The translations under genes and the position numbers were made by a program. 64,000 nucleotides of DNA from Myxococcota bacterium (GTDB lineage Bacteria; Myxococcota_A; UBA9160; UBA4427). This document shows positions 1-64,000 of this stretch, piece after piece. The DNA is taken from contig JASMLK010000055.1 in the NCBI GenBank assembly GCA_030748735.1, positions 1 to 64,000 on the forward strand. Reading direction: 5' to 3'. The first letter of the stretch is position 1. Each line of letters starts with the position of its first letter. The notes beneath the pieces are model-generated. The model did not search any database. It saw nothing but the letters and a program-made list of their open reading frames with translations, and had not been told where the DNA came from.

Positions 1-2946
1 CAGGTACGAGCCCTGGATCGGGTTTTCGTTCTTCGAGGTGCCGAGTTCGCGCTGGATGATGAGCTGGATCGCGACCGCGCGGCGGACCGAATCCTCGGTC
101 GGCGTCGTGACCGCTTCGTCGAAGGCGTTGGTGTGCAGGCTGTTGCAGCCGTCCTGCAACGCCGTCAACGCCTGCAGCGTGGTGCGGATGTCGTTGAAGT
201 TCATCTCCTGCGCATGCAGCGAACGACCCGAAGTCTGGATGTGATACTTGAGCTGCTGGCTCCGCGGCGAAGCCGCAAAGCGGTCGCGCATGGCGATCGC
301 CCAGATGCGCCGCGCCACCCTGCCGATCACGTTGTATTCGAGGTCGAGCCCGTTGCTGAAGAAGAACGAAAAGCTCGGCGCAAAGGCATCCACGTCCATG
401 CCGCGCGCGCGGTAGTACTCGACGAAGGTGAAACCGTTGGCCAGGGTGAAGGCCAGCTGGGTGATCGGGTTCGCTCCGGCTTCCGCCATGTGATAGCCCG
501 AGATCGAAACCGAGTAGAAGTTCCTCACCGCGTTGTCGATGAAGTACTGCTGGATGTCCCCCATCATCTTCAACGCGAAACCCGTCGAGAAGATGCAGGT
601 GTTCTGGGCCTGGTCTTCCTTCAAGATGTCGGCCTGCACGGTGCCGCGTACCCGCGAGAGCGCGTCGGCCTTGATGCGCTCGTAGGTTTCTCGGTCTACG
701 GCGCGGTCGCCCGGGATGCCGAGGAGCCCGAGTCCGAGCCCGTTGTGTCCTTCGGGCAGTTGGCCGCCGTAGGTCGGAAGCGCGTCGCCTCCGCAGCGCG
801 CCCGCACGGCGCCGAGTTCCCCGGTTTCCATCAGGTGCTTCTCGACCTGCTGATCGATCGCCGCGTTCAGGAAGAAGGCGAGGATCATCGGGGCCGGCCC
901 GTTGATGGTGAGCGAAACGCTCGTGGTCGGGGCGCAGAGATCGAGACCCGAATAGAGCTTCTTGGCGTCGTCGAGGCTGCAGACGGAAACGCCCGAGTTG
1001 CCCACCTTGCCGAGGATGTCGGGGCGTTCGGCCGGGTTGCGACCGTAGAGGGTCACGCTGTCGAAGGCGGTCGAAAGGCGCGCGGCGCTCTGTCCCCTGC
1101 AGAGGTAGTGGAAACGTCGGTTGGTGCGCTCTGGCGTGCCCTCCCCCGCGAACATGCGGGTGGGGTCTTCGCCGTCGCGCTTGAACGGGAACACGCCCGC
1201 GGTGAACGGGAAGTGACCGGGGAGGTTCTCCTGCCGCAGGTAGCGGGTGAGTGAGCCCCAATCGTCTTCGCGTGGAAGCGCGACCTTCGGGACGGCGGTG
1301 CCAGAGAGCGTCTCGCCGTGGTTGCGCACGTGGATCTCGCGGTCGCGCACCTCGTAGTGCTGCTCTTCGGCCTGATAGCGCGCGCGGGTTTCGGGCCAGT
1401 CCTCGAGATCGCGCCTCAGTTGCGCGGGCAGGTCTTCGAGGACCCTCTCGCGACGGGCTTCCAACGCACCGCGCGCATCCGCGTCGAGGTTGGCTTCTGC
1501 GTCGCGTTCGAGGTCGGCCAGGGTGCGGCGGATGGCGTCGGCTGTCGCAGCCCGGTTGGCCTGCTCGTCGGTTTGTTCTCGGTAGCTGCGCACCGCCTGT
1601 GAGATTTCGGTCAGGTACCGGTCGCTCGCCCCGGGCAGGACCGCGCCACCACCCGTATGGGGCATGGGCAACGCGTGAACGTCACTCTGGATTGCGGCTG
1701 CCCCCTTCTCGACGAGGTCGCGTCGCAGTGCTTCGTAGAGCCGATCCACGCCCGAGTCGTTCCATTGGTGGGCGATGGCCGAAAAGACCGGGACGTCTGC
1801 GTCCTCGACGTCGAACTGTTGGCGATTGCGCCGCCACTGTTTGCGCACATCGCGCAGGGCGTCTTGCGCTCCGCGGCGGTCGCTCTTGTTGATCACGATG
1901 TAGTCGGCGAGTTCGAGCATGTCGATCTTCTCGAGCTGCGACGGTGCGCCGAAGTCGGGCGTCATCACATAGATCGAGCGTTCGGCAAGGTCGACGATCT
2001 CCGAGTCGCTCTGCCCGATGCCCGCCGTCTCGACGATCACGAGGTCGAAGCCAGCGGCTTCGAGCACGAGCAAGGCGTCGGCCACGGCCTGCGACAACGC
2101 GAGGTTGGCCTGGCGGGTCGCCATCGAGCGGATGAACACGTTGGGGCCGCCGGCGGCGTTGAGTCGAATGCGATCGCCGAGCAGCGCGCCGCCGCTTCGC
2201 CGCCGCGACGGGTCGACGAGCAGCAGTGCGATCTGTGCGTCGTCCGTGTCGCGCTTGAAGCGCCGCAGCAGTTCGTCGAGCAGGCTCGACTTGCCGGCGC
2301 CGCCTGTTCCCGTGAGGCCGAGAACGGCGGTCGAGTGGGTGGCCGCGCGATCCCGCAGCTGTGCGCGCAGGGCCGTCGTTGCGGGATCCGTGGCGGTTTC
2401 GTCGATGTGCGTCGATTCGATCTGGCTGATCGCGCGCGCGACGGCGTAGTGATCTCGCGCGTCGAGCGCTTCGACCTGGACTTCGTGGGCCGCGTTCGCG
2501 TTGGCGCGGCTCTCTTCGATGATCTGGCCGATCATCCCCTCGAGCCCCATCACGCGCCCGTCTTCGGGACTGAAGATGCGCGCGACCCCGATGCCGTGCA
2601 GGTACTCGATCTCGTCGGGCGCGATCGTTCCGCCGCCGCCACCGTAGACGCGAATCTGCCCGGCCCCGCGTTCGCGCAATTGCTCGACCATGTAGCTGAA
2701 GAACTCGACGTGTCCGCCCTGGTACGACGAAACCGCAATCGCGTGGGCGTCTTCCTGGATCGCCGCTTCGACGACTTCCTGCACCGATCGGTCGTGCCCG
2801 AGGTGGATGACCTCGGCGCCCTGCGACTGGAGAATGCGTCGCATGATGTTGATCGCAGCGTCGTGTCCATCGAACAACGACGCAGCGGTCACCACGCGGA
2901 CCGGGTGGCTGGCACGCGAATCGACGGCTTGCAGGGCCTGGCTCAT
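1..2946 (-). CDS. icmF: IcmF-type fused acyl-CoA mutase (isobutyryl-CoA mutase family), 3' end outside window
   Basis: Adenosylcobalamin-dependent carbon-skeleton mutase fused to its own G-protein chaperone. IcmF enzymes interconvert isobutyryl-CoA and butyryl-CoA or related branched acyl-CoAs in the cytosol. Visible in order: an N-terminal B12 domain (about residues 15-145) with D26-G-H28, where His28 is the expected cobalt ligand; a MeaI-like GTPase domain with P-loop GTGGAGKS near 213-220; then the mutase barrel from about residue 560. The barrel contains RFHYL near residue 612, the IcmF form of the region where methylmalonyl-CoA mutase has its substrate tyrosine. About 982 residues are present of the roughly 1,090 usual, so the C-terminus lies beyond base 1. 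The ATG overlaps the stop of the upstream MerR gene (ATGA), so the two form an operon. The domain order is IcmF and not MCM, but the exact substrate is inferred. Confidence 0.93.
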   Translation of the reverse strand, partial: MSQALQAVDSRASHPVRVVTAASLFDGHDAAINIMRRILQSQGAEVIHLGHDRSVQEVVEAAIQEDAHAIAVSSYQGGHVEFFSYMVEQLRERGAGQIRVYGGGGGTIAPDEIEYLHGIGVARIFSPEDGRVMGLEGMIGQIIEESRANANAAHEVQVEALDARDHYAVARAISQIESTHIDETATDPATTALRAQLRDRAATHSTAVLGLTGTGGAGKSSLLDELLRRFKRDTDDAQIALLLVDPSRRRSGGALLGDRIRLNAAGGPNVFIRSMATRQANLALSQAVADALLVLEAAGFDLVIVETAGIGQSDSEIVDLAERSIYVMTPDFGAPSQLEKIDMLELADYIVINKSDRRGAQDALRDVRKQWRRNRQQFDVEDADVPVFSAIAHQWNDSGVDRLYEALRRDLVEKGAAAIQSDVHALPMPHTGGGAVLPGASDRYLTEISQAVRSYREQTDEQANRAATADAIRRTLADLERDAEANLDADARGALEARRERVLEDLPAQLRRDLEDWPETRARYQAEEQHYEVRDREIHVRNHGETLSGTAVPKVALPREDDWGSLTRYLRQENLPGHFPFTAGVFPFKRDGEDPTRMFAGEGTPERTNRRFHYLCRGQSAARLSTAFDSVTLYGRNPAERPDILGKVGNSGVSVCSLDDAKKLYSGLDLCAPTTSVSLTINGPAPMILAFFLNAAIDQQVEKHLMETGELGAVRARCGGDALPTYGGQLPEGHNGLGLGLLGIPGDRAVDRETYERIKADALSRVRGTVQADILKEDQAQNTCIFSTGFALKMMGDIQQYFIDNAVRNFYSVSISGYHMAEAGANPITQLAFTLANGFTFVEYYRARGMDVDAFAPSFSFFFSNGLDLEYNVIGRVARRIWAIAMRDRFAASPRSQQLKYHIQTSGRSLHAQEMNFNDIRTTLQALTALQDGCNSLHTNAFDEAVTTPTEDSVRRAVAIQLIIQRELGTSKNENPIQGSYL

Positions 2947-3452
2947 GATCGGTCTTCCTTGTTGTCCTTGCTGGACTGGGAGGCGGCCCCGGCGGCCTGC
3001 GCGGGGTCGTTCAATTGCTGTACGCGAGCGCCGATGCGGTCGCGGTAGCGCGTCATGTCGTCGCGCAGGGAAACCAATTCTTCGATCCGCGCATCGAGGT
3101 CTACGAGGTGTCGTCCCAGGTGTGCGTCGAGCACCTGCAGCATGTCGTGGGTCGAACCCGCGATGGCGTAGACGGCGTTGAGTTCGCGGATCTCGGCCAG
3201 GGTGAGACCGAGCTTCTTGAGGCGGCCGATGAAGGCGAGACGTTCGAGTTCGTCCGGCCCGTAGACGCGTCGGCCGGAAGCGCGCCGGCGCACGCCCGGG
3301 AGCAACCCGACCTCTTCGTAGTAGCGGATCGTGCGGGCCGACACGCCGCAGCGTCGACAGGCTTCGCCGATGTCGACGAGTTCCTCTTCCCCTTCGGCGC
3401 CGGGGCCGTCGGAGGGCGGGTCGGGCACGAGGCTACGGGCTTCGCTTGCCAT
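2943..3452 (-). CDS. MerR-family transcriptional regulator of the icmF operon
   Basis: A 169-residue MerR-type activator or repressor. The N-terminal winged helix runs from about residue 25 (DIGEACRRCGVS, then RTIRYYEEVGLLPG and GRRVYGPDELERL). A long dimerisation helix follows with heptad-like spacing (about 110-145), and the tail is short and polar. No cysteine metal site is seen in the C-terminus, which argues against a metal sensor. It looks more like the MerR proteins that control branched-chain or acyl-CoA catabolism. The start is placed at the ATG at 3452 because codons further upstream read as low-complexity Arg/Pro sequence. Its stop overlaps the icmF start by 4 bp, so it probably regulates its own operon. 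The effector is unknown. Confidence 0.85.
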   Translation of the reverse strand: MASEARSLVPDPPSDGPGAEGEEELVDIGEACRRCGVSARTIRYYEEVGLLPGVRRRASGRRVYGPDELERLAFIGRLKKLGLTLAEIRELNAVYAIAGSTHDMLQVLDAHLGRHLVDLDARIEELVSLRDDMTRYRDRIGARVQQLNDPAQAAGAASQSSKDNKEDRS

Positions 3453-3584
3453 GGTCGGAATCCAGAATGGGCTGCTGGGGACTTGGCTCGGGCGACGGAC
3501 GCGCCGGTGGGCACCGGGGCGCCCCGAGCCGAACCTCACCGGGTTTTCGAGACGGGCAGGATACGCACGTACTGTCCTGTTTGC

Positions 3585-3600
3585 CAGTTCACGTCAACTG
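3585..3600. promoter_or_regulatory. Possible operator/-35 region for the MerR-icmF operon
   Basis: Dyad CAGTT, 6 nt, AACTG between the divergent MerR gene and the plus-strand membrane protein. On the minus strand it contains TTGACG, usable as a -35 box, about 140 bp before the MerR start. No convincing -10 element is seen, so this is a weak call. Confidence 0.3.
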
Positions 3601-3719
3601 TGATGCTGCGACCCGCCTCGTATCGGCAACAAGGGTCCGAATCCCAAGCCGCCGAACCGAAAGGCCCTTGTGGTAAAGATCGGCTCCACCCGATCCAGGG
3701 AAGCCGGGGGACGCATTTG

Positions 3720-5909
3720 GTGGCGGAAAATGGGAGCACGCAAGCAGGGGGCATGCTGAGGGGCCGCACAGGCACCGTGGCGTGGCTCGCGCTCGTACTC
3801 GTCTTCGCGGTGCCCCTGTGCCGCCGCTCGATCAACCTCTCGGACGAGGGCTACATCCTGCTCCAGGCCTTCGACATGCTCGAAGGCAGGGTGCTCTACC
3901 GCGACATGGATGCCTTCGTTTCGCCGGGCATCTGGTTCCTGCTCGCGGGGCTCTTCAAGCTGGTCGAACCGAGTGTGTTGGCGAGCCGCGCGCTGTCGCT
4001 GGCATCGTTCGTGGCGACCGCGGCGCTCACCTTTCGCATCGTCGACCTCACCACCCGGCGCACCCTCGCATGGCTTTCGACGGGCGTCTTCGTGGTGATG
4101 GCTGTCTGGGCCTTCCCGATCTGGACCTGGACCTTCTATTCGCCGTTCGCGGTGTTGTTCGCGATGTGTGCGCTCGAGCGCTTGCTCGTCTTCTCACGTC
4201 GCGCTCGCACGACCGACCTCGTCTGGCTCGGCGTGTGGCTCGGTCTGGCGATCACCTTCAAGCAGAACTACGGGACCTTCGCGCTGCTCGGTTCGTTGGT
4301 CGCGCTCGGGGTCCTGCGCGTGACCGGTGCGCGCGAGGGTTCGCAAGCGCTGCCCGGGCCTGGCGCTTCGCTCGGCGCCGTGGCGATCGGGGGTGCGGCG
4401 ATCGGAGTGCCGGTGTTCGGCTATCTGATCGCGAATGGCGCGGTGGTGGACGCGTTTCGCAGCCTGGTCGTGCACCCATTCGTCTTCGCGGGGCAGCACG
4501 ATGTCGCGTATCTCGGCTTCGCTTCGCTGTTCGATCCCTTCGTGCTCGATGGCACCGACCGCTTGACCTACGGGGCGAGTTCGCTTTATCGCATCGTGAC
4601 CCCGATCGACGTGCTGCGCGAACTGCGAATCGTCGAGCGCATGCACGTCGGGCTCTACCTGATGCCCCCCGCCCTGTTTGCGATTGCGGCCGTCGTACTG
4701 TGGCGCAAGCGCGCGTCGTTCGATCGCGATCTCTTCGCTGTTGGCTTGATTGCGGGGGCCGTCTTCCTCGGTGTCTTTCCGCGCGCCGACTACAACCATC
4801 TGCTCAACGTCTACCAACCGGTGCTCATCCTCGCGATGTTGGTGCTCGATCGCTGCATGGGAGACCCGGCGATCGCGCGTTGGCTCGGCAAGCGCGGGGT
4901 CCGAGCCGTCGCCGGCTTCGTCGTGGCGAGCTACGTGATCGTGGCGGTCTACTGGTACGCACAGATCGTGATCACGATGGACGCCGAGATCACGCCGCGA
5001 CGTGGCGGGGTGCTCGAGCGGCCTGAAATCGCGCAACGGCTCAATCAGCTGACCGAAGTCGTCTGGGCGAACACGCGTCCGGGCGACCCCCTGCTCTCGG
5101 TCCCCGACCTCGCCATGCTGAACTTCCTCGCCGAACGTTCGATGCCGAGCCCGTACTACAACCTCTACCAGCACCACATTGCGCACGACGGCGGAGCGGC
5201 TGTCGTCGACGGCAGTCGGGCGAATGGCGTGCGCTTCGCGGTCGCGCGCTACAACGGCTTCTTCTCCGATCGGGATCGCCTGCGCGACTATGCGCCGACG
5301 TTGATCGATCATCTCGACCGGGACTTCGCGATCCAGTTCACGGCGGGCGGTGACAACTTCGTCTTCCTTCACCGCCGACCACGTCCGGCGCCGAAACGCG
5401 AAACGGTCCGCTTGCTCGAGCACTGCATGATCGAACCCGAAGTGGATGCGGGGATCGATCATCAGGTGCGCGAACACCTGCTCTTCTCGACCCTCTACCA
5501 GGACGAGGGCGACCACCACGACGAAGCGGAGTGGACGGTCGAAAGTCGTTGCCGCATCCAACTGCCCGACGACCCCACCCTGCTCTTTGGCGTGCGGCCC
5601 GACTACTACCCGCCGCGCGATGCCGAGCCCGGCGCATCCCTCGACTTCGAAGTCTGGGTCGAGCGCTCGGGTTACGCGCCGGAGAAGGTTCTCGACCACC
5701 AGGTCCCGGTCGTGAAGCCGCCCCACCTGCGCCTCATCCGCTACTGGCCCGGCGAACAGCGTGCGGATCTCGGGCGTTTCGCTGGTGAAGAAGTCACGCT
5801 GGTCTTCCGCGGACGGCGTCGCGGACGCGTCGAGCAGCATCCACTGGCGTTTCGCAGCTACTCGACGATGTGGATCGACCCGCGGTTACTGGGTGCGGTG
5901 ACACCGTAG
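3720..5909 (+). CDS. Polytopic membrane protein, glycosyltransferase family 39 / ArnT-like
   Basis: About 729 residues. The N-terminal two thirds is a chain of hydrophobic segments, the first at AWLALVLVFAVPL. The acidic loop after it (LSDEGYILLQAFDMLEGRVLYRDMD) resembles the first periplasmic loop of GT39/PMT-type enzymes, where acidic residues bind the lipid-linked sugar donor. The last 270 residues are soluble and presumably periplasmic. Family members move sugars from polyprenyl phosphates to proteins or lipids outside the inner membrane, but the acceptor here is unknown. The GTG at 3720 is preferred because GGGGGA lies 8 nt upstream; the ATG at 3753 has its purine stretch too close. No polysaccharide gene is adjacent. 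A plain membrane protein of unknown function cannot be excluded. Confidence 0.75.
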   Translation: MAENGSTQAGGMLRGRTGTVAWLALVLVFAVPLCRRSINLSDEGYILLQAFDMLEGRVLYRDMDAFVSPGIWFLLAGLFKLVEPSVLASRALSLASFVATAALTFRIVDLTTRRTLAWLSTGVFVVMAVWAFPIWTWTFYSPFAVLFAMCALERLLVFSRRARTTDLVWLGVWLGLAITFKQNYGTFALLGSLVALGVLRVTGAREGSQALPGPGASLGAVAIGGAAIGVPVFGYLIANGAVVDAFRSLVVHPFVFAGQHDVAYLGFASLFDPFVLDGTDRLTYGASSLYRIVTPIDVLRELRIVERMHVGLYLMPPALFAIAAVVLWRKRASFDRDLFAVGLIAGAVFLGVFPRADYNHLLNVYQPVLILAMLVLDRCMGDPAIARWLGKRGVRAVAGFVVASYVIVAVYWYAQIVITMDAEITPRRGGVLERPEIAQRLNQLTEVVWANTRPGDPLLSVPDLAMLNFLAERSMPSPYYNLYQHHIAHDGGAAVVDGSRANGVRFAVARYNGFFSDRDRLRDYAPTLIDHLDRDFAIQFTAGGDNFVFLHRRPRPAPKRETVRLLEHCMIEPEVDAGIDHQVREHLLFSTLYQDEGDHHDEAEWTVESRCRIQLPDDPTLLFGVRPDYYPPRDAEPGASLDFEVWVERSGYAPEKVLDHQVPVVKPPHLRLIRYWPGEQRADLGRFAGEEVTLVFRGRRRGRVEQHPLAFRSYSTMWIDPRLLGAVTP

Positions 5910-5932
5910 TCGTTCGCTCCTGCGACTCGTGA

Positions 5933-6955
5933 TCAGTAGTCGACGATGATCGACCACCGCGCGTACCAGTCGACGCCGTCCTGGCCGTCGAATTCCTTCG
6001 AGTTGAAGAAGGCCATGAACTGGCTCTTGAAGCGGCCACGTTCGAAGCCGAGGCCCATGGGAGCGTGGACCACGATGGTGCGTTTGGTGACCTCGTGTGA
6101 GTCCTCGAAGGTGTTCCCGTCGAGGAAGATGTCGCGAGCGACAGCCGAAACATTCACGCCGACGAACAGGTAGACACGCGTGGGACTGTCGCCGTCGTCC
6201 GGGGGCGAGAAACGTCCGCGACCGAAGTCTGCTGGGAGTGCGCGGCCGAGCCGGAACATCATTCCCGCGGTGCCTGCCGTCTTCACGTTGCCCAGTTCGC
6301 CCGTGAGGTTCGCCAGCACATCGGCCTCGATCCCGGGGGCGAGGACGAGGGGGCGGCCGGGAACGCGCCAGGTGCGCGCACGACGCAGCACCAGGGCGAA
6401 CTCGTTGTCGAGTTGGTTGTCCCAGCCGCGGAAGGTCGGCGAGTCCGTCGCGACGTGGAGCAGGTCCTGTCCCTGTTCCGCGGCAGCAGCCGGGCCGACG
6501 ACGCCGATGTCCAGTTCCAAGGTGTCGAGAAAGGGGATCGTTCGTGGATCTGCTCGGGCCTCGCTGCGGTTCCGATCGCGGTGCAGGGAAAGGCGCGTGT
6601 ACAGGTAGCCGGCATAGGGGCGGTCGTCGGGCACGACCGCGCGCGCCGAGGAATCTTCCGGCGTGTACATCTCGTGGCGCAGGCCGAAGCCGAAGCGAAC
6701 GTCGCCGGGGTCGTCGTTCCAGGGCGGCAGCGCGTAGGCGAGTTTCGCCATCCAACCCGGCACATTGCCCTGTGGCGCGAGAACGTCCAGCACGAGTCCG
6801 TTGGAGTAGTGGCGGTCCTCTCCAGCGAAGACGACGTCGTTGTCGATTTCGAACGCGATGCGCCAGACGCGACCGTCCGCCGCCGCGCGCGACGGCAATG
6901 CGATGCTCGCACTCGACAACAGTGCAGCGCCGAGTGCCACGATCGCGAGGTTCAT
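5933..6955 (-). CDS. lpxR: LpxR-family lipid A deacylase (outer-membrane protein)
   Basis: About 340 residues with an N-terminal signal peptide (hydrophobic segment ending near SRAAADG). The LpxR/DUF2219 beta-barrel follows. Its landmark FEIDNDVVFAGEDRHYSNG carries the Asn-Asp pair and YSNG that form the active site in Salmonella LpxR. The start of the next strand, LDIGVVGPA, and the C-terminal aromatic strand ending in WSIIVDY fit outer-membrane barrel assembly. The enzyme removes 3'-O-linked acyl chains from lipid A at the outer leaflet. The start at ATG 6955 gives the complete signal peptide. It follows era after 35 bp on the same strand and may be read through from the long operon. Family assignment is firm; true lipid A substrate is inferred. 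Confidence 0.85.
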   Translation of the reverse strand: MNLAIVALGAALLSSASIALPSRAAADGRVWRIAFEIDNDVVFAGEDRHYSNGLVLDVLAPQGNVPGWMAKLAYALPPWNDDPGDVRFGFGLRHEMYTPEDSSARAVVPDDRPYAGYLYTRLSLHRDRNRSEARADPRTIPFLDTLELDIGVVGPAAAAEQGQDLLHVATDSPTFRGWDNQLDNEFALVLRRARTWRVPGRPLVLAPGIEADVLANLTGELGNVKTAGTAGMMFRLGRALPADFGRGRFSPPDDGDSPTRVYLFVGVNVSAVARDIFLDGNTFEDSHEVTKRTIVVHAPMGLGFERGRFKSQFMAFFNSKEFDGQDGVDWYARWSIIVDY

Positions 6956-6990
6956 TTGCGATCGTCGCCCTACCGTGGCGTGAAGGCGGC

Positions 6991-7941
6991 TCAGTTGTAT
7001 CCCAGCGCTTCGATGCGCTTGCTGCTCTTCAGCCATTTCGGGTCGACCTTCACGAAGAGGTTGAGTCGCACCTGGGTACCGACAAGGGCCTCGATCTGCC
7101 TGCGTGCGCGGGTGCCGATGCGTTTCACCATCGACCCGCCGCGACCAACGACGATGCGTTTCTGGCTGTCACGCATGACGAGAATGTTCGCGTCGATCGT
7201 CACCCGATCGGCGGACGTTTCCGCGTACTTGATCACGTCGACGGCCATCTCGTAGGGGAGTTCCTGGCCGAGCGCCTCGAACAGGGCTTCTCGCACCAGT
7301 TCGCCCGCGAGCCAGCGCACCGGGCGATCGGTGAGGGTTTCGGGGTCGTAGAGCGGCGGCGATTCGGGAAGCGCACGGGCGATCGCGGCTTCGAGGGCCT
7401 CGACCCCCTCGCCGCGAAGCGCCGAGATCTCGACCACGGCATCGCAGGGGGTGACGTTTGCGGGAACGTCGATCGCGGCCCCCTCGCTCTCTGCCGCCTC
7501 GGTGGAAGCGCCTTTGCCCTTCTTCGGCAGATCCAGCTTGGTCGCTCCGATCACGAAGGGCTTCTCGTAGCGCGCGAGCTTCTCGCACAGCGCGTCGTGG
7601 AGCGGCTCCCAACCGCGGGTGTGATCGACCAACACCACGCCGACGTCGCACCCGCGCACCGCTTCGTCCACGGCATCGTTGAGCGCCGCATTCAGGGTGC
7701 GCTCGCTTTCATGGAGGCCCGGGGTGTCGACGAAGAGGAGCTGCGCGCCCTCGATGTTGTGGATACCGAGGATGCGACTGCGCGTGGTCTGCGGCTTGGC
7801 GGTGACGATGGCGAGCTTCTGCCCGAGCAGCTGGTTCATCAAGGTGGACTTGCCCGCGTTGGGCGGTCCGAGCAGCGCGACGAAGCCCGCGCGATGGGCG
7901 GCATCGTTGGTTTCCTTCGAAGTCGAAGCATCGTCGGTCAA
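6991..7941 (-). CDS. era: GTPase Era (16S rRNA/30S assembly)
   Basis: Era binds GTP and the 3' end of 16S rRNA during 30S maturation. Visible motifs are G1 GPPNAGKST, G2 TTRSRILG, G3 DTPGLHE and a TKLD-type G4. The C-terminal KH domain has IVVGRGGSMVKRIGTRAR, the RNA-binding GxxG loop. At 316 residues it is slightly longer than E. coli Era because of an Ala/Glu-rich insertion (KGKGASTEAAESEG) after G4. Translation starts at TTG 7941, which overlaps the rnc stop (TTGA). The rnc-era coupling is a widespread arrangement and supports the call. Confidence 0.97.
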   Translation of the reverse strand: MTDDASTSKETNDAAHRAGFVALLGPPNAGKSTLMNQLLGQKLAIVTAKPQTTRSRILGIHNIEGAQLLFVDTPGLHESERTLNAALNDAVDEAVRGCDVGVVLVDHTRGWEPLHDALCEKLARYEKPFVIGATKLDLPKKGKGASTEAAESEGAAIDVPANVTPCDAVVEISALRGEGVEALEAAIARALPESPPLYDPETLTDRPVRWLAGELVREALFEALGQELPYEMAVDVIKYAETSADRVTIDANILVMRDSQKRIVVGRGGSMVKRIGTRARRQIEALVGTQVRLNLFVKVDPKWLKSSKRIEALGYN

Positions 7942-8687
7942 CGGGAGGCCTCGTCTTCGGCCCGTTCGGCCATCAAGCGGTCCACGCGTTCGAGAGCGAC
8001 CGTTGCGGCCCCTCGTTCAGCCAACCGCTTGCTGCGCGCGACGCCCTCGCCCCACGGTTCCCCGCCGATCTCGACCTGGACGGTGAAGCGCGCGTCGTCG
8101 CCATCGACTTCGCTGTCGTGAATGCAGGCGTAGCTCGGGAAGCCGCCGGTTTCGGCCATCACCCATTCTTGCAGACGTGTCTTTGGATCGCGCTGCATCG
8201 GGGCCTTGCCGGTGACGAGTTGGTCCTTGATGACTTCGCGTATCAATCTGGCGACCGCCTCGAGCCCGCCGTCGAGATAGATTGCGCCGAGGATCGCTTC
8301 GACGGCATCGGCCAGGATCCCCGGCTTCTGCTCACCCTTCGACTGCTGTTCGGTTCGGCCGAGCCGCAGGAACGGGCCGAGCCCCCAGCGTCCTGCGAGC
8401 TTCGCGAGCGACGGTGCATCGACGAGGTTCTGCAGCGCGAGGGTGAGCTCCCCCTCGTGCCAGTCGGGATGGGCCTCATAGAGGGCATGGGCCACCGCAA
8501 TACCGAGCACCGAGTCCCCGAGAAACTCGAGTCGCTCGTTGCTGGCTTCATCCTTGCGCTCGTTCGCCCAGGACGAATGCTGCAGGGCATTCTGGAGCCG
8601 GGCGCGATCGCGAAAGCGATAGCCGAGGCGCTGCTCCAACTCGTCGAGGTCGGGAGCCTCCTGCTCGTTGGCTTCGCGGCCACTCAT
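7938..8687 (-). CDS. rnc: Ribonuclease III
   Basis: Endonuclease for double-stranded RNA, processing rRNA precursors and other duplexes. The family signature NERLEFLGDSVLG is in the first third. A second catalytic cluster (DAVEAILGAIYLD) supplies the remaining metal-binding acidic residues. The C-terminal third is a double-stranded RNA-binding domain (PKTRLQEWVMAETGGFPSY through GVARSKRLAERGAA). Length is 249 residues from ATG 8687, normal for the family. Residues before that ATG in the open frame look non-homologous. It sits between mnmA (25 bp) and era (overlap), all on the minus strand. Confidence 0.97.
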   Translation of the reverse strand: MSGREANEQEAPDLDELEQRLGYRFRDRARLQNALQHSSWANERKDEASNERLEFLGDSVLGIAVAHALYEAHPDWHEGELTLALQNLVDAPSLAKLAGRWGLGPFLRLGRTEQQSKGEQKPGILADAVEAILGAIYLDGGLEAVARLIREVIKDQLVTGKAPMQRDPKTRLQEWVMAETGGFPSYACIHDSEVDGDDARFTVQVEIGGEPWGEGVARSKRLAERGAATVALERVDRLMAERAEDEASR

Positions 8688-8712
8688 CGCGCGTGTCTCT
8701 CCTGTGCTCGGC

Positions 8713-9846
8713 TCACCTGATCGGCCCCGCAATCCAACCGCCGCCCAACACCTCGCAGCCCCCTTCGGCGTCGTAGAAGACGGCGGCTTGCCCGGGAGTG
8801 AAGGCTTCGACCGGTTCATCGAAGGCCACGCGCACCCGGGCTTCTGCTTCGGGGTGCAGCCATGTCAAGGCACCTGCGTGGCGATGGCGGATCTGTACCT
8901 GTGCCCGCACGGGTTCGGCTGGCGCGTTGCCCGCGATCCAGTTGACGCGTTCGACGCGCCCCGTCGACACTTCGAGTTCTTCGCGGTCCCCCACCACGAT
9001 GCGACCCCTTTCGGCGTCGATGCGACTCACGTAGAGAGGGCGGTTCGCGTTGTCGATGCCGAGGCCGTGTCGCTGCCCCACCGTGTAGTGGTGAATCCCG
9101 CGATGGGTGCCCAGCACGCGACCTTCGCGGTCGACGAACTCGCCGCGCAGCGCTTTCGCCTCCGGTCGCAACGTTTCGACCACCGCGGCGTAGTCGCCGT
9201 CGGGTACGAAGCAGATTTCCTGACTCTCGGGCTTGTCCGCGGTACCCAGGCCCAGCTCGCGCGCGAGCTTTCGCACCTCGTCCTTGTGCATGTCGCCGAG
9301 GGGGAAGCGCGCGCGGAGGAGCTGCTCCTGGGTGAGTTCGAACAGGAAGTAGCTCTGGTCCTTGTTGCGATCGCGTGCGCGGAAGAGGTGTGCGGCTCCG
9401 GTTTTCGCATCGATCTCGATGCGGGCGTAATGACCGGTCGCGACCTGGTCGGCGCCAAAGGCGCTTGCGCGTGCGAGCAGGTGGTCGAACTTGAAGCGTG
9501 AATTGCAGGTGACGCAGGGGATCGGCGTGCGCCCCTGCAGGTAGTCGTCCGCGAAGCGTTCGATCACTTCTTCGAGGAAGCGGTCGGCGTAGTTGGCGAC
9601 GAAGAAGCGCACCCCGAGGCGATCGGCGACGCGTCGCGCATCGTCGGCGTCTTCGAGCGAGCAGCAGCGTGAGGCGTCGCCCGAAAGCTGCATCGTCACG
9701 CCGACGACATCGAAGTCCTCACGGGCCAGCAGCGCCGCAGCGACCGACGAGTCGACGCCCCCCGACATGGCAACGACGATGCGTTCCCGATCTGCAGAAG
9801 CGACCTCCCCTGAGGAAGGTTCGTTTTGAGTCTGGCCGGTCGTCAT
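8713..9846 (-). CDS. mnmA: tRNA-specific 2-thiouridylase MnmA
   Basis: Makes the 2-thio group of s2U34 in tRNA for Lys, Glu and Gln, using ATP and sulfur relayed from a cysteine desulfurase. The N-terminal PP-loop is AMSGGVDSSVAAALL. The two catalytic cysteines lie in PCVTCN and QEICFVPDGDY. The GHYARIE and RDRNKDQSYFLF segments are typical of the tRNA-binding region, and a C-terminal beta-barrel follows. At 377 residues the length is normal. It lies 34 bp downstream of a cysteine desulfurase gene on the same strand, so sulfur donor and acceptor enzymes are co-transcribed. Confidence 0.97.
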   Translation of the reverse strand: MTTGQTQNEPSSGEVASADRERIVVAMSGGVDSSVAAALLAREDFDVVGVTMQLSGDASRCCSLEDADDARRVADRLGVRFFVANYADRFLEEVIERFADDYLQGRTPIPCVTCNSRFKFDHLLARASAFGADQVATGHYARIEIDAKTGAAHLFRARDRNKDQSYFLFELTQEQLLRARFPLGDMHKDEVRKLARELGLGTADKPESQEICFVPDGDYAAVVETLRPEAKALRGEFVDREGRVLGTHRGIHHYTVGQRHGLGIDNANRPLYVSRIDAERGRIVVGDREELEVSTGRVERVNWIAGNAPAEPVRAQVQIRHRHAGALTWLHPEAEARVRVAFDEPVEAFTPGQAAVFYDAEGGCEVLGGGWIAGPIR

Positions 9847-9880
9847 GGGCCCGCAGCGTGCCCCATCTGGGTCGCGAGCG

Positions 9881-11047
9881 TCACCGGTTGGTGTCCAGTT
9901 CGCGAAGCTTGGCCACCTGTTCCGCGATGATCGCCGCCGCGCGATCGATCTGTGCTTCGTCGACCCCGAACCCGACGCTCAGCCGCAGGCAGCCGAGGGC
10001 TTCTTCCGCACTGCGTCCCATGGCGGTCAGCACGTGGGAGGGGTGGATCGAACCCGAATGGCAGGCGGCCCCGGCCGAAGCCGCAACCCCTTCGAGGTCG
10101 AGGGACTGCACGAGCACGTCGCCCGCAACGCCGCAGAATTCGACACTCAACGTATTGCAGAGCATCGCCGTGACATCGCCGTTGCGGCGCAGCTTCGGGA
10201 CATTGGCCGTGAGCGCTTCCCACAGGTGGTCGCGCAAGGCGGCGTACTTCTGCATTCGGTCTTCGAGGTCGGCGCTTGCCAGTTGGGCCGCGAGGCCGAG
10301 CCCCGCGATCCCCGCAACGTTCTCGGTCCCGCCGCGAAAGCGTCGCTCCTGCGGCCCGCCCAGGGATCGGGGAGCGCACTCGACACCCGTCTTGACGACG
10401 AGGCACCCGACGCCCTTCGGCCCGTTGAACTTGTGCGCGGATAGCGAGAGCAAGTCCGCCGGCACCCGTGAGAGATCGACGTCGGCTTTGCCGACGGCCT
10501 GGGTCGCGTCGACATGGAGAAGCGCCCCGCATGCCTTCACGCGATCGGCGATCTCGGCCATCGGTTGGATGACACCGGTTTCGTTGTTGGCCCAGATGAT
10601 CGTCACGAGGCGAGGCCCTTCAGCCAGCACGGCGTCGAGGGTGGCGAGATCGATGAGGCCGGCTTCGTCGACCGGAAGCCGCGTGACGCGGTGTCCCTGC
10701 GCATCCAGCCAGACGAGTGGCGCTTCGATGGACGGATGCTCGACCGCGGTCGCGACGACGTGCTGCGCGGTCTGCGAACCCGCTCGAGCCTCTTCGACCG
10801 TTCCGATCAGCGCAGTGTTGTTGGCCTCGGTCGCACCGGCCGTGAAGTAGATCTCGCGCGGGTTCACGCTGAGCAAGGCCGCGATCTGTTCACGCGCCGT
10901 GTCCACCAGCCGCCGCGCCACAGCACCTTCGGCGTGGGTGCTGGACGGGTTGCCGTACACCTCGTGGAGCACCCGCGACATCCGCTCAGCGACTTCGGGG
11001 AGCAGTGGTGTCGTGGCGTTGTGATCGAGGTAGACCCGGTCGCTCAC
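9881..11047 (-). CDS. Cysteine desulfurase (IscS/NifS family), probably serving MnmA
   Basis: PLP enzyme that removes sulfur from cysteine to form an enzyme persulfide. Visible: VYLDHNATTPL at the N-terminus, HPSIEAPL with the cofactor-stacking His, and SLSAHKFNGPKG with the PLP lysine. The active cysteine lies in a loop, SAGAACHSGSIHPS. Length is 388 residues. Start is GTG 11047, overlapping the upstream YihY stop (GTGA). No iscU, iscA, fdx or suf gene is nearby and mnmA follows after 34 bp. This resembles the dedicated desulfurase-MnmA pairs known in Bacillus (YrvO-MnmA). A general role in Fe-S synthesis remains possible. Confidence 0.92.
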   Translation of the reverse strand: MSDRVYLDHNATTPLLPEVAERMSRVLHEVYGNPSSTHAEGAVARRLVDTAREQIAALLSVNPREIYFTAGATEANNTALIGTVEEARAGSQTAQHVVATAVEHPSIEAPLVWLDAQGHRVTRLPVDEAGLIDLATLDAVLAEGPRLVTIIWANNETGVIQPMAEIADRVKACGALLHVDATQAVGKADVDLSRVPADLLSLSAHKFNGPKGVGCLVVKTGVECAPRSLGGPQERRFRGGTENVAGIAGLGLAAQLASADLEDRMQKYAALRDHLWEALTANVPKLRRNGDVTAMLCNTLSVEFCGVAGDVLVQSLDLEGVAASAGAACHSGSIHPSHVLTAMGRSAEEALGCLRLSVGFGVDEAQIDRAAAIIAEQVAKLRELDTNR

Positions 11048-12435
11048 GAGAGCTGCGCTCCGTCGTCCGCGTCTGCATCTTCCGCCCGCGGTTCGGGCCT
11101 TTCCGGGACCTTCGCGAGGATGTCGCCCAGGGTGTGGGACGACGCGTAGCGTGCCGTCGCGCGATCGAGTTCGCCGATCATCTCTTCGACCGCGGGGGCG
11201 ACCGCTTCGGCGGGTTCGCCGATCGTCTCGCCCCGCTGTCCGCGAATGGCGTCGAGCAGGTCGGCGACGCGGATGCGCTCGGCCGGACGACCGAGGCGAT
11301 AGCCCTCCCCTTCGTCGCCGAGATTGCATTGGCTCAAGATGCCGTCGTCTTCGAGGAGATCGAGCACTTCGCGCACCGCTCGCACCGAAGCCCCGACGCC
11401 CGCGGCAAGCACTTCGGCGCTGGGGACGGTGCGGTCGTCGCGAAACGCGCGCGCGACTTCGACCGAAAGCATCAACCCGAGGGTTTCGACTTCGGCGGGC
11501 GACAGCGTCGTGGAACTGACTTCGAGGCGATAGTGGTCGCGGTTTTGATGCGCAAAGCTGAATTCGGCACCGAGCAGCACGATTGCCCAGCAGACGTAGA
11601 GCCAGACGAAGAGCAACGGCAGCGCGGCAAAGCCACCGTACAAGGCGCTGGCTCGCGCTGCGCCGAAACTCATCCCCAGATAGGCCGACTGCGCAATGCT
11701 GAACAAGACGGCCGCGAGCAGCCCACCGAGCAGCGCACTGCGCGCCTGCACCTTCGTGTTCGGGAAGAACCAGTAGATGAAGCTGAAGCCGGCCAGCAGG
11801 AAGAGGCCCGGCGCATAGCGCAGGCCCATCTCGTAGAGCAGCGCGAAGCCCGGCCACTCGAGCAGACGGGTCACGATCGGGTCCGACTGCAGCGTGGCAC
11901 CGAGCGACATCGCGGCACCGGTGAAGAGCGGCACCACGATGATGACGGCCAGGTAGTCGGAGAAGCGTCGCGCGAACCCGCGGTTCTTGCGTACGCCCCA
12001 GATCGAGTTCAGCGTCGTTTCGAGATGCCGCAGTGCGAGCACGGTCGAAAGGAAGAGTGTGGCGGCACCCACGCTACCGAGTCCCACGATGTTCGCGCTC
12101 TCGACCAACTCGAGCAGGGTCTCACTGGCACCGGGGCTTCCGGCGGCGAGATACTCGACCGCAACGACCGCGAGGTCGTTGTTGGGATCGAACAGGCGCA
12201 CGATCGAAAAGGCCACGGCGAACAGCGGGATCACCGAGAGCGCGGTTACGTAGGTGAGCGCACTCGCGCGGAGCAGGAGCTGATCCTTGACGAAGCCCTC
12301 CCCCACCATCATGACGACCTGCAAGGCCCGGGTCGTCATGCCGAGCAGCGAGCGAGGATGCTGGTCGATCCGCCAGAGATCCTCGAAGAGGAACTGCTGC
12401 ACGCGTTCGAGTTGCTGCATGGGAGAAAGCTTCAT
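11044..12435 (-). CDS. YihY/BrkB-family membrane protein fused to a C-terminal winged-helix domain
   Basis: About 463 residues, much longer than the roughly 290 of E. coli YihY. Residues about 40-290 hold the YihY core: the family signature near LLLRASALTYVTALSVIPLFAVAFSI, then about five further hydrophobic segments. After a linker, residues about 305-410 look like an Rrf2-type winged helix (VEVARAFRDDRTVPSAEVLAAG, VRAVREVLDLLEDDGILSQC, YRLGRPAERIRVADLLDAIRG). The tail is Glu/Asp-rich. YihY proteins are inner-membrane proteins of uncertain role and were formerly misnamed RNase BN. The function of the extra domain is not known. Overlaps the ComEA-like gene upstream (ATGA) and the desulfurase downstream (GTGA). 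Confidence 0.88.
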   Translation of the reverse strand: MKLSPMQQLERVQQFLFEDLWRIDQHPRSLLGMTTRALQVVMMVGEGFVKDQLLLRASALTYVTALSVIPLFAVAFSIVRLFDPNNDLAVVAVEYLAAGSPGASETLLELVESANIVGLGSVGAATLFLSTVLALRHLETTLNSIWGVRKNRGFARRFSDYLAVIIVVPLFTGAAMSLGATLQSDPIVTRLLEWPGFALLYEMGLRYAPGLFLLAGFSFIYWFFPNTKVQARSALLGGLLAAVLFSIAQSAYLGMSFGAARASALYGGFAALPLLFVWLYVCWAIVLLGAEFSFAHQNRDHYRLEVSSTTLSPAEVETLGLMLSVEVARAFRDDRTVPSAEVLAAGVGASVRAVREVLDLLEDDGILSQCNLGDEGEGYRLGRPAERIRVADLLDAIRGQRGETIGEPAEAVAPAVEEMIGELDRATARYASSHTLGDILAKVPERPEPRAEDADADDGAQLS

Positions 12436-12893
12436 GGCGACGACTCGTTTCGTGTCGTGCCCGCGTCCGCGAGCCCGACCAGACCTGCGACGGTAGCCGG
12501 ACCGATGCCCACGATCCGTTCGAGATCGGAGAGCGAATCGAAAGGCGCCTTCGTGCGCGCTTCGACGATGGCCGCAGCCCGCCGTGGGCCGATGCGGGGA
12601 AGCACTTCGAGGGCTCGTGCATCGGCGCGATTCACGTCGAGGGGGAGTCCGAAGAGCAGTCGCGCGGGGCCACGAACCCGCGCTCCGTCCCCAGCGTCGC
12701 AGCGGCACGACACGTCGGTCGTCCAACCTTCGTTGGCTGCTCGTTCGAAGGGTGTGGCGCAGGGAACGCTGGCGACCGCGAGGGCATTGGCGCCAGGGTC
12801 CGCCGGCTGCGCCTGGTTGTACGCGAACAGCACCGCCGCGAGCGCCACGGCGGCACCCTGGACCTCACGGCTTGCAGGTCGCCAAGCTGGCAT
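12432..12893 (-). CDS. ComEA-like helix-hairpin-helix protein
   Basis: A 153-residue protein with an N-terminal hydrophobic stretch (GAAVALAAVLFAYNQAQ), probably a membrane anchor or signal. A Cys-containing linker follows, then a C-terminal ComEA-type double helix-hairpin-helix (LPLDVNRADARALEVLPRIGPRRA, then DLERIVGIGPATVAGL). ComEA proteins bind DNA in the periplasm during natural transformation. Small soluble HhH homologues are common in bacteria without proven competence, and no comEC or pilus gene is in the window. Its stop overlaps the yihY start by 4 bp. Confidence 0.82.
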   Translation of the reverse strand: MPAWRPASREVQGAAVALAAVLFAYNQAQPADPGANALAVASVPCATPFERAANEGWTTDVSCRCDAGDGARVRGPARLLFGLPLDVNRADARALEVLPRIGPRRAAAIVEARTKAPFDSLSDLERIVGIGPATVAGLVGLADAGTTRNESSP

Positions 12894-12928
12894 CGACGGG
12901 CCTCCCCCCGTTGTCCGCGTGGCCGTCC

Positions 12929-14167
12929 CTATTCGGGGGCGGGTTCGGCGGCACCGTCTTCGACGAACTCGGCGTGGAGGGCGCGCAGGGCGAGTTCGGC
13001 GTACTTCTCCTCGATCACCACGGAGACCTTGATCTCGCTCGTGCTGATCAACTGGATGTTGATCCCTTCGTCGGCAAGCGTGGTGAACATTCGCGCCGCC
13101 ACGCCCGCGTGGTCCTGCATGCCGAGGCCCACGATGGAGATCTTCGCGATCGCCTCGTCTCCTTCGACTTCGGTCGCACCGATCTCGCCCGACGCCGCGT
13201 TCGCGATTTCGAGCGCCTTCTTGTACTCGCCGCGCGGCACGGTGAAGGTCATGTCGGTGGCGCCGTCGCTCGACAGGTTCTGCACGATCATGTCGATCTG
13301 GATGCCTGCGTCGGAAATCGGCTTGAAGAGCTTGCCCGCAATGCCGGGGTGATCTTCGACCCCCTTCACGCGGATCTTCGCTTCGTTCAGATTGTGGGTG
13401 ACCCCGGAGACGACCAGTCGCTCCATCACATCCTCCTCGCGCGTGACCCAGGTCCCTTCGTCGGACTTGAAACTCGAACGCACGTGAATCGGCACGCCGT
13501 AGCGCATGGCGAATTTGACCGAGCGAATCTGCAGCACCTTGGCACCCAGACTCGCCATTTCGAGCATTTCTTCGTAGGCGACGCTGTGGAGCTTGCGTGC
13601 ATCGCTGACGACACGCGGGTCGGCGGTGTAGACCCCGTCGACATCGGTGTAGATCTCGCAGACATCGGCCTCGAGCGCACAGGCCATCGCCACGGCGGAG
13701 GTATCCGACCCGCCGCGCCCCAGCGTCGTGATGTTGCCCTCCGGATCGATCCCCTGAAAGCCCGCGATCACCGCGATGGCGCCTTCGTCGAGGGTGGCGC
13801 GCAGCCGCGTGCAGTCGATCTCGGTGATCCGCGCTCGGGTATGATCGGAGTCGGTGTTCATGCCCATCTGCGCGCCGGTGAAAGAACGCGCCTCGCGCCC
13901 GAGCTGGTGGATCGCCATCGCGAGCAAGGCAATCGTCTTCTGCTCGCCCGTCGAAACCAGCACGTCGTATTCGCGCGCGTCGGGGCGCTCACCGCCGAGT
14001 TGCTGGGCGAGGTCGACGAGTTGATTGGTTTCGCCACTCATGGCCGAAACGCAGACCACGACCTGGTTGCCTTCGTCGTGGGTCGCGACGACCCGCCTGG
14101 CCACGTTCCGGATGCGGTCGGGGTCACCGACGCTGGTGCCACCGTATTTTTGAACGATCAGAGCCAC
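12929..14167 (-). CDS. lysC: Aspartate kinase
   Basis: Catalyses phosphorylation of aspartate, the first step to lysine, threonine, methionine and diaminopimelate. The start region [12 protein letters not shown] is the family signature. [13 protein letters not shown] and [15 protein letters not shown] mark the kinase domain. Two C-terminal ACT domains follow ([17 protein letters not shown] and [20 protein letters not shown]), which give feedback regulation. The GTG start at 14167 is set by homology, because upstream codons of the open frame are non-homologous. Length is 412 residues, normal for the alpha/beta type. It follows tsaE after 64 bp, a spacer containing three 8-bp repeats. Confidence 0.96.
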
Positions 14168-14190
14168 GCTGTCTTGCCTTCTGCCGTCTG

Positions 14191-14214
14191 TCTGGATGTC
14201 TGGATGTCTGGATG
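14191..14214. repeat. Three tandem copies of an 8-bp unit between tsaE and lysC
   Basis: The unit TCTGGATG occurs three times without gaps in the short tsaE-lysC spacer, about 24 bp from the lysC GTG. No function can be read from it. Confidence 0.8.
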
Positions 14215-14231
14215 TTCGGGAAACAGGGCGA

Positions 14232-14843
14232 TCAGTTCTCGCGGCCGGTCGGCGCGAGCCCCGCGACGTCGAGCGCCTCACACCAGGCGTCGAGCAACTT
14301 GCCGCTCGCCGGACCGGTGGCATGCACTTGGAACACGCGCAGGGCTGAGTCTGTTTCCTTCGATTCTGTAGGGCTTGGGACCGTGCTGGCTGAAGGCTCC
14401 GCGTCGGTAGCCGGGAAAGGCGTCGGCGGCGAGGTTTCGGCCGCTCCTGCACGCTCGCGCGCGATCCGAACGACGAGATGATCGGGCGGAAGCGCCTGCT
14501 GGAAGCGATCCCCCCATTCGATCGCCAGGATGGCATCGAGCGCCAGCAGGTCGAGAAAACCTACCTCCTCGAGGGCGCTTTCGCTTTCCAATCGATAGAA
14601 ATCCATGTGGACGAGGCCACGCCCCGTTTCGCCGCCGTACTCGTTGACGATCGCGAAGGTGGGGCTCGTGACCTGAACGGGATCGAGTTCGAGCCCCTGC
14701 GCCAGCCCCTTCACGAAGTGGGTCTTGCCGACACCGAGATCGCCCACCAGGCAGACGACCGTGGGCTGTGTCGTCTGGGCTGCGAGGAGCGCGCCTGCGC
14801 GCTCGGTCTGCTCAGGAGTTCGGGAAACGAACGAGGAGTGCAC
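14232..14843 (-). CDS. tsaE: TsaE, ATPase for tRNA threonylcarbamoyladenosine synthesis
   Basis: The P-loop ATPase partner of TsaB and TsaD in making t6A37 of ANN-decoding tRNAs. Visible: Walker A ([14 protein letters not shown]), [11 protein letters not shown] (switch I-like), HMDFYRLE, and [12 protein letters not shown] with the conserved Glu-Trp. A Pro/Thr/Ser/Glu-rich insertion of about 40 residues separates the core from the last strand, so the protein (203 residues) is longer than typical (about 150-160). The most likely start is GTG 14843, which places the first 32 bp inside the end of nnr. No ATG gives a full domain without absurd extra sequence. Confidence 0.9.
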
Positions 14844-16467
14844 GGGAGCGCTCGGGGAGTTGCGACGCACGGTTGGCTGCGGCGCTCGGCTGAAAGTCGT
14901 CGGTCGAGGCCGGCCTGCCCTCGCGCAACGCGGTGCAGGTCGCCGGCAGTTCGTCGGCGATTTCGTGGGCGAGCAGGCCGCTGTTCCCCCGCTGAGACGC
15001 GAGCCGGTCAGCCGCGAGACCGTGGAGATACACGCCGAGGGTCGCGGCTCCGAACGCTCCCAGGCCCTGGGCGAGCAGGCCTGCAACGAGGCCGGTGAGA
15101 ACGTCGCCCGTACCTCCGGCCGCAAGCGCGGGGCCTCCGGTCGGGTTGATGGCGACACGGCCATCGGGGTCGGCGATCACGGTCGCGGCCCCCTTGAGTA
15201 CCACCACCCCACCGCTGCGCGAAGCGAGTGTGCGAGCAGACGAAACGCGATCGCGGTTGATCTCGCCGGCGGTCGAGCCAAGCAGCCGCGCTGCTTCACC
15301 AGGGTGCGGGGTGAGGATGCTGGCCGCCGTGCGCGCCTTCAGGATCGCGAGTGCGCCGTCGTGCGGCGCGAAGGCGTTGAGCCCGTCGGCATCGATCACG
15401 AGTGGCCGCTCGATGCGCTTCGCGAGTTCGTGCACGAGGCTTGCGGTTTCTTCCTGGGTCCCGATCCCGGGCCCGAGGGCCACGACGTCGCGCGCCTCGG
15501 CCAGGGCGAGGAGATGGCTTGCACTCGCCGCTGCGAACGCGTGGTCGTCGGTGTCGGGAACCGGTGCCGTCATGGCCTCGGTGGTCTTGACCTCGAGGAT
15601 TTCGTTCAGACCCGCCGGGCAGGCCACGGTGACGAGTCCGGCACCGACGCGTGCTGCACCGAGCGACGATAGCTGCGCGGCGCCCGTCTTGCCTCGCGAG
15701 CCCGCGACCACGAGGACGTGGCCGAAGCTTCCCTTGTGACCGGCGGCGCTGCGCTGCGGAAGATTCGCAGCGGCGGCTTCTTCGGACCAGAGTTCCGCGC
15801 CTGCCCGAACGTCCGGGCTCTCGTCGTGGATCCCGATCCGGGCGACATGGATCATGCCGGCGCACGAGCGGCCGGGTTCGAGACAGAGGCCGATCTTCGG
15901 CAAGCCGATCGTGACCGTTTCAGTGGCCTCGACCGCCGTGCCGAGCACCTGGCCGGTGTCGCTATCGAGACCCGATGGCAGGTCGACGGCGATCACGACT
16001 GCACCGCGCTGGCGTTGCCCGCGGATCCACTCGACGTGGGCCGCCGCTTCACCCTCGAGCGTACGCGCAAGCCCGGTGCCGAACAATGCGTCGACCACGA
16101 CTGCGGGTTCATCGACGCGAGCGGGGTCATCGAGGGGTTCGATTCCCAGTGCCGACAACCGCACGAGGTTCGCAGCGGCGTCGCCTGCGAGATCATTCGA
16201 CCCGCCGAGGATGCTCACCGCGACGGGGATGCCTAGCACTGCGAGATGGCGCGCAACAACGAAGCCATCGCCGCCGTTGTTTCCGCGCCCGCACACGATC
16301 ATGACCTGGCCGGGACCGCTCGTCAGATTCGCGAGCACGCGCTGCACGACCGCGCGCCCCGCGCTTTCCATCAAGACTTCGCCCGGTACGCCCAGGGTCT
16401 TGATCGTGTGGTGGTCGAGCGCCCGCATCTCTTCGGCACAAACGAGCGGCCAGGCGTGCTGCGACAT
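14812..16467 (-). CDS. nnr: Bifunctional NAD(P)H-hydrate epimerase / ADP-dependent dehydratase
   Basis: Repairs hydrated NADH and NADPH. The N-terminal half (about residues 1-215) is the YjeF_N epimerase, with GRGNNGGDGFVVARHL and VDALFGTGL. The C-terminal half is a ribokinase-like dehydratase with HKGSFGHVLVVAGS, ALGPGIGTQEE, LTPHPGEAARLLG and GGTGDVLTGLVAGLLAQG. At 551 residues it is slightly longer than usual because of a Ser/Ala/Arg tail. It lies between glmM (16 bp) and tsaE (overlap), the usual neighbourhood in deltaproteobacterial genomes. Confidence 0.95.
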   Translation of the reverse strand: MSQHAWPLVCAEEMRALDHHTIKTLGVPGEVLMESAGRAVVQRVLANLTSGPGQVMIVCGRGNNGGDGFVVARHLAVLGIPVAVSILGGSNDLAGDAAANLVRLSALGIEPLDDPARVDEPAVVVDALFGTGLARTLEGEAAAHVEWIRGQRQRGAVVIAVDLPSGLDSDTGQVLGTAVEATETVTIGLPKIGLCLEPGRSCAGMIHVARIGIHDESPDVRAGAELWSEEAAAANLPQRSAAGHKGSFGHVLVVAGSRGKTGAAQLSSLGAARVGAGLVTVACPAGLNEILEVKTTEAMTAPVPDTDDHAFAAASASHLLALAEARDVVALGPGIGTQEETASLVHELAKRIERPLVIDADGLNAFAPHDGALAILKARTAASILTPHPGEAARLLGSTAGEINRDRVSSARTLASRSGGVVVLKGAATVIADPDGRVAINPTGGPALAAGGTGDVLTGLVAGLLAQGLGAFGAATLGVYLHGLAADRLASQRGNSGLLAHEIADELPATCTALREGRPASTDDFQPSAAANRASQLPERSRALLVRFPNS

Positions 16468-16483
16468 GGGCGTGCTCCGCGCC

Positions 16484-17857
16484 TCAGGCCGCGAGGGCCT
16501 TGGCGAGTTCGTCCGCGAGATGCTGCGCGATCGACTGCACCGCTTCTTCGCTTTCCCCTTCGACCATCACGCGCGCGAGCGACTCGGTCCCGCTGTAACG
16601 AATCAGCACACGGCCACGGTCGCCGAGTTGGGCTTCGACTTCGGCGATCGCCCGCTGGACGCTGGGCAGCGTGTCGATCGGACGCTTTTCCGCCACCCGA
16701 ACGCCGAGCAGCGCCTGGGGAAAGCGCTGGAAGTCCGCGGTGAGTTCCGACAGACGGCGCCCCGTGCGTGCCATCACCGAGAGCACCTGGAGCGCACTCT
16801 TGAGACCGTCGCCCGTGCTCGATTGATCGAGGAAGATGAGGTGCCCCGACTGCTCGCCGCCGAGGTTGTAGCCGTGCTCGCGCATGGCCTCGACGACGTA
16901 GCGGTCGCCGACCTGGGTGCGCCGCAGGTGGAGCCCCTGGTCCTGCAGGGCGATCTCGAGACCGAGATTGCTCATCACCGTCGCCACCACGCCATCGCCG
17001 CGCAGCATGCCGCGCCCACTCATGTCGCGCGCGCAGAGCGAAAGAATCATGTCGCCGTCGAGGACCTTGCCCTTTTCGTCGACGAGGACCACGCGATCGG
17101 CGTCGCCGTCGAGGGCGATACCGACGTCGGCACCGGTCTCCTTCACTTTCTCGGCGAGCTTCTCGGGGTGGAGCGAGCCGCAGCCGTCGTTGATGTTCCG
17201 TCCGTTGGGCTCGATCCCGATGCTGTGAACGTCCGCGCCGAGTTCCCAGAGCACGATCGGCCCGACCTTGTAGGCGGCGCCGTTCGCGCAGTCGAGCACG
17301 ACCTTGAAGTCCCCGAGGCTGGCGTCGAGGGGGAAGCCATTCTTGAGGTTTACGACGTAACGTGCCGCTGCGTCGTCGATTCTTCGTGCCGCACCGACGT
17401 TGTCGGATGTCGCAAGGCCGCCGCGCAGCTCGTCCGAGCCGAGCAGGTTCTCGATGCGTTCTTCGATGGCGTCGGCGAGCTTGAAGCCGTCCTGCCCGAA
17501 GAACTTGATGCCGTTGTCCAGGTAGGCGTTGTGGCTGGCCGAAATCATCACGCCCGCATCACAGCGCATGTCGGTCGTCAGGTACGAGAGCGCCGGCGTC
17601 GGCATTGGACCAACCTGGATGACGTCGACGCCCATCGAGGTGATCCCCGCCGCGAGCGCGTCTTCGAACATATAACCGGACAGCCGCGTGTCCTTTCCGA
17701 TCAGGATACGGTGGGCGTCTCGATCGCCTTGCCCGCGAAACACGAAGGCGATCGCCTGCCCGAGGGCGAGCGCCACTTCGGGGGTCATCGGATGGACGTT
17801 CGCTTCGCCGCGGACGCCGTCGGTGCCAAAGAGCTTGTCGCTGTTGCCGCTACTCAT
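16484..17857 (-). CDS. glmM: Phosphoglucosamine mutase
   Basis: Converts glucosamine-6-phosphate to glucosamine-1-phosphate for peptidoglycan and lipopolysaccharide precursors. Visible: KLFGTDGVRGEAN at the N-terminus, the catalytic phosphoserine loop GVMISASHNAYLDNGIKFF, the metal loop DGDADRV, the sugar-binding EQSGH, and the phosphate-binding RYSGTESLARVM near the C-terminus. Length is 457 residues, normal. The start overlaps the cdaR stop (ATGA). CdaA-CdaR-GlmM form a known regulatory complex in Firmicutes, and the order is kept here. Confidence 0.97.
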   Translation of the reverse strand: MSSGNSDKLFGTDGVRGEANVHPMTPEVALALGQAIAFVFRGQGDRDAHRILIGKDTRLSGYMFEDALAAGITSMGVDVIQVGPMPTPALSYLTTDMRCDAGVMISASHNAYLDNGIKFFGQDGFKLADAIEERIENLLGSDELRGGLATSDNVGAARRIDDAAARYVVNLKNGFPLDASLGDFKVVLDCANGAAYKVGPIVLWELGADVHSIGIEPNGRNINDGCGSLHPEKLAEKVKETGADVGIALDGDADRVVLVDEKGKVLDGDMILSLCARDMSGRGMLRGDGVVATVMSNLGLEIALQDQGLHLRRTQVGDRYVVEAMREHGYNLGGEQSGHLIFLDQSSTGDGLKSALQVLSVMARTGRRLSELTADFQRFPQALLGVRVAEKRPIDTLPSVQRAIAEVEAQLGDRGRVLIRYSGTESLARVMVEGESEEAVQSIAQHLADELAKALAA

Positions 17858-18567
17858 GATTCTTCCAATTGCCTTGCGCGTGTGCCGCCCGCGGGAGGAG
17901 CGGCGTCGAGTTCTTCGTGGGGTTCGGGGGCGATGTGAAGGACCACCTTGATGGGTTCTTCTTCTTCGAGTCTCACGGTACCGGCACCGAGCAACACGCT
18001 CACCTGCCGCTCTTCGCGAGCGTTGAGACCGGTGAGATCGACCGGCTCGGTCACGACTTCACGCAGCCGCAGCACATGGCCTCGAGCGCCGGTCAACCAG
18101 ACGTGGCTGGGCTGCACTTCCACCCGTTCGAGCACGTAGCCTTCCGGCAGTTCGCCCGTGGTGTCGACGCGAATGCCGACGGCCTTACGTCCACGCGGTT
18201 CGAAGTGGATGAAGATGCGCGACGGCGAGCGGCTCACGATGCGCGCGCCGCGAGGCAGTTTGATGTTCGACACGTCGACTTCGAAGTCGGCGTCTCCGGG
18301 TTTGCTCCCCGATACGTCGATTGCGTAGCGAAGCTGGTCCGGATCGACGTTCCGCAGCGCCGCCTGGCTCCCCATGATGCGCACGTTGATGTCGCGTGGG
18401 GTCTGGTCGGTGACGACGAGGTCCTGGCTCATTTCGAGCAACTCGATCGGCACGTCATAGGCGCGCTCGATCGACGAAGCCCCGTGCGCAAGCGCCCACA
18501 GGACGACGGCGATCACCAGCGCGAGCGCCAGGGCGCCGGGGCGAAGATTGGAAGTGCGACGCGTCAT
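17854..18567 (-). CDS. cdaR: YbbR-domain protein, CdaR-like partner of diadenylate cyclase
   Basis: A 237-residue protein with one N-terminal membrane helix (GALALALVIAVVLWALAHG) followed by about two extracytoplasmic YbbR beta-repeats. Examples are VPIELLEMSQDLVVTDQTP, then VDTTGELPEGYVLERVEVQPS. It is shorter than the Bacillus homologue, which has four repeats. In Firmicutes CdaR modulates CdaA activity at the membrane. The tail after the last repeat is disordered (EEPHEELDAAPPAGG-like). It sits between cdaA (66 bp) and glmM (4 bp overlap). Confidence 0.9.
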   Translation of the reverse strand: MTRRTSNLRPGALALALVIAVVLWALAHGASSIERAYDVPIELLEMSQDLVVTDQTPRDINVRIMGSQAALRNVDPDQLRYAIDVSGSKPGDADFEVDVSNIKLPRGARIVSRSPSRIFIHFEPRGRKAVGIRVDTTGELPEGYVLERVEVQPSHVWLTGARGHVLRLREVVTEPVDLTGLNAREERQVSVLLGAGTVRLEEEEPIKVVLHIAPEPHEELDAAPPAGGTRARQLEES

Positions 18568-18633
18568 CGTGATGGTGGTTCCGTTCTGTCCTTCCGCGCT
18601 CTCGTGGGCCGCGGGTTGATTGCGATTGGCTGA

Positions 18634-19515
18634 CTAGGAGCCCGAACGCTTCGTGCTGACGACCTCGCTCGTGTCTGCGACCTCGAGGGGACGCGAAATT
18701 TCTTCGCTGCTCGGCAGCTCGCGGCGTTCGTTGCCCAGGATCTGACGCAGCGCGACGCGCAGATGGGGGGCGTCGAGGCCGCGCAGCATTTCACCGCCCA
18801 TCACGATCGAAATCGTGCCCGTCTCTTCCGAGACCACGATCACGACGGCATCGGTTTCTTCGGTGATGCCCACGGCCGCCCTGTGTCGGGTGCCGACCCC
18901 TTCTGGGAGATCAGTCTTGAGGGTGAGGGGCAGGATGCACCCGACCGCCGCGATACGGCCGCCCTGGATCAGGGCCGCCCCGTCGTGTAGCGGGGACGTG
19001 GTCGCAAAGATCGAGGTGAGCAGGTCCTTGGTCACGGCCGAATCGATCCTGTTGCCGACTTCGACTTGATCCGAAAGTGCGGTCTCGCGTTCCAGCACCA
19101 TGAGCGCGCCGGTCTTGCGCTGGGCGAGGTACTGCGCCGCGCGCACGACCTCTTCGACGATCTGGCTCTCCTGTTGCGCAGAGACGTCGGGGAAGAATCC
19201 GCGCCCCACCCGCGCCAATGCCCGCCGAATGTCGTGCTGGAACAGCACCACCATGATGAGCGGTGCGTTGTTCAGGAAGTTGTCGAGCACGATGCCGACG
19301 GCCACGAGTTCGAGGGTCTGCGAAGCCAGGCTGGCCGCCATCAAGACGATCAGCCCGACCAGGATCTGGACCGCGCGCGTGCCGCGGATCAGCAGCAGCA
19401 CCCAGTAGATGCCCGCCGTCACCAGGATGATGTCGATCGAGTCGCGGATCGGATCGAAGCCGAGGGCAAACGATGCCCACGTCTCGGTCAGGGACTGCCA
19501 GAGATACTCGATCAC
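18634..19515 (-). CDS. cdaA: Diadenylate cyclase CdaA (c-di-AMP synthase)
   Basis: Condenses two ATP to the second messenger c-di-AMP. Three N-terminal transmembrane helices lie at about residues 28-95. The DAC (DisA_N) domain runs about 110-270, with both catalytic motifs intact: DGA at 178-180 and RHR at 210-212 (GVGTRHRAAVGI). The C-terminus is a short Ser/Glu-rich tail. Length is 293 residues. It is followed by cdaR and glmM, as in Firmicutes and many deltaproteobacteria. No c-di-AMP phosphodiesterase or recognisable receptor is in the window. Confidence 0.96.
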   Translation of the reverse strand: MIEYLWQSLTETWASFALGFDPIRDSIDIILVTAGIYWVLLLIRGTRAVQILVGLIVLMAASLASQTLELVAVGIVLDNFLNNAPLIMVVLFQHDIRRALARVGRGFFPDVSAQQESQIVEEVVRAAQYLAQRKTGALMVLERETALSDQVEVGNRIDSAVTKDLLTSIFATTSPLHDGAALIQGGRIAAVGCILPLTLKTDLPEGVGTRHRAAVGITEETDAVVIVVSEETGTISIVMGGEMLRGLDAPHLRVALRQILGNERRELPSSEEISRPLEVADTSEVVSTKRSGS

Positions 19516-19544
19516 CTCAATCTCTCATCCTTCGAGCCGGCCGC

Positions 19545-21476
<1,932 letters not shown>

Positions 21477-21966
21477 GAAGTCCCCTGACTGAAATTCGCC
21501 GGTCCGGGGGCGGATCCCCGGTCCTGCGCACACGGCGCGTTTGCCCTGCTCTAAGCACCCGCCTCGGCGGGACAACACCTGTTGGTCACGGATTCCACAG
21601 TTACGACGGGCTCGGGAGCGATTTCGTCCCCTGGCTCGCCTTGTTGCTCGGGGGCTTTGCGCGAATGTTGCGCCCCATGATGCCATCGGTCCGTAGCGGA
21701 CCTGTCTTGAACCGGCGCGAGACGGGAGCGAACCCGCTCGACGGGCGCGCTGGCCGGGCAATGATGGCCTTCGGTTAACTGATGCCGGCGCGTCAGCTGT
21801 GGTTCCTCTCGCGGCCCTTCACAGCTCGTGGCTCTTCACAGCTCGTGGCCCTTCACAGCTCGTGCCTCCACGGCGCAGTTCGGGCTGCGGTCCAACAGGC
21901 GGCCATCTCCTCCAAATGGCTGAAAACAAAACTGTTTGGCGGAGCCTAGCATGCCCGCCTGCGGGG
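21477..21966. other. 490-bp tilS-ftsH intergenic region without a gene
   Basis: No credible coding sequence on either strand. It contains a GC-rich dyad at 21559-21572 (CCCGCC, 2 nt, GGCGGG), a 17-bp tandem repeat listed separately, and probably the ftsH promoter, though no clear -35/-10 pair stands out. Confidence 0.6.
21815..21865. repeat. Three tandem copies of a 17-bp unit
   Basis: Unit CYCTTCACAGCTCGTGG, copies starting at 21815, 21832 and 21849, differing at one or two positions. It lies just downstream of the tilS stop on the minus strand. Confidence 0.85.
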
Positions 21967-23028
21967 TCACCCGGTTGTCTTCCCCCTCGCGCTCGAAGCC
22001 CCGGGGTCGCGCCCCTGGGAGGCGGCGAGGTAGAAGACCAGGCGCCCCTGCTCGCGGCGCAAGCGAAGGGGCGACGGGAGTTCGATTTCGCGACCGCCCG
22101 GAGCGCCCGGCCCGGCCCGCAGGAAGTCGAGGGCGCGGTCGAGCTGACGCCGGTCGAGGTTCCGCCCGCCGCCCAGATGCTGGATCGCACGTGCGACGAG
22201 TCTCCTCGCGAGTCCTTCGGGATGTTCCTGCCATGCGGTTTCGACGCTCTCGAGGCGGTTTTCTTCGACGACGCGGAACGTCTGTTCGAACGCACGCTCG
22301 ACGAGCGGTTCGAGCCACTCGCGGTCGCGGCGCTGCGATTCGGCCAGGCGTCCGAGGGCCGACACGAGGTTCGGGTTGAAGGCCTGCTCGAGCGCGGGAA
22401 GCGCTTCGAGGCGCAGCCGGTTGCGTGCGTAGTGGGTGTCCTGGTTCGACGCGTCTTCCCGCCAGCGCAGGGCCCCGGCCCGGGCGTAGGCCTCGAGTTC
22501 GGCCCGTCGCAGGGAGAGCAGCGGCCGCACGATTCGCCCGTCGCGGCTCGCTTCGGGGATGCCCGCGAGGCCGTCCGGCGACGTGCCCCGCAGCAGTCGC
22601 AGCAGCACGGTTTCGGCCTGGTCGTCGAGGTGGTGGGCGGTCGCGATCCGGCGGCTGCCCGCCCGCGCTGCGATGTCGTCGAGCGCCCGATAGCGAAGCT
22701 GGCGCGCGGCCTCCTGAACGCTCGGCCGCGTGCGATTGCGTTGATCGCGGCGGGCCGCGTCGACGTCGATTCGCACCACCTCGCACGCGAGTCCCAGGGA
22801 CGCGGCCTGCGCTTCGACGCACTTGCGGTCGCCTTCCGACTCGGCGCCTCGCAAGCCGTGGTCTACGTGTCCCACGACGAGCCCGATGTCCCGCTCGGTC
22901 GCGACCGCGGCCAACAGATGCAGCAGCGCGGTCGAGTCGAGTCCCCCCGACACGGCGACCACCAAGGTTTCGCGCGCCACGCCGAGGGCGTCGAGGGCGG
23001 CGAGTACGCGTTGTTCGGTGGGCTCCAT
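21967..23028 (-). CDS. tilS: tRNA(Ile)-lysidine synthase
   Basis: Modifies C34 of tRNA-Ile(CAU) to lysidine so that it reads AUA and is charged with isoleucine. Visible: PP-loop VAVSGGLDSTALLHLL, then GHVDHGLRG, the family motif RYRALDDIA, and ATAHHLDDQAETVLLRLLRG. The region WREDASNQDTHYARNRLR is the strongly conserved substrate motif. The C-terminal substrate-binding domain is reduced, giving 353 residues. The gene heads the minus-strand run and faces away from the acyl-CoA ligase; only 72 bp separate the two starts. A CAU tRNA lies 1.8 kb away at 24779. Confidence 0.95.
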   Translation of the reverse strand: MEPTEQRVLAALDALGVARETLVVAVSGGLDSTALLHLLAAVATERDIGLVVGHVDHGLRGAESEGDRKCVEAQAASLGLACEVVRIDVDAARRDQRNRTRPSVQEAARQLRYRALDDIAARAGSRRIATAHHLDDQAETVLLRLLRGTSPDGLAGIPEASRDGRIVRPLLSLRRAELEAYARAGALRWREDASNQDTHYARNRLRLEALPALEQAFNPNLVSALGRLAESQRRDREWLEPLVERAFEQTFRVVEENRLESVETAWQEHPEGLARRLVARAIQHLGGGRNLDRRQLDRALDFLRAGPGAPGGREIELPSPLRLRREQGRLVFYLAASQGRDPGASSARGKTTG

Positions 23029-23100
23029 GGGCCCGACATGGTACAGCCGTTGGGGCTGGCGTCTGGCATGGCCCCGTGCCGATGGTATTCACTGCGCGCC

Positions 23101-24729
23101 GTGTCGAATCGTGAGCCCAGCAGCGTGTCGCAACTCCAGCCCCGTTCGGCGGAGCCGTCTGCCCCCGCGGTCGAACACAATCCGGCGAACTGGATTCGGC
23201 ATTGGGCCGAGCAACACGGCGAGCGCACGGCGATCGTTTTCGACCAGCGAGAATCGAGCTGGGTCGACTTCGAGAACCGTGTTGGGCAATTGGCAGACGC
23301 GTTGTCCGGCATGGGCGTCCGCGCGGGGGATCGCGTCGCGATCCATCTCGCAAACCACCCCGCCTACCTCGACGTCGTATTCGCCTGCGCGCGCATCGGC
23401 GCGATTTCCCTTCCCATCAACCTGCGCCTCGCTCCCGCCGAGCTTGCGTTCATCCTGGGAGACGCGGAGCCCACGCTCGTGGTCCGCGACCGCGAACACG
23501 AAGCGGTGCTCGCCGCCGCCGGTGATCGCCTGGGCAAGACGCCGGCCGACTGGTGTGTCCCGGACAGCCTCGATGCATGGGCGAGCGAACTCGCGGCGCG
23601 GGCCGAGTCGTCGGCGCACGCCCTTCCGGACATCGCACCCGTTCGACCCGACGACCCGATGATGATCATGTACTCGTCGGGTACGACGGGCACGCCCAAG
23701 GGTGCCGTGCTGCCCCACCGCAAGGCGCTGTTCAACGCGTTGAATGCGGTGGGTTGCTTCGCGATCGAGCCGGCGGCCCGTTGCCTCGTGTTTGCCCCGC
23801 TCTTTCATTCGCTGGGGCTCCACATCCTGTCGCTCCCGCTCCTGTTCGGAGGCGGCACGCTGGTGCTGCACCGGCGCTTCGAAGCGGAGGCTGTGCTCGA
23901 GGACGTCGGGCGTCAGCGGATCAGCTACATGGGCGGCGTGCCCACGCACTACGAGCGCCTGCTCGACGCCCTCGCGAAGCCCGAAGCGAGCTTCGATCTC
24001 TCGTCCCTGCAGTTCCTGTTCGGCGCGGGCGCTGCGATCGAACCGGCGACCGTGCACGCCTTCGCGGACCACGGCGTGGTGTTGAAACAGGGCTACGGCC
24101 AGACCGAAACCTCGATGCTGTGCTGTCTCGAAGAAGCCGACGCCGCGCGCAAGGCCGGGAGCGTTGGCCGCCCCCTCGAACACCTCACGCTGCGGGTCAT
24201 CGACCGCGAGAGCCTCGGGGGCCCGGTCGCGGATTGGCGCGATGTGTCCGGTGATCCCGGCGTTGGCGAAGTCGGCGAGGTCGTCGTGCGCGGGCCGGTC
24301 ACGATGCTGGGCTACTGGCGCAACGAAGCGGCCACCCGGGAAACCCTGCGCGACGGTTGGGTGCTGACGGGAGACCTGGCCCGCATCGACCCGGAGGGTT
24401 TCGTGACGCTGACCGGGCGCTCGAAGGAGATGTTCATCTCGGGCGGCGAGAACGTCTATCCCGCCGAGATCGAGGCCGCCTATGCGGACCACCCCGAGGT
24501 GCGAGAGATCGCGGTCGTCGGCGTCGAGGATCCCGACTGGGGTGAGGTCGGCATCGCTTTCGTGGTGCGCGAACCCGGTCGCGACGTCGGCGCCGAAGCC
24601 CTGCTGGCCTGGGGGCGCGAGGTGCTCGCCCCGTTCAAACTCCCCCGTGACTTCGTCTTCGTCGATGCACTGCCGCGTACGGGCTCGGGGAAGGTGCAGA
24701 AGTTCAAGCTCGCGGCGTCCCGCGAATAG
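23101..24729 (+). CDS. AMP-forming acyl-CoA synthetase/ligase
   Basis: Member of the ANL superfamily that activates a carboxylic acid to acyl-AMP and then acyl-CoA. Visible: P-loop MIMYSSGTTGTPKGAVLPH, motif GYGQTETSMLC, hinge region LTGDLARIDPEGFVTLTGRSKEMFISGGENVYPAEIE, and the C-terminal catalytic lysine in PRTGSGKVQKFKL. About 542 residues. Starts at GTG 23101, GTG 23125 or ATG 23068 are all possible; 23101 is a compromise since the conserved domain begins about 35 residues later. It stands alone, divergent from tilS. The substrate (medium/long fatty acid or aromatic acid) cannot be read. Confidence 0.9.
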   Translation: MSNREPSSVSQLQPRSAEPSAPAVEHNPANWIRHWAEQHGERTAIVFDQRESSWVDFENRVGQLADALSGMGVRAGDRVAIHLANHPAYLDVVFACARIGAISLPINLRLAPAELAFILGDAEPTLVVRDREHEAVLAAAGDRLGKTPADWCVPDSLDAWASELAARAESSAHALPDIAPVRPDDPMMIMYSSGTTGTPKGAVLPHRKALFNALNAVGCFAIEPAARCLVFAPLFHSLGLHILSLPLLFGGGTLVLHRRFEAEAVLEDVGRQRISYMGGVPTHYERLLDALAKPEASFDLSSLQFLFGAGAAIEPATVHAFADHGVVLKQGYGQTETSMLCCLEEADAARKAGSVGRPLEHLTLRVIDRESLGGPVADWRDVSGDPGVGEVGEVVVRGPVTMLGYWRNEAATRETLRDGWVLTGDLARIDPEGFVTLTGRSKEMFISGGENVYPAEIEAAYADHPEVREIAVVGVEDPDWGEVGIAFVVREPGRDVGAEALLAWGREVLAPFKLPRDFVFVDALPRTGSGKVQKFKLAASRE

Positions 24730-24778
24730 CCCTGGCCCGCACGCTCGGCGCGATACGGCCGGGAGGAGAAGGCGGGAT

Positions 24779-24855
24779 TGGTAGCGGTGGCTGGACTTGA
24801 ACCAGCGACCTACGGCTTATGAAGCCGTCGCTCTAACCGACTGAGCTACACCGCC
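24779..24855 (-). tRNA. tRNA with CAU anticodon (elongator Met, or Ile2 read by TilS)
   Basis: A 77-nt cloverleaf with encoded CCA. D arm GCTC/GAGC, anticodon stem ACGGC/GCCGT with loop TTCATAA, and T arm GCTGG TTCAAGT CCAGC. The acceptor stem has a G1-U72 wobble; position 73 is A. The absence of an unpaired first base argues against initiator tRNA. The T arm equals that of E. coli tRNA-Ile2 as I remember it, so Ile2 is a real alternative to elongator Met. Confidence 0.93.
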
Positions 24856-25006
24856 AGGAATCCCGAACCTGCTGCCACGCCTGACTCGCATGCGATTTTT
24901 CGCCGGGCCGGGTCGCGAAGCGGCGCAGACCTTAGCGCACGCTTTCGACGACGAAGAGGCCCGGGCCGTGATTCCATCGGCGGCTCGCGCCGTCGACTGG
25001 AATGAG

Positions 25007-25624
25007 TCAGGGCTGGGCGGGGCCGACCGCACCGGTCGCCTGGAGTTCGGCGACCAGCTTTTCGAGTGCCTGCACCCGGGCCTCGAGGGTTTGGGCGGTA
25101 TCCGCCTCCGTGGGCGGGGCCGCGGCCACATCGGGGCGCTGCCCGAACCCGGGGATGGCGAAGCGCCCGACCTTGCCGATCAGGGCGTCGAGGTCGGGGA
25201 TGACTTCCCCGATGCTGCCGGTGTGCACGAAGATCTCGCGCAGCGGGTCGGCTTCGAAGTCCGGCCGGGTCGATGCGCACTGCATGTCGAGACTCGCCCC
25301 GGTGCCAAATCGGGTGAACGAGCCGAAGAGCACGAAGTCGGTGCCCCGCTCCTTGGCGGTGTCGATCGCCTGCGGGAGGCGGGTCGTTCCCAACTCGACC
25401 TCCTCGACGCGCACGACCTCGAAGCCGCCAGCCTGCTCGATGCGGGACGCCAGCATGTCGGCCAGGCCGTTGCGCAGGAAGGTGGGGTCGTCTGCGCTGT
25501 GGACCACGATGGGAAGGATCGCGATCGAAACGGGTTCTTCGGCCTGGGCCGCAGTCGTCGCGGCGAGACCGAACCATGAGCCGAACACCAGGGCGACGCG
25601 AAAGGCGTGTCGCAGAAATTGCAC
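25007..25624 (-). CDS. Secreted protein with FlgO/CsgG-like beta-alpha fold, unknown function
   Basis: About 205 residues with a signal peptide (FRVALVFGSWFGLAATTAAQAEE). The mature part opens with VSIAILPIVVHSADD and continues with NGLADMLASRIEQAGGFEVV and GTDFVLFGSFTRFG. This is the pattern of the nucleotide-free TolB-N/CsgG/FlgO-type domain found in periplasmic lipoprotein-like proteins. A Pro/Ala linker and a short C-terminal coiled coil (TLEARVQALEKLVAEL) follow. There is no lipobox cysteine. The GTG start at 25624 has AAGGGA about 9 nt upstream. No neighbour explains its role. Confidence 0.7.
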   Translation of the reverse strand: MQFLRHAFRVALVFGSWFGLAATTAAQAEEPVSIAILPIVVHSADDPTFLRNGLADMLASRIEQAGGFEVVRVEEVELGTTRLPQAIDTAKERGTDFVLFGSFTRFGTGASLDMQCASTRPDFEADPLREIFVHTGSIGEVIPDLDALIGKVGRFAIPGFGQRPDVAAAPPTEADTAQTLEARVQALEKLVAELQATGAVGPAQP

Positions 25625-26057
25625 GGTCGTATCCCTTTTCGTGTTGAACCTGCGGCCAAACGCCGCCGCGCTGCTTGAACCTAGCCCGGAACGACGGGGC
25701 GCGGCGTCCTCGCCGAACCCCCGGGTCATTCTCATGGACGAGGGTGAGCCCCAAACGGTTCAGGCGGACCTGCAGTCACCGAGCGCCCGATGCGAGAGAC
25801 TCGCGAAGGCCGGGATGCCGATTGCGCAGCGGCAGCCCGATCGACCTTGCCCCCCCCGAAAAACCGGTCGCAGTGTCTGTCAGGCGCGTGTATGCGTCAA
25901 GCAGAGGTGTGGCACACGTTCACGGGGAGGTGGCCGACACTCACCTCGTCCGGGTCGCGCCACCTTCGTCCGGGGCTGCGTCGGCAAGGGCCTTCGCGAG
26001 GTGACGCAACCGCGTGAGTTCCTGACAGGCCAACCGGGTGTGCGGAAAGGCGGGCGC
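25625..26057. other. 433-bp region with no supported gene
   Basis: Open frames here (for example plus-strand 25675-26004) are Arg/Pro/Ser-rich and read like frame shadows. I see no tRNA-like structure, repeat or strong terminator. Confidence 0.5.
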
Positions 26058-26594
26058 TCAGACAATCGCGTCGAGGGCGCGTTCGAGGGCCTCGATGTCG
26101 CCGTCGTTTTGCACCACGTAGTCGGCGAGGGCTTCGACGGCGTCGAGTTGCTGCGCGCTCGGGTCGGCGTTCTTCTCTTCGCGCCGCTCGTGTTCGCGGA
26201 ACGCCTCGAGGGTGGTGGCGTCGCCTTCGCGCTTGCGCGCAAGCATGCGCTCGAAGCGCACCGCTTCACTGGCGTGGACCCAGAGCAGCTTGAAGCCCTG
26301 CCCGGCCGCCCCCAGCGCTTTGACTTCTGCCGGGTGTCGCACGGAGTCGACCGCGTAGTCCTTGCCGGGCGGCATGCGTTCGAGCAGGCGATCGGCGAGC
26401 ACCGACGACCCGCCCTCGGTGCGCAACTCGTTGCCGGTGCGGGTCATCAAGTCGCGTTCGTGGGGCAGATCGCGTTCGGTCAGCACGTAGCGGATCACGT
26501 CGGAAAGTGAGTGATCGCGGTAGCCACGCGCCACGAGCAGTTTGATGACTTCGCCCTTCCCGGCGCCGTTGCGCCCCGCGACACCAATGATCAT
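26058..26594 (-). CDS. P-loop nucleoside/dephospho-CoA kinase-like ATPase
   Basis: A 178-residue single-domain P-loop protein. Walker A is MIIGVAGRNGAGKGEV at the very start. The next segment GYRDHSLSDVIRYVLTERDLPHERD is a lid/substrate element, as in dephospho-CoA kinase and adenylate-kinase folds. YAVDSVRHPAEV resembles a Walker B strand, and WVHASEAVRFERMLARKREGD is typical of the P-loop kinase lid arginines. It is annotated as an AAA-family or CoaE-like ATPase in related genomes, but it lacks the CoaE signatures, so substrate is unknown. It is divergent from the epimerase, with 97 bp between the two starts. Confidence 0.8.
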   Translation of the reverse strand: MIIGVAGRNGAGKGEVIKLLVARGYRDHSLSDVIRYVLTERDLPHERDLMTRTGNELRTEGGSSVLADRLLERMPPGKDYAVDSVRHPAEVKALGAAGQGFKLLWVHASEAVRFERMLARKREGDATTLEAFREHERREEKNADPSAQQLDAVEALADYVVQNDGDIEALERALDAIV

Positions 26595-26691
26595 GCGGGG
26601 GGTCTACCGTCGGCGGCTGCGCGGGTCAACGGTGCGTGGCCGCGGCCCGATCGATTGCGGCGCGCTTCGGCCTCTCTTAGCCTGCGCGGCC

Positions 26692-27603
26692 ATGCGAGTC
26701 TTTGTGACGGGAGCGTCGGGCTTCGTGGGACGGCGGTTGGTCGCGAGACTCGAAGCCGCGGGCCACGCGGTGCGCGGCGCGGACGCTGACCTCGATGTGC
26801 GCGATCGCGGGGCTCTCGAAGGAGCCTTTGGCGAATACAGCCCCGACGCGATCATCCACCTGGCCGCCCAGAGCTCCGTTGCGGCTTCGTGGCGCGAACC
26901 CGCGGCGTGTTTTCGCGTGAACTACCTCGGCACCCACAACCTGTTGGAAGCCGTTGCCCGCTCGTCGCCCGATGCACGCGTGCTCCTGGTCGGCTCGGCG
27001 GACGAGTACCGGACCACCCAGGCCGATGCGCCGGCCTACGACGAAACCACCGGCCTGCGCCCGGGCTCCCCCTACGCGCGCACCAAGGCCGCCGGGGAAC
27101 TGCTCGGCGCCCTCGCACGGGACCGGGGGCTCGACGTGATGTGCACCCGTTCGTTCAATCACACGGGCGCAGGGCAATCCGACGTCTTCGTCGCATCGAG
27201 CTTCGCGCGGCAGATCGCCGAAATCGTCGAGGGGCTTCGCGAACCCGAAATGGCCGTCGGCAACCTCGATTCGGTCCGCGACTTTCTCCACGTCGAAGAC
27301 GTGATCAGCGCCTACATCGCCCTGCTCGATCGCAGTGTTCCCGCAGACGTGTTCAACGTCGCAAGTGGAAAGCCGGTGCGTGTGAAGACGATCCTCGAAA
27401 CGCTGATGGATCTCGCCGGCGTTTCACCCGCGGTCAGCGTGAATCCAGACTTCTTTCGCCCCACCGACCAGTTGGTGGGCGACCCGACCCGCCTGATGCA
27501 GGCCACCGGTTGGCAGCCCACGATCTCGTTGCGCGACACCCTCGCAGAGTTGCTCGACGGTTGGCGAACCCACGTCAAGCAGACGTCGAAGCGTCCTCAC
27601 TGA
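26692..27603 (+). CDS. NAD(P)-dependent sugar epimerase/dehydratase, GDP-mannose pathway type
   Basis: Extended short-chain dehydrogenase of 303 residues. Glycine motif TGASGFVGRRL at the N-terminus; IIHLAAQSSVAASW and SADEYR correspond to the substrate region; catalytic YARTK follows. RSFNHTGAGQSDVFVASSFARQIAEI is typical of GDP-mannose 4,6-dehydratase and GDP-4-keto-6-deoxymannose reductase (Rmd). The short length and missing GMD dimer arm favour an Rmd-like reductase, making GDP-rhamnose or a related sugar for surface glycans. The 3' end overlaps the convergent HelD-like gene by 29 bp. Confidence 0.85.
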   Translation: MRVFVTGASGFVGRRLVARLEAAGHAVRGADADLDVRDRGALEGAFGEYSPDAIIHLAAQSSVAASWREPAACFRVNYLGTHNLLEAVARSSPDARVLLVGSADEYRTTQADAPAYDETTGLRPGSPYARTKAAGELLGALARDRGLDVMCTRSFNHTGAGQSDVFVASSFARQIAEIVEGLREPEMAVGNLDSVRDFLHVEDVISAYIALLDRSVPADVFNVASGKPVRVKTILETLMDLAGVSPAVSVNPDFFRPTDQLVGDPTRLMQATGWQPTISLRDTLAELLDGWRTHVKQTSKRPH

Positions 27604-29704
27604 GCGCCGCCACGATGGGCGACGGAGGGCCGACCGCGAGCAGCCACAGCTGATGGATCGCGCGCGTTGCCCCCACGTGGAGGATGCGGCGCGCCGAAGG
27701 CACGTCCCGATAGTTGCCCGCGTCGACATCCACCAGGATCACGTAGTCGAATTCGAGCCCCTTTACCTGCTCGACCTCGGTGACCTCGACACCCGGAGCG
27801 AACGAGAAGTCCTCTTCGGTCACGAGCCGCAGGCCCTGGATCTCGCACTGTTCGAGCCCCTCGTAGTACGCACGACTCGATTCGGGCTTGGGCGTGAGGA
27901 CCGCGACGTTCGCGTGTGGTTCGGTGCGCCGCAGCTCACGCAGGGCGTCCGCCAGGAAGGCCACCGATTCACCTCGATGTCCGAACTGGAAGAGTTCCAC
28001 CGGCGGACCGGTCCGCGTCGCCACCGGCGCTTCGTCTTCTTCCTGCAGCGTCCCCAGTAGCGAGTACGAAAAGTCGACGATCTGCGCCGACGAGCGGTAG
28101 CTGATCTTCAGGGTTTCGACTTCCGTTCCCTCGACACCGAGGTAGCGGAAGAACTGCGACCACGAAGTGAAGCCGCTGTTTTGCATGACGTGCTGCTGGG
28201 TGTCGCCGGCCAGGGTGATGTTCTGCTGAGGGCCGAGACAGTCGAGCAGCACCTGCACTTCGAGGGGCGAGAAGTCCTGCACCTCGTCGAGTACCACGTG
28301 GCGGTAGCGCAGTGGGCGCTTGCCCTTCGTTTGGAGCGGGCCCACGCGGAGCTGCCAGGCACGCAGCAGGATCGCGTCGTCCTCGGAGTCGAGTTGTGCC
28401 CCCGTGTCTTCTTCGCCGGCGAGGTGCGCGTACATCTCGTCTACCCGTGCGCGGTTCCATTCGACGAACTTCTCGATGTCGGGTTCGCTGAAGGCCCCGG
28501 GCGCCACGCGCTCCATGGTTTCGAGCAAGAGCGGGGCCAGGGTCAGGACACTCGCCCAGTCGTCGAGGGCTTGTTCCCAACGCCGGTGTCCGTGCACGCG
28601 TTTCACCTGCGCGTCGAGGGCGGCGGCGAGCAGCGGATGCAACTTGATGCGCTGCACGATCGCGGGCGCGTCGTCGCGCGGCTTCGCGGGTAGCCGCGGG
28701 AAGTGGCGCTTGCGTTCGTCGTGCACCCATTCGGGATAGGTTTCGATGCGCACGCGATGCACGCCGAGCGAAGGCAGCACGTGCTTCACGTAGTTACGCA
28801 GGGCCTTCGAGAACATGATGACGAGGGTGTCGGGGCTGTCGATCTTCGGGTCGTCGAAGGCGAGATAGGCGACGCGATGCAGCGCCACGGTCGTCTTGCC
28901 TGACCCCGCACTGCCGCGAATCACGAGGAAGCCGGCCGAGGGTCGCGTGATCAAGTCGAACTGGGTCGGGTCGATCAGGCCGGTGATTTCGGGCAGGTGT
29001 TTGTCGACGCGGGCGGCGCGGCCGGTGGGGTCGCTTCCGAGTCGACGTCCGTGTGCCTCGCCGACGTCGTGGGCGCGCAGCGAAGCCTCTTCACCGCCGG
29101 CGAGTCGGGGTTGTTCGCTGCGTCGGCGGATCCATTCATCGGGCGCCACGGCGCTGCGGACGAAGTCGCCTTCGGGCGCCTGGATGCGTTCGAGTTCGCC
29201 GTCGCGAATGCGCACCATGCGGCGCACGACGACCTCTCCAATGCGCTCGCGCCCGGCGATCTCTTCGTCGAAGTCCTCGCCCTGGCCGTAGCGGTAGAAG
29301 ATCTTCGAGATCGGAGCGTCGCGCCAATCGACGATGCGGACCCCCTTGGCCAGACAGGTCGTCTTGCCCAGGCACAGATCGCGCGTGGCATCGCCCTCTT
29401 GCAGGCGCAGGTGGCCGAAATACGGCGACTCGGGATCGACCTGTTCGGGAGGCCCGGCGCGCTGCAATTGCTCGAGGACCGCCGACTGATGGTGGTATTG
29501 CTCGAGCAGCGCCGACTGGTCCTTGGCTTCGTCGCCCGAGATCAGGTGCTCGCGCAGCCGTTCGAGTTCGCGGACCAACGGAGCCTGGGACGCAGCGCGC
29601 GCCTGGGGCATCGCACTCAGCGCGCTGCGGACCCGCTCGAGCAGCTTCTCTTCTTCATCGACGATCTCGCTCGAGACGTCGTCGAAGGTGGGCTCGTTTG
29701 TCAT
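27575..29704 (-). CDS. HelD-like superfamily 1 helicase / RNA polymerase recycling ATPase
   Basis: About 709 residues. The N-terminal coiled coil (about 10-80) is followed by the HelD-type module YFGHLRLQ, VRIVDWRDAPISKIFY. Helicase motifs: Walker A IRGSAGSGKTTVALHRVAYL; motif II VVLDEVQDFSPLE; motif III LAGDTQQHV; motif IV LKISYRSSAQIVDF; motif V VEQVKGLEFDYVILVD; motif VI HVGATRAIHQLWLL. In Bacillus and Mycobacterium, HelD removes stalled RNA polymerase from DNA. Sequence layout matches that group better than UvrD or PcrA. Start ATG 29704. The 3' end overlaps the epimerase gene antisense. Confidence 0.87.
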   Translation of the reverse strand: MTNEPTFDDVSSEIVDEEEKLLERVRSALSAMPQARAASQAPLVRELERLREHLISGDEAKDQSALLEQYHHQSAVLEQLQRAGPPEQVDPESPYFGHLRLQEGDATRDLCLGKTTCLAKGVRIVDWRDAPISKIFYRYGQGEDFDEEIAGRERIGEVVVRRMVRIRDGELERIQAPEGDFVRSAVAPDEWIRRRSEQPRLAGGEEASLRAHDVGEAHGRRLGSDPTGRAARVDKHLPEITGLIDPTQFDLITRPSAGFLVIRGSAGSGKTTVALHRVAYLAFDDPKIDSPDTLVIMFSKALRNYVKHVLPSLGVHRVRIETYPEWVHDERKRHFPRLPAKPRDDAPAIVQRIKLHPLLAAALDAQVKRVHGHRRWEQALDDWASVLTLAPLLLETMERVAPGAFSEPDIEKFVEWNRARVDEMYAHLAGEEDTGAQLDSEDDAILLRAWQLRVGPLQTKGKRPLRYRHVVLDEVQDFSPLEVQVLLDCLGPQQNITLAGDTQQHVMQNSGFTSWSQFFRYLGVEGTEVETLKISYRSSAQIVDFSYSLLGTLQEEDEAPVATRTGPPVELFQFGHRGESVAFLADALRELRRTEPHANVAVLTPKPESSRAYYEGLEQCEIQGLRLVTEEDFSFAPGVEVTEVEQVKGLEFDYVILVDVDAGNYRDVPSARRILHVGATRAIHQLWLLAVGPPSPIVAALSEDASTSA

Positions 29705-29919
29705 TTCGGGTGAATCAGCCAACCGCCTGGTCACTCGCACTGGCCGACGCGAGGCGCGTCTTCGGTTGAATGCGATCCCACCCCCCGAGATCGCGATAGC
29801 TCGACAGTGTACGCAGTTTGACGCGCAGCACCCATCGAGAATCGAACCGAACGGTGCTTCGATCGAAACGCGGGTTGAAAATGACTTCATCTACCGCGCC
29901 GGCCGGGGCGAGCGTCGTT

Positions 29920-30381
29920 TCAGATCTGATAGGTGAGGTATTCGGCGCTGGCTCGCTTGATGCCACGCTTCGCCGATTCCTGACACAGATCTTCGATCGT
30001 CGTTTCGGCCAGCATGGCGGCGAAGCGTTCGGCGATCGACGGCCAGAGGAAGTCGGGGCCACAGGGGCAGTCGCCAGCGGACGACGGCGCGCGGTCGTCC
30101 GAATCATCGGCTTCGTCGAAGGGACCTTCGACCCCTTCGACGACGTCGCGCAGGGTGATCTCGCTGGTCCCTCTGGCGAGCGTGTAACCACCGCCGGGCC
30201 CGCGCTTGCCCGCTACCAGCCCCGCCCGTCGCAAGCGCTGGAAGATCTGCTCGAGATAGCGCGGGGGGATGCCCTGCCGTTCTCCGATCACGCGTAGCTG
30301 CACCGGTTCGTAGTCGGCGTTGTAGGCGAGATCGAAGATCCCGCAGATGGCGTAGCGGACCTGGGAGGAAAGCGTGCGCAT
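29920..30381 (-). CDS. Rrf2-family transcriptional regulator
   Basis: A 153-residue Rrf2 protein with its winged helix at the N-terminus (MRTLSSQVRYAICGIFDLAYN, GIPPRYLEQIFQRLRRAGLV, KRGPGGGYTLAR). Members often carry a Fe-S cluster or sense redox state via three cysteines. Here GDCPCG and a later Cys (IEDLCQES) could ligate a cluster, but the spacing differs from IscR. The start at 30381 matches the family's usual MR start. An ATG at 30396 with AAGGAGG 13 nt upstream is the alternative and adds five residues. Divergent from the ABC-F gene. Confidence 0.87.
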   Translation of the reverse strand: MRTLSSQVRYAICGIFDLAYNADYEPVQLRVIGERQGIPPRYLEQIFQRLRRAGLVAGKRGPGGGYTLARGTSEITLRDVVEGVEGPFDEADDSDDRAPSSAGDCPCGPDFLWPSIAERFAAMLAETTIEDLCQESAKRGIKRASAEYLTYQI

Positions 30382-30505
30382 GGCAAACCCGAGCATGCAG
30401 ATTCGCCGGCCTCCTTGCCACAAAGCCGGCCTCGCAGCGCCTGCTAGGGTCTGCGCGCCCTCCCCTTGCCTCGCGCGGCCCAGATCGCGCCCGACCTCCA
30501 CGCCC

Positions 30506-32509
<2,004 letters not shown>

Positions 32510-34891
32510 CGCGACCGGGTTTCTTCACGCCCTTGGGCCCCTTGCGCTTCTTGTGCGGGCCGCGTTCGTCGCCCTGGTCAGTCGGCGCGGTCCCTTCGAA
32601 CAGCGCTTCGAAACGAATCCAACCGCGTTCGATCCTCACGTCTTCGACGCGCACGCGCAGCGCATCGCCGAGCGAGTAGCGGGCACCGCTGCCGCGCGCG
32701 GTGAGGGACTGGGCGACTTCGTCGAACTCGAGCCCGAACCCCAACTGCGCGCCGAGGACGAAGCCGGTGACGTCGTGTTCGTCGAGGGTCACGAAGAGCC
32801 CGCGGCTCGTGACGCCCGTGATGCGGCCCGTGTACTCCTCGCCGATGCGCTCGCGCATGAACACGCACTTCTTGAGGTCGAGACTGTCGCGCTCGGCTTC
32901 GATGGCGACGCGCTCGCGGTAGGAGATGAAGCGCGCCACCTGAGCACGGGATTCGTTGGACGCGGCCGCGCGATCCGGTGCGTATCGCTCGGGTGCGAGC
33001 GCATGCTTGAGCACGCGATGAACCACGAGGTCGGCATAGCGTCGGATCGGCGACGTGAAGTGCAGATAGGCGTCGAAGCCCAGCGCATAGTGACCCCGGT
33101 TGTCTTCGACGTAGCGCGCCTGGGTCATCGTTCGCAGCGCGAGCATGTTGACGCGCGGCGCAATCGGACGCCCCCGCACCCGCTGCAGCGCTCGATGGAT
33201 CTGCTTCGAGTCGAGTGTCTTCAGCGGACTGCGACCCAGCAGATCGAAGCGCGCGAGTTCGTCGTGCAGCATCTCGAGTCGATCGTTCGCCGGCGGGTCG
33301 TGCACGCGAAAGATCGCGCCGCGCTCGCCGCGTATCAGCCACTGCGCCACCGCGCGATTCGCGGCGAGCATCGCTTCTTCGACTGCGCGGTGCGCACGCG
33401 TGCGATCGCGGCGCTCGATGGCGACCGGCTGCCCCTCGTCATCGAGCACGACCTCGCTTTCTGGGAGGTCGAAGTCGATCGAGCCCTGCTCGAAACGACG
33501 TCGTCCCAGGCGCCGCTCGACTTCTCCCAGCCTGACGAGTTGCTCGTGCACTTCCGGCGAAAAGCCGTGTTCCGGAGCTTCGTGCTTCTTGCTTTCGATC
33601 GTGCGGACGACTTGCTCGTAGGAGAGGTTCTCACGGACACGCACGACGGCGAGATGGACGCGCGAACTACGCACTCGCCCATCGGGCAGCACCTGCATCG
33701 AAACCGCGACCGAAAGCCGGTCGACGCCCGCGCGCAGTGAGCAGAGATCACCACTCAGGCGTTCGGGCAACATCGGGATGGCCCGATCGCAGAAGTACAC
33801 GCTGTTGCCGCGCCGCAGTGCTTCGCGATCGAGTGCGCTCTCTGGCGGGACGTAGTGCGAGACGTCGGCGATCGCGACCCAGAGGGTGAGCGGGCCTTGC
33901 AGGTCCGGTGCCTGGTTCGAAGCCTGCGCGTCGGAGGCTTGATTCGACGGCTCGCTCTTTCCCGTCGGCACCTCGATGAAGACCGCATCGTCGTGGTCGC
34001 GGGCGGTGGCCGGGTCGATCGTGAGAAACGGAAGCGCTCGCAGATCGCGTCGAAGAGCGAGTTCGCGCGGGTCGATGCGATCGGTCGTGTCTTCCACTTC
34101 GTCGAGGGCCGCAGCGGGGAAGGCGACGCGCAGGTGGTGATTGAACGCGATCGCGCGGAAGTCGGCCTCGGGATCGCCCGGCACGCCGAGTCGCTCGACG
34201 ACCTTTCCCCGGCTCGATTCTCGTTCGCCCCGCCTTCTGCGCCGTTCTTCGACGGGCGCGACCAGGACGACCTCCCCGTCCCGGGCACCCTGCAGGTCGC
34301 GTCGCGTGATGGCCACGCGAAATCGCCGCTTGCTGCGATATGGGGCCACGCAGGGTTCGCGGCGATCGGTGTGCACGATCCCCACCCAATGGTCCGCAGC
34401 TGGATCGAGTCGATCGACGAGGCTTCCGCGCGAAGCAGCCGTGTCGGTCGGCGCAACGAGCACTCGCGTACCCGGCTCGACATCGTCGTAGGTCGCGACC
34501 GTCCACGGGGTGTCACGGTTGTCGATGACGACGGCTTCGCCCAGGCGATCGACGCTCCTGACTTCGCCCTCGATGAGCCCGTCTGCGCGGGCGAGTCGAT
34601 AGCCCCCGACCACGCGCTCGACTTCGCCCTCGCGAACCAGGCGCCGCAACTGCGCGAGCAGCGCCTTGCGCACGCCGCGTGAGCGATGACGCCCGTGCAC
34701 GAGACGGGCGACCAGGGTGTCGAGGGGGATCACCGCTTTCGGTGCACGACGCAGCACGTCGACGATGTCGCTGCGTTCGATTCGCTGGCCCTTCATCGTG
34801 CTCCGTGCCCGGGGTTCGCCCCTCGTCGTGCGCCACAATGCGCCGCGACAATTGACGCCAAAGCAGCGGAAGCCTAGCCTCAGCCGCCGCT

Positions 34892-34978
34892 GCCCGGGTG
34901 GCGGAATTGGTAGACGCGCTAGATTCAGGATCTAGTGTTCGTAAGAACGTGCTGGTTCGACTCCAGTCCCGGGCACCA
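34892..34978 (+). tRNA. tRNA-Leu (CAG)
   Basis: An 87-nt class II tRNA with long variable arm (TGTTCGTAAGAACGT) and encoded CCA. Acceptor GCCCGGG/CCCGGGC pairs perfectly; anticodon loop TTCAGGA; T loop GGTTCGACTCC. It lies in the gap between rnr and lon. Confidence 0.97.
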
Positions 34979-35172
34979 TCAAGCGCTCTTCAGCGGCTTG
35001 CGCGGCCGCTTCGCCTGCGGCCCCCTCTTCGATCGAGCGGATAGAGCGTGAGAAACCCGCTCGAATCGAGCCTTGACCCGGCTTCGCTCGGGTCTAGGGT
35101 TGCGCGCCTGCCGACGCGCCTGGTCGACTCCGTCGTTGTGGGTCGATGCGAGGTGCCGCGAGAGGAAATCCG

Positions 35173-37590
35173 GTGACGGACGAAAACGAAAACGAGGCCA
35201 GCCGCACGCCCAACGGAGACGACCCCGCGACCCATCGCGTGGTGGGACCCGGAGAGGAAGTCTTCGACATCCCCGCGGTGCTGCCCCTGATCCCGGTGCG
35301 CGACGTCGTCGTGTTTCCCGGGGTGACGGTTCCCCTGGCGATCGGTCGGCGCAAGTCGCTGTCGGCGCTCGACCACGCGGGCCATGACGGCTTCATGCTG
35401 CTCGCCACCCAGGAAGATCCCGACACCCAGGAACCCACCCTCGACAACCTGCACAAGGTCGGCACGATCGTTCGCGTGCTCCGCATCATCGACGCGCGCG
35501 GCGAAGGCAAGCAGGCCCTGGTGGCTGGCGTCGCACGCGCGCGTGTCGGCCGGCAGCGAATGGGCGAGCCCCACATCCTCGTCACCGCGACCCCGGTCGA
35601 GGACCTCCACATCGAAGGCAATGCGGCCGAGGGCACCTGGCGCCGGGTCGTGATGCTCGCCCAGCGTGTGATCGAACTGCGAGACGATCTGCCCGAGGAG
35701 TGGAAGGTCTTCATCGCTGACATTCCGAACGCGGGGATGCTCACCGATCTGGTGGCTTCGAATCTCCCCCTCGCCCCCGAGCAGCGCATCGAACTGCTCG
35801 AAGAAGCGAACCCTGCAAGGCGTCTCACGCTGATCGAAGAACACCTCGAGCGCGAAGTCACGATCGCCGAAACCCAGCAGGCCCTGCGCGGCGAAGTCGA
35901 AGAAGAGGACATGGACCCCAAGCGGCGCGAAAAGATGCTGCGCAGCCGCATGCGCGAGATCCAGGCCGAAATCGGCGAAGGCGACGCCGGCTTTCGCGAA
36001 GTCGACGAACTTCGCGAGCGCTTCGAAGCCCTGGAGCTTCCGAGCGAAGTCGAAGAGCACACCGAGCGCGAGATGAAGCGGCTGAGTGCCCTGCCCCAGC
36101 ACGCGCCCGACCGACACCTGATCCGCACCTATCTCGAGTGGATTCTCGACCTGCCGTGGACCGAGCAGACCGAGGACAAGCTCGATCTCGTCGCTGCTCG
36201 TCAGGTCCTCGACGACGACCACCACGGCCTCGACAAGGTGAAGGAGCGCATCCTCGAGTTTCTCGCGGTGCGCAAGCTCGCCCCTGACGCCAAGGCACCG
36301 ATTCTCTGCTTCGTGGGCCCGCCCGGGGTCGGCAAGACCTCGCTCGGGCGTTCGATCGCGCGCGCGATGGAGCGCAAGTTTGCCCGTGCGTCCCTCGGTG
36401 GTGTGCGCGACGAAGCCGAGATCCGCGGGCATCGACGCACCTATGTGGGGTCGATGCCCGGTCGCGTCATCCAGAGTCTGAAGCGCGCGGGCACTCGCAA
36501 CCCCGTCTTCGTGCTCGACGAGATCGACAAGTTGGGAAGCGACTTCCGCGGCGACCCGTCGTCGGCGCTGCTCGAGGTGCTCGATCCCGAGCAGAACCAC
36601 ACCTTCAGCGACCACTACCTCGAAGTGCCTTTCGATCTCTCTCGCGTGCTCTTCATCGCGACCGCGAACACGCTGGCGACCATTCCGCCGGCGCTACTCG
36701 ATCGCATGGAGGTGATCGAGATCAACGGCTACACCGAGCGCGAGAAGCTCGAGATCTGTCGCCGTCACCTGGTCGGCAAGCAGCTCGAAGCCCACGGACT
36801 CACCGCCGAGCGGGCCGAGATCAAGCCCGAAGCACTCGAACGGGTCGTGATGGAGTACACGAACGAAGCCGGCGTACGGACGCTCGAACGTCACATCGCG
36901 ACGTTGATGCGCAAGGTGGCTCACCGCGTGGCCCTCGACCCCGACTCCACGGAGACGATCGAGATCGATGCGGACTTCGTGGGCGAGGCACTCGGCGCAC
37001 CGCCGCACCAGCGCGAACGCGCGGAACGCGACGCCGTTCCGGGCACGGCCGTCGGTCTGGCCGTGACGGCTCACGGGGGCGAGATCCTCTTCCTCGAGGC
37101 GCGCCACATGGTGGGCGGCAAGGGGATTCGCCTGCGGCTCACGGGGCAACTCGGAGACGTGATGCGCGAATCGGCCGAAGCCGCGCTTTCCTGGGTGCGG
37201 GCGCACGCGAGCGAACTCGGGCTTCCGGAAGACGCGCTCGAGCCGTGCGAAATCCACGTTCACATCCCGGCCGGAGCCGTGCCCAAGGACGGCCCTTCGG
37301 CCGGCGTTGCGATCGTGACGGCGTTGGTCTCGGCCCTGTCGGGGCGCGCTTCGCGCGGAACCATCGCCATGACGGGAGAGATTTCCCTGCGCGGCAAGGT
37401 GCTCCCGGTCGGCGGCATCAAGGGCAAGGTGCTCGCGGCTTCGCGAGCGGGCGTCGACACCGTGGTGCTCCCGAAGCGCAACGAGAAAGACCTGATCGAC
37501 GTTCCCGAGGACGTTCTCGAAAAACTCGAGGTGCATCTCGTAAGCGATCTGCACGACGCGCTCGCAATCACGCTGCCAAACAGCGACTGA
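35173..37590 (+). CDS. lon: ATP-dependent protease Lon
   Basis: Cytosolic AAA+ serine protease. The N-terminal substrate domain begins [15 protein letters not shown] helical segment contains the AMREIQ-like stretch ([15 protein letters not shown]). Walker A is [13 protein letters not shown] and Walker B is [12 protein letters not shown]. The proteolytic domain has the catalytic serine in PKDGPSAG and lysine in [11 protein letters not shown]. Length is 805 residues. GTG 35173 is chosen because GAGAGGA lies just upstream; an ATG at 35146 lacks such a site. A 39-bp gap leads to the GT4 gene, so they may share a transcript. Confidence 0.97.
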
Positions 37591-37629
37591 GCGCGCGGGC
37601 GCGCGCCTCGACTCGCTACCCTGCCGCGC

Positions 37630-38739
37630 GTGCGTGTCGCAGTGGTGCACGACTGGCTGACGGGATGGCGGGGAGGCGAACGCGTCCTCGAGCAGATCCT
37701 GTTGCTCTATCCGGACGCGGATCTGTTCACCCTGATCCACCTTCAGGGGTCGGTACCGGCATCGCTCGAATCGCGGCGGATTCGCGTGTCGCCCTTGTCG
37801 CGACTTCCGGGCGTTGGCCGCTACTACAGGGCGCTCTTGCCCTTGTTCCCGTGGGCGATCCGTCGCTTCGATCTCTCGTCCTACGACCTTGTCATTTCGT
37901 GTAGTCACGCAGTTGCGAAGAGTGTGCGCACGGGACCCGACACGGTGCACGTGAGCTACTGCCTCACGCCCATGCGGTACATCTGGGACCAGGCGGATGC
38001 CTATCTCGGTCGGGGACTGCGCCGTGCGCTCGTGACCCCTCTCGTGCGAGCCTTGCGGCGGTTCGATCGCGCCACCAGTGGCCCCGACGACGTGACCGCC
38101 TTCATCGCGATCTCGTCTACGGTGCGCGATCGCATCGCGCGCGCGTACGAGCGCGACGCTTGTGTCGTGTATCCGCCGGTCGACACGGACGCCGTGACGC
38201 ATGCGGCGGCCTCGTGCGACGTCCCCGGCCCCTTTTACCTGCTCGTGGGAGGCTTCGTCCCCTACAAACGCGAGGCGCTCGCAATCGACGCCTTCCGCGG
38301 TCTCGACCGCAGCCTGGTCGTCGCAGGCGACGGTCCGCTGCGCGAACGCCTCGAAGTCGGTGCGCCGGACAACGTGCATTTCGTCGGCCGGGTACCCGAC
38401 GCGGAACTCCACGCGCTTTACCGCGACTGCCGAGCGTTGATCTATCCCCAGGAAGAAGACTTCGGAATCATCGCCGTGGAAGCCCAGGCAGCCGGCTCTC
38501 CAGTCATCGCCTACCGGGGCGGGGGCGCACTCGACACGGTGCGCGTACCTGAGGGTGGCGAGTTCTTCGAGGCCCACACGACGGCCTCGCTCCGCGCAGC
38601 CATCGACCGCTTCGAAGCCCGCGAAGCGGACTTCGACGGCGCCGAACTCCGCGGCTGCGCCCAGGGCTTTTCGATTCCCCAATTCAGACAGCAGTTTGCG
38701 CGAACATTGGAGAAGTTACTCGACGCTGAGGCAGGATAG
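37630..38739 (+). CDS. GT4-family glycosyltransferase
   Basis: GT-B fold retaining glycosyltransferase of 369 residues. The N-terminal domain starts RVAVVHDWLTGWRGGERVLE, typical for O-antigen/capsule mannosyl- and rhamnosyltransferases (WbaZ-like). The C-terminal donor domain shows LLVGGFVPYKREALAIDAF, VVAGDGPLRERL, VHFVGRVPDAELHALYRDCRALIYPQEEDFGIIAVEAQAAGSP, which is the EX7E region for nucleotide-sugar binding. Start GTG 37630. Donor and acceptor are unknown. Together with the epimerase at 26692 and the sugar-phosphate transferase at 41893 it suggests dispersed surface-glycan genes. Confidence 0.88.
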   Translation: MRVAVVHDWLTGWRGGERVLEQILLLYPDADLFTLIHLQGSVPASLESRRIRVSPLSRLPGVGRYYRALLPLFPWAIRRFDLSSYDLVISCSHAVAKSVRTGPDTVHVSYCLTPMRYIWDQADAYLGRGLRRALVTPLVRALRRFDRATSGPDDVTAFIAISSTVRDRIARAYERDACVVYPPVDTDAVTHAAASCDVPGPFYLLVGGFVPYKREALAIDAFRGLDRSLVVAGDGPLRERLEVGAPDNVHFVGRVPDAELHALYRDCRALIYPQEEDFGIIAVEAQAAGSPVIAYRGGGALDTVRVPEGGEFFEAHTTASLRAAIDRFEAREADFDGAELRGCAQGFSIPQFRQQFARTLEKLLDAEAG

Positions 38740-38783
38740 GCGCTGCAACCCCCGCCTTCGACACTCCTGCTGTCGCCGCGACT

Positions 38784-41663
38784 TCAGATCTTCGCGACTT
38801 CGACCCGGGTATCGCGATCCGTATGGCTCGGTTGCAGGCATAGGATCATCGGCCGCAGGTGGAACTGGCCGCCGGCCAACTCCACGGGGTTGAGGGGGGT
38901 GGGGATCAGGTTCTGGTACCCCTTCCCGTTCTTGAACTGGAAGTTCTCCCAGGCGTGATAGAGCAAGAGCTGACCGGGGCGCACCGATGGAGAGCGCTTG
39001 ATCATGATCTCGAACTCGTCGATGTCGTTGTGCACGCGGACGCGATCACCGTCTGCGATCTCGCGCGCATCGGCGTCTTCCGCCGACATCCACATGCAGG
39101 GCTCGCCGCGTTGTTGCTGCAACATCAAGGCATCGTCACGCCACGAGGCGTGAATGCTCCAACGCGTATGGCCACCCGTGAGCGTGAGCGGGTAGTCGCC
39201 TCCTGCGGGCAGTGGGTCTTTATGGGTTGGGAGTGATTCGCCCATCTCGAGGTAGAGCTCTTGATCGAGATAGAACTGGATTCGACGTGAGAGCGTGGGG
39301 TACGGGACCTTGTCGAAGACGTGGTGCTCGAAAGGCGTAATCGTGTCGTCGGGCTCGATCTCGGACTGGTTTCCGTACGCGGTAGGGAGCGTCCCCCAGT
39401 CGGTGAACCGCGCCCAGCCCTTCTTCTTCAACTCTTCCCACTCGAGGCCGTCGAGATTCGACGCGAGTTCGAGCAGGCGCTTCGCAACCTTGTCGTCGTC
39501 GGTGTGCCCATACGCACCGTTCGAAGAAAAGCGCTCGTAGATGTCGTGCAGGGGCCGCTCGTCCCCGTGGCGATCCACGAACGAATCGATGCCGCGACGC
39601 TTTGCGCGTCGTGCCACGGCCTCGGTGAGGCGCGAGATGATCTCCCAGTCGCTCTTCGCCTCGTAGTAGCTGACAGCCTTCTCCGTGCTGTGGATGTAGG
39701 GCATCAGCGCCGTCGTCCACTTGTGCTCGTCGCGCTCGTACCAGGCCGCAGCAGGCAACACGTAGTCGGATTGGAGTGCCGTGGAACTCATGCGGAAGTC
39801 GAGCGTCACGACGAGATCGAGCTTGGGCCACAGGTGCTCGAGAACGAGTGGATAGGACCGAATCCGGCGCAGTGGATTGCCCCCCAGCACGAAAAGGGCC
39901 TTTGGATCGTCGCCGGGTTTCGGCGTGACGCGCTGCCAGCCCTTCGAAAGCGACTCTTCCAGGACCTCGCGAATGGGCCTGGTGAGATGGGGATCCCATT
40001 CGTGGAGCTTCTCGCTCGCATGGAGCAGTCCGCCATGCACGTACCAGAAGAGTGCCGACGATCCACCCATGCGCCCCTGTTCGCTGAGCCTGCGCATGTG
40101 CTCGTAGGCGATCATCTCCTCCGAGTAGCCCTCCCAGCGTCCTCGCAGTTCGTCGCGCACCTGATCGCCGATCACGCCCAGCGCGGTGGTGTTCATCATG
40201 TCAGCGACCGAGAACATCTCACGCGTGAAGGGTTCGAGGCTGTCGGTCGTGAGATGGGGGAAGCCGCCGATGCCGCTGCCCTTCTTGCCGAAGTTGCCCG
40301 TGAGCGCGAACACCAGCGCTTGACCGCGCTCCATCAGGTTGCCGTGGTAGTACTTCGCCATGTTGCTCGTCGTGACCATCGACATCGCCCGGGCGTCGGC
40401 GATTTGTGCGGCGAGTTTCCGGATCAGCGGCGCGGGCGTCCCGCAGATGGCCGCGGCCTTCTCTGGCGTGTAGTCGGCGAGCTGCTCGCGCAGCCGGGTG
40501 AAGACGGTGCGGACGCCGATCTTGCGCCCGTCCTTCGACGTCACGTCGAAACGCCCCTCGAGTTCGGGCTGCAGTCCTTCGAGCGCGAGGCTGCGGCGCG
40601 GCGCGGGCACGAGACCGCGGGCCGCGTCGTGGAGGAAGAGTTCCTCATCGTCCCCACCCTGCTCGAGATCAGACGCGCGCAGGTAGCGGTCGTCGTCCTC
40701 GCGAACGAGCAGAGGCAGGTCGGTCTGCTCTACCACGAAGTCGCGGTCGATGAGATTCTGCTCGATCAGGACATGCGCAATCGAGAGGGCGAGCGCTGCA
40801 TCGCAGCCTGGCTTCACCGGTACGTAGAGGTCGGCATGAATGCTCGAAGCGCTGTAGTCGGGCGCGATGCAAACGATGCGCGCCCCCTTGTAGCGCGCCT
40901 CGATCATGAAATGCGCGTTGGGGATCTGGGTGTAGATGGGATTGCCACCCCAGATCAGGATCAAGTCGGAGAAGAAGAAGTCGTCCGCAGAGCGTTCGAA
41001 GACGATCTTGCCGAAGGTTTCGGCGGCGCCTCGACGCCCGTCGCCGATCTCGGTGTTCACGTCGAGGGCTGTCATGTCGAGCAGGGTCGTCATGCGCTGA
41101 TGTGCCGCGCTCTGCGTGCCCATGCTGTAGAGGGGCCCGATATCCCAGACGACTCGATCCGAGCCGTGCTCCTTCAAGGTGTCGAGAATCTGGTCTGCGA
41201 TCTCGTCGACCGCCTGCTCCCACGAGATCCGCTTCCACTTGCCGGAGCCTCGCTCTCCGACGCGCTTCAGCGGATGACGGACGCGAGACGCGTCGTACAT
41301 CCGCTCGCTGAAGCAGCCCCCCTTCTGGCAGCCGCGCGGATTGAAGTCCGGAACATCGGGGCGGACCTGGGGGTAGTCGGCGGCCTGCTCTTCGCGCCAG
41401 ACGATCCCGTCCTTCACGAACACGTTCCAGCTGCAGTTCGCCTGATACCAGCAGTTCATCAGATGCGTGCCGCGAACGACGCGGTCCCACTTCCAGCGCT
41501 GGCGATAGATGTCGCGCCAGTCGTCGTAGGACACCGGGTCGAACCACCCAGCGGCGGCTCGCTCGGGCGTCAGCGTCAGACGGGGCAACCCGAGTGCGAG
41601 TCCCGCCCCACCGGCGGCGAAGTTCTGCAGGAAGCGGCGGCGGGTGACCTGGGATCGATCCAA
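38784..41663 (-). CDS. Molybdopterin oxidoreductase catalytic subunit, type II DMSO reductase family, no partner subunits nearby
   Basis: About 959 residues. The N-terminus has a twin-arginine signal (RSQVTRRRFLQNF then AAGGAGLALG), so it is exported folded with bis-MGD. Likely FS0 cluster ligands are His67, Cys71, Cys77 and Cys112 (THLMNCWYQANCSW, then RGCQKG). The spacing between the second and third ligand is two residues longer than in NarG. The His plus long insert points to the type II group: ethylbenzene dehydrogenase, steroid C25 dehydrogenase, dimethylsulfide dehydrogenase, perchlorate reductase. Start TTG 41663 is chosen because GGAGG lies 7 nt upstream and the twin-arginine signal begins at once; an ATG at 41747 would add 28 odd residues. 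No Fe-S beta subunit, heme gamma subunit or chaperone adjoins. Substrate unknown. Confidence 0.87.
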   Translation of the reverse strand: MDRSQVTRRRFLQNFAAGGAGLALGLPRLTLTPERAAAGWFDPVSYDDWRDIYRQRWKWDRVVRGTHLMNCWYQANCSWNVFVKDGIVWREEQAADYPQVRPDVPDFNPRGCQKGGCFSERMYDASRVRHPLKRVGERGSGKWKRISWEQAVDEIADQILDTLKEHGSDRVVWDIGPLYSMGTQSAAHQRMTTLLDMTALDVNTEIGDGRRGAAETFGKIVFERSADDFFFSDLILIWGGNPIYTQIPNAHFMIEARYKGARIVCIAPDYSASSIHADLYVPVKPGCDAALALSIAHVLIEQNLIDRDFVVEQTDLPLLVREDDDRYLRASDLEQGGDDEELFLHDAARGLVPAPRRSLALEGLQPELEGRFDVTSKDGRKIGVRTVFTRLREQLADYTPEKAAAICGTPAPLIRKLAAQIADARAMSMVTTSNMAKYYHGNLMERGQALVFALTGNFGKKGSGIGGFPHLTTDSLEPFTREMFSVADMMNTTALGVIGDQVRDELRGRWEGYSEEMIAYEHMRRLSEQGRMGGSSALFWYVHGGLLHASEKLHEWDPHLTRPIREVLEESLSKGWQRVTPKPGDDPKALFVLGGNPLRRIRSYPLVLEHLWPKLDLVVTLDFRMSSTALQSDYVLPAAAWYERDEHKWTTALMPYIHSTEKAVSYYEAKSDWEIISRLTEAVARRAKRRGIDSFVDRHGDERPLHDIYERFSSNGAYGHTDDDKVAKRLLELASNLDGLEWEELKKKGWARFTDWGTLPTAYGNQSEIEPDDTITPFEHHVFDKVPYPTLSRRIQFYLDQELYLEMGESLPTHKDPLPAGGDYPLTLTGGHTRWSIHASWRDDALMLQQQRGEPCMWMSAEDADAREIADGDRVRVHNDIDEFEIMIKRSPSVRPGQLLLYHAWENFQFKNGKGYQNLIPTPLNPVELAGGQFHLRPMILCLQPSHTDRDTRVEVAKI

Positions 41664-41770
41664 GACGGCGCCTCCGCTGAAAACCAGGAGACGGGGACCA
41701 ACGCGAACGCGCTGCGCACTCCCCCGCCAGTCGACACAAACATTCATCCGAGCAATGCGTGCTCGAAATA

Positions 41771-41799
41771 GAACTAACGTTCGTTCACCGTGCGGTCAA
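41771..41799 (-). promoter_or_regulatory. Candidate promoter with TetR-type operator for the molybdoenzyme
   Basis: A 16-bp near-palindrome GAACTAACGTTCGTTC (14 of 16 positions symmetric) at 41771-41786. On the minus strand TTGACC (41799-41794) stands 17 nt before TAGTTC, so the dyad would cover the spacer and -10 box. The form is typical of TetR/FadR-like operators. No TetR gene is in the window. Confidence 0.45.
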
Positions 41800-41872
41800 G
41801 TGACAGGTGGCCTCAGGATGTGCCAGTAGGAGCCACACGGTCGATCGGTGCGCGGTTTCGGTTCTCGCCGGG

Positions 41873-41896
41873 CTAGAGGCCCGGCCGGGCCTCTAG
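41873..41896. other. Perfect 24-bp palindrome containing the stop codon of the sugar-phosphate transferase gene
   Basis: CTAGAGGCCCGG followed directly by its reverse complement. The minus-strand stop TAG of the gene at 41893 lies in the outer arm. No T-run follows on the minus strand, so a classical terminator is doubtful. Confidence 0.7.
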
Positions 41897-43296
41897 TACG
41901 CGTTCGGGTCGGCGATCCCTCGCCAGAGCGTGCGGATCAGGATCCGGACATCGAGCCCCAACGACCAATGCTGGATGTAGTAGAGGTCGTGCTCGATGCG
42001 GTCGGGCAGCGAGGTGTTGCCGCGCCAGCCGTGGATCTGTGCCCAGCCCGTCATGCCCGCCTTCACCTTGTGGCGAAGCATGTAGCCGGGGATCTCACTG
42101 CGAAACTGTTCGATGAAGACCGGCCGTTCGGGGCGCGGGCCCACGAGGCTCATCTCCCCTTTGAGGACGTTCCAGAGCTGTGGCAGTTCATCCAGACTGA
42201 AGCGGCGCAGGAAGGCACCGAAGCGCGTGCGCCGTGGGTCTTCGCGCTCGGTCCACACGGGCCCGGAGGCACTTTCGGCTTCAGGCTTCATGGTGCGGAA
42301 CTTCAACATCAAAAAGACGCGACCATCGAGGCCCATCCGCTCCTGCTTGTACAAGATCGGTCGACCATTCGTGATCGCGATCGTGCCCGCGATGAGCGCC
42401 ATCAGTGGTGCTGCAACGACCAGCGCCAGCGCGCCGGCGACGACGTCGAAGATGTGCTTCGCGATCGCCGCCCAACCGAGCAGCGGTGTTTCGCGCAGGT
42501 TGATGACCGGGAGCCCATCGAGGTTCTCGACGGAACTTCGCAAGGTGAGCGCGTGCAGGACGTCGGGCACGAGGTTCACGTTGACAACCTCGTCGTCGAG
42601 GTCGGCGAGCAGCTTTTCGAGTGAATCCGCCTCGTTGCGATCGAGCGCCAGGATCACCTGATCGACCCGATCCTCCTCGTTGCGCACGAGCCCCTTGAGT
42701 GCCCCGTAGTTGCCGACGACCGGCACCCCGCGCAGCGAGCCTTGCGTGCCTCCGCCCTCGGTGAGTACGCCGCGCACGCGCAAGCCCGTACCCGGCTGGC
42801 TGCGGATGCGGTCGAGGATCTCCCCCGCGAGCGCGCCCCCGCCGACCACCAGCACGTAGCGAAGGTTGTACCCCCGCTGGCGCATGGCCCGGAGCCCGGA
42901 ACGCACACCCACGCGCAAGGCGATGATCGATACCGGAGCCAATACGGCAAACAGCGCCACGACACCGCGCGAGTAGAAGTATCCGCCCGCGAAGAAGTTG
43001 AGCGCAACGAGCCCCACGATCGCCGTCGCGGCCACGCGAAGGATGCGCCCGGCTTCGGTCAGCAGCGAGCCGATTCGCTGGGGTTGATAGAGGCCGTGTC
43101 CGTAGAGCAGCGCGAACCAGACGGGCAGGATCGGGAGCAGCGCTTCGAGGTAGAGCGAGAACTCGGGGACGCCCCTGCTGACCGGAAAGCCGGTGTGAAA
43201 GCGAAACGCGTAGGCAGCGCACCATGCCGCGGCGACGAGCACGAGATCTGCAGCGCAGATCAACGTGCGAAAGACTTCGCTGTAGCGGTAGAGCAT
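41893..43296 (-). CDS. Undecaprenyl-phosphate glucose/sugar phosphotransferase (WcaJ-like)
   Basis: Polyprenyl-phosphate hexose-1-phosphate transferase that starts exopolysaccharide repeat units at the inner membrane. About four N-terminal membrane helices (residues 10-130). A central Rossmann-like CoA-binding-type domain (LRYVLVVGGGALAGEILDRI) follows. The C-terminal catalytic domain has KHIFDVVAGALALVVAAPLM (re-entrant helix), YKQERMGLDGRVFLMLKFRTM, RRFSLDELPQLWNVLKGEMSLVGPRPERP and AGMTGWAQIHGWRGNT. These are the usual signatures. Length is 467 residues. No polymerase or flippase (wzx/wzy) is adjacent. Confidence 0.95.
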   Translation of the reverse strand: MLYRYSEVFRTLICAADLVLVAAAWCAAYAFRFHTGFPVSRGVPEFSLYLEALLPILPVWFALLYGHGLYQPQRIGSLLTEAGRILRVAATAIVGLVALNFFAGGYFYSRGVVALFAVLAPVSIIALRVGVRSGLRAMRQRGYNLRYVLVVGGGALAGEILDRIRSQPGTGLRVRGVLTEGGGTQGSLRGVPVVGNYGALKGLVRNEEDRVDQVILALDRNEADSLEKLLADLDDEVVNVNLVPDVLHALTLRSSVENLDGLPVINLRETPLLGWAAIAKHIFDVVAGALALVVAAPLMALIAGTIAITNGRPILYKQERMGLDGRVFLMLKFRTMKPEAESASGPVWTEREDPRRTRFGAFLRRFSLDELPQLWNVLKGEMSLVGPRPERPVFIEQFRSEIPGYMLRHKVKAGMTGWAQIHGWRGNTSLPDRIEHDLYYIQHWSLGLDVRILIRTLWRGIADPNAY

Positions 43297-43402
43297 GGTG
43301 TTCCGTCCGGCTGCGCGATCTGTTCAGCAGACCAGGCAAGTGTGACCCGTGGGTGGGGTGGGGGGACGGTTCGCCAAGCGTAGAGCCGTGCGTGCGCTCG
43401 CG

Positions 43403-44632
43403 CTAACGCAGGCGTGAATCTTCTTCGACCGAAACCCGGAACTCCTCGAGGAAATCCGGCATGGCCGAGATCACGCGACTCCAATTCGGAATCTGCGGGG
43501 CGCCCATCGGGTCGCGCACGAAGCCGAGGCCCGCCCGACGCAGCGCTTGCGAAAACGTCTCGACGGCGAGTTCTTCCTGGTGGCGATCGAAGGTCAGGCC
43601 GTTGAGTTTGGCGTCATCGCTGTAGCGCGCGATGGCGTCCTGCGCGGTGCGCACGTAGGCGGCGATCATGGTGTTGAGAAAGCCCGCGTCGAATTCCACG
43701 CCGTAGCTTGCGAGATTGCGAATCAACGAACTCGCGATGTCGACCACCATGCGGTGCAGTCCAAGGCTCGCATCGCCTTCGGAAAGCGGCTGATGCTTGT
43801 GGTCGTAGTTCTCGACCAACTCGACCTGGCAGACACGCTTGAGCGAGCAGTTACGATACACCTCGGCCAGCACGCCGACTTCGAGGCCCCAGTCGGCCGG
43901 GATGCGGTTCGCGCGCACCAGATCGGTCGTCATCGAGCACTCGCCCGCCAGCGGGTAGCGGAACGATTCGAGGTACTCGAGCAGGGGCTGGTGGCCGAGC
44001 ACCGCCTTCAAGGAGCGGAGCATCGGCGTCATGAACAGGCGGGTCACGCGGCCATGGAGCCGGTCGGTGACGCGGCTGTAGTAGCCCTTGGCGAACTCGT
44101 AGCTGAGGTTCGGATTCGCGGTCGGGTAGACGAGCCGTGCGAGAAGTTCGGGGGTGTAGTTGCGAATGTCGCAGTCGTGGACCGCGATCACGCGCGATCG
44201 CTGGGTCGCGAGGACGTAGCCGCAGGCCATCCAGGTGGCCCGGCCCTTCCCTTCGTCACCGGCGTCGAGCCCTTCTTCACGCAAGCGGGTGAGCAATTGC
44301 TGCACGCGCGTGCCCGCGTTCCAGACGATCGTCGAGGGAGACCCGTCCATGCAGCGCACCGGGTCGAAGAGAGATCGCATCTGGTGGTACTCGTCGATGT
44401 CGGCATCGCCCGACAAACTCACCACCACCTGCCCGAGGTACGGCACACGGGCCAGCACTTCGACGATCTCTTTGAGGGCCGGCCCGCGGATCTCGGAAAA
44501 GAGGGTCGGAAGCACGAGCGCCACGGGGCGCTGGCTCGAATACGAAACGAGTTCGCGCTCGAGGCGCGTCACGTCGGGCCCGCCGAGGCGATGGAGCGTC
44601 GAAATCATCCCGGTCTGATGGAAGTCGGCCAT
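43403..44632 (-). CDS. GT81-like glycosyltransferase (glucosyl-3-phosphoglycerate synthase type)
   Basis: A GT-A fold enzyme of 409 residues. Visible: RPVALVLPTLFSEIRGPALKEIVEVL at the nucleotide-sugar strand, VVVSLSGDADIDEYHQM, GKGRATWMACGYVLAT, and the metal motif VIAVHDCDIRNYTPELLARLVYP. Then YEFAKGYYSRVTDRLHGRVTRLFMTPMLRSL and YPLAGECSMTTDL. This matches the GpgS/MpgS group that makes glucosyl- or mannosyl-3-phosphoglycerate, precursors of compatible solutes. No matching phosphatase (gpgP) is seen nearby. Start ATG 44632. Family confidence is good; exact product inferred. Confidence 0.83.
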   Translation of the reverse strand: MADFHQTGMISTLHRLGGPDVTRLERELVSYSSQRPVALVLPTLFSEIRGPALKEIVEVLARVPYLGQVVVSLSGDADIDEYHQMRSLFDPVRCMDGSPSTIVWNAGTRVQQLLTRLREEGLDAGDEGKGRATWMACGYVLATQRSRVIAVHDCDIRNYTPELLARLVYPTANPNLSYEFAKGYYSRVTDRLHGRVTRLFMTPMLRSLKAVLGHQPLLEYLESFRYPLAGECSMTTDLVRANRIPADWGLEVGVLAEVYRNCSLKRVCQVELVENYDHKHQPLSEGDASLGLHRMVVDIASSLIRNLASYGVEFDAGFLNTMIAAYVRTAQDAIARYSDDAKLNGLTFDRHQEELAVETFSQALRRAGLGFVRDPMGAPQIPNWSRVISAMPDFLEEFRVSVEEDSRLR

Positions 44633-44722
44633 GGGCGCGCAGCTTCGCATCGGGGTGCGGGAGCGTCAAGCGAATGCGAACGACGGTTGATTGCGTGCCG
44701 AGGCCGAACAACGGTCATCCCG

Positions 44723-45076
44723 TCACGCGTCGTAGACAGCCTCGGACGAGCCGTTCACCGATTCGTCGAGCAGGCGCTGGGCAATGGGATCGATCTCGAT
44801 GAACTCGATGCCCACGTCCATGCTGATCGGGTCGGTTTCCGTCGCCCAGACCACCACACCTGTGGCGACGACCGTCTGCTCCATCACGTTGAAGGTGACG
44901 CGCAGCATGTCTCCGAACTCGATTTCGCAGCCGACGGCTTCGAAGCGAATGCCCCCACTGGAAAGATCCTTCCCCACGGCAAGGCGATCGGCGCGATCGA
45001 TCTCGGCGAACGAGATCACCTGATCGGTTTCGATGCGGTGGTACTTCCGGCGGTCGGCCGCGCGTCCCTGGGACAT
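44723..45076 (-). CDS. PilZ-domain c-di-GMP-binding protein
   Basis: A stand-alone 117-residue PilZ domain. Both c-di-GMP contact motifs are present: the RxxxR-type stretch RRKYHRIE at the N-terminus and DLSSGGIRFEA in the barrel. The rest is beta-strand rich (ATGVVVWATETDP, VGIEFIEIDP) with a short C-terminal helix. Such proteins act as diffusible c-di-GMP effectors, but the partner is unknown. It precedes the GT81 gene on the same strand by 90 bp. Confidence 0.88.
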   Translation of the reverse strand: MSQGRAADRRKYHRIETDQVISFAEIDRADRLAVGKDLSSGGIRFEAVGCEIEFGDMLRVTFNVMEQTVVATGVVVWATETDPISMDVGIEFIEIDPIAQRLLDESVNGSSEAVYDA

Positions 45077-45287
45077 GAATCAGCTCCGTGAGAGCCGCTC
45101 CAGCTGCCCTGGTTTCGTTGGCCAGGCGGGCGCGCGGCTCACTGCGTGCCAATCGGATGTCCTTCTCGATGCCTTGAGGGGACGAATGGGGGGATGGCGG
45201 TAAATCGGCTCAGGGGACGCGCGCTGCGCGAATCCCCCTTCAAGCGACTCGCAACGCGCCGGCAGGTGATGCGCGCCAACGCGAGTG

Positions 45288-46373
45288 TCAGGCGTCGAAC
45301 AGATCGAGCTGCCGGTCGTCTTCGACGTGCGGCGAGAGACCGGCGAGCGTCAGCCCCAACAAGCGAACGGCGCGCAGCCCCACCTCACTGCGGTCGAGCA
45401 GATGAATGCCCGCCGCGTAGAGTGCCTCCGCGCGCGCGACCGGGCGCACGAGCTTGCGCGTCCAGGTGCGCGGCTTGTCCGCGTCGTCGTATCGCAGCTT
45501 GAGGGTCATGCGGCTGGTTTCGAGTTGCTGTTGGCGCAGTCGGACTTCGGCGTCCTGACACAGCACGGCGAGTTTCTTTTCGACGCTCTCGCGTTCGGTG
45601 ACAGGCGCGTCGAAGGTCACGTGGAGACTCACGCTCTTCGGATGGGGCGCCACGCGCACCGGAGCGGGGTCTTCGCCTCGCGCGTAGGCGAGGATGCGTC
45701 CCGCCTGTCGGCCGAGGGCGCGTTCGACCATGCGGGGGTCGCAGGCACGCAGTTCGCGCACGCATTCGATCTTCATCTCTTGCAACACAGCCAGGGTCTT
45801 CGCCCCGACCCCGGGCAGACGCTCGACGGCGATCGGCGCAAGGAAGCCATCGACGTCACGCTGCGAAACGCAGGTGACCGCGCGGCCTTCATCTTCGCCG
45901 GCGTCGGCCGCGAGACGCGCGAGAAACTTGACCGGTGCAATGCCCAGCTGAACCGGGAGCCCCACGTCGTCGCGCACGTGTTCGACCAGTGTCTTCGACA
46001 GGCGATCCACCGCCTCGCGATCGGCATGGAGCTCGCTCTCCAGTTCGAAGAAGCCCGCCGCGAGGCCATCGGTTTCGAGTCCGCGAGAGACTTCGCGCAT
46101 CGCCCCCTGGAGCACGCTCGACACTTCGCGGTAGCGCTTCATGTTCGTGCGTAGGAAGACGACGTCGGGACAACGGGCTGCGACTTCGTTCATTGCCATG
46201 CCAACGACCACGCTCGCCGCGAGCGCTTCACGCGAGGCCGACTGCACCTTGCCTCGTTTGCGCGGGTCCCCGCCCACCACGATCGGTCTCGCTCGCAGCG
46301 CCGGATCATCGAGGCGTTCGACCGCGGCGTAGAACGCGGGGACTACGGCGTAGCCGACGCGAAACCCGCTCAC
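45288..46373 (-). CDS. DinB-like Y-family DNA polymerase homologue lacking catalytic residues
   Basis: A 361-residue protein aligning along DNA polymerase IV. The conserved DMD region reads AVVP (V10, V11, P12) before AFYAAVE. The SLDEAYLD region reads LAAGFFEL (A105, A106). All three metal-binding carboxylates are therefore missing. The YxxR dNTP-contact motif reads REAL. By contrast the thumb (LGIAPVKFLARLAAD; hairpin RLPGVGAKT at 185-193) and little finger are normal, and the protein ends in a clamp-binding-like QLDLF (355-359). It therefore resembles a structural mutasome component, by analogy with ImuB, more than a polymerase. GTG 46373 overlaps the acylase stop (GTGA). No imuA or dnaE2 is nearby. 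Confidence 0.88.
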   Translation of the reverse strand: MSGFRVGYAVVPAFYAAVERLDDPALRARPIVVGGDPRKRGKVQSASREALAASVVVGMAMNEVAARCPDVVFLRTNMKRYREVSSVLQGAMREVSRGLETDGLAAGFFELESELHADREAVDRLSKTLVEHVRDDVGLPVQLGIAPVKFLARLAADAGEDEGRAVTCVSQRDVDGFLAPIAVERLPGVGAKTLAVLQEMKIECVRELRACDPRMVERALGRQAGRILAYARGEDPAPVRVAPHPKSVSLHVTFDAPVTERESVEKKLAVLCQDAEVRLRQQQLETSRMTLKLRYDDADKPRTWTRKLVRPVARAEALYAAGIHLLDRSEVGLRAVRLLGLTLAGLSPHVEDDRQLDLFDA

Positions 46374-48898
46374 GAAGCCGGCTCGAGCCGCAGCGAATGG
46401 GTGGTCTGTTCCTCCACGAGAAACGCGCTGCGTGCCACCAGGCGCGGATGCCCGTTGAGCCACGGATGCAGCCCGTCGCGATAGTGGGCGCGTCGCGGAT
46501 GTTCCGACTGTCCCGGAGCCAGGGTCGTGAGAATGCGATCGTCGGCTGCGAGATCCACCGCCATTCGATAGAGAGAAGCGCTGCGCACCGTGTAGGGCCG
46601 CGTCACGTCGTAGTCGGCGGCTCCCACGCCGCCGCCGGTACCGGGCAGATCGTGATCGCCGCCGAAGGCCCAGACGGCATCCTGGGCGTCGGCGTCGTAT
46701 CCGACGAAGGGCCGAAACACCAGGGCGTGGAGTCCGCCCCAGTTCCAGCGCGACCGGTTCGGGCCACGTCGAACGGCGAGTTCCACCCAGCTGCGGTGCA
46801 GGCTTTCGGGCATGAGTTGGAGCAGCGCGTCCGGATCGCTCCACCCCCCGTGGCGTGCGTGGGTCGTCGCATCGAGGACGATGGCTTCGAACAGGGCTTC
46901 GGGTTCGAGCGCTCGCAAGGCGAGGTAGCGATCGACGACTTCGATGGGCAGCCGGGTTTCGAGCAGACGTCGCACGAGGTCGCGCACGAACACCCGATAC
47001 GCACTCGCGCCATGGCGGTCCGGTGCCAGGCGGCCGTCCCAGTCGCGCAGCATACCGAGAACTTCCGAAGCTTCGGGACTCAACGCCGGCCCGCCTTCGA
47101 GCAGCGATTCGATTGCCGGAACCACGCGCGGACTCACCTGCGAAGTCAGTCGGTTCTGCATGTCGGCGAGGCCGCGCAATTCGATCGGCCCGTCGCTGCG
47201 AAGGCGCGAAAGGCCGCGTTCGATGCGGCGTGCCCGTCGCCCCTGGCGCCACGACCATTCGATCGTCGGGCGCCGTGCCCCTTCGACCAGGGCATTGTCG
47301 GCGGCCACGATCCAGTCGTCACCGTCAGCCTTGGCCTCGAAGCGCGGCAGGTTCTTGAAGCGCAGGGGCTCGTCCCAGTCGAAGGCGCGCTGGGCACCCG
47401 GGGCCGGTAGCTGCGCGGTCCCGAGCAAGCGTTTCGGCACCCAGCCCGAGAGTTGCCAACCCGCAACGCCATTGCGGTCTGCGAACGCCACCACGACGAC
47501 GGGATCGCGATGTCCAGCGAGGTGCCCGCGCAGGGCTTCGGCGTCGCGCGAAGCCACGAGATCCATCAACGCGGCAAGACCGTCACCGCGCCCCGCCCCG
47601 ACCCAGTCGATCGAGATCGTCTCGCCCCGGTTCGGCACCAGGCCGTTCAAGAGGGGGCCGTGGATCGTGCGCGAGATCTCGAGCGGAACGCTCGTCACGT
47701 CGCCGCCGAAGCCTCGCACGCGGATCAACTCTTCGCGGGTTTCGATCGGGTTCCACGCGGGGCCGTGTTGGGCTTCGCGACGATCGGCGATGCGACGCAC
47801 GGTCTCGCGGTAGAGCTGGAAGGAATTCACGCGACCGGGTGTGAGCGCCCAGGCGACATCGCCGTTGCGCCCGGCCCAGTAGACGGGAACACCGGGCACC
47901 GTGGCTCCGACGACATCGAATCCTCCGCAGCGCAGATGTGCTTCGTAGACCAGCGCCGGAACGCTCGGCGGCAACTGGAATTCGGTGGCGAGCAGAGGCG
48001 ACCCACTCGCCGACTGGCTGCCGGGGACGACCCAGGCCGAGGCCGACAGGCGGATCCCCGCCAAAAGTGCGTCGGCGCGGGCAAGCTCGCTATCGGTCGC
48101 CGCGTTGGGCGGGCGGCGCAGGGGTCGTGTGGGCGGGCCCTGGGGGAGCGAAAACGAAAGCTCGACCCCCTTCACACCGAGCCCGGTGGGAAGCAGCGGT
48201 CGCGCGCCAACACTGCCGAGTCGTTCGACCAGGTCGTCGAATACGAGCGCGCTTTCGAGAGACGGCCCCATCGCCCAGGCGAGCAGTTTCGCGAGCGCGA
48301 GCGTGTCCCCCACCTGCCATGGGGATTCGGGGCCCATGCTCTGCGGCACATCGACGAGCGCGCGCAGCACTGCGGGGTCGAGGGCGCCGAGTCGTGCATT
48401 GATCCCCTGGGCATAGGCTTCGAGGCGCTCGGCCTGCTCGGCCGGAAGCCGATTGGCTTCGGCGTCCGCCTGGCGGCCGATGCCGAGGGTGCGAACCAGC
48501 CGGTCGATCGGGAGCGCCTTTTCGCCGAGGACTTCAGCCGCCTTTCCGCGCGCCAGACGTCGCAGCCAGAGCAGCTGTGAAAGGCGGTCCTGGGCGTGAA
48601 CGAAGCCGAGCCCGAACCAGGCGTCGCGCGCAGAGTTGGCGTCGACGTGAGGAACCCCTCGTGCGTCGCGGCGGATCGTGATTCCGGCGCTCGGACCCTC
48701 GATCGTGCGCGTGCCCGTGTGGCTGGGCTCTGCGCGTTCGAGTAGCCGGTCGCGCGAGAACGGTGAGCGGCCTCCCGAGGCGAGGAGCAGCAGCGCAACG
48801 ACGACCAGGGCGAAGAAACCGCCGGCCACAGAAAAGGCCCGACGGCGTAGTTGCCGCCCTTCTCCGTCGTCTTCGCCTCGCGGTCCCAGAATCGCCAC
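46370..48898 (-). CDS. Penicillin acylase/Ntn-hydrolase family protein with altered nucleophile site
   Basis: About 842 residues with an N-terminal membrane or signal helix (FSVAGGFFALVVVALLLLASG). The alpha part contains GITIRRDARGVPHVDANS and GFVHAQDRLSQLLWLRRLARGKAAE. The beta part starts near residue 285: RLSASAWVVPGSQSASGSPLLA. Family members have Ser three residues before the Trp (SNxW), and it becomes the new N-terminus after autoprocessing. Here that position is Ala286, flanked by Ser285 and Ser287. Later landmarks RTIHGPLLN and FADRNGVAGWQLSGWVPKR are normal. The GTG start at 48898 is tentative. Activity therefore uncertain. Confidence 0.85.
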   Translation of the reverse strand: MAILGPRGEDDGEGRQLRRRAFSVAGGFFALVVVALLLLASGGRSPFSRDRLLERAEPSHTGTRTIEGPSAGITIRRDARGVPHVDANSARDAWFGLGFVHAQDRLSQLLWLRRLARGKAAEVLGEKALPIDRLVRTLGIGRQADAEANRLPAEQAERLEAYAQGINARLGALDPAVLRALVDVPQSMGPESPWQVGDTLALAKLLAWAMGPSLESALVFDDLVERLGSVGARPLLPTGLGVKGVELSFSLPQGPPTRPLRRPPNAATDSELARADALLAGIRLSASAWVVPGSQSASGSPLLATEFQLPPSVPALVYEAHLRCGGFDVVGATVPGVPVYWAGRNGDVAWALTPGRVNSFQLYRETVRRIADRREAQHGPAWNPIETREELIRVRGFGGDVTSVPLEISRTIHGPLLNGLVPNRGETISIDWVGAGRGDGLAALMDLVASRDAEALRGHLAGHRDPVVVVAFADRNGVAGWQLSGWVPKRLLGTAQLPAPGAQRAFDWDEPLRFKNLPRFEAKADGDDWIVAADNALVEGARRPTIEWSWRQGRRARRIERGLSRLRSDGPIELRGLADMQNRLTSQVSPRVVPAIESLLEGGPALSPEASEVLGMLRDWDGRLAPDRHGASAYRVFVRDLVRRLLETRLPIEVVDRYLALRALEPEALFEAIVLDATTHARHGGWSDPDALLQLMPESLHRSWVELAVRRGPNRSRWNWGGLHALVFRPFVGYDADAQDAVWAFGGDHDLPGTGGGVGAADYDVTRPYTVRSASLYRMAVDLAADDRILTTLAPGQSEHPRRAHYRDGLHPWLNGHPRLVARSAFLVEEQTTHSLRLEPAS

Positions 48899-49161
48899 AC
48901 GCCCCCCCAGGGTGGATGCGCATCTTAGCGGCCGCCCCCGGGACTGCTCTGAGAACAACCGACGTTCGTCCGGGCGGGTCGCCGGCCCCGGCGCTCCCGG
49001 GCGGGCGGGCCGAGGCAGGAATTCCCGAATCGCTTCGCTGCGTTGGCACGATCTGGCGCCTCGCATAGACTCCCGCGCCCCGCGCACGCGGAGTCTTGGG
49101 TCAGGCTCCTAGCCCCGCAAGCCTCGAAACCCATTCGATCTCAAGGGAGAACCGCGCCGCG

Positions 49162-50364
49162 ATGGCCGTTCGAGACCTCGACTCGCTGCTCAGCGAGCCC
49201 GGTGTGCAGGGGCGCCGGGTCTTCGTGCGCTGCGACCTCAACGTCCCCATCAAGGAGGGCGTGATTCGCGACACCACGCGCATCGACGCCTCGCTCCCCA
49301 CCCTGCGCAAGCTGACCGCGGCCGGTGCCCGCGTAATCGTCAGTTCACACCTCGGCCGACCGAAAGGGCAACGCAACGAGGCGATGAGCCTGGCCCCGGT
49401 GGCCGCCGTGCTGGCCGAGCGACTCGGTTGCTCGGTCGACTTCGCTGACGACTGCGTGGGCGCAAGCGCTGAAACCGGCGCTGCGGGCCTCGCCGATGGA
49501 CAGGTCTTGCTGCTGGAAAACCTGCGTTTCCACGCGGGCGAAACCGACAACGATGAAGGCTTCGCAGAGCGGCTCGCGAGCCTTGCCGACCTATACGTCA
49601 ACGACGCCTTCGGGACGGCCCATCGCGCGCACGCCTCGACGGCCGGTATGGTGCCCCACGTGGCACACGCTGCGGCCGGCGACCTGCTGCGAGGCGAACT
49701 GGCTTATCTCAATCGCTTGTTCGAGCCCGAGCGGCCGTTCCTCTGCCTGCTGGGCGGCGCCAAGGTCTCAGACAAACTCGGTGTGCTCGAGGCATTGATC
49801 GAACGCGCAGACGCGATCGCGGTCGGGGGGGCCATGGCATACACGTTCCTGGCCGCCGAGGGTGAGGCGGTGGGTGGATCGCTCGTCGAGCCCGATCGCT
49901 TCGACGACGCCCGACGCATGCGGGCGCGCGCGGAAGAGAAGGGTTGCCGTCTGTTGCTGCCGAGCGACCACATCGTGGCGGCGAGCGTCGAAGCGGCCGA
50001 TGCGAGTCAGACGGTTTCGCAGATCCCCGACGACGCCCTTGGGTTCGACATCGGCCCTGAAACCGCGGACCGCTACGCGGACGAAGCACGCGCCGCGCGC
50101 ACGATTCTCTGGAACGGACCGATGGGCATGTTCGAAGTGTCGGCCTTCGCGTCGGGAACCGAAGCGGTGGCCCGGGCGGTGGCCGAGAGCGAAGGGCTTT
50201 CGGTGGTCGGCGGTGGCGACTCGCTGGCGGCGGTCAACCAATGCGGTCTCGGAGATCGCATCGATCACCTCTCGACCGGAGGCGGTGCTTCACTCGAATA
50301 CGTCCAGGGGCTCACCCTGCCAGGCGTGGCCGCTCTCGATGCGGCAGCGGAGGGCACAAGCTGA
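49162..50364 (+). CDS. pgk: Phosphoglycerate kinase
   Basis: Interconverts 1,3-bisphosphoglycerate + ADP and 3-phosphoglycerate + ATP. Visible: RVFVRCDLNVPI, VIVSSHLGRPKG, VLLLENLRFHAGE, YVNDAFGTAHRAHAST, LLGGAKVSDKLGVLEALI, and the nucleotide site LWNGPMGMFE with GGGDSLAAV near the C-terminus. Length is 400 residues. ATG 49162 is preceded by AAGGGAGA. The stop overlaps the tpiA start (TGATG), so translation is coupled. Confidence 0.97.
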   Translation: MAVRDLDSLLSEPGVQGRRVFVRCDLNVPIKEGVIRDTTRIDASLPTLRKLTAAGARVIVSSHLGRPKGQRNEAMSLAPVAAVLAERLGCSVDFADDCVGASAETGAAGLADGQVLLLENLRFHAGETDNDEGFAERLASLADLYVNDAFGTAHRAHASTAGMVPHVAHAAAGDLLRGELAYLNRLFEPERPFLCLLGGAKVSDKLGVLEALIERADAIAVGGAMAYTFLAAEGEAVGGSLVEPDRFDDARRMRARAEEKGCRLLLPSDHIVAASVEAADASQTVSQIPDDALGFDIGPETADRYADEARAARTILWNGPMGMFEVSAFASGTEAVARAVAESEGLSVVGGGDSLAAVNQCGLGDRIDHLSTGGGASLEYVQGLTLPGVAALDAAAEGTS

Positions 50365-51122
50365 TGCGACGTCCGATCCTCGCGGCCAACTGGAAGATGA
50401 ATAAGAGCGCGGGCGAAGCGCAGGCCTTCGCCGAGAAGCTCCTGCCGGCCATCGCAGACGCGTCGTCTCTCGACGTCGTGATCGCTCCGCCCTTCACTGC
50501 CCTCGATCGGCTGGGTCGCGCACTCGGCGGGAGCGCCGTCGAACTCGCCGCCCAGAACGTCAACGCGGAACCCGCTGGTGCGCACACGGGCGAGATCTCC
50601 GTCTCGATGCTGCTCGAGTTCGGCTGTCGCTACGGGATCGTGGGGCACAGCGAGCGCCGCGCGATCTACGGCGAAACCAACGGGCAGGTGGCCGCCAAGG
50701 CCAAAGCACTCCAGGCCGCCGGCATCCGCCCGATCGTGTGTGTGGGCGAAACCCTCGAAGAACGCGATGGCGCTGAAACCCTTTCCGTGGTGGGGCGGCA
50801 GCTCGACGAGAGCCTCGTCGGGGTCGCTGGCAAGGAGCTGGTGATCGCCTACGAGCCTGTCTGGGCCATCGGAACCGGGCGGGTGGCGACCCCGGACATC
50901 GCCCAGCAGGTGCACGCTTTCGTGCGAGAACGGCTGGGGACCCTGTACGGCGAAGTCGCCGATTCGATCCGCATCCAGTACGGTGGGTCGGTCAAGCCCG
51001 ACAACGCCGCGGAACTCATGGCGCAATCGGACATCGACGGAGCACTGGTCGGGGGGGCCAGTCTCGAATCGGATTCATTCGCGCAGCTCGTTTCCATCGT
51101 GGCGCGCGCGGTTCAGGCATAG
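50364..51122 (+). CDS. tpiA: Triose-phosphate isomerase
   Basis: Interconverts dihydroxyacetone phosphate and glyceraldehyde-3-phosphate. Visible: ANWKMNKS with the catalytic Lys, GHSERR with the electrophilic His, and the flexible loop with catalytic Glu in AYEPVWAIGTGRVAT. The C-terminal phosphate loop is YGGSVKPDNA, GALVGGASL. Length is 252 residues. It forms a pgk-tpiA-secG cluster, common in several bacterial phyla. Confidence 0.97.
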   Translation: MRRPILAANWKMNKSAGEAQAFAEKLLPAIADASSLDVVIAPPFTALDRLGRALGGSAVELAAQNVNAEPAGAHTGEISVSMLLEFGCRYGIVGHSERRAIYGETNGQVAAKAKALQAAGIRPIVCVGETLEERDGAETLSVVGRQLDESLVGVAGKELVIAYEPVWAIGTGRVATPDIAQQVHAFVRERLGTLYGEVADSIRIQYGGSVKPDNAAELMAQSDIDGALVGGASLESDSFAQLVSIVARAVQA

Positions 51123-51136
51123 GCGGTCTTACACCC

Positions 51137-51538
51137 ATGTACACCTTTCTCATCGCTCTTCACATCCTGGTCTGCTTCGTGCTGATCCTCGTGGTGCTCC
51201 TCCAACGCGGCAAAGGGGGCGACGTTGGTGCGGCCCTCGGTGGCGGCGGCAGCAACACCGTCTTCGGTAGCCGCGGCGCGGGGAACTTCCTCACGAAGCT
51301 CACGACCGGGTCGGCGATCATCTTCATGATCACGAGCCTGTCGCTCGCCTATCTCGGCAACCAGGCCTCGAATCCCCTCGATCTGTCGGACGACGTGATG
51401 GAACTCGAAGCCGCACCCGACGGCGACGAAGACGAAGCGGCGGACCCCGGCGCCCTCGAGGAAATCGAACCCGAAGCCTCGCCCGACGCGCTCGAGGAAA
51501 TTCCGATGCCCGACGCGGGCGGCGAAGGTTCGCAATAG
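51137..51538 (+). CDS. secG: Preprotein translocase subunit SecG
   Basis: Small subunit of the SecYEG channel. Two membrane helices (TFLIALHILVCFVLILVVLL and TTGSAIIFMITSLSLAYLG) flank the conserved loop QRGKGGDVGAALGGGGSNTVFGSRG. A long acidic Glu/Asp/Pro tail of about 60 residues brings the protein to 133 residues. It lies 14 bp after tpiA. Confidence 0.93.
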   Translation: MYTFLIALHILVCFVLILVVLLQRGKGGDVGAALGGGGSNTVFGSRGAGNFLTKLTTGSAIIFMITSLSLAYLGNQASNPLDLSDDVMELEAAPDGDEDEAADPGALEEIEPEASPDALEEIPMPDAGGEGSQ

Positions 51539-51643
51539 AGGCTTCGAAGGCCCGAATTGCTGGCGCGACCGACTTCGTGGGTTATGGTTGCGCCCCGCTC
51601 GTCACGGGTGACCTCAGCCCGGTAAAAAGCGAGCAATTGCAGC

Positions 51644-51676
51644 GACGTAGGTGAGACGTAGGTGAGACGTAGGTGA
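51644..51676. repeat. Three tandem copies of an 11-bp unit upstream of tRNA-Leu(GAG)
   Basis: Unit GACGTAGGTGA, copies at 51644, 51655 and 51666 without mismatches, about 50 bp before the tRNA. Function unknown. Confidence 0.85.
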
Positions 51677-51723
51677 AGAGTCTCCGTCGGGCAATCAGCC
51701 AGAATCAAGCGCGATCCACCCAT

Positions 51724-51810
51724 GCGGCGGTGGCGGAATTGGTAGACGCGCCAGCTTGAGGGGCTGGTGGGCTTCGGCCCGTGGAGGTTCGAGTCCTCTT
51801 CGCCGCACCA
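51724..51810 (+). tRNA. tRNA-Leu (GAG)
   Basis: An 87-nt class II tRNA with encoded CCA. Anticodon stem CCAGC/GCTGG with loop TTGAGGG, variable arm TGGGCTTCGGCCCGT, T arm GAGGTTCGAGTCCTC. The acceptor ends in a G7-U66 wobble. DNA beyond it changes in character (gene remnants, orphan genes), so it may mark an old insertion boundary. Confidence 0.96.
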
Positions 51811-52048
51811 CCATTCGTCTGCGAAATCGCCAAACGAGCCGCCGAGGCTCTTGGTGCCGACCTGGTGCAGGCCTGATCCGCTTGTCTGTGTCGATGGGCT
51901 ACTGCGATCCGGTTGCCATCTCAGCACAGTGTTTCGCAGCCAGGCGCCGCAAGCCCTGTGTGATCGGATCTGACACATTCGGACGCGATGCTGCCATCGG
52001 CTTCAAGGCAGCCGCACAAAGACGCCGTCGCCTCGAAAGGACTCACTC

Positions 52049-52224
52049 ATGGCATCAGTCTTCGTCAGTTTCGATTGGGATCACGACCGCAGGTACAAGT
52101 TCCTTCTCGGCGCTTGGAGCAAGCACCCTCGATTCCGATTCCCACTGAGCTGATCGGGTCCGGTGCAAGCTGGGCTATGGCGTTTACAGAAGATGCGATT
52201 ATCCGCGCCCTCGCGGAGGCATGA
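52049..52224 (+). pseudogene. Remnant of a TIR-like (MTH538/ThsB-type, DUF1863) protein gene with internal deletion
   Basis: The first 31 codons read MASVFVSFDWDHDRRYKFLL and GAWSKHPRFRF, which is the beginning of MTH538-type TIR-like proteins. After a frame change the sequence reads PTELIGSGASWAMAFTEDAI, then IRALAEA and a stop. I recognise this as the C-terminal end of the same family. The central part of the fold, roughly 70-90 residues, is missing. Such proteins act as signalling or nuclease-like partners in antiphage defence. The two end pieces are read directly; the family link is from memory of typical sequences. A small functional peptide is unlikely. Confidence 0.5.
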
Positions 52225-52269
52225 CTGAGACGCGGTGCGACGAGCACGAGGCTGCGTTTCGAACTCGAA

Positions 52270-54573
52270 CTACGCGCGATGAAGGCCGACTTCGTCAGGG
52301 GCCGGCGACAGTTCGATCTCCACTGTTGTTCCCTTGCCGACCTTGCTCGCCACGCGCATCGTGCCGTGATGAAGCTCCACGATTCCATGTGCCACGCTCA
52401 GCCCGAGGCCGGTGCCCCCCTCTTGGGTACGCGTGGTGTAGAACGGGTCGAGGATGTGTTCAACGGTCTTGCTGTCCATGCCCGAACCGTCGTCCATGAC
52501 CCGTAGGCGTATGGCTGATTCCGTTCGCTCGGTTGCGACCTGGACCGTGACCCCCGACGGTCGCGACTGGACGGCATTGCGAATGAGGTTCACCACGACC
52601 TGCTCCATCTGAATCGGACTCACGATCACCGGGAGCGATTCCGGCGCGAGATCTTCGATGATGGTAGAACCCCGACTCTCCGCGTGTGCCTTGCTGGCAT
52701 GACAGGCTCGGTGGACGAGTTTGTTGGCATCTTCTTCCCACATCTGTGTGGGCTCGCCCCGAGAGAACTGCAGCAGACTCCGCACGATTTTCCCACAGCG
52801 TGCGGCCTGTTCGGCGCTGTCCAGGAGCGACCGCTTCCAGGTCTCGACGAAGTCGGCGTCGTGCTCACAAGAGAGGGCGTGTTGTGAGCTCAGCAGGATC
52901 GCGCCAACGGGATTGTTGATCTGATGTGCAACGCCTGCCGCCAGCGTCCCGATAGAAGACAAGCGCTCCGACCGCCGCAGATGATCGCGCGACTCCTCCA
53001 GAGCAAGGCTTCGCTGTCGCACCAGCTCTTCGAGTCGATTGTGGTTCTGCTCGAGTTCCTGGCGGCTACGGAGTTGCTCCGTTACGTCTTCCAGGATGCT
53101 CTGGACTCCGTAGCACTTCCCGTCCGGACCCAGCAGCGGTGCGACATATGCACGGAGCACGAACTCGCTTCCGTCCTCGAGACGATAGTCCAAATCCAAT
53201 GTCCGCGGCTCAGCCGATTCGAAGCAATTGCGAAGCGCGAACGCGAATCCCGAACGCAGAAGGGCTGGGTGATTCAGAACATTCAACTCTGCATCTTCGG
53301 GTGGGGCCGTCTCGTGGAGGAGTTGCCAGAAGAGAGGGTTGATTGCGATGAGCGAGCCGCTCTGGTCACAGGCCATCACCCCCAGAGGTGCTGCTGCGAT
53401 CAGATCCCGATAGCGCGCCTCGCTCCACCGCAGAATTTCGAGGATCTGGCTCTTCTCTTCGTTCGATCGCGACAGCTCAATGGTGCGTGCCTTGACCCTG
53501 CGATTCAGCTCTTGATTCTGGACGATGGCCTTTTCCGCTTGAACCTGGGGCGTGATATCTCGCAGCGTGATTGCATGGCATGCCACCGCTCCGTTTCGGG
53601 AGCGAACGACTTGTGGACTGAGTGACCAGTAGCGCTCGGGATCGCCGACAGGGAAAACGAGCTGGGATGCTTTCTCCTGCTCGGACTCGAGCAATACACG
53701 CAGCTCGTCTTCGTCGGTGCGAAGTCGCCCTGCCAGCCACTTTGGAAGGTCGCTTCCAGGCTCGAGTAGATCTTCGGTGAAGGCACTCGATGCTGCTGCG
53801 TTGGCATAGCGAAGCACGAGATCTCGATCGGTGATGAGCACACAGTCCGGAGATCGCCGAACGATTTCGGCCAGTGCGATCGGTTCGAGGTTGAATATCT
53901 GTTTCCGATACTCGCCCAGCAGTAACACAAGAAATGCCAGGCTGACTGCCGCGACGGTGGGGTCGAAGGGCAGATCGGTCGGGGCGGTGACTTGAATCAG
54001 GTTGCCGACGAGCAGCGACAGGGAGATGATGGCGAGGAGCGCGACACGATGGCGTGAGGCAGGCGTGTCGAGGCTCCGCCATGCGGTCCCGAGGATCACC
54101 AGTGCCGCGGATACCAGCGTGTAACAGAACCCCGCGTGAAGCGCGAAGCCCCAATGATAGAGGCTGCGGCCGTGCGGTTGAAAATCGACGACCTGTCCGT
54201 GGATCGGATTGGTCAGCAGGAAGAGCCAAATGGTCGCCGCGCTCGCGCGTATGAGGAACGTGGTCGGGGCACCCGGGAGGCGAATCGAGGTGGCATTGGC
54301 TCGTACATACTGGGTCACCAACTCGAACCAGGTAACCGAAAGACCCAGCAGACCCGTGTAGATCCCCGTCAGCCAGAACTGACCCCAGAATGAAGAGCCA
54401 CTCCAGTTGAAGCCGAAGTCGGAAACCACAAAGAGCAGCGCAGCCAACAGGGGCCGAGCAAGGTGTGACGACAAATAATCGGGGGGGCGCCTTACTCGTA
54501 CGAATACGATGCCCGCAACGACCAGAGCCGTCGCAACCAGAGACAGCACGAGTGTGAATTCCATCGCGATCAT
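52270..54573 (-). CDS. Orphan sensor histidine kinase with 7TM input and two PAS domains
   Basis: About 767 residues. N-terminal seven-helix membrane region (residues about 5-222, histidine-kinase 7TM type). First PAS about 235-345 (RSPDCVLITDRDLVLRYANAAASSAF), coiled-coil, second PAS about 388-505 (GVMACDQSGSLIAINPLFWQLL). Dimerisation domain with phosphoacceptor His near residue 550 (TLAAGVAHQINNPVGAI). HATPase with VVVNLIRNAVQSRP, MDDGSGMD, FYTTRTQEGGTGLGLSVAHGIVELH. The DNA is visibly less GC-rich than the genes to its left. No response regulator adjoins. A GTG at 54576 directly precedes the chosen ATG. Confidence 0.92.
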   Translation of the reverse strand: MIAMEFTLVLSLVATALVVAGIVFVRVRRPPDYLSSHLARPLLAALLFVVSDFGFNWSGSSFWGQFWLTGIYTGLLGLSVTWFELVTQYVRANATSIRLPGAPTTFLIRASAATIWLFLLTNPIHGQVVDFQPHGRSLYHWGFALHAGFCYTLVSAALVILGTAWRSLDTPASRHRVALLAIISLSLLVGNLIQVTAPTDLPFDPTVAAVSLAFLVLLLGEYRKQIFNLEPIALAEIVRRSPDCVLITDRDLVLRYANAAASSAFTEDLLEPGSDLPKWLAGRLRTDEDELRVLLESEQEKASQLVFPVGDPERYWSLSPQVVRSRNGAVACHAITLRDITPQVQAEKAIVQNQELNRRVKARTIELSRSNEEKSQILEILRWSEARYRDLIAAAPLGVMACDQSGSLIAINPLFWQLLHETAPPEDAELNVLNHPALLRSGFAFALRNCFESAEPRTLDLDYRLEDGSEFVLRAYVAPLLGPDGKCYGVQSILEDVTEQLRSRQELEQNHNRLEELVRQRSLALEESRDHLRRSERLSSIGTLAAGVAHQINNPVGAILLSSQHALSCEHDADFVETWKRSLLDSAEQAARCGKIVRSLLQFSRGEPTQMWEEDANKLVHRACHASKAHAESRGSTIIEDLAPESLPVIVSPIQMEQVVVNLIRNAVQSRPSGVTVQVATERTESAIRLRVMDDGSGMDSKTVEHILDPFYTTRTQEGGTGLGLSVAHGIVELHHGTMRVASKVGKGTTVEIELSPAPDEVGLHRA

Positions 54574-54628
54574 CACGTTGTTCCTACTCGAGTGTGATGG
54601 TCTTCATGTCGCAATTCTACTTCATCGT

Positions 54629-54946
54629 TTACGCCGAAGGGATCGGGATCGCCAGGCTCCTGGTCCGGAGCGACGATCGAGGTCGCGCGTTCGAAAGGTG
54701 ATGCGGCGTCTGCACCGGCTTCGGATACAGGCGACAGGGTTCGGGACTGTAGAAGTCGTTCTCGCAGCTGGATACGGGCTCCATCCAGAGACTCTTGATC
54801 ACGTCGGTGAACGCTCTGCAGCGCGCCCCGCGCCGCTCGAACCGTGCGGCCGCCGCCCAAAACGCCTCGGCCACCTGCCGGTAGTTCGATACGTACTCCG
54901 GCGTGGCCAAGGAGCTCACGAAGGGCGCGATCAGCCCGATCTCCAC
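54629..54946 (-). pseudogene. Short ORF opening like an LLM flavin oxidoreductase; probable remnant
   Basis: Starting at GTG 54946 the first 20 residues (EIGLIAPFVSSLATPEYV) match the beginning of F420/flavin-dependent luciferase-like monooxygenases. The following sequence (YRQVAEAFWAAAARFERRG, FTDVIKSLWMEP) does not continue that fold. The total of about 105 residues is far below the family's 300 or more. It is divergent from the MerR gene at 55086. A ten-base C run (G on the coding strand) lies just upstream. I cannot exclude an unrelated small protein. Confidence 0.35.
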
Positions 54947-55005
54947 ATCATCCCCCCCCCGGCTCCGAGCGCTGGCTGGCATCGTTGCCTCTTCGCGTTC
55001 AGAGA

Positions 55006-55030
55006 AGTAACAAGTGAGACTCTTCACTTG
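55006..55030. promoter_or_regulatory. Operator dyad upstream of the double-headed MerR gene
   Basis: CAAGTGA, 6 nt, TCACTTG (55011-55030), a perfect 7-bp inverted repeat preceded by AGTAA. The block AGTAACAAGTG, 8 nt, CACTT occurs again at 61977 with identical spacing. It overlaps the first three bases of the TTGACA -35 box at 55028, so binding would affect initiation at the MerR promoter. Confidence 0.75.
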
Positions 55031-55056
55031 ACAGCGCCGGTGCGCTCGCGCAGAAT
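55028..55056 (+). promoter_or_regulatory. Sigma-70-type promoter of the MerR-led operon
   Basis: TTGACA (55028-55033), 17-nt spacer, CAGAAT (55051-55056). AGGAGG at 55069-55074 precedes the ATG at 55086. The -35 box is perfect and shares bases with the operator dyad. Confidence 0.65.
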
Positions 55057-55085
55057 GTCGAGCTGAACAGGAGGCGGAGCACCCC

Positions 55086-55787
55086 ATGGCTGAGCTGCTC
55101 AAGATGGGTGAGCTGGCGGCGCGAACCGGCGTCGAAAAGAGCACCATTCAGCACTATCTGCGAGAGGGGCTGCTGCCGGGCCCCGCGCATCGCCCGCATC
55201 GCAACATGGCCTACTACAGCGCCGACCTCGTCGAGCGGATCGGACTGATCCGCGAGCTTCAGACCCGGCGCAGCCTGTCCCTCGCCCGCATTCGAGACCT
55301 GCTGGCCGACCATCAGAGCCTCGACGCGGTGCGCCGCTGGCTGGATCAACAGGAGCTCAACATCGAGCCGTCCGCTCGCCCTGTCGGTCGCAAGGCGCTC
55401 CGGCAGGAGACGGGGCTCCGGCCCGAGGAGCTCGAGCGTCTCGAGGCGCTCGGCTTCGTGCGACCGCGCAAGCAGGGACGAGGTGTACGCTACTCAGCGA
55501 CCGATTCTGCGACCGTGCGCTCGGTTGGGGCGATGCGCCGCGCCGGCTTGAACGAGGAGAACGGCTTCGAGCTCGAGCACATGGCCATCTATCTCGACTC
55601 CATGCGCCGTTTGCTCGCGGAGGAGCTCGACCTCTTCTCCAGCGTTCTCGGCAAGGCATCGCGGAGCCAGACCATCGCGTTGGCCGAGGCCGGGCTGGAG
55701 GGAACGAGCGCCCTACTCGTCGCGCTGCGCCGGCGAGTGATCATGGATCTGCTCGAGGACGCCGAGGGCCGGGAAGAGATCGAATGA
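55086..55787 (+). CDS. MerR-family regulator with two helix-turn-helix units
   Basis: 233 residues. The first winged helix (about 5-75) is canonical: LKMGELAARTGVEKSTIQHYLREGLLPGP, MAYYSADLVERIGLIRELQ. A second MerR-like unit follows at about 98-150: ALRQETGLRPEELERLEALGFV, then RPRKQGRGVRYSATDSATVR and GAMRRAGL. The C-terminal helices could dimerise. There is no metal-binding cysteine. Its stop overlaps the aldehyde dehydrogenase start (ATGA), so it heads the catabolic operon. A dyad in its promoter and the same dyad before the FAD genes suggest it controls both. Confidence 0.88.
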   Translation: MAELLKMGELAARTGVEKSTIQHYLREGLLPGPAHRPHRNMAYYSADLVERIGLIRELQTRRSLSLARIRDLLADHQSLDAVRRWLDQQELNIEPSARPVGRKALRQETGLRPEELERLEALGFVRPRKQGRGVRYSATDSATVRSVGAMRRAGLNEENGFELEHMAIYLDSMRRLLAEELDLFSSVLGKASRSQTIALAEAGLEGTSALLVALRRRVIMDLLEDAEGREEIE

Positions 55788-57277
55788 GCGCGGCCGAGCG
55801 GACGAGCGAGGCCCATGCACAGGCCGCCAGGGAGATCGGCCTGGAGCGAGCACCGAAGATGTGGATCGACGGCATCTCGACGGGCGCCATGGACGGCGCA
55901 TGCTTCGCCACGTTCGATGCGACGACCGGGGAGGAACTCGCCCAGCTTCCGGCGGCCAGTGAGTCGGACGTCGATGGGGCGGTCCGGGCGGCCCGGCGCG
56001 CATTCGAGCAGACCGACTGGCATCGAAACTCGACGCTGCGTGCGCGAACGCTCCAGAGCCTGGCGCGGCTGGCCAAGCGCGATCGCGACCATATTGCCCT
56101 GCTCGATTGCCTCGAGGTGGGAGCGGTACGCGGCATCGCCCGGCGTCTCGGCGCCCAGGCGCTGGTGCGCAATCTCGAGTACTTCGCGAGCTGGGCGGAC
56201 AAGATCTACGGCGAGGTGGTCCCCGTGCCCTCGGGACGGGTGCTCGACTATGCACGCCGCGAGCCCTATGGCGTCGTGGCGGCGATCACTGCGTGGAACA
56301 CACCCGCCCTCTTCGTCGGCAGCAAACTCGGCCCGGCGCTCGCGGCGGGCAATACAGTGGTGCTCAAGCCTTCGGAGTTCGGCTCGTTGTCGGCGCTGCA
56401 CTTCGCGAAGCTCTGCGCTGAGGCTGAGATTCCGCCCGGCGTCGTGAACATCGTGAGCGGAGGCGCGGCCACCGGCGAGGCGCTGATCCGCCATCCCGAC
56501 GTCGCGAAGATCACCTTTACTGGCGGCACGGGTACCGGCAGGCGAATCCAGGCCGCAGCGGCCGACAACCTCGTCCCCGTACATCTGGAACTCGGTGGCA
56601 AGTCGCCGCACGTCGTGCTTGCCGACGCCGATCTCGACCAGGCCGTGGGCGGGGTAATCGCAGGCGGATTCGGCCTCAGCGGCCAGACCTGCGCAGCTGG
56701 AAGCCGGCTGATCCTGCAACGCGAGATCCACGACGCGTTCCTCGAAAAGCTCAGCGATGCGGTGTCGATGCTCTCGATCGGCGACCCGCTCGACCCCAAG
56801 ACCTTCCTCGGCCCGCTGATCCACGAGCAGCATCTCGAGCGTGTGCTCGGCTACGTGGCTTCCGGAATCGCGGAAGGTGCAGAGCTCGTTGTTGGCGGTA
56901 AGCGCGCCGAGTTCGCAGGGCCCTTCATGCAGGCCACGCTCTTCAGCGGCGTCGAATCGGAAATGCGGATCGCGTGTGAGGAGATCTTCGGCCCCGTGCT
57001 CTCCGTCATGTGCGTCGAGGACGCGGAGCAAGCAGCACGCGTCGCAAACGAGACGCGCTATGGGCTCGGCGCCGGGATCTGGACTCGCGACGTGAAGACA
57101 GCGCTGCGTTTCGCGGAGAGCGTTCGCGCAGGAAACGTCTGGGTCAACCAGTACGGCAGCCTGCCGCACACTGTGCCCTTCGGCGGCTATGGCCATTCCG
57201 GACAGGGACGTGAGGGAGGCCGGCAGGCCCTCGAAGAGTACACACAGATCAAGAACGTGAGCATCGACCTCGGGTGA
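55784..57277 (+). CDS. NAD(P)-dependent aldehyde dehydrogenase
   Basis: 497 residues, a normal length. Catalytic Asn in the AWNTPALF region, NAD-binding FTGGTGTGRRI, general-base Glu in LELGGKSPHVVLADAD, nucleophilic Cys in FGLSGQTCAAGSRL, and EEIFGPVLSVM. C-terminal GNVWVNQYGSLPHTVPFGGYGHSGQGREGG belongs to the betaine/aryl-aldehyde group of class I-like enzymes. It oxidises an aldehyde to the acid in the cytosol, plausibly the product of the following alcohol dehydrogenase. Substrate not readable. Codon use leans to GAG, unlike the housekeeping genes left of 51.5 kb. Confidence 0.95.
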   Translation: MSAAERTSEAHAQAAREIGLERAPKMWIDGISTGAMDGACFATFDATTGEELAQLPAASESDVDGAVRAARRAFEQTDWHRNSTLRARTLQSLARLAKRDRDHIALLDCLEVGAVRGIARRLGAQALVRNLEYFASWADKIYGEVVPVPSGRVLDYARREPYGVVAAITAWNTPALFVGSKLGPALAAGNTVVLKPSEFGSLSALHFAKLCAEAEIPPGVVNIVSGGAATGEALIRHPDVAKITFTGGTGTGRRIQAAAADNLVPVHLELGGKSPHVVLADADLDQAVGGVIAGGFGLSGQTCAAGSRLILQREIHDAFLEKLSDAVSMLSIGDPLDPKTFLGPLIHEQHLERVLGYVASGIAEGAELVVGGKRAEFAGPFMQATLFSGVESEMRIACEEIFGPVLSVMCVEDAEQAARVANETRYGLGAGIWTRDVKTALRFAESVRAGNVWVNQYGSLPHTVPFGGYGHSGQGREGGRQALEEYTQIKNVSIDLG

Positions 57278-57317
57278 CGCACGTGAGAGACGAGAACAGC
57301 GATCGCGACGAGACGGG

Positions 57318-58421
57318 ATGAAGAGTATGCGCGGTGCGATCCTTCGCGACTTCGATGCAAAGCTCGAGATCGTCGACCTCGAGCTCGAAGCGCCCAGAGC
57401 GGGCGAGGTCAAGATCGACGTCGTCGCCAGTGGGCTATGCCGCAGTGACCTCTCCTGTATCAACGGCACCTTGAAGTCGCCGATGCCTGTCGTGCTCGGA
57501 CACGAGGCCGCCGGCATCGTATCGGAGCTCGGCGAGGGCGTGAGCAACCTCGCGGTCGGCGACGCGGTGGTCGTGGCCCTCAGCCCGGCCTGCGGTGACT
57601 GCCTCTTCTGCAACGAAGGGGCACCCAATCGCTGCCTGAAGATGATCCCCGGTATGATCGGTTCCACCATGCTCGATGGCAGCACGCGGCTCAGCCTCGG
57701 CGGCGAGCAGGTCTACCAGCTATGTGGCGTGGCTTCCTTCGCGGAGCAGGCCGTCGTCTGCGCGATGTCCTGTGTGAAGGTGGGCGACACGGTTCCTCTC
57801 GAGCAGGCCTGCCTGCTCGGCTGCGGGGTACTGACGGGCGCGGGCGCAGCGTTCAATACGCCGGAGATCGGTCCGGACGTGTCCGTTGCGGTCATCGGCT
57901 GCGGCGGCGTGGGCCTCGCCGCCATCCAAGGCGCTCGGATCGAGGGGGCCGCCCAGATCATCGCCGTGGATGTCGACCCCGCGAAGCTCGAGCTCGCCAA
58001 GGTGCTCGGCGCGACCCAAACGGTCGACGGCGGCGGCGATGTCCGGAAGGCGATTCGCAAAGCAACTGGCCTCGGCGTGCACGTCTGCATCGAAGCCATC
58101 GGGCACGTGTCCACGATCGAGACCGCGTGGGAGGTGCTCCGTCCCGGTGGCCTCGCCGTGGTCATCGGCATGCCGCGCGCGGGTGAGAAGATCCCGATTC
58201 GAGCGGGGGGGTTGTTCCAGGAGCGGCGCATGGCGGGATGCGTATACGGCGGTGCCGATCCCCATCGCGACATCCCGCGCGTGCTCGAGCATGTGGGCCG
58301 CGGCGAGTTCCAGCTCGATCGAATGATCACCGAGGAGCTGCCGCTCGAACGAGTTCAGGAGGCGATCGACTCGCTCGCGGCCAGTCACGGTGCGAGGCAC
58401 GTCATCGTCCCTCGGAGCTGA
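57318..58421 (+). CDS. Zinc-dependent alcohol dehydrogenase (MDR family)
   Basis: 367 residues. Catalytic zinc ligands: Cys in GLCRSDLS, His in LGHEAAG, and a third Cys in LLGCGVLTG. Structural zinc lobe: CGDCLFCNEGAPNRC, all four cysteines. NAD-binding VAVIGCGGVGLAAIQGARI with IIAVDVDPAKLELAK, where Asp prefers NAD. The pattern matches the class III-like/aryl-alcohol dehydrogenase group (AdhC). It lies 40 bp after the aldehyde dehydrogenase, suggesting an alcohol to aldehyde to acid sequence. ATG 57318 is used; an ATG three codons later is possible. Confidence 0.95.
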   Translation: MKSMRGAILRDFDAKLEIVDLELEAPRAGEVKIDVVASGLCRSDLSCINGTLKSPMPVVLGHEAAGIVSELGEGVSNLAVGDAVVVALSPACGDCLFCNEGAPNRCLKMIPGMIGSTMLDGSTRLSLGGEQVYQLCGVASFAEQAVVCAMSCVKVGDTVPLEQACLLGCGVLTGAGAAFNTPEIGPDVSVAVIGCGGVGLAAIQGARIEGAAQIIAVDVDPAKLELAKVLGATQTVDGGGDVRKAIRKATGLGVHVCIEAIGHVSTIETAWEVLRPGGLAVVIGMPRAGEKIPIRAGGLFQERRMAGCVYGGADPHRDIPRVLEHVGRGEFQLDRMITEELPLERVQEAIDSLAASHGARHVIVPRS

Positions 58422-58484
58422 GCACCTTCCTACCCTACCGATGAACCAATCGAGACCCAATCAAGAGACGGACAGGAGAAGATC

Positions 58485-59537
58485 ATGAGGTTTGGAATGC
58501 TGCACCTCTTCGAGAGCCCAGAGGGCCGTAGTGAAGCACAGATGATCGACGAGCAACTCAGCCTGATGGAGGCCGCGGAGGAGTACGGATTCGATTCCCT
58601 CTGGCCCGCCGAGCACCACTTCACCGAGTACGGCGTCTGTGGATCCCCGGCCCTGAACCTCGCGGCCATCGCGCGAACGACCAGGAAGATCCGCCTCGGC
58701 ACCGGCGTGTGCGTGCTGCCACTCCACAACCCCATCCGGGTGGCGGAGGACTTTGCCATGCTCGACCAGATGTCCGGAGGCCGCGTCGACTTCGGAGTTG
58801 GCCGCGGCTATCAGCCCATCGAGTTCCAGGGCTTCGGCGTCGATCAGACGCGGAGCGCCAAGATCTTCGACGAGAGCCTCGAGATCATCCGGCGCGCCTG
58901 GACCGAAGAGAAGCTGAACTTCGAGGGCGAGTTCTTCCAGTTCAAGGACCTGGAGATTCGACCGCGCCCCCTGCAGGACCCGCACCCCCCGATCTGGATG
59001 GCGGCGCTCTCCCAGCAGACGTTCGAGAAGGCCGGCCGGTTGGGCTTCAACCTGCTGCTCTCACCGGTCTTCGGTGGCTCGCTGCAGGCCGCGCGCGACA
59101 ACATCCAGCGTTATCGACAAGCGCTGGCGGACAACGGCTTCGACCCGGCGAGCCGCCAGGTGGGCGCGCTGACGATGATGTTCGCGGGCAAGTCCCACGA
59201 GGAGGCGCGCTCGCAGTTCGCAGAGCCGGTCATCTGGTACTTCCGCACATTCGGGAAGTTCGTCGCACCGAAGGTCGGCCAGCCCCCGATCCAGGGCTAC
59301 GAGTGGTACACCGACATTCGCGATCTGGCGAGTGTCGTCGAGTGGGAGACGCTCATCGAGCACGGCGCCGTGATCTGCGGCGAGACGCCTTACGTAATCG
59401 AGAGGCTCCAGGAGATGAAGGAGATGACGGGCATAGACCATCTGCTCGGGTGGACCCGACTCGGTGGTCTTTCCGACGACCTCGTCACATCTCACATGGA
59501 GCTCATGCGCGACGAGATCATGCCGGCGCTGCGATGA
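58485..59537 (+). CDS. LLM-class flavin-dependent oxidoreductase (luciferase-like monooxygenase)
   Basis: 350-residue TIM-barrel protein using FMNH2 or F420. Visible: MRFGMLHLFESPEG, YGFDSLWPAEHHF, IRLGTGVCVLPLHNPIRVAEDFAMLDQMSGGRVDFGVGRGY, and PPIWMAALSQQTFEKAGRLG. The AEHHF and GRGY motifs are typical of bacterial-luciferase-like monooxygenases. AGGAGA precedes the ATG. The stop overlaps the next gene (ATGA). In a pathway with acyl-CoA dehydrogenases it may insert oxygen or act as a reductase; substrate unknown. Confidence 0.92.
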   Translation: MRFGMLHLFESPEGRSEAQMIDEQLSLMEAAEEYGFDSLWPAEHHFTEYGVCGSPALNLAAIARTTRKIRLGTGVCVLPLHNPIRVAEDFAMLDQMSGGRVDFGVGRGYQPIEFQGFGVDQTRSAKIFDESLEIIRRAWTEEKLNFEGEFFQFKDLEIRPRPLQDPHPPIWMAALSQQTFEKAGRLGFNLLLSPVFGGSLQAARDNIQRYRQALADNGFDPASRQVGALTMMFAGKSHEEARSQFAEPVIWYFRTFGKFVAPKVGQPPIQGYEWYTDIRDLASVVEWETLIEHGAVICGETPYVIERLQEMKEMTGIDHLLGWTRLGGLSDDLVTSHMELMRDEIMPALR

Positions 59538-60643
59538 TCGACTTCGAGATCGGCGACGAACTCGAGCTCGTGCGAGCCACTGCGCGCGAGTTCGCGGACG
59601 ACCATCTCAGGCCGACGCTCCGGCAACACGAGTCGACGCGCGCGCTCTCGGATGCGACGCGCGCCGCCTTCCGAGACATCGGCTTCGCGACGCTCGAGTG
59701 GCCCGAGTCACTGGGGGGCAGCGGTCTCGGCGGTCTCGCCCGCTTCATCGTGCTTGAGGAGCTTGCGGCGGCCGACCCCGGCGCGACCCTTGCGCTCGAT
59801 CCCCTGGGCCCTGCCCTCTACGCCCTGGTCGAGTGCGGCGGCGAAGCGGCGCTCGAACGCTTCGGCACGCCGCTCGCAGACGGCGAGACCGCCCGTTCCG
59901 TGCTGGTGTGGTGTGGCGAAGGGTGCCGCGCCAAGCTCGAATTCGGCGATGACGCGGTCAGCGGCGCGATCCCCTGGCTGCCCGCCGATGCAGCGGCGCA
60001 ACTCGTGCTGCTCGACGCCGATGGCGCACACGTGGTGAGCGAGGGCTTTACGCTCGAGCCCGCCCGCGGAGCCGGGCTGCGCGCTGCGGGGGCGGCGAGC
60101 GTCACGCTCGACCGGGCCCCAATCGCGGCCAGCTATCCAGGTGGCGAGGCTGCGGCGCGCGCGGCGGCGCGCGGGCGTCTGTACACCGCCGCCATGCTGG
60201 TCGGCATCGCGCGAGAATCGGCGGATTACTCGCGCGCCTACGCACTGGATCGAGTCACCTTCGGCAAGCCCATCGCCCACCATCAGGCGCTGGCCTTTCT
60301 CATCGCCGACATGGCGACGGCGACGGACTCGGCGCGGCTGGCGGGCTGGGACGCCGCGTGGCGGCTCGATTCGGGCCATGGGGCCGAGGAGGCCTGCGCC
60401 ACGGCTTTCATCGAGGCCGCGGAGCAGGCCATGTATGTCACACCCAATGGCGTACAGATCCTGGGTGGCCATGGATTCATGCAGGACCACCCCGTGGAAA
60501 AGATGATGCGCGAGGCACGTGCGCTCTCGCTCCTTTTCGGTGGCGTCGACGCCGCTCGCAACACGGCGATCTCTGAGCTGATCGAGAGCGACGGACCGGT
60601 ACAGCTCACGTGGGAGGCCCCTGATGCGGGTCGAACTGGATGA
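59534..60643 (+). CDS. Acyl-CoA dehydrogenase-like subunit 1 (no catalytic Glu, lacks TEPxxGSD)
   Basis: 369 residues with ACAD fold. Normal N-terminal helices (EFADDHLRPTLRQHE, IGFATLEWPESLGGSGLGGLARFIVLEELAAADPG). The middle beta-domain lacks the TEPxAGSD flavin/substrate motif. The C-terminal domain keeps the cofactor-contact motif RVTFGKPIAHHQALAF and QILGGHGFMQDHPVEKMMREAR. The site of the usual catalytic YEGT reads FGGV. It is therefore probably inactive alone and pairs with the product of the next gene, as in the alpha2beta2 FadE/ChsE pairs of steroid side-chain degradation. Overlaps upstream LLM gene (ATGA) and downstream gene (20 bp). Confidence 0.92.
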   Translation: MIDFEIGDELELVRATAREFADDHLRPTLRQHESTRALSDATRAAFRDIGFATLEWPESLGGSGLGGLARFIVLEELAAADPGATLALDPLGPALYALVECGGEAALERFGTPLADGETARSVLVWCGEGCRAKLEFGDDAVSGAIPWLPADAAAQLVLLDADGAHVVSEGFTLEPARGAGLRAAGAASVTLDRAPIAASYPGGEAAARAAARGRLYTAAMLVGIARESADYSRAYALDRVTFGKPIAHHQALAFLIADMATATDSARLAGWDAAWRLDSGHGAEEACATAFIEAAEQAMYVTPNGVQILGGHGFMQDHPVEKMMREARALSLLFGGVDAARNTAISELIESDGPVQLTWEAPDAGRTG

Positions 60644-61835
60644 AGCCACACGCAGGCGCGTCGAGGGGATCCGGATGCTGGGCCGGGCCCAGGTCCGCCC
60701 GCTCGGTCTCGAGGCCGATCGCCTGGGCCGCCCCATACCCCCGGACCACGAATTCTTCGAGTTGCTCCTGAAGATCGGACAAGGGCGGACCCGTTGGAGC
60801 GGCGAGCAGGATCCCGCTGCGGAACCCGCTGCGAGAGACGAGAGTGACAGGCCCGAGTTGAAGGCGACCATCGGTACCTCCCGCGCGCTGCTGGCGGTCG
60901 CAGAAGAACTCTCGTATTGGGATCGCGGTGTCGCGGTCTCGCTCCCGGGCCCCGGGCTCGGCGAGCCGCCGATCATCGGCATGGGAACGCCGGATCAGAA
61001 GGAGCGCTTCCTCCGCCCCTTCATCGATCCGGGAAAGCCGCGCTGGGGATCCTTCGCAATGACGGAGCCGGGCGCGGGCTCCGATGTCGCCGCGATCCGT
61101 ACGGTGTGTCGCAAGGACGGCGACCACTGGGTTCTGAACGGGGCCAAGTCGTTCGCCGCCAATGCATCGCGCGCCGACTGGATCCTGGTCTGGGCGACGA
61201 TCGACCGGAACCTCGGGCGAGAGGGACATCGCGCCTTCGTTATCGAGCAGGGTACCCCGGGCCTCGGCGACTTCCACGTCGAGAAGAAGATGGGGCTCAA
61301 GGCCTATGAGTCCACCTCATTTACCATGCGCGACTGCCGCGTGCCCGCAGACAGCTTGCTGGGTAGCGACGAGCACTACGCTCGAAAGGCGGGATTCAAG
61401 GGCGCGATGAAGTCCTTCAACTCCACCCGTCCTCTGGTCGCAGCGATGGCGGTCGGCATGGGACGGGCCGCGTTCGACGAGGCGCTTGCTTTCGCCAAGG
61501 AGCAGGATCTGCTGGGAGACGTCCGCGTCCGTGATCGCCTCGAGCGGATTCGCCGTCGGCTGCGCGTAGCACGCCTGCTCTGCTGGCGTGCCGCATGGCT
61601 CGCCGACCACAGCCGGCCGAACATCGTCGAGGCGTCGATGTCCAAGGCGGTGGCCCCGGCCGTCGCGCTCGAGGCCGCTAGCCTGGGGATGGAGTTGCTC
61701 GGAGAGGTGGGTGCGAGAGGCGAACACCTGATCGAAAAGCTCTTTCGCGACGTCAAGGCAATGGACATCGTGGAGGGCACGGGGCAGATCCAGCGCATCG
61801 TCATGGCCCGGCAACTCGTTCAGCTGCCTCGGTAG
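60624..61835 (+). CDS. Acyl-CoA dehydrogenase-like subunit 2 (carries TEPGAGSD and catalytic Glu)
   Basis: 403 residues. The beta-domain has the complete flavin/substrate motif FAMTEPGAGSD and the following WVLNGAKSFAANASRADWILVW. The C-terminus has the catalytic glutamate in VEGTGQIQRIVMARQL. The RxxFGxxIxxxQ cofactor motif is missing: the site reads EQDLLGDVRVRDRLERI. The QxxGGxG motif is degenerate (LLGEVGARGEHL). These are exactly the parts present in subunit 1, implying one FAD site per heterodimer. GGGAGG lies before the ATG, which is inside the end of the previous gene. Confidence 0.93.
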   Translation: MRVELDEATRRRVEGIRMLGRAQVRPLGLEADRLGRPIPPDHEFFELLLKIGQGRTRWSGEQDPAAEPAARDESDRPELKATIGTSRALLAVAEELSYWDRGVAVSLPGPGLGEPPIIGMGTPDQKERFLRPFIDPGKPRWGSFAMTEPGAGSDVAAIRTVCRKDGDHWVLNGAKSFAANASRADWILVWATIDRNLGREGHRAFVIEQGTPGLGDFHVEKKMGLKAYESTSFTMRDCRVPADSLLGSDEHYARKAGFKGAMKSFNSTRPLVAAMAVGMGRAAFDEALAFAKEQDLLGDVRVRDRLERIRRRLRVARLLCWRAAWLADHSRPNIVEASMSKAVAPAVALEAASLGMELLGEVGARGEHLIEKLFRDVKAMDIVEGTGQIQRIVMARQLVQLPR

Positions 61836-61847
61836 GGGCTTGGCATG

Positions 61848-61865
61848 ACGTCCGTACCAGGACGT
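61848..61865. other. Small hairpin after the acyl-CoA dehydrogenase operon
   Basis: ACGTCC, 6 nt, GGACGT, 13 bp after the stop of the second dehydrogenase. No T-run, so a weak candidate terminator or a binding site. Confidence 0.3.
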
Positions 61866-61976
61866 TGAGCCAGAACGCAGCTTGAATGCCTCCTTCCATG
61901 GGGTCGAAGCGGCCCCCTCCCAGCCACTTTTTCTAGGCCGGTATGACGGCGATCATACGTCTTCCCGATTGTGCAG

Positions 61977-62001
61977 AGTAACAAGTGCTACATCGCACTT
62001 T
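61977..62001. promoter_or_regulatory. Second copy of the MerR-type operator, before the FAD oxidoreductase pair
   Basis: AGTAACAAGTG (61977-61987), 8 nt, CACTT (61996-62000), identical in sequence and spacing to the block at 55006. The dyad CAAGTGC, 6 nt, GCACTTT is 6 of 7 paired. It ends 22 bp before the ATG at 62024, so binding could block transcription or the leader. Confidence 0.7.
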
Positions 62002-62023
62002 GTGCAAATCGGAGGATCGCAGC

Positions 62024-63688
62024 ATGGCCAGGAACTTCGACGTAATCGTGGTGGGGGCTGGAATCAATGGACTCGCCTGCGGGGCCTACCTCGCCAAGGC
62101 CGGCCTCGAGGTAGCCGTCGTCGAGGCGCGGAACGAATGCGGACCGTTCGCGCTGACGGAGGAGATTTTCGGCGGGGGCGTTCCCATCGACACCCACGCG
62201 GGTGTCTGCTTCGTCACGATGAGCCCTGCACTGGGAGAGCTGGAACTCGATCGCTTCGGACTCGACCTGATCCTGCCCAGGGTGCCGACCGGAACCGTCT
62301 CCAAAGACGGCACCAACGTGCTCTACTACACCGATCTCGACCGAACCTGTGCCGAAATCGCCCGCTTTTCGGAGCGCGATGCCAAAGCCTATCGGAGATT
62401 GCGCGAGAGCGTAATGAAGAACGCGGTCGAGATGCTCGAACGGGGCGTCTTCAGCGCACCGTCGGCTGAGGGGCTCGAGTACCTCTGGAGCCTGGGAAAA
62501 CTGGTCGGATTCTCTCCTGAGGATTTCCGCACCATGAATGGTTTCGAGCTACTCGACCTGCTCTTCGAGAACGAAAAGGTCAAGTGTTCCCTGCTCGGCC
62601 AGGCCGCCATTGGAATCTTCGGGGATCCCGCGGAAAAGGGCGAGGGATCTCTAATGACCGTGCTTGGCCAGACCAGCTCCTTCGGTGTTCCCAGAGGGGG
62701 AATGCACAATCTGGTGCATGCCCTGGTTCGCTGCTTTCGACACTACGGCGGAACGCTCCTGCTGAATGCGCCAGTCGAGCGAGTGGAGTTCGAGGGGGGA
62801 CGTCCGAGCCTGGTTCATCTCGCCGAACACTCCCCAATCCCCGAGAAGACGCTTCGCTCACGCCAGGCCACGGTGATTCACGTCAGCCCACCTGTCGCGT
62901 TGCAGATCCTCGATTCCGAGGAACTCGAGCGACATGATCCCAATCTCTTGCGCAAAATGAAGGACTGGGACATGACCGGCCATTGCGCCTTCACTTCCTA
63001 CGTTCTCCTCAAGGGCGCTGCACAGTGGAGCTCGCGGACCTGGAACCCGGACATCCAAGAGTGCGCATTTCCGTTGCGCGCATGGGACTCGTGGGATCAC
63101 GCCAAGAGCTCATTCCAAACGGCGAAGAACGAGGAGATCTTCGGCGTGGCAGGTGATGTGGGCGAGATCTATCACCTGAGTTCCGTCGACCCATCGCGGG
63201 TTCCGGCCGACGGCAGGACAGCGCTCGTCTACGAGGTCGAATACCCGGTGAACATGCGCCGCTACGGGGGACTCTCGGCCTGGGACGATCGGGAGATCAC
63301 CGATCGGCTGCACGAGAGTCATCTCCAGGATCTACGCGATATGCTCGACGACTTCGACGCGGAGCTCATCGACTCCACCTATTTCACCCCGATCGACAAT
63401 TGGCGTCGCAACCCATCCGCAATTCTCGGGCATGAGCTCGGTGGAGATGTGAGCGGTCCGCAGTGGTACGAGGGTCGCATGCCCAATCGATCTTCGATCG
63501 AAGGGCTGTACTTCACCCAGGGCGTCTGGCCGTGTTCGCTCACCCATCTCGGCAGCGCTTACGTAACGGCATGCGCGATCGCGGATGACCTCGGCGTCCG
63601 CGATCAAGCGTGGTGGAAGAATCGCCCCATGCAGCGGTACATGGAGTTGATGCGCGAAGGCAGCATGAACGTGGAGGTTACACCATGA
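62024..63688 (+). CDS. CrtI-like FAD-dependent oxidoreductase 1 (phytoene desaturase family)
   Basis: 554 residues. The N-terminal dinucleotide-binding motif is VIVVGAGINGLACGAYLAKAGLEVAVVEAR. FGVPRGGMHNLVHALVRCFRHYGG is the CrtI-family middle signature. The C-terminal FAD loop is GLYFTQGVWPCSLTHLGSAYVTA. Family members desaturate or isomerise hydrophobic polyenes and related lipids, but many have unknown substrates. No phytoene synthase or other carotenoid gene is in the window. GGAGG at 62011 fixes the start at ATG 62024. The stop overlaps the next gene (ATGA). Confidence 0.92.
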   Translation: MARNFDVIVVGAGINGLACGAYLAKAGLEVAVVEARNECGPFALTEEIFGGGVPIDTHAGVCFVTMSPALGELELDRFGLDLILPRVPTGTVSKDGTNVLYYTDLDRTCAEIARFSERDAKAYRRLRESVMKNAVEMLERGVFSAPSAEGLEYLWSLGKLVGFSPEDFRTMNGFELLDLLFENEKVKCSLLGQAAIGIFGDPAEKGEGSLMTVLGQTSSFGVPRGGMHNLVHALVRCFRHYGGTLLLNAPVERVEFEGGRPSLVHLAEHSPIPEKTLRSRQATVIHVSPPVALQILDSEELERHDPNLLRKMKDWDMTGHCAFTSYVLLKGAAQWSSRTWNPDIQECAFPLRAWDSWDHAKSSFQTAKNEEIFGVAGDVGEIYHLSSVDPSRVPADGRTALVYEVEYPVNMRRYGGLSAWDDREITDRLHESHLQDLRDMLDDFDAELIDSTYFTPIDNWRRNPSAILGHELGGDVSGPQWYEGRMPNRSSIEGLYFTQGVWPCSLTHLGSAYVTACAIADDLGVRDQAWWKNRPMQRYMELMREGSMNVEVTP

Positions 63689-64000
63689 GAACCGACTACG
63701 ACGTCATCGTCATCGGAGCCGGCCCCAATGGGCTCACGGCGGCGGCCTATCTCGCCGCTGGCGGCAAGCGCGTGGCCGTAGTGGAGCGCTACGTCGAGAC
63801 CGGAGGCGGACTGGTCACGCAAGAGATCAGCGGATTTCGTATGAATCACCACGCAACGTACATGATGATGGGTGATCTCATGCCACCCGTCGCAGACTTC
63901 GATCTCCGCAGTCGAGGTGTCGATTTCATCACGCCGGAGATCCAGGCGGCATTCCTGTTCGAAAATAAACAGAGCCTGATCATCCATGCTGATTCGCGGA
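63685..64000 (+). CDS. CrtI-like FAD-dependent oxidoreductase 2, 3' end outside window
   Basis: The first 105 residues of a second FAD/NAD(P)-binding oxidoreductase. Glycine motif VIVIGAGPNGLTAAAYLAAGGKRVAVVERY, then ETGGGLVTQEISGFRMNHHA, typical for CrtI-like enzymes. It overlaps the previous gene by ATGA, so the two are translated together and may form a heteromer or act in sequence. The reading frame is open to the right edge. Confidence 0.9.
   Translation, partial: MRTDYDVIVIGAGPNGLTAAAYLAAGGKRVAVVERYVETGGGLVTQEISGFRMNHHATYMMMGDLMPPVADFDLRSRGVDFITPEIQAAFLFENKQSLIIHADSR

Follow-up and report, generated by a model that had tools for sequence, protein, structure and literature searches.

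A probable molybdenum hydroxylase alpha subunit gene in a sugar-transferase locus: an orphan in its window, with candidate partner subunits elsewhere in the genome

The window, meaning the whole 64-kb stretch of DNA that was analysed, carries a complete frame of 959 codons on the minus strand, running from a TTG start at 41663 to a stop at 38784 exactly as originally predicted. This gene (hereafter the window alpha) has a sugar transferase gene on one side and on the other a glycosyltransferase gene, past which lies a Lon protease gene (Pfam). The features of the locus are as follows.

37630–38739, plus strand: glycosyltransferase, the left neighbour (Pfam; syntenic in loci L199 and L200); a flank, outside the enzyme
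38740–41892, no strand: 3,153-bp segment that two genomes of the same genus lack at this junction (synteny comparison)
38784–41663, minus strand: catalytic alpha subunit of the type II DMSO-reductase family of molybdenum enzymes (EbdA/S25DH group), 959 aa, TTG start (domain and ligand matches)
41606–41663, minus strand: N-terminal Tat (twin-arginine) signal, TRRRFL from residue 7 (by inspection; extent approximate)
41770–41787, no strand: imperfect 18-bp palindrome TGAACGAACGTTAGTTCT, a putative operator common to a pair of orphan alphas on contig C58 of the source genome (genome scans)
41893–43296, minus strand: bacterial sugar transferase, the right neighbour (Pfam; syntenic in L199 and L200); a flank, outside the enzyme

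The window alpha is preceded by GGAGG seven bases before the TTG, and an in-frame ATG lies further upstream at 41747. Its protein has the Pfam domains Molybdopterin and Molydop_binding and matches the NCBIfam model TIGR03479 over positions 1–912 of 913 (945 bits, E 4.2e-284), short of the model cut-off of 984.75 bits. Two S25DH-type alphas from the Sterolibacterium-like genome G041 likewise miss this cut-off with scores of 917 and 921, and the cut-off thus excludes this subgroup. The EbdA equivalog NF042978 gave 712 bits against a cut-off of 2000, and the NarG model of NCBIfam 306 bits. By sequence, the closest solved structure was EbdA (2ivf; 676 bits, residues 8–958), while 5e7o/4ydd, which I take to be the perchlorate reductase PcrA, shared the type II alpha fold with 521 bits, below the EbdA score and matched in three separate stretches. 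The family assignment of the original prediction was therefore borne out, and so was its claim that the twin-arginine signal and the cluster ligands are intact: His67, Cys71, Cys77 and Cys112, presumably the Fe-S cluster ligands, align with EbdA H82, C86, C92 and C127, and Asp208, presumably the Mo ligand, aligns with EbdA Asp223. Lys450 of EbdA is also kept as Lys437, in contrast to EbdA His192 and Trp481, which are replaced by Leu178 and Phe468, and Asp485, which falls on Thr473 in a gapped region. In frame, Tat motif, cluster ligands and Mo-Asp the gene is intact.

Comparison with other genomes of the same genus showed that the window alpha and its upstream region are the sole content of the 3,153-bp segment. 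In G411 and G409 the genes for Lon, glycosyltransferase and sugar transferase follow one another in the same order, as do further genes, and the gap between the two transferases is 14 bp in G411 and 33 bp in G409 (measured between tblastn hit ends); in G411 the stop codons of the two convergent genes run into each other. A third genome, G410, was uninformative on the junction since it gave no sugar transferase match at E <= 1e-60. The G+C content of the segment is 63.8%, with 66.5% and 64.8% on the flanks. Gain of the segment in the line of the window would be the simpler reading of this comparison, although loss in G411 and G409 is possible. Ends of a mobile element were looked for and rejected, as the left-end 110 and right-end 80 bases share no direct or inverted repeat of at least 7 bases. 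A perfect 12-base inverted repeat (CTAGAGGCCCGG/CCGGGCCTCTAG, no spacer) was seen at 41873–41896, where it overlaps the sugar transferase gene at its end.

Enzymes of this kind work with further subunits, and the original prediction had called the window alpha an orphan. Locally this held: tblastn with five beta, four gamma and three chaperone queries from the source genome (E <= 1e-8) found no match in the 64-kb window, and a partner hidden there was rejected. The picture differs for the genome as a whole (assembly of 5.08 Mb, 94.8% complete), whose contigs are named here C45, C58, C74, C88, C126, C138, C157 and so on, the window alpha being on C55. A search with TIGR03479 returned 14 near-full-length alphas (799–956 bits), four on C45, three on C126, two each on C74 and C58, and one each on C157, C88 and C55. 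Betas over the family cut-off number six (C45, C126, two on C74, C88 and C157), a count that may be low because near-identical copies can collapse in metagenome assembly; a weaker beta match lies at C45:86669, and a fragmentary one on C58 about 70 kb from the alpha pair of that contig. Gamma (EB_dh) matches were found on C45 (two genes), C157, C74 and C126, with larger frames on C138, and four chaperone matches on C126, C45 (two) and C74. The window alpha is consequently not a subunit lacking partners in its genome. A whole-genome search had been proposed at the outset, with partner genes elsewhere in clear co-evolution with the alpha as the finding that would count against an orphan; the first half of this, the presence of beta and gamma genes elsewhere, was obtained.

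Eleven of the 14 alphas lie between 51 bp and 5.9 kb from a beta over cut-off, and the three with no such beta on their own contig are the window alpha and the C58 pair. C126_30444, the closest source-genome relative (71% identical to the window alpha), and C45_70334 (67%) lie 195 bp and 69 bp from a beta, respectively. The betas of C45 and C126 are 73–74% identical to the beta of G041, and the other four 53–63%. Inside the alpha-gamma-beta cluster of C45 there is also a gene of the MobB family (molybdopterin guanine dinucleotide synthesis; L072 10489–11112, C45:67988), and beside this main cluster lies a second, more distant set of alpha, beta, gamma and chaperone (L073 5539–12066, C45:82939–89466).

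A scan of the genome collection for relatives of the window alpha gave 17 loci, from Deltaproteobacteria, Myxococcota, Proteobacteria, unclassified metagenome genomes, Gammaproteobacteria/Pseudomonadales/Halioglobus and Thauera terpenica. Alpha matches in 14 of the relatives' genomes (that of L060 left out) numbered at least 27, 19, 15, 13, 10, 10, 8, 7, 7, 5, 2, 2, 1 and 1, all lower bounds that include fragments, and beta matches in the same genomes 1 to 8 each, again possibly too few in metagenome assemblies. The largest alpha families, some of their members being fragments, were those of G003 (L057 and L204; at least 27 alpha vs 4 beta matches), G012 (at least 19 vs 3), G004 (at least 15 vs 6) and G007 (at least 13 vs 5). 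In the window's own taxonomic family, 5 of 30 genomes, the source genome included, have alphas at this level; one of three other same-genus genomes has at least two and the other two have none.

Most of the window-type relatives examined sit beside a beta, mostly in gamma-beta-alpha operons. The set of gamma, beta, alpha, often an S25DH-type alpha, and chaperone recurs whole or in part around window-type alphas at L056, L060 to L065 and L067, and in C45 and C126 of the source genome. L057 is a second window-type orphan, with no beta, gamma or chaperone in 22.9 kb and an AMP-binding ligase gene after the alpha. At L071 there is no beta in the 6 kb before the alpha, and the loci L055, L058 and L059 are truncated by the end of their contig.

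For the tree, 170 blastp-matched frames were reduced to 146 (more than 500 bits, more than 600 residues spanned) and, after removal of duplicates, to 102, which together with EbdA were placed with FastTree; the root was put on L140 by choice, and the tree holds neither a named CmdA nor 5e7o/4ydd. The window alpha falls in a clade (support 1.00) with C126_30444 and proteins of the relatives, and the adjoining group contains C45_70334. With the alphas of G041 as anchors, this clade is separate from those of the S25DH and S26DH alphas. S25DH-type alphas of the source genome are C45_73186 and C126_27559, and S26DH-type ones C88_17143 and C58_90308; C74_31535 sits beside the eighth alpha of G041, and it is the C157 alpha, not the window alpha, that is sister to EbdA.

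The anchor genome G041 fits Sterolibacterium denitrificans and is taken to represent it; the S25DH and S26DH labels on its individual alphas are putative in the same way. It has 8 alphas, of which four show 70–82% mutual identity, a pair of identical betas, and gammas that agree at 99.5%, to be compared with the 8 alphas, 72–82% identity and 99% identical beta-gammas published for S. denitrificans (PMC6016249). The window alpha is 38–41% identical to the S25DH-type alphas of G041, 35–36% to the S26DH-type and 48% to the eighth alpha.

The 18-bp palindrome upstream of the window alpha links it to the C58 pair. Its first 17 bases were scanned with up to 5 mismatches against 14 upstream sequences of alpha clusters in the source genome, and only those of the window and C58 matched. 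The symmetrised 18-mer with up to 3 mismatches occurs at 7 places in the source genome, compared with 1 for a control in which the pattern was read backwards, and the only two places with 2 mismatches are the window site and a site between the divergent C58 alphas. The other five, each with 3 mismatches, were treated as chance because four fall within called genes (one on C5, two on C72, one on C121) and the fifth overlaps a gene start (C132). Among 98 alpha upstream regions from several genomes, three have 2 mismatches and these are exactly the three orphans of the source genome, the next best having 5; none of 1,960 shuffles fell below 4 mismatches, statistics that flatter these sites because the pattern was built with the window and C58 sites already in view.

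Across 12 genomes, 22 places with up to 3 mismatches were found, against 8 for the control, and 10 of the 22 were examined for context. The one other place with fewer than 3 mismatches is in G013 (1 mismatch), about 80–90 bp before an orthologue (84%) of the C58 flavoprotein FAD584. G014 has a 3-mismatch site flanked by an orthologue (74%) of the C58 flavoprotein FAD527 on one side and a gene resembling the 132-aa gene of C58 (65%) on the other; an alpha with 74% identity to C58_90308 follows two genes later. A G004 site lies between TetR-looking and SDR-looking genes (by eye) and not at an alpha, and three of the 12 genomes (G005, G006 and G012) have such alphas and no site with up to 3 mismatches.

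The C58 cluster itself includes the two orphan alphas, CrtI/CrtO-like flavoproteins and a CoA-ligase-type gene. FAD527 and FAD584 match CrtO/CrtI-type models far below the cut-offs and are 27% identical to each other; the two subunits of the delta-24 sterol desaturase are 26% identical (PMC11061730). FAD527 carries GFLHNTHA, which fits the flavin consensus given for this desaturase in the same paper, and FAD584 has GVRIYPHA, which does not fit it strictly. One TetR_N protein was confirmed some 14.6 kb away from the palindrome on C58 (L206). Inspection by eye of the gene lists, most of which had no Pfam run, showed no TetR-like start adjoining the window or C58 site. A scan for sigma-70 promoters found none, and terminator-like sites numbered 2 against a shuffle mean of 1.8. 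The palindrome may be the site of a regulator that controls the window alpha together with C58. Such co-regulation does not point to a partner, since C58 itself has no beta.

The explanation I favour, about as apt to be right as wrong and built on sequence comparison, is that the window alpha is a dispersed, co-regulated catalytic subunit that uses a shared beta-gamma pair, probably for sterol side chains. The enzyme to which it belongs would be a molybdenum hydroxylase of the EbDH/S25DH group that needs no molecular oxygen, with a sterol or similar isoprenoid side chain as its likeliest substrate, hydroxylated with oxygen from water. The gene may have reached this locus on a segment that carried nothing else but its upstream region, and may be co-controlled with the C58 cluster through the common palindrome. 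Since no gene for a beta, gamma or chaperone accompanies it, the protein would take up its fold in the cytoplasm together with a beta-gamma pair and a chaperone encoded elsewhere; those of the C45 or C126 cluster are the likeliest candidates because their operons hold the closest source-genome relatives of the window alpha. The folded complex would then be exported as a whole by Tat, and electrons would pass from Mo to the Fe-S cluster of the alpha, along the Fe-S chain of the beta and on to the heme of the gamma.

An excess of alphas with sharing of partners is already known as a proposal for S. denitrificans, which has fewer beta-gamma than alpha genes and whose S25DH1 is composed of alpha1, beta3 and gamma3 (PMC6016249). 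Its S25DH1–4 and S26DH1–3 belong to the same alpha family, and G041 contains two S25DH-type alphas (L174 and L175) that, like the window alpha, have no neighbouring partners, with no beta, gamma or chaperone in 18 kb around each. These orphan alphas of G041 agree with the sharing proposed in that paper, and the window alpha is a case of the same kind. Unlike S. denitrificans, the source genome has 14 alphas, a palindrome common to its orphans and an insert in a sugar-transferase locus. Two findings go beyond the original prediction: the segment occupies a junction left almost without spacing in G411 and G409, and three orphan alphas have a palindrome in common.

A less probable alternative also has shared partners and differs in the substrate, which would be a hydrocarbon or terpene resembling p-cymene or ethylbenzene. 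The sister clade of the window-type alphas (support 1.00) is betaproteobacterial and includes an alpha from Thauera terpenica (L134, the same place as L104); EbdA and the p-cymene dehydrogenase CmdA are characterised relatives, CmdA belonging to the same Asp-ligated group as S25dA and EbdA (PMC10100899); and the nearest characterised enzyme to the delta-24 desaturase family is limonene dehydrogenase (PMC11061730). A sterol is nevertheless favoured by the window-type alpha sharing an operon with an S25DH-type alpha in several relatives, C45 and C126, and by the palindrome, which ties the window alpha to an S26DH-type alpha and to a flavoprotein with the sterol-desaturase motif.

It is improbable that the window alpha is a diverged copy without its former partners, on its way to becoming a relic. 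Of 349 residues that the other 16 clade members all share, 18 are changed in it, the second highest number of the 17 and a possible sign of relaxed constraint, with some of the changes next to a cluster Cys and the Mo-Asp, and the tree shows no close orthologue of it (branch 0.29). Against this, the features of an intact gene set out above extend to the ribosome-binding site, the third-position G+C of 0.83 is of the coding type, and the upstream palindrome has been kept. It is very improbable that the window alpha works wholly on its own, dispensing with a beta-gamma and handing its electrons to an unrelated carrier, for the three source-genome alphas with no beta on their contig and the orphan at L057, with none in about 20 kb, are set against the rule that most window-type relatives adjoin a beta and against preliminary experiments in which alpha1 alone gave no soluble or active protein (PMC6016249).

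Returning to shared partners, the sharing proposed for one betaproteobacterium may extend to a deltaproteobacterial and Myxococcota family with at least 27 alpha matches in one genome. I consider a broader version of this doubtful: a plug-in system in which a few beta-gamma-chaperone sets accept many exchangeable alphas, as the counts in G003 might suggest, some alphas settling in unrelated loci as single-gene segments that bring the common operator, and each gain thereby placing one more oxygen-free C-H hydroxylation under control already in place for sterol side chains. No report of an S25DH-like expansion in Myxococcota or of such a palindrome was found in titles and abstracts, subscription journals being mostly outside reach. 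Myxococcota A genomes are named as having many annotations of this kind in a study of Baltic benthic samples, in which ebdA and cmdA are among the ten most abundant hydrocarbon genes, and the subunit arrangement is not described in the accessible part of that paper (PMC12529799). The common palindrome provides a handle for sorting which uncharacterised alphas act together. If confirmed, the alphas described here would be candidates for hydroxylating sterol side chains without oxygen and would show modular assembly of redox enzymes in nature.

Further along C55, some 14–22 kb from the window alpha, the stretch 55784–63688 encodes an aldehyde dehydrogenase, a zinc alcohol dehydrogenase, a luciferase-like monooxygenase, an acyl-CoA dehydrogenase and a flavoprotein 32% identical to FAD527 of C58. 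Beyond the window, at about 65.2–65.7 kb of C55 (L079 1234–1701), lies a homologue (62%) of the 132-aa protein of C58.

Follow-up and report, generated by a model that had tools for sequence, protein, structure and literature searches.

A shared inverted repeat as the candidate operator of a MerR-type regulator, its own oxidation operon and the adjoining FAD oxidoreductase pair

MerR-type regulators of the FtsR-like group are expected to carry two winged HTH domains per chain. The closest precedent for the locus analyzed here is the actinobacterial MerR-type FtsR/Rv1828: FtsR is dimeric and has a 25-bp imperfect inverted repeat as its site (PMC6683498), and a review gives fatty acids as the ligand of Rv1828 (PMC9909328). 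The textbook twist mechanism of the MerR family requires a dyad within a 19-20-bp spacer (PMC9909328), and in myxobacteria the MerR-type proteins CarA/CarH repress by blocking the -35 region through operators made up of several elements (PMC9304148). Our literature search found no usable description of a MerR regulator acting on operons for acyl-CoA dehydrogenases.

Here we analyze a MerR-led operon and the genes that follow it in a 64-kb stretch of DNA (the window), which constitutes the first part of a 120,777-base contig in a draft genome of 5.08 Mb that is 95% complete. The MerR gene stands first in its operon, several of whose genes overlap at start and stop codons (Table 1), and a pair of FAD oxidoreductase genes follows it on the same strand. 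The initial annotation had proposed that the regulator controls itself and a distal operon; the FAD pair stands as the candidate target, but "distal" has to be refined, given that the pair is the very next transcription unit, after a gap of 188 nt. The remnant of a luciferase-like (LLM) gene lies divergent from the MerR gene, and an intact counterpart of this remnant is found in genome G081 (L057:11410-12270), again divergent from MerR and with the operator in between.

Table 1. Coordinates of the features of the MerR locus, in positions of the window
Feature	Coordinates	Strand	Remarks
Divergent LLM gene remnant	54701..54946	-	Two collinear pieces, 52% identity each, middle missing
Operator 1 (candidate)	55006..55028	+	AGT-AACA-AGT-GAG-ACT-CTTC-ACT, all four triplets; the genome's only exact dyad; abuts -35 box
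Sigma-70-type promoter of MerR-led operon	55028..55056	+	TTGACA-17-CAGAAT, 10/12 consensus matches; consensus match only
MerR-type regulator, 233 aa	55086..55787	+	MerR_1; winged HTH units predicted at residues ~4-75 and ~102-152
Aldehyde dehydrogenase (ALDH)	55784..57277	+	PF00171; start overlaps MerR stop
Zinc-type alcohol dehydrogenase (ADH)	57318..58421	+	PF08240/PF00107; adjoins MerR also in G035, G072, G081
LLM monooxygenase	58485..59537	+	PF00296; kept in relatives' operons
Acyl-CoA dehydrogenase (ACAD) subunit 1	59534..60643	+	PF02771/PF00441
Acyl-CoA dehydrogenase (ACAD) subunit 2	60624..61835	+	PF02770/PF00441
Operator 2 (candidate)	61977..61999	+	AGT-AACA-AGT-GCT-ACA-TCGC-ACT, 3/4 triplets; counterpart in frame before G014 FAD pair
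FAD oxidoreductase 1	62024..63688	+	CrtO/CrtI-like; phylum sample: relative at E<=1e-100 only in G014 (79%)
FAD oxidoreductase 2	63685..64000	+	CrtO/CrtI-like; continues past window to contig position 65316

The sequence AGTAACAAGTG-N8-CACTT occurs in exact copies at 55006-55029 and 61977-62000, with the same spacing and with an inverted repeat at each site, as the initial annotation had reported. Its further remark of having noticed no other copy also holds: the window contains no third copy at up to 3 mismatches, and shuffled windows yielded a mean of 0.06 matches, with two matches in none of 100 shuffles. In the genome-wide scan that had been put forward as a test, random copies were absent and the exact core ACAAGTG-N8-CACTT was found only at the two window sites. 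The relaxed form AAGTR-N8-YACTT has three genomic occurrences, the third of them falling within the coding part of an LLM gene on contig C43, and a four-triplet dyad (defined below) at up to one mismatch returns the two window sites and one coding-sequence match. The near matches checked outside the two sites are all coding, corresponding to the C43 LLM gene, a small MoaD/ThiS-like frame at C102:32862 and an oxidoreductase on C53. The first site had been described as overlapping a TTGACA box before the MerR gene, and the overlap is real and small: operator 1 abuts the box (55028-55033), which is followed by a 17-nt spacer to CAGAAT, with the dyad ending at 55028 and the motif as initially annotated extending to 55029. 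Operator 2, in which the third triplet is degenerate, is located 24 nt upstream of the FAD oxidoreductase ATG, and no sigma-70 promoter was recognized there in a scan with spacers of up to 20 nt.

The regulator itself belongs to the MerR superfamily (PF13411, E 3.1e-22, 78.9 bits against a cut-off of 21.6). AlphaFold2, with three sequences and at moderate confidence (pLDDT 74), predicts winged HTH units at residues 4-75 and 102-152; in a domain-domain profile comparison, one unit matches the other in register (P=1.8e-4), and direct BLASTP of HTH domain 1 against HTH domain 2 gave no match. Because two winged HTH domains per monomer are predicted, a dimer could read four triplets, and its four HTHs would then match the four triplets of the operator. 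The top PDB matches of the protein are MerR proteins, SCO5550 of Streptomyces coelicolor first (PDB 2DG6). This MerR protein, atypical in the shape of its dimer, is the best structural match (Foldseek E 2.5e-4) and the second-best PDB sequence match, but identity in the structural alignment is 22% and the global superposition is poor (TM about 0.3).

Residues 19-219 of the window MerR match the FtsR model of NCBIfam (NF050798) with 39.2 bits, well short of its curated cut-off of 150, and assignment to this equivalog was therefore rejected. The window dyad, as an inverted repeat of 23-25 bp, may resemble the FtsR operator in layout; FtsR differs in its site, AACCCTAAAGTAAAGGTTGAGGGTA, in its target, ftsZ, and in being an activator. 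With CarA/CarH the proposed system would have in common repression through multi-element operators at the -35 region. CarH, however, reads 11-bp direct repeats, whereas the window site is palindromic with four triplets, and a Pfam scan of the window MerR found no match to a B12-binding domain; membership of the CarA/CarH group was discarded on both counts. The classical MerR, CueR, SoxR and CadR proteins share the N-terminal winged HTH, but their dyads lie within a 19-20-bp spacer, and the window MerR has a second predicted HTH after the first. With operator 1 abutting the -35 box of a 17-bp-spacer promoter and no 19-20-bp-spacer promoter at operator 2, the classical activator class was likewise set aside.

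Close orthologues of the MerR protein (57-61% identity) are rare, being present in G035, G072 and G081 among 91 class genomes; G035 (Meg19_46_Bin_116) and G072 (ARS66) are both named Deltaproteobacteria MAGs. Searching genome contigs with the single window protein gave no match, a four-row alignment recovered only G072 and G035, and on plasmids there were only distant relatives (~30%). The gene order is MerR-ADH-LLM-ACAD-ACAD in G035 and G081, and MerR-ADH-LLM in G072. In G035, the first acyl-CoA dehydrogenase frame is disrupted by a short tandem duplication (L046, G035:C3, ~4450-4490), possibly an assembly error. These orthologous MerR operons, which belong to three other families, retain the dyad upstream of MerR: G072 has AGTATAAAGTACGACTTATTACT, with all four triplets, and G081 has AGTGAAAAGTGTCGCTTTTCACT, with 11/12 bases, while the looser match AGTGTAACTTTATACTTTGCACT is found in G035. 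Conservation of the motif before MerR, which the initial annotation had set as a test, is thus observed in G072 and G081 and more weakly in G035. In our reading of the sequences, a -35-like hexamer at the right half of the dyad is separated by 17 nt from a -10-like hexamer in 4/4 genomes, the hexamers of the orthologues being weak matches, poorer than those of the window.

The counterpart test for the second site, conservation before the FAD pair, yielded a variant in the only relative found to have the pair. Upstream of the G014 pair we find AGTGATAGGTAGTACATATCACT, in frame and with two mismatches (p=0.002, dyad test). When the upstream regions of both FAD pairs were aligned globally, the sites did not pair because their distances to the start codon differ; in an ungapped scan, the operator is the best block, and we place the weight of evidence on the dyad test because a few percent of shuffles also reach the score of that scan. 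G014 has no close orthologue of the window MerR, so the site before its FAD pair would be read by another protein, possibly a MerR relative (38%) encoded ~5 kb from the pair. This G014 MerR protein and that of G031 are sisters (support 100/100; 55% identity), and the G031 gene is divergent from an LLM-ACAD-ACAD operon with an AGGT-type variant in between. The AGGT inner-triplet variant is common to both genomes, and it looks from these sequences as if regulator and operator may change together in G014 and G031, which are two genomes only.

The sites identified above, together with those of distant homologues (35-38%), fall into a common register, a 23-bp dyad of the form AGT-N4-AGT-N3-ACT-N4-ACT. 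A model based on the 8-nt-spaced dyad alone was rejected, leaving G035 and G014 unexplained; the four-triplet frame accounts better for all these sites. At up to 2 mismatches, the dyad is present in 14/33 MerR upstream regions, each with p<=0.003 in shuffles, 7 of the 14 having helped to define it. The spacing 4-3-4 ranks first of 1000 combinations, matching 14 regions where the next-best spacing matches 7, and it leads also when restricted to regions outside the motif definition (7 against 4). The remaining 19/33 upstream regions have no dyad, and some of these MerR genes may lie inside operons. Across 17 whole genomes there are 4 exact dyads, all beside a MerR gene of the subfamily; the one in G223 comes directly after the MerR gene and before an apparent lipoprotein gene. 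G010 and G378 each contain a single AAGTR-N8-YACTT in the entire genome, and in both it immediately precedes MerR.

A stricter form of the dyad occurs in 27/379 phylum genomes, against 4 for a reversed control pattern, and in 17 of the 27 a MerR match, three of them weak, lies within ~2 kb. These 17 comprise 10 genomes with a match within 1.5 kb at E<1e-20, 3 with weaker E-values and 4 placed within ~2 kb by coordinates, 4 of these genomes having helped to define the pattern. Because the motif follows the MerR subfamily phylum-wide, it would belong with the MerR protein rather than with the metabolic genes. An AGTGTCA-type subset of the phylum matches may represent sites of other regulators. 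At one locus (L082, G315:C260), three dyad matches occur within 3.7 kb, one before MerR and two before neighboring lipoprotein-like genes, which suggests the same self-plus-neighbor pattern in another lineage. Separately, a longer palindrome, AGTGTCAAGTGTCACTTGACACT, recurs with variants in several phylum genomes (L138-L142, L147-L151) and, because some of its copies are not near MerR genes, may be the site of a separate regulator; other copies are near them. A different palindrome, AAGGTG-N8-CACCTT, is found upstream of a more distant MerR homologue (L065, G199:C118).

Taken together, we consider it likely that both window sites are operators of the MerR protein encoded at 55086, which would repress its own operon, control the FAD pair and be released by a metabolite. 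Autoregulation combined with control of the FAD pair, as initially suggested, is the best reading because random genomic copies are absent, the motif is retained in relatives and it is tied to the MerR subfamily. In the proposed mechanism, a MerR dimer would bring four DNA-reading heads to the 23-bp dyad of AGT/ACT triplets. At 55006, the dimer would overlie the edge of the -35 box and silence the genes for ALDH, ADH, LLM monooxygenase and both acyl-CoA dehydrogenases; at 61977, its binding would bring the FAD oxidoreductase pair under control; and it would leave the DNA in response to a metabolite of the pathway, possibly an acyl-CoA or similar compound. MerR-family proteins usually work by the classical twist (PMC9909328), realigning the -35 and -10 boxes around a dyad placed in their 19-20-bp spacer, but operator 1 lies upstream of its 17-nt-spacer promoter and operator 2 has no recognizable promoter around it, making a twist very improbable here. 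Repression is favored because the window promoter comes close to consensus, operator 1 reaches its -35 box and operator positions vary among relatives: they may abut -35, overlap -10 or be close to the start codon, a spread compatible with a steric repressor. In a second alternative, MerR at both sites would be a class-II-like activator that makes contact with RNA polymerase immediately upstream of -35. Operator 1 would be centered near -46 if transcription starts ~7 nt past CAGAAT, the weak boxes of the orthologues would suit an activator and the site through which FtsR activates ftsZ lies upstream of the promoter (PMC6683498). Set against this are the near-consensus window promoter with its 17-nt spacer and the operators of distant relatives, which overlap the -10 region or come after it, and we regard activation as possible but doubtful.

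Palindromic operators are common to many regulator families, and in G072 a TetR-like gene is divergent from MerR; a different regulator, for instance of the TetR family, might thus bind both sites with MerR as a mere neighbor. The motif, however, tracks the MerR subfamily phylum-wide while the neighbors vary, and neither the window nor G035 or G081 shows a TetR gene next to the motif, leaving this explanation improbable. It is harder still to credit that the resemblance is due to chance, or that the repeat is a terminator hairpin belonging to the divergent LLM remnant. Read on the minus strand, the first repeat does score as a weak terminator-like hairpin, but the exact pairing of the sites, their uniqueness genome-wide and their conservation beside MerR in other families speak against both, and the genome-wide scans led us to reject chance.

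Returning to repression by MerR, we tentatively entertain, at somewhat less than even odds, its extension to a phylum-wide subfamily of two-headed MerR proteins, each head taking one AGT/ACT triplet, that act as steric repressors distinct from the twist mechanism. The four-triplet dyad, tied to a subfamily with two predicted heads, would constitute a refinement of the earlier reading of this locus. An apparently uncharacterized MerR subfamily thereby gains a concrete candidate operator, through which its regulons may become readable from sequence in many uncultured genomes, and the predicted geometry, with four heads on four triplets, departs from the textbook MerR mechanism. For the organism, an alcohol, aldehyde and acyl-CoA oxidation operon and a rare FAD oxidoreductase pair would form one putative regulon, offering a clue to a joint pathway.
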